Source of the DNA: Chloroflexota bacterium
Lineage (GTDB): Bacteria > Chloroflexota > Anaerolineae > Anaerolineales > Villigracilaceae
Reading direction: 5' to 3'
Length of the DNA: 38,125 nucleotides
Assembly: GCA_016866215.1 (NCBI GenBank)
Contig: VGNE01000036.1
Location: 1-38,125 of the forward strand
Made by a program: the position numbers and the translations under genes. This document shows positions 1-38,125 of this stretch, piece after piece. The notes under the pieces were generated by a model. That model did no database searches, had not been told where the DNA came from, and saw only the letters and a list, made by a program, of their open reading frames with translations. How positions within the stretch are numbered: position 1 is the stretch's first letter; the number at the start of each line of letters is the position of its first letter.

Positions 1-123
1 CGGCGCGATAAAAGTCTCTTCCGTTTGGGACTCGATTGGCTAAAGTACGCATTGAAGCATTCGCTAGACTTTCAACCCGTCTTCCTTTTTAGCCTGCCAG
101 AGGTACCAACTCATGTACGGTAG
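1..123 (+). CDS. 3' end of a probable IS transposase (partial)
   Basis: An open frame runs from base 1 to a TAG stop at 121-123, giving about 40 residues that include RLGLDWLKYALKH and end SLPEVPTHVR. The style (aromatic and basic helix, then a short proline-containing tail) resembles the C-terminus of IS4-like transposases, but this is recognition from memory and not a search. The stop lies about 5 bp before the point (128) where identity with the inverted copy at the other window end stops, as expected when a transposase gene runs into the terminal inverted repeat of an IS. The 5' part is outside the window. Confidence 0.45.
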   Translation, partial: RRDKSLFRLGLDWLKYALKHSLDFQPVFLFSLPEVPTHVR

Positions 124-128
124 AGAAA
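30..128. repeat. 99-bp terminal inverted repeat, left copy
   Basis: Bases 30-128 are identical, in reverse complement, to 38026-38124. Identity stops at 128/38026 on the inner side. On the outer side only one base of the right copy remains and it mismatches, so the repeat may extend beyond the window. It is most simply the 3' end of one insertion sequence present at both ends, with both transposase frames pointing inward. Confidence 0.85.
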
Positions 129-134
129 AGAATT

Positions 135-578
135 ATGAAAAGAGAACTTCATCCCTGTATGGACATCATGATCAACAAATACAACAAGGTTCTGTACACT
201 GGTGTAATCAACAATTTACTGAGAAGAGTAACCGAGCACATAGAAAAGACAGTTGCAGGTTTCACAAGCAAATATAATGTTACAAAACTGGTTTATTACG
301 AAGAGTACGCAACGATGGAAGAGTCCATTGCCCGCGAGAAGCAGATCAAAGGTGGTTCAAGGCAAAAGAAAATTGATTTAATCAAGAAAAAGAACCCTGA
401 GTGGGCAGATTTGTACGATGAGTTTTTTTGTGTGAATTCCCCTTTCCCCCGTCATTGCGAGGGAGCGACAGCGACCGAAGCAAACTCCCTCACCGCAACG
501 GGGGATTGCTTCGTCGGGAAGTGCACCCTCCTCGCAATGACGAAAGCGAGGATGTGTTGGTGTCTGCAGCGTTTATAA
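135..578 (+). CDS. GIY-YIG family nuclease-like protein, degenerate, with repeat-derived C-terminus
   Basis: The first ~95 residues match small GIY-YIG endonuclease-like proteins: a VLYTGV..NLLRRVTEH core (the YIG half), a YYEEY strand, the helix with REKQIKGGSRQKKI, and NPEWADLYDEF at the end. Where family members usually have YVYIMTNK, this protein has MDIMINK, so the first-motif tyrosine is replaced by Asp. Activity is therefore doubtful. After DEFF the frame enters a palindromic repeat (451-541), which supplies about 30 residues including SLTATGDCFVGK before the stop. The natural protein probably ended near residue 97. The gene starts only a few bases after the IS end, so its native promoter is likely lost. 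Confidence 0.6.
   Translation: MKRELHPCMDIMINKYNKVLYTGVINNLLRRVTEHIEKTVAGFTSKYNVTKLVYYEEYATMEESIAREKQIKGGSRQKKIDLIKKKNPEWADLYDEFFCVNSPFPRHCEGATATEANSLTATGDCFVGKCTLLAMTKARMCWCLQRL
451..541. repeat. Dispersed palindromic repeat, GTCATTGCGAGG family, copy 1
   Basis: The ends are perfect 12-bp inverted repeats, GTCATTGCGAGG (451-462) and CCTCGCAATGAC (530-541), around an inner part with CGAAGCAA and TTGCTTCGTCGGG. Related copies lie at 6327-6437, 36127-36170 and 37449-37568. This copy forms the 3' coding tail of the GIY-YIG frame. Confidence 0.8.
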
Positions 579-581
579 TTA

Positions 582-662
582 AGTGAATGCATAAAGAAAC
601 ATAAGGATTTTCTTGACAGAGCAAGGAAAGCATATAGTGAGCGTGTAAAAGGCATATGGTAA
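582..662 (+). pseudogene. Possible C-terminal remnant of a lost small gene
   Basis: Directly after the TAA of the GIY-YIG frame, and in the same frame, the sequence reads as 26 codons of plausible charged helical protein (CIKKHKDFLDRARKAYSERV) to a TAA at 660-662, 4 bp before the next ATG. There is no start codon of its own with a ribosome site. It could be the end of a gene disrupted by the GIY-YIG/repeat insertions, or it could be chance. Confidence 0.25.
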
Positions 663-666
663 TAAT

Positions 667-972
667 ATGATTGAAGAAATTCGGGCAAAAATCGCTTCGG
701 GATTATTCGAGTTTTCCAAGCATGCTACTGATAGAAGTATCTTGCGCCACATAACCATGCAGGAATTTCGCGAAGCGCTTGCAAACGCCGAAATTATTGA
801 AGATTATCCTAACGATAAATACGGACCAGGTTGCCTTATTCTTGGTTTCACCCTTCATAACAGGCCTTTACACGTTCAATGCACCTATCCTTCCCGCCCG
901 TTGATACGAATTATCACGATTTACGAGCCAGACCCTGCCGAATGGATTGATTGGAAAGTAAGGAGAAAATAA
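667..972 (+). CDS. DUF4258 protein, probable toxin of a toxin-antitoxin pair
   Basis: This 101-residue protein has the DUF4258 pattern: an N-terminal FSKHATDRSILRHITMQEFREAL segment (the family's S.HA..R...R.I...E...A), then IIEDYPNDKYGPGCLILGF, then a strand LHVQC and the closing IRIITIYEPDPAEW. DUF4258 proteins have a small RelE/MqsR-like fold and are usually encoded next to a YgiT/MqsA-type antitoxin. Here the next ATG comes 1 bp after this stop, which fits that arrangement. Ribonuclease activity is inferred from the family. No clear ribosome site precedes the ATG. Confidence 0.75.
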   Translation: MIEEIRAKIASGLFEFSKHATDRSILRHITMQEFREALANAEIIEDYPNDKYGPGCLILGFTLHNRPLHVQCTYPSRPLIRIITIYEPDPAEWIDWKVRRK

Positions 973-973
973 T

Positions 974-1198
974 ATGAGCGACTATCAATGGAACGAACAT
1001 TTAGTGGAACAAAAAGTAACCTATACACTGGAAATGGACGGTAAACTCATCGTCATTGAAAATGTCCCTGCGCGGGTGAATGTGGAAACAGGCGAACAAC
1101 TCTTCGCGCCTGAGACCGTTGAACACTTGCAAAAATTGATTTGGGAACAAAAGAAACCCAAGCGCATGTTGCAAGTGCCTGTGTATGAGTATGCATAA
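974..1198 (+). CDS. YgiT/MqsA-like antitoxin lacking the zinc cysteines
   Basis: The 74-residue protein starts 1 bp after the DUF4258 stop, with AAGGAG 10 bp upstream. The segment VTYTLEMDGKLIVIENVPARVNVETGEQLFAPETVEHLQKLI matches the region of YgiT-type zinc-finger antitoxins that normally reads VPA.VC..CGE. Here the cysteines are absent, and no CxxC occurs at the N-terminus either. The tail KRMLQVPVYEYA is typical of the family. It probably neutralises the upstream DUF4258 protein. Loss of the zinc site suggests either a zinc-free variant subfamily or decay; co-conservation with the toxin would separate these. Confidence 0.6.
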   Translation: MSDYQWNEHLVEQKVTYTLEMDGKLIVIENVPARVNVETGEQLFAPETVEHLQKLIWEQKKPKRMLQVPVYEYA

Positions 1199-1240
1199 TT
1201 TTCCTCGCCCCAATGGAGACGGTCAAAAGTCGTAGCGACT

Positions 1241-1274
1241 CCCCCTCTCCCTTCGGGAGAGGGCAGGGTGAGGG
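1241..1274. repeat. CCCTCTCCC/GGGAGAGGG palindrome
   Basis: CCCTCTCCC (1243-1251) and GGGAGAGGG (1255-1263) pair around TTC and are followed by CAGGGTGAGGG. This is a common dispersed bacterial intergenic hairpin motif. It lies downstream of the antitoxin gene. Confidence 0.6.
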
Positions 1275-1328
1275 ATATTTTGTGATTATGACGTTCATGT
1301 TTGGCAGGTATTTATATTAACGACAAAG

Positions 1329-1362
1329 CACACAAAGGATAACCTTAGTGACCCTTTGTGTC
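1329..1362. repeat. CACAAAGG/CCTTTGTG hairpin repeat
   Basis: CACAAAGG (1331-1338) pairs with CCTTTGTG (1353-1360) across a short loop, upstream of etfB. It lies in the only in-frame N-terminal extension available to etfB, which supports the downstream TTG start. Confidence 0.5.
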
Positions 1363-1401
1363 CTTCGTTGTAATAAAAGAATTCAGATCAAGGAGCTCGC
1401 T

Positions 1402-2172
1402 TTGAAAATCATCGCATGTATCAAGCAAGTACCCGACTCGGAGGCGAAAGTTAAAGCCGAGGATGGGAAAGTAACGTGGGGGGACGCGCCGTTGGTCATC
1501 AACCCGTTCGACGAGTACGCTGTCGAAGGCGCGCTTCAGCAGGAGGAGGCTCTGGGCGGCACAGTGACTGTCTTGTGCATCGGTCCTGAGTCCGCCAGAG
1601 ATGCACTCAAGCACGCGCTTGCAATGGGCGCAGATGACGCGGTGCTCGTTTCAGACGCGGCGCTCACGGAATTAGACACCGTCGGCGCGGCGCGCGTGCT
1701 GGCGGCCGCTGTCAACAAGATCGGCGGCGCAGACATGGTCCTCTTTGGTCGTCAGACTCTCGACAACGGCTCAGGCCTCACCCCTGCGCAGACCGCTCGT
1801 GTTCTCGGGTGGCCAATGCTTGGGTTGGCTGGCCAGATCAAAGTCGACGGAGGAAGCGTGACCGTTGAACGGGTCATCGAAGAAGGCAGGCAAACCGTCA
1901 ACGCAAAATTGCCCGCCGTGCTCAGTGTCGTCCAAAGCATCGGCGAACCGCGCTACCCATCGTTTATGGGCATCCGCAAAGCCTCGAAGACAACCATCCC
2001 CGTTTGGTCGCTCGCAGATGTCAACACCGCTGCGCCCGCGCCCATCGTCTCACGCGTCGAGTTGATGAATCCGCCGACGCAGGAAAAAGAAGTCGAGATG
2101 ATCACAGGCGAAAGCCCCGGCGAGATTGCAGACAAGCTCGCCGACAAAATTCTCGCGGAGAAAGTGCTATGA
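1402..2172 (+). CDS. etfB: Electron transfer flavoprotein beta subunit
   Basis: This is the EtfB subunit that forms the FAD/AMP-binding heterodimer with EtfA and carries electrons between acyl-CoA-type dehydrogenases and the quinone pool. The start is TTG at 1402, giving LKIIACIKQVPDSEAKVK, the standard family N-terminus, with AAGGAG 7 bp upstream. The longer in-frame GTG at 1348 would add 18 residues encoded by a repeat and is rejected. Visible landmarks are NPFDEYAVEGAL, ALAMGADDAVLVSD, the FGRQTLDNGSGLTPAQTA nucleotide-binding segment, and the C-terminal EVEMITGESPGEIADKL helix that contacts EtfA. The length of 257 residues is normal. The stop overlaps the etfA start by 4 bp (ATGA), so translation is coupled. 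No Etf-QO or dehydrogenase gene adjoins, so the partner is unknown. Confidence 0.93.
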   Translation: MKIIACIKQVPDSEAKVKAEDGKVTWGDAPLVINPFDEYAVEGALQQEEALGGTVTVLCIGPESARDALKHALAMGADDAVLVSDAALTELDTVGAARVLAAAVNKIGGADMVLFGRQTLDNGSGLTPAQTARVLGWPMLGLAGQIKVDGGSVTVERVIEEGRQTVNAKLPAVLSVVQSIGEPRYPSFMGIRKASKTTIPVWSLADVNTAAPAPIVSRVELMNPPTQEKEVEMITGESPGEIADKLADKILAEKVL

Positions 2173-3191
2173 AAACTTTTGTTTATATTGACCATTTCAA
2201 AGGCGAAGTCCAGCCTGCTTCGTGGGAGGCGATTGGCGTCGCAAAAAGTTTTGGCACAGCCGTTGCCTTGGTGTTTGGCACGGACCTCGATGAAATTACA
2301 AAAGCCGCTTTTGAATATGGAGCCGATGAAGTGATCGTCGTGGATGATTCAGCACTGACAGATTACCGCGCTGAACCGTATGCCTCCACCCTCTCTGCGC
2401 TCGCATCTTCATCTTCCCCTGACCTGATCCTGTTTCCGACGACTGCTCGTACCCGTGAGTTAGCCGCCATGTCTGCAGTGGACTTAAACACAGGCGTGTT
2501 GACCGATGTCGCAAAATTTGAAATGAATGGTGAGCAGTTGGTTGCCACACGTCCCATTTATGAAGGCAAAGTTTTGGAGAAGACAGTTTGCTCAGGCAAG
2601 CCCGTCATGGCCACCATTCCCGGGCGCGCCTTCCCCAAACCCGAACGTGTCGCAGGCACGGCTAGTGCCGCAGGCACGCTGACCAAAGCCGCCGCCAAAA
2701 CAGACGCGCTCACAACTGTGCAAGGCTACTCTGCCTCTGAAAGCGCAGTAAACCTCGGCGATGCAGGCGTCATCGTCTCTGGCGGGCGCGGTGTGTCAAA
2801 TAACCCATCCTTAACCCCGCCCGCAGGCATGGATGAAAAGCAAGCCGAGGTCTGGCGCGCTCAACAAGGCTTCGCGCTCATTACTGATCTGGCTGCCTTG
2901 CTCGGCGGCGCAGTCGGCGCTTCCCGCGCGGCGGTGGACGGCGGCTACGTCACCTACGCCCATCAAGTTGGGCAGACTGGCAAAGTCGTCGCTCCCGATC
3001 TGTATATCGCCTGCGGCATCTCTGGCGCAATTCAGCATCTGGTTGGAATGAGAAATTCAAAAGTCATCGTCGCCATCAACAAGGATGCCGATGCGCCCGT
3101 GTTCAAACAGGCGCGCTATGGCGTGGTTGGAGATTTATTCCAGATTGTCCCTGCACTGACTGAGGCGTTGAGAAAGAAACTTGGTAAATAA
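2169..3191 (+). CDS. etfA: Electron transfer flavoprotein alpha subunit
   Basis: The EtfA subunit has 340 residues. The N-terminal domain (MKTFVYIDHFKGEVQPAS onward) carries the alpha/beta nucleotide fold. The C-terminal FAD domain has VIVSGGRGV, ALLGGAVGASRAAVDGG, QVGQTGKVVAPDLYIACG, GISGAIQHLVGM and IVAINKDADAPVFKQARY, all FAD-contact signatures. The ATG at 2169 overlaps the etfB stop. A larger open frame extends upstream inside etfB but is a shadow. A strong terminator-like hairpin follows at 3227, so etfBA is probably a two-gene operon. Confidence 0.94.
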   Translation: MKTFVYIDHFKGEVQPASWEAIGVAKSFGTAVALVFGTDLDEITKAAFEYGADEVIVVDDSALTDYRAEPYASTLSALASSSSPDLILFPTTARTRELAAMSAVDLNTGVLTDVAKFEMNGEQLVATRPIYEGKVLEKTVCSGKPVMATIPGRAFPKPERVAGTASAAGTLTKAAAKTDALTTVQGYSASESAVNLGDAGVIVSGGRGVSNNPSLTPPAGMDEKQAEVWRAQQGFALITDLAALLGGAVGASRAAVDGGYVTYAHQVGQTGKVVAPDLYIACGISGAIQHLVGMRNSKVIVAINKDADAPVFKQARYGVVGDLFQIVPALTEALRKKLGK

Positions 3192-3225
3192 GTAAACAAG
3201 TATATACGTGAACAGGTAGACAAGC
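3190..3225. repeat. AAGTAAACAAGTA-type short tandem-like repeat, copy 1
   Basis: Reads as successive variants of a roughly 8-base unit (GTAAACAA, GTATATAC, GTGAACAG, GTAGACAA). The same units recur at 8247-8293 (opposite strand) and 25427-25453, the last inside a gene. Confidence 0.6.
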
Positions 3226-3226
3226 A

Positions 3227-3260
3227 GAACTCCGAGTTTTTGGAAAACTCGGAGTTCTTT
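3227..3260 (+). terminator. Rho-independent terminator after etfA
   Basis: GAACTCCGAGTTTT (3227-3240) pairs perfectly over 14 bp with AAAACTCGGAGTTC (3244-3257) around TGG, and TTT follows. The stem is long and the tract short, so it could work in both directions. Confidence 0.7.
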
Positions 3261-3318
3261 ATAATTAAACCGTGTAAAATCAGGTAGACTTATTCTAAAC
3301 AATAAAGGCTTAATTGAA

Positions 3319-4242
3319 ATGAAATTATTCAAAAATAGAAAATTAGGTTTCATCTTAATATTGTCTATTCTTATATCAATGGCAGGATTTTCCATTTGGA
3401 ATTTAGACATCCTCCTTCGCTTCTACCATTCCTATCAAAACGGAACATTGAACATGGAAAAATTCCGTCTTGATATTGCTTCGTACAATATCGGCAGAAG
3501 GTCACCTGTCACACCGATATATGAAAAGAGATCTGCAAAAGATGGAATGATGCAGGTCTATGTCCCTGAGGGCGAATTCCTGATGGGAAAAGGAGATGCG
3601 TATAAAAACGCCGATTCCCCCCAGCACGCTGTTTTCCTGGATGCGTTTTGGATTGATAAAGTGGAAGTAAGCAATGCGATGTATATTAAATGCATGCAGG
3701 CTGGCTTTTGCACTGAGCTGGTTTCTGATAATATCTATTATCAGAATTGGGTCTATCGAGATCATCCCATCACCTATGTCACCTGGGTTCAGGCAAATGA
3801 GTACTGTCAATGGGCAGGCAGGCGTTTGCCAACGGAAGCAGAATGGGAGAAAGCCGCACGTGGAACCGATGGGCGCATGTATCCGTGGGGTGACGAAGCG
3901 CCAAATCCGCGCCTTGCAAATTTCAGCGGAAGCTTGATTCACGAAGCGGTTTCGGTCTATCGTTATCCTCTGGGAGCAAGTCCCTATGGCGCGCTCAATA
4001 TGTCCGGGAATGCGCGCGAGTGGGTTGCAGATTGGTACGATCTTAAATACTACCTCTCCTCCCCGCGTAGAAATCCTGCAGGACCCGAAATGGGACTGGA
4101 AAAATCCATGCGCAGCGGTTCGTATAACGAAGATGGGCGCGAAATCGCGGTCACGCACCGTTATCGGCACGAACCACAATCAGCGGGTTTGAGCCGTGGA
4201 TTTCGATGCGCACAGGACGAAAATTCAGAATACCAGGAATGA
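3319..4242 (+). CDS. Membrane-anchored SUMF1/formylglycine-generating-enzyme-like protein
   Basis: The 307-residue protein starts with a lysine/arginine-rich N-terminus and one hydrophobic segment (about 8-27, GFILILSILISMAGFSIW), so it is probably anchored with the rest outside the membrane. From about residue 73 it follows the FGE-sulfatase/SUMF1 fold: YVPEGEFLMG, AFWIDKVEVSNAMY, YCQWAGRRLPTEAEWEKAARG, YPWGDEAP, NMSGNAREWVADWYD, MRSGSY and the closing GLSRGFRC. Many proteins with this fold are not sulfatase activators but serve in adhesion, signalling or redox. No sulfatase gene is nearby and the active-site cysteine pair of true FGEs is not evident, so enzymatic activity is not assumed. 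Confidence 0.82.
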   Translation: MKLFKNRKLGFILILSILISMAGFSIWNLDILLRFYHSYQNGTLNMEKFRLDIASYNIGRRSPVTPIYEKRSAKDGMMQVYVPEGEFLMGKGDAYKNADSPQHAVFLDAFWIDKVEVSNAMYIKCMQAGFCTELVSDNIYYQNWVYRDHPITYVTWVQANEYCQWAGRRLPTEAEWEKAARGTDGRMYPWGDEAPNPRLANFSGSLIHEAVSVYRYPLGASPYGALNMSGNAREWVADWYDLKYYLSSPRRNPAGPEMGLEKSMRSGSYNEDGREIAVTHRYRHEPQSAGLSRGFRCAQDENSEYQE

Positions 4243-4343
4243 TCTTTTGACATTGTGATTGTTTTTTTATGGCCACAATCATTCTACGATCATAGGGTCA
4301 ATCAGATCATTCCGGCCAGTATCCACATTAACAGGAGCCAACC

Positions 4344-5711
4344 ATGCTCGTCGTCATAAGTGACCTTCATCTTGGAGATGGAACCACAGCTGATTCGATC
4401 TCGCCCGGCGCTTTTCGATTATTTGCGAAACGCCTGAATGAAACCGCCCGCTTCGCCTCCTGGCGCAAGGACGGCAGGTACCGTCCGATTGAGAACCTCG
4501 ACGTTTTGCTGATGGGCGACATCCTCGATCCTCTGCACTCCACGCATTGGCTGGATACGATACCCAGCGACACAAACTACGTCCGCCCGTGGAGCGACCC
4601 AGGTAACTCCAATTACGCCCCCAAATTGCTCGAAGTCACCCGCGCAATACTTGAAGAAAATAAAGAAGCCATGTACATCCTGCGTCGCTGCGCCAGCGGC
4701 GAAGAGATCCTGCTCGAGCCGGCGGACAGCCAAGGTAATCCGGATTTTCAAAGCACATGGCAGATTCCGCTCAAGGTGCGCTTTCATTACATGGTGGGCA
4801 ATCACGATTGGTACTATCATTTAAAAGGCGGTGCCTTTGACAAGATCCGCCTCGAGGTGATCCAAAAGATGGGGCTGAGCAACCCAGCCTCCCCGTTCCC
4901 GCATGATGCGGATGAATCTCCATTTCTGAAAGACCTGTTTGACCGTCATAAAGTCCATGCCCGTCATGGGGATGTGTACGACAAATTCAATTTTGATCGT
5001 GACAAGGGACGTGACCGTGGCACTGTCGGTGATGCATTCACGATGGATGTGTGCAACCGTTTCCCGGTTGAAGTACAAAAAAGATATGGCGACCAGGTGC
5101 CCGCCGGTATTGTGGACAGCCTGCGAAAGATCGCCAACATCCGCCCGGTGCTTGCAGCCCCGCTTTGGATCAGCGGACAGGTTAAGAAATATGCGGGAAA
5201 GCACCCGCTGGAGGATGAGTTGAAGGAAGTCTGGGATGAGATCGCAGATGAATTTCTGCAATCGAATTTTGTGCGCGAGGCGGATAAAACTTTTCGGTTC
5301 GACGTTGTAGATGCCATGCAGTTGATCATAAAAATCTCAGGACGCGCATCTTTTTCAACCATCAACGATGTGGTGATCTGGGTACGGGACAAAATGCTGG
5401 GCGGCAAACGCTCCTTCGCCAGCCATGCCTTGCAGGAATCGGCTTTCCGAAATGACAAAGCCCAGTACATCATTTACGGACACACCCATCATTATGAAGT
5501 TGTGCCTCTCGGTATGAGTCTTGTCATGCCCAACCCTGAAAGCAAGGTCTATTTCAACTCCGGCACCTGGCATTCATATTACGATCTTGCGATTCAGAAT
5601 CCGGAAGAACAAAGATTTGTAAAGTATCATGCGCTCACCTATCTCACTTTTTTCACCCCCGAGGAACATGATGGTCGGCGCTTTGAGACATGGTCTGGCG
5701 CATACGCGTAA
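4344..5711 (+). CDS. Calcineurin-like metallophosphoesterase
   Basis: The 455-residue protein carries the full dinuclear-metal phosphoesterase set in order: ISDLHLGDG (residues 5-13, D7 and H9), LLMGDILDP near 55, VGNHDWYYH near 153, a RHGDVYD segment near 205, and YGHTHHYE near 380, followed by YFNSGTWHSYY. It is larger than a minimal phosphodiesterase because a helical insertion (about 215-355) lies between the metal motifs. No signal peptide is seen, so it is probably cytoplasmic. AGGAG precedes the ATG by 6 bp. The substrate cannot be told from sequence; UshA- or LpxH-like roles are not specifically supported. Confidence 0.85.
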   Translation: MLVVISDLHLGDGTTADSISPGAFRLFAKRLNETARFASWRKDGRYRPIENLDVLLMGDILDPLHSTHWLDTIPSDTNYVRPWSDPGNSNYAPKLLEVTRAILEENKEAMYILRRCASGEEILLEPADSQGNPDFQSTWQIPLKVRFHYMVGNHDWYYHLKGGAFDKIRLEVIQKMGLSNPASPFPHDADESPFLKDLFDRHKVHARHGDVYDKFNFDRDKGRDRGTVGDAFTMDVCNRFPVEVQKRYGDQVPAGIVDSLRKIANIRPVLAAPLWISGQVKKYAGKHPLEDELKEVWDEIADEFLQSNFVREADKTFRFDVVDAMQLIIKISGRASFSTINDVVIWVRDKMLGGKRSFASHALQESAFRNDKAQYIIYGHTHHYEVVPLGMSLVMPNPESKVYFNSGTWHSYYDLAIQNPEEQRFVKYHALTYLTFFTPEEHDGRRFETWSGAYA

Positions 5712-5780
5712 TCAGAAAGGCAGACAGAAGATAAAAAATTGCATTTTCGAATGTTCTGTTTTTTGTGGCAAAATTAGAGG

Positions 5781-7019
5781 ATGGAGGCCAAGATCATCAT
5801 CCTCGGCGGCGGACCAAGCGGACTCTCCACTGCATTGCATCTGACAAGGATCGCTCCGCATCTGACTCACCAAATCCTGATCCTCGAAAAGGAGCATTAT
5901 CCACGCTTCAAGCTGTGCGCAGGCGGGCTCGTCATCGACGCGGAGATCATCCTCGAACGCCTCGATCTCGATGTGCGCGAAGTCCCGCATGTGGATGCCC
6001 AAACCGCCCATTTCGATTTCGCAGGCAAGGGACTTAAAGTCCGCGCACGAAAGAGACCTGCCTTCCGCGTTATCCGCCGCGATGAGTTTGATCATTGGCT
6101 GGCAAAGAAAGCCGAGGAAAGGGGGATTGAGATCAGGCAGGGAGTTACAGTAAAGAAAGTTATTCCCGATGAAAATGGTGTAAGCGTTGAAACTGACCAG
6201 GGAGAATTCCGCGCAGAAATCGTCGTCGGCGCAGATGGCTCAAATGGAGTGACACGTCGCTGTGTCTTCCCGAACGAGTCAGTTTTTACCGCGCGCGTGT
6301 TGGAAGTAATTACTCCTGATTATTCCGTCCTTGCGAGGAGGGCGAAGCCCGACGAAGCAATCTCCAACATCAACAATGAGATTGTGTCGCCACGGCGCCA
6401 CGGCGACGCTTCGGGGGAAAACGCCCCTCGCAATGACGTGGCTTATTTCGATTTCTTCCCCGTGCCAAACAACATCGCAGGTTATACATGGGACTTCCCC
6501 ACACAGATCAGAGGTCAACCTATGCGCTGTTGGGGAATTTACGACACAAATTTGCTGGCAGGTTACAAACGCCCCGTTTTGAAAGAACCCCTCGCGGAAG
6601 AGATGAAACGTAAGGGCTTTGAATTGGGTGATTATGAAATTAAAGGTAATCCCATTCGTTGGTACAACCCGCGGAATAAAGCCTCCGTTCCACGCGTGTT
6701 ATTGGTCGGCGATGCCGTTGGTGCGGACCCGCTCTTCGGCGAGGGTATCAGCATTGCGTTGGGGTATGGAGCCATCGCCGCGCAGGAGATCGCAGAGTCG
6801 TTTCAGCGTAACGAATTTTCATTTCGACGATACAAGCGTCGGCTCGCGCGAAGCGGGCTGGGTCAAACTTTGTTTGCGCGCTGGCTGATTACGCACATCA
6901 TCTATCTTCTCAAATGGAAATGGTTTCAAATCCTGTTTTGGCGCATGTTGAAACCCATCGTTTTATTGGTTGCGTGGGGATTTGTTTTGAATTGGAGCAA
7001 AAGAAATTTCCCGCTATGA
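5781..7019 (+). CDS. FAD-dependent geranylgeranyl-reductase-family oxidoreductase with an in-frame repeat insertion
   Basis: The 412-residue flavoprotein opens with a Rossmann dinucleotide motif (IIILGGGPSGLSTALHL), then the family segment YPRFKLCAGGL, VVGADGSNG near 155, and the second FAD motif VLLVGDAVGADPLFGEGIS near 305. Relatives reduce isoprenoid chains or act as halogenase-like monooxygenases; the substrate here is unknown. The C-terminus has hydrophobic segments (IIYLLKWKWFQILFW, PIVLLVAWGFVL) suggesting membrane association. Residues 183-219 (about VLARRAKPDEAI to APRNDV) are encoded by a 111-bp palindromic repeat, an exact 37 codons, between DYS and AYFDFF of the normal fold. The stop overlaps the convergent recO end by 6 bp. 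Confidence 0.85.
   Translation: MEAKIIILGGGPSGLSTALHLTRIAPHLTHQILILEKEHYPRFKLCAGGLVIDAEIILERLDLDVREVPHVDAQTAHFDFAGKGLKVRARKRPAFRVIRRDEFDHWLAKKAEERGIEIRQGVTVKKVIPDENGVSVETDQGEFRAEIVVGADGSNGVTRRCVFPNESVFTARVLEVITPDYSVLARRAKPDEAISNINNEIVSPRRHGDASGENAPRNDVAYFDFFPVPNNIAGYTWDFPTQIRGQPMRCWGIYDTNLLAGYKRPVLKEPLAEEMKRKGFELGDYEIKGNPIRWYNPRNKASVPRVLLVGDAVGADPLFGEGISIALGYGAIAAQEIAESFQRNEFSFRRYKRRLARSGLGQTLFARWLITHIIYLLKWKWFQILFWRMLKPIVLLVAWGFVLNWSKRNFPL
6327..6437. repeat. GTCATTGCGAGG-family palindromic repeat, copy 2, inside a gene
   Basis: GTCCTTGCGAGG (6327-6338, one mismatch to the family end) and CCTCGCAATGAC (6426-6437) bracket 111 bp with inner CGAAGCCCGACGAAGCAATCTCC. The element starts on a codon boundary of the FAD reductase gene, adds 37 codons and has no stop in the host frame. 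Confidence 0.85.
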
Positions 7020-7772
7020 CTTGACACGTTTGATGAAGCCCGGCGTATTCAGCCCGCGCTCAAGCTGATATGTGAAATATCCCTGCATGAGAACTTCCGC
7101 TTCTTTCCGCGCCGTGAGGCTGGGATGCGCGCGCGAGGCATCTCTGTAGCTGGATCTTTGGAAATGGCGCAAATACTTGAGCGTTTCCATTGAGATCTTT
7201 GTGAGGTTTGGCAAACCTATTCCGCAGGAAGGGCAAATGACTCCGCCTGCCGAAAATGAAAAAAGCTGGTCTTCGGGCAATATCTCGCGCCTGCAATTGG
7301 CACACTCGAATAACTGCGGGCGGAACCCAACCGCATCCAGCAATCTCATTTCATAGTATCGAACAGCAAGCCAGGAATCGGTTTCCTTTTCAATGCGCCC
7401 CAGGGTTTCAACCACTAATTTAAAGAGTGTGGGATTTCCGCCTTCCGCTTCATACGAAAAACGCAAAAGCAGTTCAATCACATAAGCTGCATAACCTGTC
7501 TTTTCCAAATCATCATGCAAGGGAAGAAATGCGTTGACGGTTTCGACTTGTGTGACAATTAAGAGGTCCCGTCCTTTTGCAAGCTGGACGGTAATTTGAG
7601 TAAAGGGCTGCAGGTGCCCGCCCTTGCGTGAAGTTATTTTTCGCGCACCTTTCGCCAATGCTCGTACCATACCCTGCTCGCGCGTGTAGAGCGTGAGCAA
7701 TTGGTCGACTTCGCCCCAATCACTATGGCGAAGCACAACCGCGGAATTTCGGAAGGATCGGAATTCAGGCAT
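7014..7772 (-). CDS. recO: DNA repair protein RecO
   Basis: RecO loads RecA on SSB-coated single strands in the RecFOR pathway and anneals complementary strands. The N-terminal OB domain is visible as AVVLRHSDWGEVDQLLTLYTREQG and MVRALAKGARK. The helical domain contains YYEMRLLDAVGFRPQL, followed by a zinc finger CANC...CPSC (Cys157, 160, 180, 183). The length of 252 residues is normal. The gene is convergent with the FAD reductase (6-bp overlap) and is downstream of cdd on the same strand. Confidence 0.93.
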   Translation of the reverse strand: MPEFRSFRNSAVVLRHSDWGEVDQLLTLYTREQGMVRALAKGARKITSRKGGHLQPFTQITVQLAKGRDLLIVTQVETVNAFLPLHDDLEKTGYAAYVIELLLRFSYEAEGGNPTLFKLVVETLGRIEKETDSWLAVRYYEMRLLDAVGFRPQLFECANCRREILPEDQLFSFSAGGVICPSCGIGLPNLTKISMETLKYLRHFQRSSYRDASRAHPSLTARKEAEVLMQGYFTYQLERGLNTPGFIKRVKS

Positions 7773-7790
7773 GGGGGGAGGAATTACGAT

Positions 7791-7835
7791 TTACGGATTA
7801 CGTATGAATAGGTACACGTAATGCGTAATCCGTAA
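7791..7835. repeat. Inverted repeat between cdd and recO
   Basis: TTACGGATTACG (7791-7802) and CGTAATCCGTAA (7824-7835) are perfect 12-bp complements. The inner part repeats the TACG/CGTA units. It lies between two co-directional genes and lacks a T-tract on the minus strand, so it is more likely a dispersed repeat than a terminator. Confidence 0.6.
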
Positions 7836-7837
7836 GT

Positions 7838-8242
7838 TTAATTTAAGTGCTCCGGTGTAAATGCCTCAGGCAATAACTCAGAGACTGTCAATTCTTTTTG
7901 CAAATTTCCATCTCCATCTGCAATTAAAACGATCGTTTCCAAACCAAATTCAGCCATCACCTGTCGGCATCCGCCGCAGGGAGAGCCACCGTTATTCGTG
8001 ACCACTGCGATCACTTCAAATTCAGTTTTGCCATCTGAGACCGCTTTAAAGATGGCGACGCGTTCTGCACACATGGTCTGTGGATAAGCCGCGTTCTCAA
8101 CATTTACACCCGTGTAGATACGGCCGGTCTTCGTACGCAATGCCGCACCGACTGGATAATTTGAATATGGTGCGTAAGCACGACGGCGGGCTTCGTTGGC
8201 AAGGTTAATCAACTTCTGTCGTTCTTCATGTGTTAGATTCAT
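7838..8242 (-). CDS. cdd: Cytidine deaminase
   Basis: The 134-residue enzyme deaminates (deoxy)cytidine to (deoxy)uridine for pyrimidine salvage. The homotetrameric-type signature is complete: YAPYSNYPVGAALRT, GVNVENAAYPQTMCAER (zinc Cys and catalytic Glu in CAE) and GGSPCGGCRQVMAEF (the two further zinc cysteines). It is located between recO and glmU on the minus strand, possibly co-transcribed with glmU. Confidence 0.94.
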   Translation of the reverse strand: MNLTHEERQKLINLANEARRRAYAPYSNYPVGAALRTKTGRIYTGVNVENAAYPQTMCAERVAIFKAVSDGKTEFEVIAVVTNNGGSPCGGCRQVMAEFGLETIVLIADGDGNLQKELTVSELLPEAFTPEHLN

Positions 8243-8246
8243 TTTT

Positions 8247-8293
8247 TACCTGTCCACTTGTACGTGTTTACTTGTGTACCTGTTTACTTGTCT
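8247..8293. repeat. AAGTAAACA-type short repeat, copy 2
   Basis: Minus-strand reading gives CAAGTAAACAGGTACACAAGTAAACACGTACAAGTGGACAGGTA, the same unit family as 3190-3225 and 25427-25453. It fills nearly all of the glmU-cdd intergenic gap. Confidence 0.6.
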
Positions 8294-8299
8294 GCATTA

Positions 8300-9661
8300 T
8301 TACTTTTTCGCTTTTCGTTCCAATTTTCGAATGACACGCGCAGGCATACCGACTACAAGTGTATCCTCTGCCACGTTTTTCGTCACCACCGAGCCTGCGC
8401 CTGTGCGTGCGCCTGAGCCGATCTTCAAAGGCGCAACCAGCATGGTATCCGAGCCGATAAAAACATCCTCGCCGATCTCAGTGGCATATTTTTTTTCGCC
8501 GTCATAATTACAGGTGATCGTTCCCGCGCCGATATTGGTATTTGCGCCGATCTGCGCGTTGCCAATATATGAGAAATGTCCCATCTTTACGCCTTCAGCA
8601 AGATATGAATCTTTCACCTCACCAAAATTCCCCATGTGGACGTGATCTCCAAGATGAGCGCCTTTGCGCAAGCGTGCGAAAGGACCAATGTCCACATCAT
8701 CATCAAGCAGCGCACTTTCCAGAACCGATGCGAGCACTTTACAGCGATTCCCGATCTTTGAATCACGGATGATGGTATTCGGTCCGATCCGGTTGCCTTC
8801 GCCGATCTCGATCTGTCCATACAGATAGGTATTGGGCATGAGAACCGTATCCCTGCCAATCTTAATATCAACATCAATGTATATGGAAGCAGGATCCATC
8901 ATCGTGACACCATCGAGCATGTGCTCCTGATTAATGCGGCGGCGCATGGCCGCTTCCACTTCTGAAAGATGCACACGCGTATTAATGCCAATGGTTTCTT
9001 CGAGATCATCCATCACCGTCGCTTGGACAGGCAAGCCAGCTTTGGATGCCAACTCAACGATATCAGTCAGATAATATTCGCCTTTTTGGGGATTTTTTGG
9101 AATGCGATGCAATGCCTCCCATAACCAGTTCGCGTCAAAACAATATCCGCCCACGTTCAATTCTTTGACCTGTAATTGCTCTGCCGTGGCGACATATTCC
9201 TCCACGATGGACTCAACGGAGCCGTCTGGGGTGCGGATGATGCGTCCAAATCCACGCGGGTCGTCTGCCACTACGGTCAATATGGAAATGGGGCCTTTAT
9301 TTTTTTTCTGTGTTTCAACAAGTTTACCCAATGTCTCGCCGCGCAATAAGGGCATGTCGCTGTAACAAACGACGACAAGATCTGTTATCCCTTTCAATAA
9401 AGGCTCGGCCTGCATGACCGCATGACCTGTGCCAAGCTGCGGTTCCTGCAAAACCGTTTGAGCTAAAACATCGAGGTATTTTGTGACTTCCTGCGCGCCA
9501 TGCCCTACCACGACAACCGGTTTCTCGGTGGTGACGTGTCGGATGGCTTGCAAGGCATGCCAGATCATGGGCTTGCCTGCAATGGGGTGTAATACTTTAG
9601 GCAGGGAGGATTTCATGCGAGTCCCCTGGCCAGCGGCAAGGAGGATGGCGGTTATCTTCAT
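8300..9661 (-). CDS. glmU: Bifunctional GlmU (UDP-GlcNAc pyrophosphorylase / GlcN-1-P acetyltransferase)
   Basis: The 453-residue enzyme makes UDP-N-acetylglucosamine for cell-wall and glycan synthesis. The N-terminal uridylyltransferase domain shows LAAGQGTRMKSSLPKVLHPIAGKP, GTGHAVMQA, the metal-binding VVVCYSDMPLL and ELNVGGYCFD. A linker precedes the left-handed beta-helix acetyltransferase with hexapeptide repeats (IGPNTIIRDSKIGNRCK, LRKGAHLGDHVHMGNFGEVK) and the acetyl-CoA segment GAGTITCNYDG. GAGGTG precedes the ATG by 6 bp on the minus strand, just after a CCCCGC/GCGGGG inverted repeat at about 9675-9715. Confidence 0.95.
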   Translation of the reverse strand: MKITAILLAAGQGTRMKSSLPKVLHPIAGKPMIWHALQAIRHVTTEKPVVVVGHGAQEVTKYLDVLAQTVLQEPQLGTGHAVMQAEPLLKGITDLVVVCYSDMPLLRGETLGKLVETQKKNKGPISILTVVADDPRGFGRIIRTPDGSVESIVEEYVATAEQLQVKELNVGGYCFDANWLWEALHRIPKNPQKGEYYLTDIVELASKAGLPVQATVMDDLEETIGINTRVHLSEVEAAMRRRINQEHMLDGVTMMDPASIYIDVDIKIGRDTVLMPNTYLYGQIEIGEGNRIGPNTIIRDSKIGNRCKVLASVLESALLDDDVDIGPFARLRKGAHLGDHVHMGNFGEVKDSYLAEGVKMGHFSYIGNAQIGANTNIGAGTITCNYDGEKKYATEIGEDVFIGSDTMLVAPLKIGSGARTGAGSVVTKNVAEDTLVVGMPARVIRKLERKAKK

Positions 9662-9719
9662 ATTTTCACCTCAACCCCGCCCATTTCGAAAAGAGCAAAA
9701 GGAAATGTGCGGGGCAACA

Positions 9720-9768
9720 AAAACAGGATTTGGGCGGCATGGCATTGCTCCGCAACAAATCCTGTTTT
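9720..9768 (-). terminator. Hairpin between tRNA-Gln and glmU
   Basis: AAAACAGGATTTG (9720-9732) pairs perfectly over 13 bp with CAAATCCTGTTTT (9756-9768). The loop contains a smaller GCGG/CCGC stem. On the minus strand the stem ends in TTTTTGTTG, so it can end the tRNA transcript before glmU. The AGGATTT arm also resembles part of the larger repeat at 12213-12405. Confidence 0.5.
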
Positions 9769-9801
9769 AGAAAAATATTCCGCAGATGCGGACGTATCAG
9801 G

Positions 9802-9872
9802 CTGGGGCACCTGGATTCGAACCAAGATCCACAGCTCCAAAGGCTGGTGTGCTGCCGTTGCACCATGCCCCA
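9802..9872 (-). tRNA. tRNA-Gln (anticodon UUG)
   Basis: The minus strand folds as a 71-nt cloverleaf: acceptor TGGGGCA/TGCCCCA, D-arm GTGC...GCAC, anticodon arm with loop CTTTGGA (anticodon TTG), T-arm CTTGG-TTCGAAT-CCAGG, discriminator G. CCA is not encoded. One pair at the base of the anticodon stem is mismatched. A TACAAT -10-like box lies at 9884-9889 on the same strand, with a poor -35. Confidence 0.93.
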
Positions 9873-9900
9873 GTGCGGGCAAAATTGTATCACAAATATT

Positions 9901-10261
9901 TTACTTTCCGTCGGAAACCATGCCTAGTCTACGCGCTTCTTCAAGCGAGATCACTTCGGAGTTGAGGGGTTTCCCGCCTTGTGTTTGAGCGGTTCCGTTC
10001 CAAAAATCGTCTGCATGTATAGGTTCCGTTTTTTTGAGTACTGGCTTTTTTTAGCAAGGCTTCCATTTCAGGGACAGGGACTGCATCCGCGAGTTTATCT
10101 GTCTGTTTTTTAGGAGCAGGCTTGCCCTCCCGAAAAAGCATCGGGACGATGTGAGTTTGATCGAAGGGTGTCAGGAAGACAGATGAGGCGGATTGCCGAT
10201 CCAACTCTTGAAATTTTATTAAGTGCATTATAGCAAAGATTGTCAGGTAATTCCCGATCAT
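9901..10261 (-). pseudogene. Small hypothetical gene with a frameshift in an A7 run
   Basis: The frame starts at an ATG overlapping the preceding stop by 4 bp (ATGA) and reads to VPEMEALLKK. Around the two A7 runs at about 10027-10056 the sensible frame moves by one base and continues KTEPIHADDFWNGTAQTQ, then LNSEVISLEEARRLGMVSDGK to a TAA at 9901-9903. Without the shift the frame ends at 9941 with an implausible basic tail. I do not recognise the family. The homopolymer suggests sequencing error, real decay or slippage. A later start, MHLIKFQELDRQ, is also possible. Confidence 0.5.
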
Positions 10262-12183
10262 TTTTGACAGGCATCACCCTTGTTAATCGATTCGATATTC
10301 CAGAGCGGGTTGGCGGTCGGGTCAAAATCGAAATGACAAATATCCGGACGAGCCGCGGCGATCTGCGGACGATAAAACAAGGGAATGGCAGGCAGGTCCG
10401 CTGAGAAGATGATCTGAGTTTGCCGGTACGAATTGATGTAAGTCTGTTCTTCCGGCAATGAAAGTTGTGCGGCGCGGCAGGCGGAGTCAAATTCCGCATT
10501 GCTGTATCCTGTTATGTTCGTCCCGGCCCATAAATTTTTTTCAGATGGGATCTCTGCGCTGGTGAACCAGCCGCATGGGGGTTCATTGCCAATCACACCT
10601 ATTGCATATTCAGCGAGGTTAAAATTACGCCCAAAGAGGAACCCCTCGGGTCCGGAAGCGTAAAGATCATTTTGTGAAAAATATTCAACCTTGAGACCGA
10701 TGCCGCATTCTGCCAGGGACTTTTCAAGAATTTCCACCACCTGCCTGCGCTGCGGGGTCGTTGTAGTGTAATACTTCAACAGCAAAGGCGTATTGAATGC
10801 AACCGTGGCAGCTTTCACTGCGCGGCGCGGCGTGGATGGGTCGTTATCTGTGTCCTGCCAGCCAGCCAATTCGAGAAGCGAAACACCCACTTCAGGGTCA
10901 TACGGGATGGGCGTAATATTCGAGTCATACACCGGATGTTCAACTGGAATATACGTCGCCGGCACGGTGGTCATTCCAAAAAGAACACGATCCACCACCG
11001 ATTGACGGTCAAGACAATATGCAATGCCCTGGCGGGTATGCGCATCGGCAAAAATATTCTGTCTGTCTTTTTGAATATCATAACCATGATCATACGAAGC
11101 AGGTGCAAGCCCCAGCCCAAGCCATTCGATGGTCATTCCGGAATTGATGAAAACCTGCGCCTGTTCAGCGGCTTGCATTTCCTGTAATAAATTTGCCAGA
11201 CCATCAAGAGAAATGGATGGGTCGAGAATGTCACAGCGGCCGGCCACCAATTCACTCAGAGCCTTGTTCGGGTCAGGGATGAAGCGGAAAGAGAGTGTAT
11301 CAATTTTTGGAAAACCATCTGAGCTGCGGAAATAATATGGATTCTTCACCAAGCTAATGTGATCTCCCGCGATCCACTCCACGATCATATAAGGTCCCCA
11401 GCCGATCGGCGTGCGCGAGGCAATATCAATGGAAGGCAATTGATCTGCGGAAAATTCATTCCACAAATGTTTTGGGGCCGGCGCCCAAAAATTTGTGAAA
11501 TACGTTGGGTCAATAAAACCGGGCACACCCCACCATTGTACAGTTTGCGCATCGGCGGCTTCGTAGATCTGCGTGCGTTCGATCAAATAAGTATTTGCTG
11601 ATGTTTTGGCATTTGCATTAATTTCAAACGCATAGATTGAATCATCGGCGGTCAGAGGCGTGCCGTCCGCCCAAGTCAGGTCTGGGCGCAGGCGAAAGTT
11701 GACAACCATTTGATCCATCTCAAGCAAAGTCGTGCCGTCATAAGTGATGACGCAATCATCGCTGCGGCAATCAGCAGGATGCACGCGCACGCCTTGCTCC
11801 AGCGAGACCAGATTCCCATCCGCATCCACAACCTGACCTCCAGCCTGAACGGGCGTTCTGACAATTTGTGCTTCGCCGTTTTCGAGGGATGGCTTGCGCG
11901 TATAGATCACGGGCTGGTATTCATAACCGACCATGTCAAACGGGCCGTCGTTGATCGCGGCCAAGACACTGCGCGCAGCGGGATTCAATTCTCCAAAGGG
12001 ATAAAGGGTATTAGGTTCCCGCCCAAGGCACACGGTCAGGGAACTCGGGGCGGGAGACTCAGGGGTTAGTGTAGGAAAAGGCGTAAATGATTCGGTCGGA
12101 GTCTCATCCTGTGATGATAGTCTCAAACATCCAGTAAGAATGGTAATAATGATCAAAGCCAAGGGAAAAAGTTTTCTTTTCAT
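10258..12183 (-). CDS. Family-5 (oligopeptide-type) solute-binding lipoprotein, canonical order
   Basis: The start is MKRKLFPLALIIITILTGC (12183), with a lipobox LTGC at Cys19, so the protein is anchored on the outside of the membrane. A longer frame to 12219 is rejected because it buries the signal peptide. The 641-residue protein has the usual SBP_bac_5 order: N-lobe LTVCLGREPNTLYPF (49-), NFRLRPDLTWADGTPLTADD (162-), PGFIDPTYF (221-), TPIGWGPYMIVEW (258-), ELVAGRCDIL (311-), WLGLGLAP (354-), then C-lobe HTRQGIAYCLDRQSVVDRV (382-), the AECGIGL segment and DLPAIPLFYRPQ. It lies downstream of the transporter operon after a terminator and a repeat, so it may be expressed separately. The ligand is probably a peptide, by family. 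Confidence 0.9.
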   Translation of the reverse strand: MKRKLFPLALIIITILTGCLRLSSQDETPTESFTPFPTLTPESPAPSSLTVCLGREPNTLYPFGELNPAARSVLAAINDGPFDMVGYEYQPVIYTRKPSLENGEAQIVRTPVQAGGQVVDADGNLVSLEQGVRVHPADCRSDDCVITYDGTTLLEMDQMVVNFRLRPDLTWADGTPLTADDSIYAFEINANAKTSANTYLIERTQIYEAADAQTVQWWGVPGFIDPTYFTNFWAPAPKHLWNEFSADQLPSIDIASRTPIGWGPYMIVEWIAGDHISLVKNPYYFRSSDGFPKIDTLSFRFIPDPNKALSELVAGRCDILDPSISLDGLANLLQEMQAAEQAQVFINSGMTIEWLGLGLAPASYDHGYDIQKDRQNIFADAHTRQGIAYCLDRQSVVDRVLFGMTTVPATYIPVEHPVYDSNITPIPYDPEVGVSLLELAGWQDTDNDPSTPRRAVKAATVAFNTPLLLKYYTTTTPQRRQVVEILEKSLAECGIGLKVEYFSQNDLYASGPEGFLFGRNFNLAEYAIGVIGNEPPCGWFTSAEIPSEKNLWAGTNITGYSNAEFDSACRAAQLSLPEEQTYINSYRQTQIIFSADLPAIPLFYRPQIAAARPDICHFDFDPTANPLWNIESINKGDACQK

Positions 12184-12212
12184 GGTTGCCTGCCGATTTG
12201 TTATGCTGAACA

Positions 12213-12405
12213 CGGTCATACGCGAAGCGTGCGGTATTTTGCCGCCTGGTTCGCGGGGCTAAAGCCGCCTGCTCAGTACATGAAAGTCCCTTCGGACTGG
12301 CCGCTGGCGCGATGAGTCGGTTTTAACCGACTTTCATGTACTGAGGCAGGATTTTAATTCGCCGAATCCTGTTGGGCAAAAGTGCACGCTTCGCGCGTAT
12401 CCGTT
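12213..12405. repeat. Long nested palindromic element (MITE-like) between transporter genes
   Basis: The outer arms are related: TACGCGAAGCGTGC near 12220 and GCACGCTTCGCGCGTA near 12385. Inside, CTCAGTACATGAAAGTC (12272-12288) pairs perfectly over 17 bp with 12329-12345, with small hairpins at AGTCCCTTCGGACT and AGTCGGTTTTAACCGACT. The 3' part (CAGGATTTTAATTCGCCGAATCCTGTTGG) has a diverged relative at 27570-27665. No plausible coding frame was found. With the flanking bases up to the terminator it fills the roughly 320-bp gap. Confidence 0.75.
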
Positions 12406-12501
12406 TTCAGTATATGGCGCGAGGGATGCAAACATACAAATAACAATGAAGGCAATTATAACAATGTTGAAGGTTGAAAAAAGATTTGGGTCGCCCGAAA
12501 T

Positions 12502-12525
12502 AAAAAAGACCGCCTCCCGGCGGTC
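12502..12525 (-). terminator. Rho-independent terminator of the ABC transporter operon
   Basis: On the minus strand GACCGCC-GGGA-GGCGGTC is followed by TTTTTT. The 7-bp GC-rich stem with a U-tract lies 12 bp after the last ATPase gene. Confidence 0.85.
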
Positions 12526-12537
12526 TCATCTATCGGC

Positions 12538-13536
12538 TTATTCCACAAGCCAGCAAGCCACCAGGTGGCCAGGCTTGACTTCCTTGAATTCAGGTTCTTC
12601 CTGTGAACATTTTGCAATCGCAACAGGACAACGCGTATGGAAACGGCAGCCGCTGGGCGGGTTGAGCGGACTGGGCACATCCCCTTTGAGAATTGTACGC
12701 TCGCGCTTGAAATTGGGATGAGGGATCGGAATCGCTGAAAGCAGCGCTTTTGTATACGGATGTAACGGTTCACGATAAAGGGCATCCCGATCGGTTAATT
12801 CAACTATCTTACCCAAATACATCACAGCCACGCGGTCAGAGATGTGTTCCACCACGCTCAAGTTATGCGCAATAAAGAGATAAGTGAGTCCAAATTCCTT
12901 TTGCAGGTCTTTGAGAATATTCAAGACCTGCGATTGGATGGAAACATCCAGGGCAGAAACCGGCTCATCACAAACGATGAATTTCGGCTGTAAAGCCAAA
13001 GCGCGGGCGATGCCAATCCGCTGGCGCTGCCCCCCTGAGAACTCGTGCGGGTAGCGGCGGGCATGGTATTCTTCCAGGCCCACTTTTTTAAGCATATTGA
13101 TGGCAACTTCCCAGCGTTCCTTGGGTTGCCCAATTCTATGGATCTGCAAGCCTTCCATCACCGCTTCCCCAATCGGCATGCGAGGGTTGAGAGAGGCATA
13201 AGGGTCCTGGAAGATGATCTGCATATCGCGGCGCAAAGTCTTTAGCGATTGTGGACGCATCCTGATGATATCTTCACCATTAAAGGCCACTTCACCGGAT
13301 GTCGGCTCAATCAAACGTAAAAGGGAACGTCCAATAGTTGTTTTTCCACATCCGGATTCACCCACCATGCCCAGGGTTTCGCCGCTCTTTACCGTGAAAC
13401 TCACCTTATCCACAGCCTTTACCCAGGCTGTAGTGCGTTGTAAAATGCCGGAACGAACAGGAAAATATTTTACAAGATCTTTTACAACCAACAGATCCGG
13501 TTTCTCTTGAGTACGCATTTTTATATTCATAGCCAC
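12538..13536 (-). CDS. Oligopeptide ABC transporter ATP-binding protein (OppF/DppF type)
   Basis: The 332-residue ATPase energises import by the permease pair upstream. It shows Walker [10 protein letters not shown] near 58, Q-loop [12 protein letters not shown], signature [15 protein letters not shown], Walker [13 protein letters not shown] and switch [12 protein letters not shown]. The C-terminal extension carries [11 protein letters not shown]...C...C, the four-Cys OppD/F C-terminal domain. The [16 protein letters not shown]-terminus is typical of the F subunit. It is the last gene of the operon; an 11-bp gap separates it from the D subunit. Confidence 0.93.
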
Positions 13537-13547
13537 ATCATCTCACT

Positions 13548-14588
13548 TTAAGATTTTCTTTCGAGTTTGATCGGAGCGACGTGCTTCTCAGATTCAGAGT
13601 CCTGATAGAGCCAGCAACGTACTTCGTGTCCCTCTGCGACATCCAGTAATTCAGGACGTTTTATAGAACAGATCGATAAACCATGCTCAACACGCGCCAT
13701 GCAACGGGGAGCAAAGCGGCAGCCCGCCGGCAGATTTATCAAATTTGGAACGGAGCCGGGGATGACATCCAGTCTTTCACGGATCTCACCAAGTACCGGA
13801 ATTGAACCGATCAAACCTTTGGTGTAAGGATGAAGCGGAAGATCAAAAAGTGTCGCTACGGGAGACTGCTCAACAATTTCGCCCGCGTACATCACTGCCA
13901 CACGGTCTGCCATTTCAGCGATCACGCCCAGGTCATGGGTGATCAGGATCATAGTGGAACCCAACTGATTACGCATATCGCGCATCAAATCCAGGATTTG
14001 GGCCTGGATGGTCACATCCAAGGCAGTTGTAGGTTCATCCGCGATCAGCAAGTCAGGAACACAGGCAAGCGCCATGGCGATCATGACGCGCTGGGCCATG
14101 CCGCCGGAAAGTTCATGAGGAAAAGATTCCGCGCGCCTTTCCGGTTCGGGGATACCCACTAATTTAAGTAACTCAATGGCTCGGTTTTTGCCGGCTTCCT
14201 TGCCAAAATCCTGGTGAATGTTGAGCACTTCGGAAATTTGGTCGCCAGCACGAAAAACAGGGTTGAGCGCGGATTGGGGCTGCTGGAAGATCATCGAAAT
14301 GCGGTTGCCGCGTACCTGCATCATCTCTTCTTCAGTGGCTTTGACAAGATCCTTGCCATCAAAAAATATTTCACCAGCCTCAATTTTGCCAGGCACGCTG
14401 ATCAAACGCATGATCGAGAGGGCAGTGACACTTTTACCGCAGCCTGATTCACCTACAATGCCAAGCACTTCACCGGGGTAAACTTCAAAGTTCACACCGT
14501 CCACGGCACGCACAACACCGTCTTCGGTATAAAAGTAAGTCTTTAAATTACGTACTTCGAGCAAGGGTTTTTGATTATTCGTTGCCAC
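13548..14588 (-). CDS. Oligopeptide ABC transporter ATP-binding protein (OppD/DppD type)
   Basis: The 346-residue ATPase is partner to the OppF-type subunit. The N-terminus [27 protein letters not shown] is diagnostic of D subunits. Walker [11 protein letters not shown]-loop [11 protein letters not shown], signature [15 protein letters not shown], Walker [13 protein letters not shown] and switch [12 protein letters not shown] are all present. The C-terminal GCRFAPRC...C...C domain is present. It starts 31 bp after the second permease gene. Confidence 0.93.
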
Positions 14589-14619
14589 TGGGTATCTCCG
14601 TCATTGAGATTTTTACCGA

Positions 14620-15618
14620 TTATAACTTCAAACGCGGGTCAAGCGCATCGCGAAGGCCATCCCCGATATAGTTGAAGGCCAGGGAACAGACAAAAATTGG
14701 AATTCCCGGCAACAGAGGCAGCCAGGGTTTGTCAAACATATAAGTCTGGGTTGCGGAGAGCATATTCCCCCAGGTGGGAACCGGGTCCTGAATACCAAAA
14801 CCAAGAAATGCAAGCGCAGCTTCTGCAACCACGTAACCGGCCAGACCGAGCGAGGCATCCACAATAATTGGAGCCATGGCGTTGGGGATCATGTGCTTCC
14901 TAATGATCCAGATATTCGAGGCGCCCAGAGATCGGGATGCTTCAACGAATGTCTGTTCACGCAATGATAATACCGTACCACGCATCAATTGTGCCGATGA
15001 GAGCCAGCCAAAACCAGCCAAAACGATGACGATCAAGACTGCATTGCGAGCGTCTCTAGGACCGAGCAGCATGATCTTTCCCACAAAAGTCAGCACCGAT
15101 TCTGGTATAGGGATCAGCTCTTGATTTCGCAAAAGCATTGAAGAGATGATCAAGAGCAGCGGCAGGGTTGGAATGGTAAGCATGAATTCCACAAAGCGCA
15201 TCAGGATGGCATCCACCCAACTGCCATAAAAGCCTGAAATTGAACCCACCAAAATTCCAATCGTCTCAGAAATAAACACGGAAAGCAATGCCACTGTCAG
15301 CGATATTCGCCCGGCATAAATTAAGCGGGAAAAATAATCACGCCCAATATTATCCGTCCCCAGGTAATGTATACGTCCCGTTGCTTCATCCACTGTCCCG
15401 AAGGGAACAAAGTATTTATTGACGTCTAATTCATCAACCTCGAAAGAGGTGATATAAGGCGCCAGAATGGTTATGATGAAAATCGCCAACATGACAGCCA
15501 TTGATATCATTGCCAGGCGATGGCGCACAAAACGCCTAAAAACGATCTGGAACGGGCTGCGCTCCTCGATGGAAACGGATTCAGCATCAAGCTTATCTAA
15601 TTGAGCAGATACAGTCAT
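14620..15618 (-). CDS. Oligopeptide ABC transporter permease (OppC/DppC type)
   Basis: The 332-residue inner-membrane permease has an N-terminal cytoplasmic stretch (SPFQIVFRRFVRHRLAMIS), a first transmembrane segment (MAVMLAIFIITILAPYI), HYLGTDNIGRDYFSRLIYAGRISL, and the EAA coupling loop EASRSLGASNIWIIRKHMIPNA for ATPase contact. It ends FNYIGDGLRDALDPRLK, the classical C-terminus. It forms the translocation pore with the B subunit 18 bp upstream. Confidence 0.93.
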   Translation of the reverse strand: MTVSAQLDKLDAESVSIEERSPFQIVFRRFVRHRLAMISMAVMLAIFIITILAPYITSFEVDELDVNKYFVPFGTVDEATGRIHYLGTDNIGRDYFSRLIYAGRISLTVALLSVFISETIGILVGSISGFYGSWVDAILMRFVEFMLTIPTLPLLLIISSMLLRNQELIPIPESVLTFVGKIMLLGPRDARNAVLIVIVLAGFGWLSSAQLMRGTVLSLREQTFVEASRSLGASNIWIIRKHMIPNAMAPIIVDASLGLAGYVVAEAALAFLGFGIQDPVPTWGNMLSATQTYMFDKPWLPLLPGIPIFVCSLAFNYIGDGLRDALDPRLKL

Positions 15619-15636
15619 TGAAAAATTTCCTCGACG

Positions 15637-16836
15637 CTAGTTTAAACGGATGCGGGGATCCACAATCGTGTATAGAATATCACGCAGGAGAGTTGCAAAT
15701 ACGGTTAAGACAGCCAGGATGAAGAAAATTGCCATCGCTACCGGGTAATCATAATCTCCCAGCGCAAGAATATACAAACGACCCATGCCCGGCCAGGCAA
15801 AGATGCTTTCGGTAATGATCGCGCCGCTGAAAAGAGCCGGTATTGTAAATACCACGATCGTAACAAACGGGATCAAGGCATTTCTAAGAGCATGTTTCAT
15901 AATAACAGTGATCTCTCTTAAACCTTTTGCACGTGCTGTGCGGACATAATCCTGACGCAAAACATCCAGCATGCTGGCGCGAATGAAACGGCTCCAGCCT
16001 GCAACATTGATCAAGGTCAGCACCGTTACCGGCAGGATTAAATGCAAAATCCGGTCTTTTGCAGAACCTGCCACCACATCACCGATCATAGGAATCGTGT
16101 AATCGCGCACGGATTCTGATAAGCCGGCAGGAATATAAGGAAGACCTGCCCCTTTGGGAATAATTGAAAACGTCAATATCAATAGCAAACCAAAGAAAAA
16201 ACTGGGCATGGCTGACCCCATAAATGCCAGGGTTGTAAAAATATAATCAAACTTGGAATATTGCCGAACGGCTGAATATATACCTAATGGAATTCCAATA
16301 AGGAGAGAGAGCATCACTTCAAGTCCAATCAACTGGAGGGTCTTGGCTAACCGGCTCTCGATCAGGTCGCTGACGGGGCGGTCACGCAAAATACGCCAGG
16401 ACAGGCCAAAATCGCCACGCAGAATACCATTGCTGGTGCGGCGGCCAACAAGGTCTTTCAAATAAACTGTTTCCTTACAGCCGACAATTTTGATCTCGTA
16501 TTCACCGCGTGAATTCAGAACTTCCGCCTCGATCGGCTTCCGGCAGCCTACTGCTACATCCGCAAAATACTCATTTCCAGCAATTACCACAGGTCCGCGC
16601 GGCATTCCGATCAACCAGCGGCTAAATCGAATCGAAAGATTTAGATCCAGTTCAAAGGAAGCGCGGATGCGCGCTATGTCCTCTTCTGTAATCTGAAACC
16701 GCCCAGATTGTGTGATTTGACGCAAGCCCGCCATAGGCCCTCCGGGTGCGAAACTCAATAATACATACGTGGCTATTGCCGAAATGAACACCACCAGTAT
16801 GGATTGCAAAACGCGGCGGATCAGATACGCGGTCAT
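15637..16836 (-). CDS. Oligopeptide ABC transporter permease (OppB/DppB type) with an enlarged external loop
   Basis: The start is MTAYLIRRVLQSILVVFIS with GGAG 6 bp upstream; the 17-codon longer frame is rejected. At about 399 residues it is longer than usual DppB (roughly 310-340). The extra length lies after the first membrane segment (about 75-150), where a small domain with PVVIAGNEYFADVAVGC and a second cysteine (IKIVGCKE) is inserted before LRGDFGLSW. The coupling loop YVRTARAKGLREITVIMKHALRNALIP and terminal VDPRIRLN are normal. The extra domain faces the binding protein and may match its unusual architecture; that is inference. Confidence 0.92.
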   Translation of the reverse strand: MTAYLIRRVLQSILVVFISAIATYVLLSFAPGGPMAGLRQITQSGRFQITEEDIARIRASFELDLNLSIRFSRWLIGMPRGPVVIAGNEYFADVAVGCRKPIEAEVLNSRGEYEIKIVGCKETVYLKDLVGRRTSNGILRGDFGLSWRILRDRPVSDLIESRLAKTLQLIGLEVMLSLLIGIPLGIYSAVRQYSKFDYIFTTLAFMGSAMPSFFFGLLLILTFSIIPKGAGLPYIPAGLSESVRDYTIPMIGDVVAGSAKDRILHLILPVTVLTLINVAGWSRFIRASMLDVLRQDYVRTARAKGLREITVIMKHALRNALIPFVTIVVFTIPALFSGAIITESIFAWPGMGRLYILALGDYDYPVAMAIFFILAVLTVFATLLRDILYTIVDPRIRLN

Positions 16837-16874
16837 AATTTCTCCAACAAAAAAGCAGAAGATTTTTATAAATT

Positions 16875-16906
16875 TTGGGGTAGACATGTCTCCATGCCTA
16901 CCCCAA
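16875..16906 (-). promoter_or_regulatory. Intercistronic hairpin after the solute-binding protein gene
   Basis: On the minus strand TTGGGGTAGGCATG pairs with CATGTCTACCCCAA (14 pairs, one G-U) around GAGA, then AAAATTTATAAAAATC. Such hairpins between a binding-protein gene and its permease genes usually trim or partly stop transcription so that the binding protein is made in excess. Confidence 0.7.
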
Positions 16907-16939
16907 TAATCTAACTTACTTACTTCTTATTACATATAT

Positions 16940-18823
16940 TTAGCGGATGAACAATTGGACGTCAATGTGTTCCCATGTACCGCCGGCTTCGACGAAGGTC
17001 TTGATCTTGCCTTCAGCTTCAGCTGCTTTCAAGGTCTCATTGAGACCAGCGAGGGTCTCGGAAGCCAGAATGTCAACTTCACCACCGAGGAGGAGGCCTT
17101 CGGCGCTTTCAGGTGTGATGATCTGGATCACAAAATTTGGTGAGACAGGAGCGCTACCGACCCAATATTCATTGGCAGCGAAGACCAGCTTCTCGCCCTT
17201 GACCCATTCAACCAACTTGTAAGGACCATAGGCAAGAGGTGTCTCAGCAACACGGGGATCGGTCGCCCAATCCTTGGCGGGAAGATCACCCAACTGATGT
17301 GCGGGATAGATTCGCCATACAGGAACAAAGTATAGCGGGTCCTGAACACCGGGGATCCAGGTTTGAACGTAACCAGCAGCATCGGTGAGGAATTCAACGC
17401 TGGCGGTCTTATCGCAGGTGATAAAGGAAGTTGCGCCGGATTCGGGGTCGCAGTCAATCTTGTAACCTAATTCAAGGTCCGCGCTGGAGACGGGGGTGCC
17501 GTCTTCCCAAGTCAGGCCGTCAACGAGTTCAAAGCGGGAGACCAATTGTTTCATGGTGACGGTGCCACCAGTGAATTCAACGGTTTCACCAGCGGCATTG
17601 ATAACTGACACGCCAGCGGCAAGCTCGACCACATCACCATTGGAATCCACAACCATGGCACCAGCGGAAACCTCAACATCATTATTGGTGGTACCGCCAT
17701 TTTCGAGTGTCGGGAGTTCCTTGACCAGGGAAGCCTTGAAGTCATAGTTCAAGTGAATTTCCTGAGCAGGGCGGATGATCTGGTAGGCAATGTTGGCTAC
17801 GAAGGCATCTTCAACCAGTACAAACAAGGAAGCGGGCTCCTGTGTAAAGCCGAGGACGACGGTATCTGAACCAGCCTTGGCCCATTCCTGAACGTTGTAG
17901 TTGTAATATTCCTGTCCAGGGGCGGGAGCAAAACCGGTCAAGTCAGCCGCGGTTGCGAAGGTTTCTGTGCGGTTGAAGAGCGGAATGCTGGGGATATCTT
18001 TGGTGAATTCCTGCTGGACTATAGTGTAGGCAGCAATGCGGTCATCTTTTACAAGTGTGTTGTTTGCAAGCTTGATGTTGGAGCTGGCGAGTTCGTTACA
18101 CCAACCCATGGCATTCTGACCTTCCCAACCATTTTCAGGAAGCGGGATCTGATCGCAGGCATACAGGGTTTGACCACCGGGGTCAGCCTGACCGACCCAT
18201 GCGAAGGCGCCCAATTCATAGTCGCGGCGGGCGATACCGGTTGTGTCACCGAACCACCAGGAGGCGGGAGCGTGCAAGCGGACGACACGAACACCGCAGT
18301 CAGCCATCTGTTTTTCCCAAATGGAAGCCCAGGTCTGGCGGAAGGCAGCGGTGGTGGTGGTGAACTTGAGTGCAAGTTCATCCCCGGCGGCGTTGACGCG
18401 GAAGGTGGCACCTTCAGGAAGAGTCCATCCAGCTTCGTCAAGTAAAGCCTTACCCTTTTCAACATCGAAGGGGTAAATGGTCACGTTCTCATCGCCCGCG
18501 TAAGCCCAGTGAGCGCGCGGGATGAAGGTGTTCATGATCAATGAAGCCTGTTCTTCTTCTGTGAGAAGTGGATACACAGACTTGATCAAATCGGCTTTGT
18601 TGGTGCAGTAGGACAGAGCCTGGCGCACTTTGAGGTCACCCAGGATCGGGTGAGGTGTGGTAAAGGAAGTCTGCTCGACAACAGGGGCTTCAGTCGCAGC
18701 GGGAGCTTCAGTCGCAACGGGAGCTTCTGTCGCGGCAGGAGCCGCAGCGCCACCACAGGCACTAAGGACCATGCTGGCGATGACCAGCAGACCCAAAACA
18801 AAAAACAAACGGTTTCGTAACAT
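16940..18823 (-). CDS. Circularly permuted family-5 solute-binding lipoprotein
   Basis: The start is MLRNRLFFVLGLLVIASMVLSAC (lipobox, Cys23), with GGAGGAG 8 bp upstream; the 46-codon upstream frame is leader. A linker of ATEAP repeats (31-50) follows. The mature part then begins with what is normally the C-lobe: GDLKVRQALSYCTNKADLIK (62-), PFDVEKGKALLDEAGW (118-), DIPSIPLFNR (276-). It continues without a break into what is normally the N-lobe: DTVVLGFTQEPASLF (320-), FELVDGLTWEDGTPVSSADL (431-), PGVQDPLYFVP (491-), TPLAYGPYKLVEW (528-), LGGEVDIL (579-). It ends at WEHIDVQLFIR, the normal midpoint. All parts of a complete binding protein (627 residues) are present, but in C-N order. It is the first gene of the transporter operon. 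Confidence 0.88.
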   Translation of the reverse strand: MLRNRLFFVLGLLVIASMVLSACGGAAAPAATEAPVATEAPAATEAPVVEQTSFTTPHPILGDLKVRQALSYCTNKADLIKSVYPLLTEEEQASLIMNTFIPRAHWAYAGDENVTIYPFDVEKGKALLDEAGWTLPEGATFRVNAAGDELALKFTTTTAAFRQTWASIWEKQMADCGVRVVRLHAPASWWFGDTTGIARRDYELGAFAWVGQADPGGQTLYACDQIPLPENGWEGQNAMGWCNELASSNIKLANNTLVKDDRIAAYTIVQQEFTKDIPSIPLFNRTETFATAADLTGFAPAPGQEYYNYNVQEWAKAGSDTVVLGFTQEPASLFVLVEDAFVANIAYQIIRPAQEIHLNYDFKASLVKELPTLENGGTTNNDVEVSAGAMVVDSNGDVVELAAGVSVINAAGETVEFTGGTVTMKQLVSRFELVDGLTWEDGTPVSSADLELGYKIDCDPESGATSFITCDKTASVEFLTDAAGYVQTWIPGVQDPLYFVPVWRIYPAHQLGDLPAKDWATDPRVAETPLAYGPYKLVEWVKGEKLVFAANEYWVGSAPVSPNFVIQIITPESAEGLLLGGEVDILASETLAGLNETLKAAEAEGKIKTFVEAGGTWEHIDVQLFIR

Positions 18824-18969
18824 GGTTTTTTCTCCTCCAAGAAGAAAATCTAGGGATTGGGGTTTTGGACACGACTTAAACTTGGGCTTTTTTAATATCT
18901 CTTGCTCTACCACCTCCTTTATATATAACAATCTAAAAGGGTCCCGCAAACTAAAAAACAAGCAACCAG

Positions 18970-18997
18970 ATTATACCTAATTCTTTGGGTACGTCAA
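18970..18997 (-). promoter_or_regulatory. Promoter of the ABC transporter operon
   Basis: The minus strand reads TTGACG (18992-18997), a 16-bp spacer and TATAAT (18970-18975), a near-consensus sigma-70-type promoter. It leaves a leader of roughly 140 bases before the ATG at 18823, which contains a second Shine-Dalgarno-like AAGGAGGTGG at about 18908-18917 without a convincing start codon. Confidence 0.75.
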
Positions 18998-19264
18998 CAT
19001 TCGCATTAGGGCAATTGCTTCTCGCGTGCATTTTTTACAGGGATTTTCGGAGATATTATCCACTACAATCAAAACCCATTCTGCGCTTTGGATTTTCCGT
19101 ATATACTCCATCACAATATGCCAGCTATCCAATTTCAGTAAATCACGGATTACACGGATTGCAGACTTCAGTCTGCGGTTCCACCTGGCAGGTTGTTGAC
19201 AAGCCCCCGCTCCTCACCTAAAATCCAACCGCAATTCGTTCCCATAATTTCAAAGGAGAAAATC
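18998..19264. other. Intergenic region between divergent transporter operon and mscL
   Basis: The region holds no gene I can support. A CACGGATTACACGGATT direct repeat and a GCAGACTTCAGTCTGC hairpin (19161-19176) lie close to mscL. The hairpin resembles other dispersed repeats of the window in style but has no second copy here. AAGGAG lies 7 bp before the mscL ATG. I see no confident mscL promoter. Confidence 0.5.
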
Positions 19265-19654
19265 ATGCTCAAGGAATTCAAAGCCTTCGTCATGCGCGGC
19301 AATGTGCTGGACTTGGCCGTGGCCGTCATCATCGGCGGCGCATTTGGAAAGATCGTCAGCTCACTCGTTAACGACATCCTCATGCCAGTGATCGGACTTA
19401 TCATAGGCGGGGTTAATTTCAGCGAACGATCTCTAACAGTTGGCGCAGCCGTCATCACCTGGGGTGTCTTTGTACAAACCATTATTGATTTCCTCATCAT
19501 TGCCTTCGTCATTTTCCTCATTGTGAAAACAGCAAACAAGTTGAAGAAAGCCCCTCCGCCTACGGACCCCACGACCAAGGAATGCACTTATTGCTTCACT
19601 ACCATTTCCATCAAAGCCACACGCTGTCCGCACTGTACGTCGGAAATCAAGTAA
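19265..19654 (+). CDS. mscL: Large-conductance mechanosensitive channel with C-terminal zinc ribbon
   Basis: MscL opens under membrane tension to release solutes during osmotic downshock. The 129-residue protein starts [31 protein letters not shown] (N-terminal amphipathic helix and TM1 with the GxxxG-like packing), followed by a short periplasmic loop, TM2 ([21 protein letters not shown]) and a proline-rich linker. Instead of the usual charged C-terminal bundle helix it ends CTYC...RCPHC, a four-Cys rubredoxin/zinc-ribbon-like knuckle. The start at 19265 fits the family and has AAGGAG 7 bp upstream. Confidence 0.92.
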
Positions 19655-19738
19655 ACAACGGAACACGGGTCTCGATACGTGGCGCGGGGCGCCACTACTC
19701 GACCACCAAACACACAGCATTCATCCTTCATCTTTCAT

Positions 19739-19764
19739 CCCTTCGACTTCGCTCAGGACAAGCC
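19739..19764. repeat. CCTTCGACTTCGCTCAGGACA repeat, copy 1
   Basis: The sequence CCCTTCGACTTCGCTCAGGACAAGCC lies 10 bp before the pcrA ATG and occupies the place of its ribosome site. Related copies lie at 22798-22820, 22897-22920 and 26573-26625. Confidence 0.65.
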
Positions 19765-19773
19765 TTTCCCCTC

Positions 19774-22700
19774 ATGGACTTCCTAGACAAACTCAACCCA
19801 CAACAACGTAAAGCGGTCACAGCCGCTGATGGACCCGTTTTGATCGTAGCAGGACCGGGCTCCGGTAAGACGCGCGTATTGACTCAGCGCGTCGCGTATC
19901 TGATCGCGTCCGAAGGAGTCCGCCCGTGGCAGATCCTCGCGGTCACATTCACCAACAAAGCCGCGAAGGAAATGGAGCAACGCGTCAAAGCCATGTTGAA
20001 TGAACAGGCTGCGGAAGGCATCATGCTCGGCACGTTCCACTCCATTTGCGCGCGCATCTTGCGACGCGAAGCCGAACACCTGCCGCTTGAATCAAATTTT
20101 GTGATATTTGATTCGGATGATCAGGAACGGATCGTAAAAAACATCATCAAAGAATTGAACCTGAACGACAAGTTGTATCGCGCAGTCAGCATCCATGCCG
20201 CCATTTCACGCGCGAAGAATGAACTGATTGGCTCTGATGATTATCCAATTAATACCTATCGCGATGAAGTAGTCAAACGCGTTTACGTTGAATATCAAAA
20301 AAGATTGATCGCCAGCAACGCAGTGGACTTCGACGACCTGCTTGTTTACACCGCGCGCCTGCTCGAAGATGTGCCAAGCGTGCGCGATAAATACGCGCAA
20401 AGATTTAGGCATGTGCTGGTGGATGAATTTCAGGACACGAACCTCGCGCAATATGCGCTGGTCAAGCATCTCGCTTCGCATCACAAGAATATCTTTTGCG
20501 TTGGCGATCCGGATCAGTGTTTCCCTGCTGGCACTAAGATAAGAACTCCAAACGGGCAAAAGAAAATTGAACTATTAAAAATGGGCGATAAAGTAATCGC
20601 CGCCAGTGGTCGCGGCTCGACTATGATTTCACAAGTTTCGCATGTTGGAAAAAGAAACTTTAAAGGCGATTTGGTCGTGGCAAAGACATTCACAGGGCAA
20701 ATTATCAAAACTACGCCAAACCATATTGTTTTTGCCAGACTGGGAATGAAACCTGGGCTGCATTATGTTTACTTAATGTACCGTAAAGACAAAGGCTATC
20801 GCATCGGGGTCGCCTCTCATGCGCGCAGTGACGGAAGCGCTTTGAAGATTGGACTGCAAGTACGGAGCAATCAGGAAAACGCAAACAAGATGTGGGTCTT
20901 AAAAGTTTGTGAAGATAGAAGTGAAGCTCATTATTGGGAGGCATATTTCTCAACGGCTTACGGTATTCCGACATCCGTTTTCCATGTTCGTGGAAGAAGA
21001 ATGCGCATGTCTCAGGAATACATTGATAGATTATTCAAGGAAGTTGATACAGACACAAACTCAAGTCAACTTTTGACCGATCTCGGAATGGATTTGAAAT
21101 ATCCCCACTTCACGCCACAAGGAACCTCGCGGAATATAGTTAACTTGCGATATTTTGGAGATGGCCGAATCACAGAAGAATCTCCATGGCATGCACATCG
21201 TGTGGATTTGTGGAGCAGCGATCCAAAGCTTGCGAGGCAACTTAAGGAACTTGGATATAACCCGCGAATTAGAAGCAGGGATAATTGGCGCGTTGGAGTT
21301 AATCGCTTGCAATATGACGATATTCAGGAAGTCGCGCAAAAGTTAAGCGAATCTGCTGATGAGGCCGAAATTATTACCGGGGCTTTCCTTGTGGATAAAG
21401 GCAATTCACCGCTTGCACCGCGTTTTAATCTTATGCCAGCAAGTCATTTACACCCTGCCATGATCGTGGCGATTGAAAAAGACGGAAAAATTATTGAAGA
21501 TGAAATCGTAGAAATTTCCCGTGAGGTGTATCAGGGAACGGTTTATGATTTTGAAGTGGCAAACCTTCATAACTATATTGCAGACGGAGTTGTAGTTCAC
21601 AACTCCATTTATGCATGGCGCGGCGCAGACTATCGCAATATCCAGCGCTTTGAGCAGGATTTTCCAAATGCGCAGGTGATCCTGCTCGAACAAAATTATC
21701 GTTCGCATCAAAACATTCTGGATGCCGCCATGGGCGTGATTGACCGCGCCCATAACCGCCGTAAGAAAAATCTCTTCAGTGATCGCGGCACAGGCGAAAA
21801 AATATTCTTTTACGAATCGCGCGACGATTACGGCGAAGCCGCCTTCGTTGTGGATACCATCGCGGAACTCGTTGCCTCCAGGCAATTTGAGCCGGGTGAA
21901 TGCGCGGTGATGTATCGCACCAACGCCATGTCTCGTTTGATTGAAGAAGCATTCTTACAAGCCCGGCTTCCTTATCGACTCGTCGGCGCGCAAAGATTTT
22001 ATGGACGCCGCGAAGTTAAAGATGTGATCGCCTTTATGCGCCTCGTGCATAATCCAGTGGATGAAGCCAGCCTTGGTCGCATCATCAACGTCCCGCCGCG
22101 CGGCATTGGCGATAAAACTTTGAGCACTCTTCATTTAGTGGCGCGCCAGGCAGACACATCACCGGGCATGGTTTTGCTTGACCTCGCGCGCGGTGCAGAG
22201 TCACCTTATTACAAATCCTTTACAGGGCGCGCCGCCCTGCCTCTCGCAGATTTTGGCGGGATGCTTGCCAACTGGCGCGCCATTGCGCCAACCTCCACAA
22301 CTGTTGAACTCTTTGATCGAATCATCAAAGATATCAACTACAAGGAATTCATCACAGAAGATGAAACCGAAGAAAGCGCAGACCGCTGGGAAAACGTGCT
22401 GGAGTTGAAACGCCTCGCGCTCGAATTTTCCACGCGCACGCTGGATGAATTTCTTGAAAACATCGCGCTCGTCGCAGATCAAGACACCATCACCGATGCC
22501 AACGCGCCTACACTGCTCACCCTCCACGCCGCCAAAGGACTTGAATTCGGCGCGGTCTTCATCGTCGGTCTGGATGACGGCATCCTGCCGCACAGCCGCT
22601 CCTTCGATGAGCCTGCGCAAATGGAGGAAGAACGCCGCCTCTTTTATGTGGGCATCACACGCGCAAAAGACAGGCTTTATCTGCTCCGCGCGATTCAACG

Positions 22701-23100
22701 CGGCGGACGCGGCATGTCGGAAGAAACCTACCCCTCGCGCTTTTTGGAAGACATCCCCGCAGAACTGCTGGTTGGAAAAACACGCACGGGACGCTCTCCT
22801 TCGTCTTCGCTCAGGACAGGTATGCAAAGCCGTTCAACTTTATTTAACACAGGTGCATCATCTGACTCAAAGTGGACGCTTCCTGCCTCGCCCAAACCCT
22901 TCGATCAAACTCAGGGCAGGTCTGCTCCTGTTACGATCAGCAGATTCAAAGCTGGGACTCGTATCAAGCATCTACTGTGGGGCGAGGGTATTGTGTTGGA
23001 CAGCAGAATACAAGACAACGACGAGATCGTGGATGTAGTATTTGAGTCAGTTGGGATTAAACGCCTAGCCGCGAGTCTTGCAAATTTGACAATCATATAA
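19774..23100 (+). CDS. pcrA: PcrA/UvrD-family SF1 DNA helicase containing an intein
   Basis: This 3'-5' SF1A helicase acts in repair and replication-fork clearance. The start MDFLDKLNPQQRKAVTAADG fits the family; no ribosome site is visible because a repeat abuts it. Walker A is AGPGSGKT (26-33), motif Ia VTFTNKAAKEM, motif II DEFQD (217-221). Motif III GDPDQ/SIYAWRGAD is interrupted after Gln248 by a 362-residue intein (249-610). Then come LEQNYRSHQNIL, VMYRTNAMSRLIEEAF, GRREVKDVIAFMRL, TLHAAKGLEF and YVGITRAKDRLYL. Without the intein it has about 746 residues, a normal PcrA length. The C-terminal linker contains two repeat-derived stretches (near SPSSSLRTGM and KPFDQTQGR) before the terminal ISRFKAGTRIKHLLWGEG Tudor-like domain. 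Confidence 0.92.
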   Translation: MDFLDKLNPQQRKAVTAADGPVLIVAGPGSGKTRVLTQRVAYLIASEGVRPWQILAVTFTNKAAKEMEQRVKAMLNEQAAEGIMLGTFHSICARILRREAEHLPLESNFVIFDSDDQERIVKNIIKELNLNDKLYRAVSIHAAISRAKNELIGSDDYPINTYRDEVVKRVYVEYQKRLIASNAVDFDDLLVYTARLLEDVPSVRDKYAQRFRHVLVDEFQDTNLAQYALVKHLASHHKNIFCVGDPDQCFPAGTKIRTPNGQKKIELLKMGDKVIAASGRGSTMISQVSHVGKRNFKGDLVVAKTFTGQIIKTTPNHIVFARLGMKPGLHYVYLMYRKDKGYRIGVASHARSDGSALKIGLQVRSNQENANKMWVLKVCEDRSEAHYWEAYFSTAYGIPTSVFHVRGRRMRMSQEYIDRLFKEVDTDTNSSQLLTDLGMDLKYPHFTPQGTSRNIVNLRYFGDGRITEESPWHAHRVDLWSSDPKLARQLKELGYNPRIRSRDNWRVGVNRLQYDDIQEVAQKLSESADEAEIITGAFLVDKGNSPLAPRFNLMPASHLHPAMIVAIEKDGKIIEDEIVEISREVYQGTVYDFEVANLHNYIADGVVVHNSIYAWRGADYRNIQRFEQDFPNAQVILLEQNYRSHQNILDAAMGVIDRAHNRRKKNLFSDRGTGEKIFFYESRDDYGEAAFVVDTIAELVASRQFEPGECAVMYRTNAMSRLIEEAFLQARLPYRLVGAQRFYGRREVKDVIAFMRLVHNPVDEASLGRIINVPPRGIGDKTLSTLHLVARQADTSPGMVLLDLARGAESPYYKSFTGRAALPLADFGGMLANWRAIAPTSTTVELFDRIIKDINYKEFITEDETEESADRWENVLELKRLALEFSTRTLDEFLENIALVADQDTITDANAPTLLTLHAAKGLEFGAVFIVGLDDGILPHSRSFDEPAQMEEERRLFYVGITRAKDRLYLLRAIQRGGRGMSEETYPSRFLEDIPAELLVGKTRTGRSPSSSLRTGMQSRSTLFNTGASSDSKWTLPASPKPFDQTQGRSAPVTISRFKAGTRIKHLLWGEGIVLDSRIQDNDEIVDVVFESVGIKRLAASLANLTII
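20518..21603 (+). other. Intein in the PcrA/UvrD motif III
   Basis: The 362-residue insert starts with Cys (CFPAGTKIRTPNG, block A), has the block B TPNH at 314-317 of the precursor, block F VYDFEVANLHNYIADG, and ends VVVHN (block G) before Ser+1 of the extein. All splice-junction residues are present, so it should self-splice to restore GDPDQSIYAWRGAD. Between the splicing blocks (about 329-590) lies a large extra domain. It has no obvious LAGLIDADG motif. Its start YVYLMYRKDKGYRIG, followed by conserved Arg and Glu (YWEAYFSTAYGIPT), looks like a GIY-YIG-type homing nuclease, which is tentative. AT content and codon use differ somewhat from the flanking exteins. Confidence 0.92.
22798..22820. 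repeat. CTTCGCTCAGGACAGG repeat, copy 2, inside pcrA
   Basis: CCTTCGTCTTCGCTCAGGACAGG is read in frame as SPSSSLRTG in the poorly conserved C-terminal linker of the helicase. Confidence 0.65.
22897..22920. repeat. CCCTTCGATCAAACTCAGGGCAGG repeat, copy 3, inside pcrA
   Basis: This 24-bp copy (8 codons' length) contributes KPFDQTQGR to the helicase linker. CCCT and AGGG form its imperfect dyad. Confidence 0.65.
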
Positions 23101-23159
23101 CTCTGGAGTGCGGGAGCTTGCTCCCGCATGTGGAATAGCAAGCTGTTCCACTCCAGAGT
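23101..23159. repeat. Two-hairpin cloverleaf-like repeat, copy 1
   Basis: CTCTGGAGT (23101-) closes with ACTCCAGAG. Inside are two hairpins, GCGGGAGCTTGCTCCCGC and TGGAATAGCAAGCTGTTCCA, giving a three-way junction. A second copy with the same plan but different stem sequences is at 30132-30183. It starts immediately after the pcrA stop, so it may act in 3'-end formation, although no T-tract follows. Confidence 0.7.
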
Positions 23160-23175
23160 CCCAAATGGAGGAACT

Positions 23176-24153
23176 ATGCAATACATCAACCTCGGTAAAA
23201 CTGGATTAAAAGTTTCACGTTTATGTTTGGGGATGATGACCTATGGATCAAAGAAATGGCGTGAGTGGGTATTGGAAGAGAAAGAAGCGAAGCCATTTGT
23301 AAAACGCGCGTTGGATGCAGGCATCAACTTCTTTGATACGGCAGATGTTTATTCAATCGGGGAAAGCGAGCGGATTACAGGTAATTTATTAAAAGATATA
23401 AAACGAGAAAACATTGTCGTTGCCACCAAGGTTTATCAGCAAATGAGTGATGATCCAAACGACCGCGGACTTTCGCGCAAGCACATCCTAGATTCAATTG
23501 ACAAATCGCTCAAACGTCTGCAAATGGATTACGTGGATTTGTATCAAATCCATCGCTGGGATTACAACACGCCCATTGAAGAAACCATGGAAGCATTGAA
23601 CGATGTTGTCCGCGCAGGGAAAGCAAGATATATCGGCGCGTCTTCCATGTTTGCGTGGCAATTTGCAAAAGCGCTGCACGTATCAGATGTGAATGGCTGG
23701 GCAAAATTTGTGTCCATGCAAAATCACTATAACCTTGTATATCGTGAAGAGGAACGCGAGATGATCCCGCTGTGCAAAGATCAGGGCATCGGATTAATTC
23801 CGTGGAGCCCGATGGCACGCGGGTTTTTCGCAGGCAACCGTAAACGCGGCGGGGGCGGTGAAACGTCCCGCGCGCAGAGCGACCCGTTTGCGAATGAGTT
23901 GTATTTCCGTGATGAAGATTTTGTCATTGCAGAGCACGCGGCGGAAGTGGCGAAGGAACATAATGCAACAGGTTCACAGATCGCGCTTGCCTGGCTGCTG
24001 AACAAACCGCATGTCGCCGCACCCATTATCGGGTCCAGTAAGATCGAGCATTTGGATCAAGCCATTGCCGCAGCGGAGATCAAGTTAACTGAGGATGAAG
24101 TCAAACTGTTGGAGACATCCTATCAGCCCCATCCAATTTTGGGACATTCATAA
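23176..24153 (+). CDS. Aldo/keto reductase
   Basis: The 325-residue NADPH-dependent TIM-barrel reductase starts MQYINLGKTGLKVSRLCLG with GGAGG 6 bp upstream. The catalytic tetrad is visible: Asp in NFFDTADVYS with its Tyr, Lys in VVATKVY and His in LYQIHRWD. Cofactor segments are VSMQNHYNLVYREEE, GLIPWSPMARGF and APIIGSSKIEHL. It belongs to the YajO/Tas-like group of AKRs; the substrate is unknown. A longer frame to 23128 runs into the repeat and is rejected. Its stop is directly followed by the GTG of the NUDIX gene. Confidence 0.92.
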   Translation: MQYINLGKTGLKVSRLCLGMMTYGSKKWREWVLEEKEAKPFVKRALDAGINFFDTADVYSIGESERITGNLLKDIKRENIVVATKVYQQMSDDPNDRGLSRKHILDSIDKSLKRLQMDYVDLYQIHRWDYNTPIEETMEALNDVVRAGKARYIGASSMFAWQFAKALHVSDVNGWAKFVSMQNHYNLVYREEEREMIPLCKDQGIGLIPWSPMARGFFAGNRKRGGGGETSRAQSDPFANELYFRDEDFVIAEHAAEVAKEHNATGSQIALAWLLNKPHVAAPIIGSSKIEHLDQAIAAAEIKLTEDEVKLLETSYQPHPILGHS

Positions 24154-24606
24154 GTGTACTTTCGTTTGTTGTACCTCGGCTTTAAACTATATTGCTTCCT
24201 CTTCCGCCCTGTCCGCATGGGGGTGCGGGTTGTCATGCTCCAAAATGATGAAATTTGGCTTGTGCGGCATACCTACCTGCCCGGGTGGTTCCTGCCCGGC
24301 GGTGGATTGAAACGGGACGAAACCCTCGAACAAGCCGCGCGCCGTGAAGCCTTCGAAGAGACAGGCGCGGAACTTCGCGCGACGACCCTGATCGGCGCGT
24401 ACTCCAATTTCAAAGAGTGGAAGACCGACCACACCCTTGTTTTTTATTGCAACGACTTTAATATAAATGGAAAAACGGACGGCGAAATCGCTGAAGCAAG
24501 GGCTTTTCCTCTAAATGCCCTGCCTGCCAACATTTACTCTGTCCATCGCCGCCTGATCGAAGACTACCGCACAGGCAACAAGCCTCCACTCCTGGGTGAA
24601 TGGTGA
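24154..24606 (+). CDS. NUDIX hydrolase
   Basis: The 150-residue protein hydrolyses a nucleoside-diphosphate-X substrate. The NUDIX box is complete: GGLKRDETLEQAARREAFEETGAEL (G-x5-E-x7-REAxEExGA). It uses a GTG start at 24154 directly after the aldo/keto reductase TAA, suggesting translational coupling. The N-terminus (YFRLLYLGFKLYCFLFRPVRMGVRVVML) is hydrophobic, and an internal start at MGVRVV would give a more usual cytoplasmic form. The substrate is not evident. Confidence 0.88.
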   Translation: MYFRLLYLGFKLYCFLFRPVRMGVRVVMLQNDEIWLVRHTYLPGWFLPGGGLKRDETLEQAARREAFEETGAELRATTLIGAYSNFKEWKTDHTLVFYCNDFNINGKTDGEIAEARAFPLNALPANIYSVHRRLIEDYRTGNKPPLLGEW

Positions 24607-24643
24607 ATCATCAAGCAGCTGGCTTCCATTACTTTGCAGACGG

Positions 24644-24649
24644 TATAAT
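24644..24649 (+). promoter_or_regulatory. Possible -10 box before the nucleotidyltransferase gene
   Basis: A perfect TATAAT lies 41 bp before the ATG at 24691 in an otherwise empty 84-bp gap. No good -35 is present at the right distance, so the assignment is weak. Confidence 0.35.
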
Positions 24650-24690
24650 ACAACCCATATTAAAAATCAACACATTGCTGGATAATTACC

Positions 24691-25719
24691 ATGACAAATG
24701 AATCTCTAAAGATCGTCCTCCCCATGGCCGGCTGGGGCACGCGCATGCGGCCGCACACGTGGAGCAAGCCCAAGCCGCTCATCAGCGTGGCTGGCAAAAC
24801 ATCCCTTGAGCATTTACTTGATATGTTCAAGAGTCTGCCTGGCCCTGAAAACACGGAATATATTTTTATTGTTGGGCCGTACCTGGGTGAGGCGCAGATA
24901 CCCGCGTTCATTAAAGAACATTACCCCAATCTCAAGGCGCATTATGTTGTACAGCATGAGATGAAGGGGCAATCCCACGCGCTTGCGCTTGCCCGCGAAT
25001 ATTTGCGTGGACAAATGGTCATCTGCTTTTCGGACACTCTGATGGAAACGGACTTTTCCTTCCTTTCAGATGAGCCGTCGGATGGGGTCGCCTGGGTCAT
25101 GCCTGTCGAAGACCCGCGTCGTTTTGGCGTGGCGGAGGAAGGCGCAGACGGCTGGGTGAAGCGTTTTATCGAGAAACCGCAAAGCAAGGATAACAACCTT
25201 GTGGTAGTTGGTTGTTACTACTTTAAAAACGCTGAAAAATTACTTGCCGCAATTGACGACCAAATGAACCGCGGCGTTATGCTAAAGAATGAATATTTCC
25301 TGACTGACGCCATTTCCATTATGATCGAAAGCGGCGCAAAAATCCGCACAAACAATCTCAGCACCTGGCTGGATACCGGCACAATCGAAGCAACGCTGGA
25401 TACGAATAAGATACTATTAAAGAAAATAGGTAAACAAGTAAACAGGTACACAGGCATGCAGGTTAATATTATTGAACCCTCTTTCATCCACCCAACTGCT
25501 GAAATCACAAACTCCATCATTGGGCCGTTCGCTTCGATTGGTGCAAATTGCAAAATAGAAAACAGCCAAATAGCAGAGAGTATTCTCGAAGCGGACTGTG
25601 AGATCAAGGATGCGGCGCTGACCCGCTCATTTATCGGCAGGCAGTGCACGGTTAAAGGCAAAGGCGATGGTCAGGTCATGCAGTTGAATCTTGGCGACAC
25701 TTCTTCCCTCCTTTTGTAA
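24691..25719 (+). CDS. Sugar-phosphate nucleotidyltransferase with beta-helix tail
   Basis: The 342-residue protein has the RmlA/GlmU-like nucleotidyl transfer fold: VLPMAGWGTRMRPHTWSKPKPLI (nucleotide loop and Lys), QSHALALAREYL, the metal-binding CFSDTLME, FIEKPQS, VVVGCYYFK, then WLDTGTIEATLDTN. A C-terminal left-handed beta-helix (IHPTAEITNSIIGPFASIGANCKI) follows. It may make an NDP-sugar for surface glycan, but the sugar is unknown. Between the catalytic and helix domains the linker KKIGKQVNRYTGMQ is encoded by a dispersed short repeat (25427-25453). Confidence 0.88.
   Translation: MTNESLKIVLPMAGWGTRMRPHTWSKPKPLISVAGKTSLEHLLDMFKSLPGPENTEYIFIVGPYLGEAQIPAFIKEHYPNLKAHYVVQHEMKGQSHALALAREYLRGQMVICFSDTLMETDFSFLSDEPSDGVAWVMPVEDPRRFGVAEEGADGWVKRFIEKPQSKDNNLVVVGCYYFKNAEKLLAAIDDQMNRGVMLKNEYFLTDAISIMIESGAKIRTNNLSTWLDTGTIEATLDTNKILLKKIGKQVNRYTGMQVNIIEPSFIHPTAEITNSIIGPFASIGANCKIENSQIAESILEADCEIKDAALTRSFIGRQCTVKGKGDGQVMQLNLGDTSSLLL
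25427..25453. repeat. AAGTAAACA-type short repeat, copy 3, inside a gene
   Basis: GGTAAACAAGTAAACAGGTACACAGG matches the units at 3190-3225 and 8247-8293. It is read in frame as the interdomain linker of the nucleotidyltransferase. Confidence 0.6.
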
Positions 25720-25882
25720 ATCACAATATTCCTCTATTGTCAACAAGGTAACATAATATTTTCAACCGATATCCCCAACTTTACAACTTTGCATAACCCA
25801 CCCCGCCTCGTGACCGTATGGCCTGTCTATTGATTTATACGCCAAAGCCACTCAGTCATCAATACAAGTTAACAGGAAAACC

Positions 25883-27514
25883 ATGAGCGAAAAAATCTAC
25901 GATTATGTGATCATTGGTTCGGGATTCGGAGGAAGCGTCTCGGCAATGAGGCTGACAGAAAAAGGCTATTCTGTTTTAGTCCTTGAAAAAGGCAGGCGCT
26001 TTAATGACACTGACTTCGCAAAAAGCAATTGGCAATATTGGAGATATGTTTGGATGCCAGCCATCCGCGCGCATGGGATCCTGCAGATCAGCGTCCTCAA
26101 GGGCGTGATGGTTTTGCATGGCGCGGGCGTGGGCGGTGGAAGTCTCGGGTATGCCAATGTGCTTGAAATCCCTGCCGACGAAACCTTTGCAACGCCCGCG
26201 TGGAATCAAAATGTGAATTGGGGCAAGGTCTTGAAACCACATTATGAAACTGCAAAGAAAATGCTTGGCGTTTCGCGCAATCCCAAATTGTGGAAAGCCG
26301 ATTTGCTTTTAAAAGAGATGGCGGAGGAACGCGGCATGGGGCACACTTTCCGTGCGACGGATGTAGGTGTGTATTTCGGCGAAGCAGGCCTGACTGTGCC
26401 CGATCCATTTTTTGGCGGGGAAGGGCCGGAGCGCGCAGGCTGTCAGCACTGCGGCGGATGCATGGTGGGATGTCGTCACAATGCAAAGAATACGCTGCCG
26501 AAAAATTATTTGTATTTTGCGGAGAAGAATGGAGCAGAAGTTATTTCGGAAATGGAAGTAACTGATGTTCGACCCTTCGATGGCGCCGGTGGCGCCACTC
26601 AGGGCAGGCCTTCGACCTTTGACAACGCTCGTTACGAGGTCACCTATCAAACCTCCACTTCCCCATTCAAGCGCAAGCATAGAATTAACGCAAACAACGT
26701 CATCTTTTCTGCGGGTGTGATGGGAACGATGAAGTTATTATTGAGTTTGCGCGACGTGAAAGGCTCACTTCCCAAACTGTCCCGTAGACTCGGCCATATG
26801 GTGAGAACCAATTCGGAGGCGCTGTTGGGAAGCGTCGCTCGCAAGTCCGATATCAATTATTCCGAAGGTGTGTCCATTTCATCCATCTACAATCATGATG
26901 AGATCACGCGCATTGAGCCTGTCCGCTACCCTGACGGTTCATCCTTGATGCGCTTCCTTGCCGCCCCCTTGATTGATACCGATGTAGGGATTCCGATGCG
27001 CCTTTTGAAATTTATCTGGTGGGTGCTGACACATCCCATTGACTTTTTGAAAGCGTTGGTTTTCCCGGGCTGGGCGCACAATGTGACCATCCTGCTCGTG
27101 ATGCAGCACGCCGATAATCGCATGCGCTTCCAGATTGGACGAAGTGGCTTCACACTTTTCCGCCGCGCAATGGTGGCGGAAAAGGAACCCGGCTATGAGA
27201 TCGGCGCGCAGGTGAATGGCTCGCACGAATTGACGCGTGATTTTGCGGCGCGCACGAATGGTATTGCGCTTGGCTCCATTGGTGAGAACTTATTAAACCT
27301 GCCGACGACTGCTCATATTCTCGGCGGCACACCAATGGGGAAAAATGGCGAAGAGGGTGTTGTTGATGAAAATTTTGAAGTACACCATTACCCCGGCTTA
27401 TTCATCATTGACGGTTCGATCATGCCTGCAAACCCTGGCGTAAATCCTGCGCTTACGATCACTGCATTAGCTGAATATGCCGTGAGTAAGATAAGAACCA
27501 AACGCAGGAAGTAA
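25883..27514 (+). CDS. GMC-family FAD oxidoreductase (cholesterol-oxidase-like) with a Cys cluster
   Basis: The 543-residue flavoprotein opens with the FAD motif YVIIGSGFGGSVSAMRL and LEKGRRF, then HGAGVGGGSLGYANVLE, the GMC substrate and FAD segments, and ends GLFIIDGSIMPANPGVNPALTITALAEYA, the classical C-terminus with the HILGGTPMG motif before it. Near residue 190 the cluster CQHCGGCMVGCRHNAKNTL places four cysteines like a ferredoxin-type motif, a feature known in some bacterial GMC enzymes. A repeat-encoded stretch (PFDGAGGATQGRPS, from 26573) lies in a surface loop. The substrate is unknown; sterol or alcohol oxidation is inferred from the family. Confidence 0.87.
   Translation: MSEKIYDYVIIGSGFGGSVSAMRLTEKGYSVLVLEKGRRFNDTDFAKSNWQYWRYVWMPAIRAHGILQISVLKGVMVLHGAGVGGGSLGYANVLEIPADETFATPAWNQNVNWGKVLKPHYETAKKMLGVSRNPKLWKADLLLKEMAEERGMGHTFRATDVGVYFGEAGLTVPDPFFGGEGPERAGCQHCGGCMVGCRHNAKNTLPKNYLYFAEKNGAEVISEMEVTDVRPFDGAGGATQGRPSTFDNARYEVTYQTSTSPFKRKHRINANNVIFSAGVMGTMKLLLSLRDVKGSLPKLSRRLGHMVRTNSEALLGSVARKSDINYSEGVSISSIYNHDEITRIEPVRYPDGSSLMRFLAAPLIDTDVGIPMRLLKFIWWVLTHPIDFLKALVFPGWAHNVTILLVMQHADNRMRFQIGRSGFTLFRRAMVAEKEPGYEIGAQVNGSHELTRDFAARTNGIALGSIGENLLNLPTTAHILGGTPMGKNGEEGVVDENFEVHHYPGLFIIDGSIMPANPGVNPALTITALAEYAVSKIRTKRRK
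26573..26625. repeat. CCCTTCGA...CTCAGGGCAGG repeat, copy 4, inside the GMC gene
   Basis: CCCTTCGATGGCGCCGGTGGCGCCACTCAGGGCAGG contains its own GGCGCC...GGCGCC dyad, followed by CCTTCGACC. It is read in frame without a stop. Confidence 0.7.
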
Positions 27515-27559
27515 GTAATAAATCTCCTTATCACAAAACATGATGAGGAGATTTATTAC
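27515..27559. terminator. Hairpin after the GMC oxidoreductase gene
   Basis: GTAATAAATCTCCT (27515-27528) and AGGAGATTTATTAC (27546-27559) pair perfectly over 14 bp around a 17-base loop, starting at the stop codon. No T-tract follows, so it may protect the 3' end rather than terminate. Confidence 0.5.
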
Positions 27560-27569
27560 CGGATCGGTT

Positions 27570-27665
27570 CCAACAAGTAATCGGCGAATTAAATCCGGGG
27601 CCTGACATGAAATATCTGCTGCAGGCAGGGTGAACTTAAATCAGGATTGTTTTCTCTAAAATCCT
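27570..27665. repeat. Diverged copy of the 12213-12405 repeat
   Basis: CCAACAAGTAATCGGCGAATTAAATCC followed by GGCCTGACATGAAA aligns with the reverse complement of 12331-12368 (CCAACAGGATTCGGCGAATTAAAATCCTG, then CAGTACATGAAA). A further GCAGGCAGG...AAATCCTGCAGGCGGG dyad abuts the end of the next gene. Confidence 0.6.
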
Positions 27666-28423
27666 GCAGGCGGGATTACTCCCACCGTAGACAAGCCAAA
27701 CCAATCGGTATGAAGTTTTCTTACACCGTTTGTGGTCGTCAAAAGAGGAAGGAGCTCCCCGTCGTGCAACCCATATATATTCACCCCGCGCAGATAATAT
27801 TGCACGCCAGCGAGGGGAGAGGGAAACAACTCAAGGTCGTTTTTGTTCATCCACAACTCGGTATTGCGGAGAAGCGGAAAATAAACATCTATGCCCCTAC
27901 CTTTGACGTGCGGGTTTAGGAGCTTACCATCACTGCTGACGGCTACCGCCTTCCAAAACAGGTACGGTTTCATGTGCCAGTTATCTACGCCAGGGTTCAA
28001 ACCAGAAGTTTTCATGCGGTAGTCATAAGAAATCAGTTTGACATGCGTATTTGTTTCTTCTTCGTAAGCGATAAAATTCCCGCCGCAATGGATGCTTTCG
28101 GCACGCGGTGTTTTTATTTGATTGCCGTCCTTGTCTCGATATTCGATGTTAATCCACAACGCACCCACCGAACGGTTGTATGAGTAACCATCGGGCGAGT
28201 TTATTTTCTGCATGTACTCCCACCAGGGATTCAGAACAGGGATTGTATCTCCCTTGCCTGTGCCTTGCGGAAGGTCTTGCATGGGTCTGGCGTCCGGATA
28301 AAAGATGATGTCCCATTCGTTTTCAGGGTTGTACACACCATGCTTGACAATGGCAAATTTATAGGGTGGAGGTTTTAATTCGGTGTAAACAAGTTTTTGG
28401 GAATTAAAATGCGCTTCTAGCAT
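27656..28423 (-). CDS. Uncharacterised 255-residue protein
   Basis: I do not recognise the family. The start is taken at MLEAHFNSQKLVYTELKPPP (28423), inside the end of the upstream SH3-like gene (20-bp overlap), so the two are probably coupled. The protein is rich in aromatic residues and beta-type segments (WDIIFYPDARPMQDLPQG, YSYNRSVGALWINIEYRD, IHCGGNFIAYEEETNTHVKL). It has no signal peptide or membrane segment. Its last residues (VIPPAGF) fall in the flanking repeat, so the natural C-terminus may be slightly altered. Confidence 0.7.
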   Translation of the reverse strand: MLEAHFNSQKLVYTELKPPPYKFAIVKHGVYNPENEWDIIFYPDARPMQDLPQGTGKGDTIPVLNPWWEYMQKINSPDGYSYNRSVGALWINIEYRDKDGNQIKTPRAESIHCGGNFIAYEEETNTHVKLISYDYRMKTSGLNPGVDNWHMKPYLFWKAVAVSSDGKLLNPHVKGRGIDVYFPLLRNTELWMNKNDLELFPSPLAGVQYYLRGVNIYGLHDGELLPLLTTTNGVRKLHTDWFGLSTVGVIPPAGF

Positions 28424-28745
28424 AGCGCTTCCTTTCACCGTTGGGTGCTTCGAGGATAAAGTATTCGGGAAAAGTCTCAATAGGTGGAACAGGCTCGCTG
28501 ATTTCTCTGAAATCTTTACCCATTTGAGCGCCTTTGTGAATTAACACCACCCAGCCGGTGAACGACCCATAAGTCACATGAAGCCATTTATCACCCGCTT
28601 TAACTTCCAATCCATCAGCAGGGGCAGTCCATAACTCATCGCCTCTTAAAGTAACTTTTGCGTTAACCGATGCAATCACCTCCGCAAAAGTGGTGTGATC
28701 TTTACGAATTCTCGTTCCATTGTAGATGGTGGTCATTTCATACAT
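28404..28745 (-). CDS. Small protein with a bacterial SH3-like domain
   Basis: The 113-residue protein starts at MYEMTTIYNGTRIRKDH (28745) with AAGGAG 6 bp upstream. The segment TIYNGTRIRKDHTTFAEVIASVNAKVTLRGDEL...GDKWLHVTYGSFTGWVVLIHKG has the SH3b pattern (RxxHTTxxxV ... WxxVxYGxxTGWV). It has no signal peptide, so a cell-wall role is not shown. The C-terminus ETFPEYFILEAPNGERKR overlaps the next gene, with which it forms a two-gene unit. The function is unknown. Confidence 0.72.
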   Translation of the reverse strand: MYEMTTIYNGTRIRKDHTTFAEVIASVNAKVTLRGDELWTAPADGLEVKAGDKWLHVTYGSFTGWVVLIHKGAQMGKDFREISEPVPPIETFPEYFILEAPNGERKRYARSAF

Positions 28746-28760
28746 GAGATTCTCCTTTTT

Positions 28761-28775
28761 GATAATGTCATTATC
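28761..28775 (-). promoter_or_regulatory. 15-bp palindrome before the SH3-like gene (possible operator)
   Basis: GATAATG-T-CATTATC is a perfect dyad 16 bp before the ATG, directly upstream of the ribosome site. A second symmetric AT-rich site, TTATTATAATAA, lies at about 28800-28811 and could be the -10. Confidence 0.4.
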
Positions 28776-28978
28776 TAAGCGCCTTTTAGCTCCGGTATCT
28801 TTATTATAATAAGTTTTTCTGATGAGCGGACTCGTGCAAGAACCCGCGACCATCACAGCACGGCACAGGCTGGGGCAGGGTGGATTCTGGGTTGGTCATC
28901 GGCGCGTACTCAAGGTTGGCTCTATTATAACCACTCGCGGAACATGCGGCGCTTGCAAATTTCTTTTTAAATTACCTA
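28776..28978. other. Intergenic stretch without a recognised gene
   Basis: This is part of the 333-bp gap between divergent genes. It contains the TATAAT-like dyad mentioned above and GC-rich sequence without a convincing start, hairpin or frame. Confidence 0.4.
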
Positions 28979-29007
28979 TTGCTTTCCAAAAGTGATTGTT
29001 GTATATT
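28979..29007 (+). promoter_or_regulatory. Promoter of the 29079 gene pair
   Basis: TTGCTT (28979-28984), a 17-bp spacer and TATATT (29002-29007) give a good sigma-70-type promoter about 70 bp before the ATG. Confidence 0.6.
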
Positions 29008-29078
29008 ATGAATAATTCGATGGCTTCATCTCCGGATTTAAAAGGTTCAATGTTTAAGTCTTTAAAGGAGCAAACAAA

Positions 29079-29636
29079 ATGTCCAACTCGAACCAGGGAC
29101 AACCTCAGCCCCAGAGCCCCCCTGTACAAACCGCCGCTCACTTGCGCGCAAAGAAACGAGGCGGCGGTTGCTGGGTCTGGTTCGCCTGCGGATGCCTGGC
29201 GGTCATCCTGGGGACCAGCCTGCTCGGGGTCGGTGGGTACATCGCGTATCGGTCTGGGGTCATTTCACTGGATACGATCCTCAACCTCGTCGGAGTCGGC
29301 CCGGCGGACATCGAATTCGACAACTTCCGTGACGAGACGATCTACATTTCCATTTTGCAACTCGACGTCCCGAGCGACGAGTCGCCTGCCGAGGACTGGT
29401 TGGAGATCAAGCCATTCGATGTTCGTTCCTACCCTGTGCTTGAGCCGGGCAGGTATCTCCTGAACTTTGGATTATCCTCCGAGGGATCGGATCTTGGGAC
29501 TTGCGCACTAACCGTAAGATCGGGCGACCAATACCAATTCGTCGCCCTGCCGGAACGGATCGCGGTCAACCGGCTGAACGATCCGCCGACGATCGGCACG
29601 GACCTTGTCGTGGCGACCTCAACCCTGTGCCGCTGA
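29079..29636 (+). CDS. Uncharacterised single-pass membrane protein
   Basis: The 185-residue protein has a Gln/Pro-rich N-terminus (1-17), a basic patch AKKRGGG, one membrane helix (about 33-56, FACGCLAVILGTSLLGVGGYIAY), and an external domain of about 125 residues with YISILQLDVPSDESPAEDWL and an Asp-rich end. The external part reads like a small beta sandwich (YPVLEPGRYLLNFGL, CALTVRSGDQYQFVALPE). AAAGGAG precedes the ATG. It is more GC-rich than the SH3-like pair beside it. The family is not recognised. Confidence 0.75.
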   Translation: MSNSNQGQPQPQSPPVQTAAHLRAKKRGGGCWVWFACGCLAVILGTSLLGVGGYIAYRSGVISLDTILNLVGVGPADIEFDNFRDETIYISILQLDVPSDESPAEDWLEIKPFDVRSYPVLEPGRYLLNFGLSSEGSDLGTCALTVRSGDQYQFVALPERIAVNRLNDPPTIGTDLVVATSTLCR

Positions 29637-29652
29637 ACGATTGGAGGCTGAC

Positions 29653-30117
29653 ATGAAGCGCATGAAATGGATCGCGTTGATCCTAGCCGCCGCGTTGCTC
29701 GTGGGTTGCGCGCCTACCGTTACCGTCTCGAACACCACATCTTTTCCGGTGCGCGCCATCGTCCGGTCGGGAACGAGCAGCGTGCTTTCCCCCTCACCGG
29801 GCGAAAGTTCCAGCGCGGAAGTGACCGAGGGCGCGTATCGCGTCACCGTGATCCCCGACGCGGAGTGGATCGAATATGCCAAACTCACGCGCCAGGTGCT
29901 GAACGACCAGCTCGCGCACGCCGACCAACTGACCGGGCCGCAACTGCTTGATGTCATCCGGCGTCTGAAAGAAATCGCCTTGCAAATGCAGGCGTTCGAG
30001 CAGGCGGCGGGAGCGGGCACCAGTTGCGGCGGCAAACTTGGCGGCGAAGGAGCGGACTCCGCCTTCGTGACGGTCACGCAGGACGCCAGCGGCGCTCTTG
30101 TAGTTACATGCAGGTAG
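29653..30117 (+). CDS. Uncharacterised lipoprotein
   Basis: The start is MKRMKWIALILAAALLVGC (29653) with GGAGG 7 bp upstream; the lipobox LVGC puts the lipid Cys at residue 19. The mature domain starts VTVSNTTSFPVRAIVRSGTSS, a beta pattern like that of the upstream protein (LEPGRYLLNF compares with EGAYRVTVIPD), followed by a helix (LLDVIRRLKEIALQMQAFEQ). The gap to the upstream gene is 16 bp, so they are likely one operon with related extracellular domains. The function is unknown. Confidence 0.75.
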   Translation: MKRMKWIALILAAALLVGCAPTVTVSNTTSFPVRAIVRSGTSSVLSPSPGESSSAEVTEGAYRVTVIPDAEWIEYAKLTRQVLNDQLAHADQLTGPQLLDVIRRLKEIALQMQAFEQAAGAGTSCGGKLGGEGADSAFVTVTQDASGALVVTCR

Positions 30118-30131
30118 CAATCCCATAACGC

Positions 30132-30183
30132 GGACTCAAAAGTCTCCGACTTTTGAATAGCAACGACGGAGTCGTTGCACTCC
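30132..30183. repeat. Two-hairpin cloverleaf-like repeat, copy 2
   Basis: GGACT-CAAAAGTCTCCGACTTTTG-AATAGCAACGACGGAGTCGTTGC-ACTCC has the same frame (GGAGTG/GAATAGCAA/CACTCC) as 23101-23159 with different, compensated stem sequences. Confidence 0.65.
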
Positions 30184-30204
30184 ATCTTGACGCAAAGGAC
30201 AAAA

Positions 30205-30420
30205 ATGAACACCAATCCCCATCAACGGCTCGCCGAACGATTGAACGCCCTGCCCAACGGTTTCCCGCCTACAGACGATGGCAGGGAACTAAAACTGCTG
30301 GCAAAACTGTACACGCCTGAAGAAGCGGGATTGGCCGCGCAGTTGAATTCCTCACTGGAAACGGTGGAGGAGATCGCGGCGCGGATTTCGCGAATGCGCT
30401 CCAGCAACTCGTCGAAGTAA
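30205..30420 (+). pseudogene. Truncated N-terminus of a probable ferredoxin-type host gene
   Basis: HQRLAERLNALPNGFPPTDD, ELKLLAKLYTPEEAGLAAQL and ETVEEIAARI match the N-terminal helical part of 4Fe-4S dicluster proteins of this group (recognised from memory). After residue 61 the sequence becomes the antisense of rhuM (SRMRSSNSSK), so the rest of the gene, including any Cys clusters, is missing. The break lies at about 30376-30386. Confidence 0.6.
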
Positions 30421-30818
30421 TCCCTGCCGAAGCGCTTGTTTTGTTTCAGGCGTTCATCATCCAACGCGAACCCTTTGATGATAAATTCTCTGAGCGTTTG
30501 CGTCGCCCAGATTCGGAAACGCGTGGCTTGTTCGGAATTGACGCGATAGCCGACGGAAATGATGGCATCGAGGTTGTAAAGATTCGTCAGGTACGCTTTT
30601 CCATCTGCGGCAGTTATCCGGATTTTTCGGATAACTGAATCTGCCGAAAGCTCCCTCGACTCAAAAATCGCTTGAAGGTGGTCGCTAATTGTGCGAACGT
30701 CCACGTCGAACAGTTCCGCCAGTTGCTTCTGCGTCAACCAGACGGTTTCGCCCTGATAGTAGACTTCCACCCGTTTTTCGCCGTCGGGCGATGTGTATAG
30801 GATGATTTCGTCGCTCAT
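30222..30818 (-). pseudogene. RhuM-family protein, 3'-truncated
   Basis: Residues 1-147 match RhuM-family proteins: IILYTSPDGEKRVEVYYQGE, ETVWLTQKQLAELFDVD (helix-turn-helix-like), ISVGYRVNSEQATRFRIWAT and FDELLERIREIRA. Full-length members run to roughly 330 residues. Here, after REIRA, the frame crosses the junction and reads antisense host sequence for 51 meaningless residues (AISSTVSSEEFN...). RhuM genes often accompany restriction-modification loci, consistent with the island to the right. Confidence 0.8.
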
Positions 30819-31074
30819 GGTTTTTGTTCTCCTTCCACAATCCTTATCTCTTCTTCCGTCAGCCCATACAATTGACGCGAAGCGACCAACTGGTCAATCT
30901 CCCTTTCCAGCGGACTGGTATCCGCCTGCGGATTCGCCCGCTTCGCCGCCAACGCATCCCGCCCCGTGCGGCGGACAAACTCCTCCTCCCCCAGCAACCA
31001 CGGACTCTCCAGCGGATTGCGCGAATGCGCTCGGCAGGCTCCAACCCGATCTCGCGCAGGAATTTCTCGTTCAT
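30815..31074 (-). pseudogene. Remnant of an adenine-methylase C-terminal tail
   Basis: The ATG at 31074 overlaps the upstream stop (ATGA) and reads MNEKFLREIGLEPAERIRA. The sensible frame then shifts by one and reads NPLESPWLLGEEEFVRR, LAAKRANPQADTSPLEREID and LYGLTEEEIRIVEGEQKP to the stop at 30815. The last part is the typical C-terminus of Eco57I/type IIG methylases. It is therefore a decayed fragment, possibly of a second methylase. Confidence 0.55.
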
Positions 31075-31646
31075 CCCACTTCCTTCAAAGCGCGTTCCAA
31101 TAAATCTGTGACCTTGAGTTCGCCTGCCCAACGGCGTAAATAATCCAAGTCCAATTCGCCCGCGCGGGTTTTGAACACGCCAAGAATATCGCGCCATTGA
31201 CGTTCCGATACTTCCCCGCCTATGCGATACCATTCGAGTTTGGAGAGAATGGTATCTTCGGGGCTGGCAAACTTCGCGCTGACTTCTGTTTCAAAGGTAA
31301 AGGTCTGCCTTTGGGCGCGGGCAAGTTGGGATTGCAAAAACGGTCGCGGGCGGGGAATGAACACGTCCACCTTGAACAATGTCTCGCGGTGAATGATGTT
31401 GAAGCTGGAATTACGTTGGATCGACTCGGCAATCATTTCGTCGTCCACGTAGAATTCATCCTGCAAAGCCGAGACAAAAGGTTTGAGGTGTTCAAGCTGC
31501 ATTTCGGCGACGATGTCTGAATCTTGGGTAGTGCGGATCATGCCATAAAGCGTGCTGGCAAGCGATCCGCCGATGAGATAGGGAACGCCAAGTTGCTCGA
31601 ATACATTTGTGACTCTGAGCGTGACTTCGATAGGTTCATTTTGCAT
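31071..31646 (-). CDS. Small nucleotidyltransferase-fold protein, probable toxin-like partner
   Basis: The start MQNEPIEVTLRVTNVFEQLG (31646) is 10 codons inside the longest frame. The signature is GVPYLIGGSLASTLYGMIRTTQDSDIV (GS motif and DSD metal pair), followed by KVDVFIPRPRPF and SPEDTILSKLEWYRIGG, as in AbiEii-like/DUF6036-type nucleotidyltransferases. The 191-residue protein overlaps the 84-residue upstream gene by 11 bp. The pair has the form of a toxin-antitoxin module with the small protein first; the toxicity is inferred. Confidence 0.75.
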   Translation of the reverse strand: MQNEPIEVTLRVTNVFEQLGVPYLIGGSLASTLYGMIRTTQDSDIVAEMQLEHLKPFVSALQDEFYVDDEMIAESIQRNSSFNIIHRETLFKVDVFIPRPRPFLQSQLARAQRQTFTFETEVSAKFASPEDTILSKLEWYRIGGEVSERQWRDILGVFKTRAGELDLDYLRRWAGELKVTDLLERALKEVG

Positions 31647-31890
31647 GAGGGATCTCTCCGAAGACTTTGCGGGCAAGTTCTTCTCCCAATAGCAAACCCG
31701 CCAATTTGCGGCGCAATTCAGTTTCGCTGGCTTGCGGATATTGCGCGCGCAAACCTGTCAACGCCAGCAGCCGCGCGGATTGGTTGAGTTGCGCCAGCAT
31801 TTGCATTTTACGCGTGGGACTTGCCTGCCGCCATAATTGAATTTGCAGGGCTTCCATTTTGGGATGGGTATCGGGGAATAAGGCACTCAT
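31636..31890 (-). CDS. Small helical protein, putative partner of the nucleotidyltransferase
   Basis: The 84-residue protein reads MEALQIQLWRQASPTRKMQM, LNQSARLLALTGLRAQYP, ETELRRKLAGLLLGEELARK: all helical, with no DNA-binding motif I can name. It overlaps the nucleotidyltransferase by 11 bp. This gene pair recurs in Chloroflexota and cyanobacteria as far as I recall. An antitoxin role is inference. Confidence 0.65.
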   Translation of the reverse strand: MSALFPDTHPKMEALQIQLWRQASPTRKMQMLAQLNQSARLLALTGLRAQYPQASETELRRKLAGLLLGEELARKVFGEIPHAK

Positions 31891-31906
31891 AAAATGATTA
31901 TATCCC

Positions 31907-31931
31907 GTAGGTCGGAATTAATTCCGACTAC
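31907..31931. repeat. REP palindrome GTAGGTCGGAATTAATTCCGACTAC
   Basis: A 25-bp near-perfect dyad centred on GGAATTAATTCC, at the 3' end of the RAYT gene (3 bp into it). The core GGAATTAATTCC is shared with the copies at 32571, 32703 and 32797. Confidence 0.85.
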
Positions 31932-32617
31932 AACCAGTTGACGTATGTATATTTCCAATCTTCCCATTGCTCAACCAACCCCGCCTTGACGGGATTGTTG
32001 ATTACGTACCAGACGATATTTTCATACTCTTTTTGATTGCGAATCACGTGGTCGTAACTTTCAGCCTGCCAGAATGTTCCGCTTCTACCCAATGCCTGAT
32101 TGCAAAACCGCGCGGTGCGACCTTTGAGCAGTTTCATCGTATCCGTCAGCGGATACTTTCGCGTGACCCCTGCGTGTGTTGGTTTGATATTGCGCTCTGC
32201 CGTGTCAATCACCAAATGCCCATGATTGGACATGAGACAATAGGCAACGAGCGAATAGCGTTCCCCGTCCAGCCAGTGGATTTCGTCCGCGACGATTTGC
32301 GCGACTTTCTCATCCGCCAGCCAGCGCGGACTTTCCTCCACGCAGCGATCCAGCCATGCGTCGAATTGACCAAAGTGTTTTTTGTCCAGTTTGTAAAGTT
32401 CCGCGTGTTGTTGCGCGCCGCTATATTTGGCGCGGATAATTTTCTTTTGGCGCTCGCGTTCCGCCTCCAATTCTTGAATGATGTGAATAGGCAGGGAGTT
32501 TGCCAGCCGAAAGGTGATGAAGAACATCGCGCCTTCGGGTTGCCAGTGGGGCAGGTTGCGGCGGTAAAGCGGAATTAATTCCGCGTTACCTTCCGCAGTA
32601 CCGTTTTCATAATCCAT
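31928..32617 (-). CDS. REP-associated tyrosine transposase (RAYT)
   Basis: The 229-residue Y1-HUH transposase belongs to the IS200-like TnpA_REP group: YRRNLPHWQPEGAMFFITFRLA, the HUH pair in AYCLMSNHGHLVI, KLLKGRTARFCNQ, GTFWQAESYDHVIRNQKEYE (catalytic Tyr) and YVINNPVKAGLVE. The natural start is probably near MPLYRRN-like sequence. The first ~15 residues here (DYENGTAEGNAELIPLY) are partly encoded by a REP palindrome at 32571. RAYTs nick and move REP palindromes; four such palindromes lie within 900 bp. Confidence 0.9.
   Translation of the reverse strand: MDYENGTAEGNAELIPLYRRNLPHWQPEGAMFFITFRLANSLPIHIIQELEAERERQKKIIRAKYSGAQQHAELYKLDKKHFGQFDAWLDRCVEESPRWLADEKVAQIVADEIHWLDGERYSLVAYCLMSNHGHLVIDTAERNIKPTHAGVTRKYPLTDTMKLLKGRTARFCNQALGRSGTFWQAESYDHVIRNQKEYENIVWYVINNPVKAGLVEQWEDWKYTYVNWL
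32571..32586. repeat. REP palindrome inside the RAYT 5' coding region
   Basis: GCGGAATTAATTCCGC is a perfect 16-bp dyad followed by GTTAC, read by the RAYT frame as NAELIP. Confidence 0.8.
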
Positions 32618-32702
32618 ACAGCCCCTTTACCCTTTCGTCAATCTTTTTTTCCACATTGACCACATCCTCTGTCAGGGACAGGGTCTCTTCCCGCGCTCTT
32701 CT

Positions 32703-32728
32703 GTAACTCGGAATTAATTCCGAGTTAC
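32703..32728. repeat. REP palindrome, 26-bp perfect dyad
   Basis: GTAACTCGGAATTAATTCCGAGTTAC; same core as the RAYT-flanking copies. Confidence 0.85.
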
Positions 32729-32796
32729 GGCGGCGGACGAACTCCTCCTCCCCCAGCGCCCACGGACTCTCCAGCGGATTGCGGCTCGTGGTGTGG

Positions 32797-32814
32797 GTCG
32801 GAATTAATTCCGAC
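32797..32814. repeat. REP palindrome, 18-bp perfect dyad
   Basis: GTCGGAATTAATTCCGAC followed by TTACG, 7 bp from the 3' end of the methylase gene. Confidence 0.85.
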
Positions 32815-32820
32815 TTACGC

Positions 32821-34752
32821 TTACTCATACAGCCTCCCCACCATCTCATCCAGTTGACCTTCCCACTCGCGCACTTTTTCAGCGGACTTTTCGGGCAGGG
32901 GATAGCCTTGCTTTTCGTATTCGCCCAAGATCTTGTCCACCAGTTTTACGAATTCCTTTTGTTCTTCCAAAGGAATCGGCGCAATCGGAAGTTGTTTCCA
33001 TTCATCGGGATAAATGTCTAACTTGCTTTGCCTTATTTTGAACAGAAACTTTTTGGCGAAACTTGAATTTGTGATTGCTAAAACATATTTCAAGTTGAAT
33101 TTTTCAGATAGTTCCTCGCGTTGTTCTCTATCGCCTTCTGGATTTTGGTGTTTATATTCAGTAGCTTTTTTTATTGACTTGTTCACAACGCCTTTTAGAT
33201 ATCGCCAAGGCACACATAATATTACAGTGTGATTTGACATTAACTTTTTGTTGTCATAATTGACAGAAATATTCTCCCCACACATTCTAAAAGCCATTAG
33301 TTTTTCTTGTGGCTCATGAAGTTCAATAAATGTCGGACGCCTGAACATGGCTGGAGCACGATTTGTTCCATACTCCAAATATCTTATTCGTTGTAATGCC
33401 CATCGTTTTATGTCTTTGCCTTCAACGTATGACTTAGGATGTTTCTTATCTTTTGTTTCTGATATTAAATCTTCTGCTTTAAATGAGCCTTGAGCCTGCT
33501 TTTCATCGGCGTGAATTGCCATTCCCACACTCACATAACAAATATCGCCAAGTGATGGAAATTTCTTGCCATTAGACTCTGTGACCTGATGGTTGGGTCG
33601 GAACAGCGTTTCTGAAAGTTCCGATTGTGAATCGGTACTCAAAAATTCTTGATTATTCTCAAACTCATCGCGCTTTCCCCACCTTCTCACTCGAATAGGT
33701 TGATGAGTCTCTTTTGGCTCCGTTTTCACATAGTGCAAAATTGTGTTGTTTACACCAGCGTCAAACAAATCAATCTCTGTACAAAAATCCACGCGGTTTA
33801 TGCTTGTGTTTTCCAAGAAGAATTCATGTGACTTGCCTGCATATTTGGCGGCGTTGTAGGCATCGGGAATGATGAAAACCATCTGCCCGTTTTGCCGCAG
33901 AAGTTGATAGGCGCGTTCCAGAAACGGGATGTATAAATCCCATTTCTCGTGCAAGGTTTTATAGATTTTGGAATCCTTTAAATGCTTGCGGAATGTTTGC
34001 CATTCGGCAATTTGTTCCTGTCGTTCTTCTTCGTCTTCCATGTGCTTGAATTGGGCATCGGCGCGCACATACGGCGGGTTGGCGAGCACAATATCAAAGC
34101 CACCTTCTTTCGGCGCGGCGGTCAGTTCCATTTGTCCCCCTACTGTATTAATAATGGATGGCATCATGCCGCTCAGTGTGCTTTGGGCGAGTTCGGGCGC
34201 GAACACTTCGGCGAAGTCCACCTGCCAGTCGAAACTGTTGGACGGAATTCCATTCCGTCCAGAATCAGGCGAAATGAATTTCGCGGTACGGGGGTGCGCC
34301 CATTCCTTGATTTTCTCTTTCAGTTCTTCAATTTGCTTCGCCAGTTTCCGCTTTTCGTCCGAACCGGCGTGCAAGCCCATGAACTCGTTTTTCAAGCGCA
34401 AGAATTCCCGCACCTGCCCGTAACGGAACAGTTCGGGCTGGAGTCCGCCCGAAGGGTCGGGCGCGGTCAGAGAATCGCCGCACTCGATCTTGAAGTCCAG
34501 GTTTGGAAGCGGCGGGGGAGTGCCGCCTTCAAAGTCCACGATCAACGAAAGCCACAATCGCAGGCGCGCAATGTTCACCGCGAAGTCATCCTTATCCACG
34601 CCGTACAGGTTGTTCTGGATGATGTCGAGTTTGGTCTTGTAGATCGTCGGCGCGTCCTTTTGATGCTGGGCAAAGATCACCGCGTATTGTTCCAGCAACT
34701 CATGCAACATGCCCAGCAAATATACGCGCCCGACCCGCAGGCGGGGTCGCAC
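32821..34752 (-). CDS. Eco57I-like adenine DNA methylase, C-terminal fragment (frameshifted)
   Basis: The sensible frame enters at about 34720 with LLGMLHELLEQYAVIFAQ and follows directly from the PACGSGAY motif of the upstream frame. It carries DIIQNNLYGVDKDDFAVNIARLRLWLS (motif II-III), the catalytic ANPPYVRAD (motif IV), a large target-recognition part, and PLEEQKEFVKLVDKILGEYE as C-terminal specificity tail. The first ~11 codons of the frame (MRPRLRVGRVY) are out-of-frame noise. SGRNGIPSNS is encoded by REP palindromes at 34240-34284. It would add N6-methyl to adenine if rejoined; as written the protein is split. Confidence 0.82.
   Translation of the reverse strand: MRPRLRVGRVYLLGMLHELLEQYAVIFAQHQKDAPTIYKTKLDIIQNNLYGVDKDDFAVNIARLRLWLSLIVDFEGGTPPPLPNLDFKIECGDSLTAPDPSGGLQPELFRYGQVREFLRLKNEFMGLHAGSDEKRKLAKQIEELKEKIKEWAHPRTAKFISPDSGRNGIPSNSFDWQVDFAEVFAPELAQSTLSGMMPSIINTVGGQMELTAAPKEGGFDIVLANPPYVRADAQFKHMEDEEERQEQIAEWQTFRKHLKDSKIYKTLHEKWDLYIPFLERAYQLLRQNGQMVFIIPDAYNAAKYAGKSHEFFLENTSINRVDFCTEIDLFDAGVNNTILHYVKTEPKETHQPIRVRRWGKRDEFENNQEFLSTDSQSELSETLFRPNHQVTESNGKKFPSLGDICYVSVGMAIHADEKQAQGSFKAEDLISETKDKKHPKSYVEGKDIKRWALQRIRYLEYGTNRAPAMFRRPTFIELHEPQEKLMAFRMCGENISVNYDNKKLMSNHTVILCVPWRYLKGVVNKSIKKATEYKHQNPEGDREQREELSEKFNLKYVLAITNSSFAKKFLFKIRQSKLDIYPDEWKQLPIAPIPLEEQKEFVKLVDKILGEYEKQGYPLPEKSAEKVREWEGQLDEMVGRLYE
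34240..34284. repeat. Pair of REP-like palindromes inside the methylase
   Basis: GGACGGAATTCCATTCCGTCC (34240-34260) and GCGAAATGAATTTCGC (34269-34284), both dyads of the GGAATT.ATTCC type, read in frame. Confidence 0.75.
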
Positions 34753-36116
34753 ACCTTCACCGCGCGCAGGGCGTCCACCACCTGCATCGGGTTGCGGATG
34801 GACTTCGCATCGTTCTTATCCACGAACAGCGCAATGGCTTCTGCGCTCTCGCCATCCCCCGTACCGCGAAATTCATTTCGCCCCGTGTCAGGACGAAATG
34901 AATTTCGTCCTACCGTTGTTTCCAGATAACCCTTCAACGCCTCGCGGCACATGAACGCCACCACAGGCTTGGGCGTGTAATAACTGCCGCTCTCATGCCT
35001 GCCCGTCACCAGTTCCTCGAAAATGCGCCCCAGCATCTCGGGGTCAACCGCCACTTCCACATCCAGCGGCGTTGATTCAGTCACGGTAAAGTTGAACTGA
35101 TACACCAACTCATTCAGGACTTTGGCGATGATCGCATCGGGGAAGGTGGGACCGTCCTTATCATCCTCCTCTTCCTCGAACAGACCGCCGTTCAAATACG
35201 GGACATCGCCGATCAGACTCAGGATGGGCTTGTATTCTGCCTTCTGGCGTTTATCTCCGCTCGGATGATTCAGCCCCATAAAGAACAACGTGTTCAGCCG
35301 CGACCTGTGGAAGTTGGCGTTCTTATCTCTGGTGTTGTTGTAATAATCGTCGAACAAAGCCCGCAGATAATCGCGTCGCTGGTGGAACGTCAACCAACCT
35401 TTGTGTTCCAGAAAAACAATAAAAAGCAGGCGATTGAAAAATCTTTGGGTATAAAGACGCTTTTGTTCTTCGCTCCAACGGCGCTCAATCGTCGCTTCGA
35501 CCTCTTCGAAGATTTCCCTGAATGTCTTGAAGAATTCTTTAGTGACGGGTTCAACGTTAAACGCATCCGCAAGTTGCGCCAAAGTAGGGTTATGCTCGTC
35601 ATCCTCGATAATCTTTGCAAACCTGCTTTGCGCCGTATGGCTCTTTTCATTAGCGCCGACCAAAAACGACCAGCGGCGCGCGGGCGTGAATTCTTCTTTT
35701 ACCTTCGGTTTTCCATTTTGTTCTTCAAAACGATAATCCATCTTTACCAAAGAGAAACGCCAGTCCACCGAATTGGGCGAGACGAACGCGACCAGCGCGG
35801 CAGCTTTGTTTCCCTGTGAAAGATACCAAGCCACAAAATTCCTTTGCATGGTTCTGGCGCGCTCGATGGAAGTTTCCCGTTTCAGGTGAACGATAAAGAG
35901 CATGATCTCGGTCTTGTCCGCCGCATATTTACCGACGCGCTCCATTTTCTCGATGTATGCCTGAAACTTCTCAGGAATACGCGCCCCCTGATTGACTCTT
36001 GCCCCTTCATCGTCGAATCCATTCAGCAGTTCCCGCAGGAAGCGAATATATCCCTCTCTCTCGAAGGGCGATTCAAAGGTCTTGCAGACAAGTTCGATGG
36101 CTTGTTGTCGGTTCAT
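34677..36116 (-). CDS. Eco57I-like adenine DNA methylase, N-terminal fragment (frameshifted)
   Basis: The start is MNRQQAIELVCKTFESPFERE (36116), within a slightly longer frame. The N-terminal helical region precedes LGRIFEELVTGRHESGSYYTPKPVVAFMC (methylase motif X) and, after a loop, VCDPACGSGAY (motif I). There a +2 slip (TATATTTG for an expected TATTTG, about 34719-34726) sends the frame into CWACCMSCWNNTR and a stop. The loop GRNSFRPDTGRNEFRGTG is wholly encoded by REP palindromes (34866-34910). N and C parts together give about 1,100 residues, normal for a solo restriction-type methylase. Confidence 0.82.
   Translation of the reverse strand: MNRQQAIELVCKTFESPFEREGYIRFLRELLNGFDDEGARVNQGARIPEKFQAYIEKMERVGKYAADKTEIMLFIVHLKRETSIERARTMQRNFVAWYLSQGNKAAALVAFVSPNSVDWRFSLVKMDYRFEEQNGKPKVKEEFTPARRWSFLVGANEKSHTAQSRFAKIIEDDEHNPTLAQLADAFNVEPVTKEFFKTFREIFEEVEATIERRWSEEQKRLYTQRFFNRLLFIVFLEHKGWLTFHQRRDYLRALFDDYYNNTRDKNANFHRSRLNTLFFMGLNHPSGDKRQKAEYKPILSLIGDVPYLNGGLFEEEEDDKDGPTFPDAIIAKVLNELVYQFNFTVTESTPLDVEVAVDPEMLGRIFEELVTGRHESGSYYTPKPVVAFMCREALKGYLETTVGRNSFRPDTGRNEFRGTGDGESAEAIALFVDKNDAKSIRNPMQVVDALRAVKVCDPACGSGAYICWACCMSCWNNTR
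34866..34910. repeat. Second pair of REP-like palindromes inside the methylase
   Basis: GCGAAATTCATTTCGC (34866-34881) and GGACGAAATGAATTTCGTCC (34891-34910) are related to each other in inverted order, a BIME-like arrangement, in frame between motif X and motif I. Confidence 0.8.
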
Positions 36117-36126
36117 GGGAGTTCCC

Positions 36127-36170
36127 GTCATTGCGAGCGTTGGTCGAGACCAGGCGAAGCAATCCCCTGT
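36127..36170. repeat. GTCATTGCGAG-family repeat, copy 3 (half element)
   Basis: GTCATTGCGAGC...GACCAGGCGAAGCAATCCCC matches the left half of the element at 37449. It occupies the gap between the protease stop and the methylase start. Confidence 0.7.
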
Positions 36171-36550
36171 TACATGAATTCAATCGTCAACTGTTTGAGG
36201 TCAATCTGCGCGCCCGAGGCGAGCAAGAAATCCATTCCCAAAATGCCGCGGATGTCGAAGCCGTAATCCATCCCGCCGATCTCGATCTCGAAATCGCGAA
36301 ACGAAAAATCCCCCACCTGGATCGAATCTATCTTTCGCATGAACGCCACTTCACTCCCGCCGACGCCGTGGATGTGGTGCAACACATCTTCGCCCTGCGG
36401 CTGGATCCCGATCTCCGCCGCCGCGTCCGCCGAAAAGAGCGTCCCGCCCGAGCCAGTATCAATCAGCACGTTTGGGATTTCGATTTTCCTGCCGTGATGA
36501 ACGAGCGTAACGGGGACAAAAGGCAGGTTATCTTGAAGCGACAGGCGCAT
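36170..36550 (-). CDS. Retropepsin-like aspartyl protease domain protein
   Basis: The 126-residue single-domain protein has the retropepsin triad VLIDTGSGGTLFSADAA (Asp-Thr-Gly), a flap-like HHIHGVGGSE, and the second signature RGILGMDFLL with a hydrophobic-hydrophobic-Gly pattern. It should dimerise to form the active site. It overlaps the upstream small gene by 23 bp. The pairing of the two is, as I recall, recurrent in bacteria. The target is unknown; cleavage of a partner in the island is speculation. Confidence 0.82.
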   Translation of the reverse strand: MRLSLQDNLPFVPVTLVHHGRKIEIPNVLIDTGSGGTLFSADAAAEIGIQPQGEDVLHHIHGVGGSEVAFMRKIDSIQVGDFSFRDFEIEIGGMDYGFDIRGILGMDFLLASGAQIDLKQLTIEFM

Positions 36551-36806
36551 GTCCCCTCCGAATGCCGAGCCACTGGCGTTCGCGGATGTCCAATTCGACG
36601 CGGCTGGTATGAACGTAATAATATTCGCGCTCGGGGTGCGCCTGGTGCAGTCTGCGGTAACTTCGCAGCGCTGCCGCGCCGTCCGCGCAGGCTTCCACTA
36701 CCGCGATCTTATCCAGCACGCGTCGGTCTGCCTCGCTGTGCGCTTCTACCGCTTCGATGATCAACCATTGATTTGGGTAGGCTTCCCGAACTTTTTTCCA
36801 GCGCAT
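36528..36806 (-). CDS. Small protein paired with the retropepsin-like protease
   Basis: The 92-residue protein starts MRWKKVREAYPNQWLIIEAVEAHSE and ends HPEREYYYVHTSRVELDIRERQW. GGAGAT lies just before the ATG on the minus strand. A mixed alpha/beta domain is predicted from the pattern. No named family is recalled with confidence. Its 23-bp overlap with the protease gene shows tight coupling. Confidence 0.7.
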   Translation of the reverse strand: MRWKKVREAYPNQWLIIEAVEAHSEADRRVLDKIAVVEACADGAAALRSYRRLHQAHPEREYYYVHTSRVELDIRERQWLGIRRGHAPVASR

Positions 36807-36846
36807 AAGGATCTCCTTTCTTCGACGTCCAAAATTATAGCACGCA

Positions 36847-36872
36847 GTAGGGCGAAATCAATTCCGCCCTAC
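36847..36872. repeat. REP-like palindrome between helicase and protease genes
   Basis: GTAGGGCGAAATCAATTCCGCCCTAC has 10-bp arms around an imperfect core, the same length and ends as the RAYT-flanking REPs. Confidence 0.7.
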
Positions 36873-38025
36873 GCCAGATACATGCTCAAGATCACTTCCC
36901 GCCTGCCAGTCGAGCGCGGGTTTTGTTCCGCGTAGTGACTTTCCAGGAGCCTTGCAGGAATGGTGGTTTGCAATACAGCCAATACTTTCAAAGGACTCGT
37001 CATTTGGTTTCCAAGTTCATTGAGAGCGGTCAATGCGGTTTTGGTTGTTTGCCTGGGCAAACCGCCTTCTTCCAATCTTGCCATGACGGTTTGCGCGTAC
37101 AGTTCCTGATCGTCGGTAAGTTGCTGCGTGTTCTTGAAAACCGCCTTCAAGATTTTCAAAATCTGATAAGCGCTGTCCCTGCCCCTGCGGGTCTGGGTTT
37201 CAAGCAGTTCTTCCGTTGTGGCATTGATAAAGGCTTCTTTGTTTTTATCCAGCAGTTCAAAATATGTCTCAGGTAGTTTCTTTCTTTTTTCGTCCTCCGC
37301 ACATTCCATCATACCGGCGGCGGTGATGAAATCCAATTCCTTTGCTTCCGCTTCGCTCCCATTGGACAAAATAAATTTGTGCATTTTGAATCTTTGCCTG
37401 CCAGATTCTTCCAATAATGATCTCTGAAAATATGTGATGAGCAAATCTGTCATTGCGAGCGCCGGTCGAGTAGAGCGAGTGCTTTTCTCGCTCGTATCGA
37501 GACCAAGCGAAGCAATCCCCTCATCGCCAGGAGACTGCTTCGACGGAAGAACACCGTCTCGCAGTGACATACTCTTGGCAGAACGAGCCTTCTTGGGAAG
37601 CCGTTTGATTTTCTCGAACAAATCGGGCTGGTTATCGCGAATATCCTTGATCAAGGTCAGGTACTTCAATTCGCTTGTTTCGTTTTCATCTTCACCCGTC
37701 ACCGTCTTTTTGGAAACCAGGCGATTGAACAACTCATGCGAGCCGACTGGTTCGCCTTCGGTCAACAATGCCGCATCGCCGCCCAACAAAGTCAAAAAGG
37801 CGTTGATTTTGGCTACGGCGGCTTCCTTCAATTTGATTTCATCGTTTGCCTGTTGGGTTGGGAAGAAGTTGAAGGTATGGATTGTGTCGAACTTTGTATC
37901 TACGCGGTTAATGCGCCCAACCCTTTGCATCATGCGGGTTGGATTCCACGGAATGTCGTAATTGACGACCACGTTGGAACGGTGCAAGTTGACGCCTTCC
38001 GAAAGGACTTCCGTTGAAATCAAAA
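36869..38025 (-). CDS. SF2/SNF2-type helicase, C-terminal half, 5'-truncated by the IS end
   Basis: The reading frame is open from 38041, but codons above about 38025 belong to the window-end repeat, so the natural N-terminal half is absent. It begins in helicase motif V (ILISTEVLSEGVNLH) and motif VI (NPTRMMQRVGRINRVD), followed by the NDEIKLKEAAVAKINAFLTLLGGDAALL segment and a ~250-residue C-terminal domain ending REVILSMYLA. Relatives are ~1,000-residue restriction-associated helicases, often with a nuclease domain, encoded beside Eco57I-like methylases. About 40 residues (DGVLPSKQSPGDEGIASLGL and onward) come from a 120-bp repeat. As seen, the gene is not functional. Confidence 0.82.
37449..37568. 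repeat. GTCATTGCGAG-family palindromic repeat, copy 4, inside the helicase
   Basis: GTCATTGCGAGC (37449-) and GTCTCGCAGTGAC (ends 37568) bracket exactly 120 bp (40 codons). A GAGTAGAGCGAGTGCTTTTCTCGCTCGTATC inner dyad is present. The helicase frame stays open through it. Confidence 0.85.
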
Positions 38026-38124
38026 TTTCTCTACCGTACATGAGTTGGTACCTCTGGCAGGCTAAAAAGGAAGACGGGTTGAAAGTCTAGCGAATGCTTC
38101 AATGCGTACTTTAGCCAATCGAGT
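38026..38124. repeat. 99-bp terminal inverted repeat, right copy
   Basis: Exact reverse complement of 30-128. The junction with helicase sequence is at 38025/38026. Confidence 0.85.
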
Positions 38125-38125
38125 T
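38031..38125 (-). CDS. 3' end of the same probable IS transposase (partial)
   Basis: On the minus strand the frame LDWLKYALKH...SLPEVPTHVR ends at TAG 38031-38033, identical to the left copy over the shared bases. It interrupts the helicase gene. Confidence 0.45.
   Translation of the reverse strand, partial: LDWLKYALKHSLDFQPVFLFSLPEVPTHVR

Follow-up and report, generated by a model that had tools for sequence, protein, structure and literature searches.

A circularly permuted family-5 substrate-binding lipoprotein in Chloroflexota and extracytoplasmic inserts in the permease subunits beside it

Natural circular permutation of a lipid-tethered substrate-binding protein (SBP) has been described for TpMglB-2 (Tp0684) of Treponema pallidum, a cluster B sugar receptor for which the designation 'Type Ic/Cluster Bc' was proposed (PMC4990184). 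In that protein the strands of the N-lobe are reordered and a crossing between the lobes is added, making four instead of three, and its authors suggested tethering as a possible reason; a change in the permease is not mentioned in the relevant sections of the paper (PMC4990184). TpMglB-2 was the only natural permuted SBP noticed in the open-licence literature searched. No natural permutation of a family-5 SBP was found in that literature, and absence from print is not proven; circular permutation is mentioned in PMC3688454 only for a permease comparison. In a preliminary description of the present locus, no description of a natural permutation in this family was said to be known. This stands for family 5 within the open-licence literature searched, with the qualification that a natural SBP permutation had already been published, in cluster B (PMC4990184).

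Family-5 SBPs, which include DppA, OppA, AppA, NikA and 2d5w, belong to cluster C. Their chain runs from the N-lobe into the C-lobe and returns to the N-lobe, so that the N-lobe comes first and both ends lie in it. The E. coli DppABCDF system is an importer of the type considered here, with a canonical DppA; a scoop of its DppB subunit (residues 32-62, TM1 to alpha-3) enters the interlobe cleft of DppA (PMC12136057). The gene layout SBP-B-C-D-F-SBP reported below is also found in Herpetosiphon-type genomes, among them G576, contig 1 of which we take to be the H. aurantiacus chromosome (PMC3368417), and there the SBP in the first slot has the canonical order.

The window, that is, the whole stretch of 38,125 nucleotides of Chloroflexota DNA that was analysed, contains an operon in the order permuted SBP-DppB-DppC-DppD-DppF-canonical SBP, led by the permuted gene (Table 1). 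The frame of the permuted SBP was open from ATG to stop across 627 residues on the minus strand (18823-16940); the plus strand of 16940-18823 was broken up by stops. The preliminary description had claimed a circular permutation in an unbroken frame of 627 residues with nothing missing, preceded by a promoter and a ribosome site and provided with a lipobox, at 4.8 kb from the canonical SBP. Comparisons of sequence, profile and structure bore out the permutation, and the frame held on the minus strand. All three signals were found, the promoter by consensus only (the scan returned 4 sites in the region where 1.6 were expected). The claim that nothing is missing was reduced to little missing, the halves measuring 309 + 267 aa as against 336 + 266 in the neighbour, and the distance was corrected to 4.7 kb.

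Table 1. Features of the permuted SBP gene and its operon (positions in the window).
Feature	Position	Strand	Remarks
Circularly permuted family-5 SBP lipoprotein gene	16940..18823	minus	627 aa plus stop
Signal peptide and lipobox	18755..18823	minus	residues 1-23, LSAC
ATEAP-rich tether	18656..18754	minus	residues 24-56
C-lobe half, first	17873..18655	minus	residues 57-317, including canonical C-terminal segment; structure 57-289 = NikA 256-474
Fusion point, old C-terminus to old N-terminus	17855..17896	minus	residues 310-323, NVQEWAKAGSDTVV
N-lobe half, last	16943..17872	minus	residues 318-627; structure 317-616 = AppA 19-265
New C-terminus WEHIDVQLFIR	16943..16975	minus	end of the strand entering the C-lobe in canonical members
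Ribosome binding site GGAGGAG	18832..18838	minus	8 nt upstream of ATG
Sigma-70-like promoter TTGACG-16-TATAAT	18970..18997	minus	11-of-12, consensus match only
DppB-type permease subunit	15637..16887	minus	
DppB extracytoplasmic insert	16474..16596	minus	residues 98-138, TM1-TM2 loop, conserved cysteines 115, 137
DppC-type permease subunit	14620..15618	minus	
Extended DppC TM3-TM4 loop	15052..15129	minus	residues 164-189
DppD-type ATPase	13548..14588	minus	
DppF-type ATPase	12538..13536	minus	
Canonical-order family-5 SBP, operon's second receptor	10258..12219	minus	whole chain aligns to 5u4o

The C-lobe blocks, from HPILGDLKVRQALSYC onward, came after the lipobox LSAC and the ATEAP-rich linker, and the first N-lobe strand, GSDTVVLGFTQEP, started directly behind NVQEWAK. 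In BLASTP against the neighbouring SBP (10258-12219), the C-half and the N-half scored 94 and 121 bits, respectively, and matched in reverse order. The Pfam profile SBP_bac_5 (PF00496) matched at 7e-37 (127.8 bits against a cut-off of 32.4) in two stretches, the best of which placed protein residues 47-221 on profile positions 199-358. Two PDB chains seen aligned, 2d5w and 4oet, matched in out-of-order pieces; for 2d5w, query residues 61-309 corresponded to chain residues 322-574 and query residues 531-625 to chain residues 208-311. By sequence, then, the original termini have been joined to each other, and the chain has been opened anew in the short segment between the last N-lobe strand and the first C-lobe helix of canonical members. 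The lobe order is the reverse of that in the canonical cluster C architecture. No permuted chain was found among PDB entries: in all four profile matches at 1e-20, of which 2d5w alone was aligned in full, the best stretches were canonically placed.

An AlphaFold2 model of the permuted SBP, built with 21 permuted sequences, had a mean pLDDT of 73 and a pTM of 0.69, with C-lobe residues 186-240 mostly below pLDDT 50. Model residues 317-616 aligned to residues 19-265 of AppA (1xoc) with Z 17.0 (240 residues, 2.9 Å) and model residues 57-289 to residues 256-474 of NikA (1uiv) with Z 16.7 (195 residues, 2.6 Å). The control, a model of the canonical neighbour (pLDDT 67.6), aligned as a whole chain (57-648 against 42-521 of 5u4o, Z 23.7). 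Each lobe of the pLDDT 73 model therefore has the family-5 fold and, with the profile cut-off passed, membership of family 5 is supported on both counts. Closure of the lobes upon each other was not shown, because the model is middling in its number of sequences and in residues 186-240. Foldseek gave low whole-chain TM scores (0.21-0.35 over 50 rows). A permutation should produce such scores in an order-preserving search, which finds the lobes separately, and they are no proof of closure.

The permuted SBP thus shares with the cluster C proteins homology in both halves, a two-lobe fold and BCDF neighbours, and differs from them in its reversed lobe order and in its new ends at the hinge. From the family topology it is inferred that each permuted lobe is one continuous stretch and that there is a single covalent interlobe crossing instead of two, with the anchor on the C-lobe side. 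Like TpMglB-2 it is a natural circular permutation of a lipid-tethered SBP, and would be the second, in this case within the large peptide/nickel family. The two are unrelated: as a family-5 homologue with its breakpoint at the hinge, the present protein lacks the Type I (cluster B) fold with reordered N-lobe strands. The permutations are also of opposite sorts, since TpMglB-2 gained a crossing whereas the cut at the hinge in the family-5 protein is inferred to have removed one.

A colinear, full-length permuted homologue was present in 26 of 101 genomes (the genome of the window, which is counted, and its relatives), with identities of 48-100%. A strict pattern scan of GTDB genomes gave 20 loci (47-90%), all in records named Chloroflexi, Anaerolineae or Anaerolineales; Chloroflexus is one example of what it failed to pick up. 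Within the class, 57 of 396 genomes matched at 1e-70, five of them without a single match across the fusion point; within the phylum, 43 of 400 matched at 1e-60, one without such a match, and 29 of these 43 lay outside the class, in two families. The permuted order also occurred in single-contig genomes, including a finished chromosome (G583) which we take to be Chloroflexus aurantiacus CP000909 (PMC2326169). Homologues are likewise permuted, in independent assemblies and single-contig genomes, and the permutation is not confined to the window's genome but is an old trait within the class and outside it. Its spread is patchy, several high-quality genomes of the window's own genus having no match at the thresholds used. 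On plasmids no permuted copy was found, none of the 104 matching records having a place that covered 80% of the query.

The architecture of the permuted protein was examined in 43 representatives, selected by thinning the available permuted frames. The linker from the lipobox to HPIL was 10-72 residues long in the 38 in which it could be measured, and the chain ended exactly 11 residues from the W in 37 of the 38 representatives with the W-E/D-H-x-D motif. In the remaining one, L121, the chain is extended at the C-terminus and no lipobox is evident. In six comparisons within the window's own group, dN/dS of the permuted SBP was 0.09-0.16; the gene is under purifying selection. Intermediates, with two C-halves or two N-halves in one frame, were sought among 181 SBP frames (114 permuted, 61 canonical and 6 partial, duplicates included) and none was convincing; one weak double N hit occurred in the canonical protein of L145.

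Of the 41 loci read (the window, L040-L059 and L107-L126), 35 had DppB as the gene immediately behind the permuted SBP, most with C, D and F following. The six permuted SBPs without DppB behind them comprised four with no BCDF genes (L118, L120, L121 and L122) and two with D and F only (L123 and L124). Counting the window, 21 loci encoded a canonical SBP in the same stretch, located either behind DppF or immediately upstream of the permuted SBP. In nine loci (L107-L112, L114, L116 and L119) the permuted SBP was the sole SBP beside the permease and ATPase genes. These are stretches of 14-20 kb with a BCDF set and include Chloroflexus (L108); the frames of L112 are broken, and in L111 a canonical SBP heads a different ABC set about 6 kb upstream. 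By its lipobox and its operon, the permuted SBP of the window fits the description of a receptor as an exported lipoprotein encoded with BCDF.

The permease subunits beside permuted SBPs carry extracytoplasmic inserts, which are reported here for the first time. Hydropathy placed them between TM1 and TM2 in DppB and between TM3 and TM4 in DppC. Loop lengths were compared in a set enlarged by 34 stretches that had been selected for similarity in DppB or SBP; this set includes the DppB fragment of L058. Beside permuted SBPs, all 35 permeases had a DppB TM1-TM2 loop of 58-70 aa; beside canonical SBPs, all 35 had one of 6-37 aa, and the two ranges did not overlap. In 11 permeases with no SBP or a partial SBP it was 6-28 aa. 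The DppC TM3-TM4 loop was 26-28 aa in 33 of 34 beside permuted SBPs and 2-11 aa in 30 of 30 beside canonical ones. The sole DppC without the loop beside a permuted SBP, that of L112, is a 171-codon fragment, and two rows with partial SBPs had DppC loops of 21 and 86 aa.

An alignment of DppB from 34 permeases beside permuted SBPs, 9 beside canonical SBPs and 8 others (the L058 fragment was omitted) contained 44 columns occupied mainly in the permuted set, of which 41 form a single run within the TM1-TM2 loop. Two cysteines of the insert were present in all 34 permeases beside permuted SBPs, in none of the 9 beside canonical SBPs and in at most 1 of the 8 others. No comparable change was seen in the ATPases, with three such columns in DppD and none in DppF. 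Nothing in the DppB model PRK10914 corresponds to the insert; the match of the window DppB to this model resumes at position 71, just past the insert, which places the insert next to the scoop. The closest DppB without an insert was that of the Herpetosiphon-type genomes (56-61% in the aligned region), where L132 combines an SBP in N-to-C order with a DppB loop of 24 aa and a DppC loop of 2 aa.

The association was further examined in 201 genomes drawn evenly from the phylum, with E values up to 1e-35 for the permuted SBP (at most six candidates scored per genome) and up to 1e-60 for DppB. The 17 genomes with a permuted SBP were exactly the 17 in which the DppB match covered the insert; a further 36 genomes had a DppB match that began after it. 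No uncoupling of permuted SBP and DppB insert was thus found in the 201 genomes at the thresholds used. A DppB tree was built from 57 of the 67 eligible rows, hits under 195 bits or 280 aa being excluded. In it the DppBs of permuted systems formed a clade (24 rows, support 99), which lay within a larger group (31 rows, 98) that also holds DppBs of canonical systems. The tree was midpoint-rooted, so the direction of change rests on the canonical rows found on both sides.

Trees of the two halves of the SBP each placed the permuted proteins in one clade (99 and 100 SH-aLRT), with support of 100 and 100 when more canonical rows were included; the AU-test set gave one clade as well. In the enlarged trees a common Chloroflexota SBP group comprised about three old lineages, of which the permuted lineage was one, nested in none of the others; this grouping had a support of 94 for the N-half and was weak at the base for the C-half (35). 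Because there is one permuted clade in both half-trees, the data agree with a single old origin; the AU tests do not fully settle whether its source was one gene or two neighbouring genes. For the first half-trees, thinning at 80% identity reduced 160 rows to 79, and the canonical rows of L002, L003, L004, L008, L010, L029, L033, L034, L035, L111 and L118 and one of L113 were left out as duplicates, cut frames or distant. The AU-test set had 47 rows and the enlarged trees 65; both lacked the canonical rows of L037, L040, L042, L043, L045, L053, L145 and L146 and 24 permuted rows of the 79.

The reading best supported is that the permuted SBP is a working lipoprotein of a Dpp/Opp-type importer, permuted at the hinge (probability roughly 0.8), with ligand, transport and docking inferred. 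The substrate is probably an oligopeptide; this too is inference, binding and delivery being untested, and the best curated hit, Opp4A, scored 115.2 bits, far below its cut-off of 650. From the family topology, the second hinge strand would end free at the C-terminus, and the lipid anchor would pull on the hinge side of the C-lobe and not on the N-lobe. Since the Chloroflexota are taken to have no outer membrane, receptors of this kind need a tether. By comparison, the permuted clade goes with added segments in both permease subunits and not in the ATPases. These inserts may refit the docking surface to a receptor with a different tether and a looser hinge. The preliminary suggestion that the permutation alters tethering and docking remains an inference and gains support from the paired DppB and DppC inserts. 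The linkage of SBP and permease nevertheless amounts to one event on one stem and is suggestive, not statistical proof; as the product of one evolutionary event in one clade, the 35 permeases on either side are not independent trials. It remains possible that the inserts arose for another reason.

A bolder reading, which could as well prove wrong as right, is that these genes encode a distinct subtype of ABC importer in which the topology of the receptor and the surface of the permease were remodelled jointly and only once. In this inferred scheme the anchor would have moved to the hinge and one of the two interlobe strands would have been cut, the two-cysteine segment of DppB beside the scoop and the DppC TM3-TM4 loop would share in clamping or docking, and the remodelled importer would then have been retained across several of the phylum's classes or families.

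The alternative that survives best holds that the permutation was structurally neutral and a single event, and that unrelated permease inserts were fixed in the same ancestor. Permuted SBPs and DppB inserts each mark single clades, so their linkage may be one coincidence, and fold and operon are otherwise ordinary. Against this, the changes lie in extracytoplasmic loops of both permease subunits and not in DppD (3 columns) or DppF (0), the DppB insert ends just before the residue at PRK10914 position 71, beside the scoop that enters the DppA cleft (PMC12136057), and no uncoupling was seen in the 201 genomes at the thresholds used. Neutrality was judged less likely than not, without being dismissed.

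An unlikely alternative is a chimera, in which the C-half came from one SBP and the N-half from a neighbouring SBP gene, with no rotation of a single gene. In its favour, canonical SBP genes are adjacent in L056, L115, L117 and L126 and stand directly upstream in some operons, and AU tests allowed the N-half to group with slot-1 SBPs (p 0.46) while rejecting this for the C-half (p 0.027). However, with more canonical rows both halves formed one separate lineage of the same SBP group (the base of the C-half tree being weak), neither half was nested inside a canonical subgroup, and in the smaller set both leaned to group G2 (N 84, C 95). A chimera of two SBPs is not supported, yet it is not fully excluded.

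There is very little to recommend the view that the permuted protein is an accessory or sensor protein beside the operon's canonical SBP and not a transport receptor. A canonical SBP does occur in the same stretch in the window and 20 other loci, and some permuted paralogues stand away from any ABC operon; in nine loci, Chloroflexus among them, the permuted protein is nevertheless the only SBP by its permease and ATPase genes. A misassembled tandem duplication or a pseudogene, which the 128-contig draft state of the window genome might have suggested, was rejected and is all but ruled out by the colinear recurrence of the order in many independent assemblies, several of them single-contig or finished, and by a dN/dS of 0.09-0.16.

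With the hinge-permuted receptor as the preferred reading, the system raises questions about the role of the hinge strands, the position required of the anchor and the co-evolution of receptor and permease surfaces. These are directly testable, since unpermuted related operons are available as controls and a cultured organism has a finished genome. Annotation that is blind to domain order hides permuted SBPs, the Pfam label being that of an ordinary family-5 SBP. No listed NCBIfam model reached its cut-off for the permuted SBP, and no curated model of a permuted family was evident in NCBIfam when the window protein and the Chloroflexus protein were queried.

Several further observations were made in the loci collected. 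The permuted SBP paralogue of L121 (8532-10982, minus) has about 150 extra C-terminal residues after the hinge strand, ending in RLYLPIINR, and some secreted-looking neighbours in L121 have similar tails, such as YLPLTMR. In L118 (8912-13977, plus), a divergent permuted SBP is followed by a 958-aa frame composed of a phosphonate-binding domain and a canonical-order family-5 SBP. L138 (7931-9175, minus) encodes a free-standing permuted-type C-lobe, 54% identical, in a 415-aa frame without an N-half; its genome (G625), which we take to be Roseiflexus sp. RS-1, also encodes a full permuted SBP. A second DppD-DppF-like ATPase pair follows the operon's canonical SBP in L048, L050, L051 and L053.

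Between the window and L040, dS was 0.61 for the permuted SBP, 1.25 for DppB and 2.19 for the canonical SBP; the low value for the permuted SBP hints at a possible expression-linked constraint on its codons. Elsewhere in the window (19582-23100, plus), a frame of 1172 aa encodes a UvrD/PcrA-type helicase interrupted by an intein, with junctions at DPDQ/C...HN/SIYAWRG and with matches to Pfam Intein_splicing (3.6e-11) and Hint between the helicase parts.
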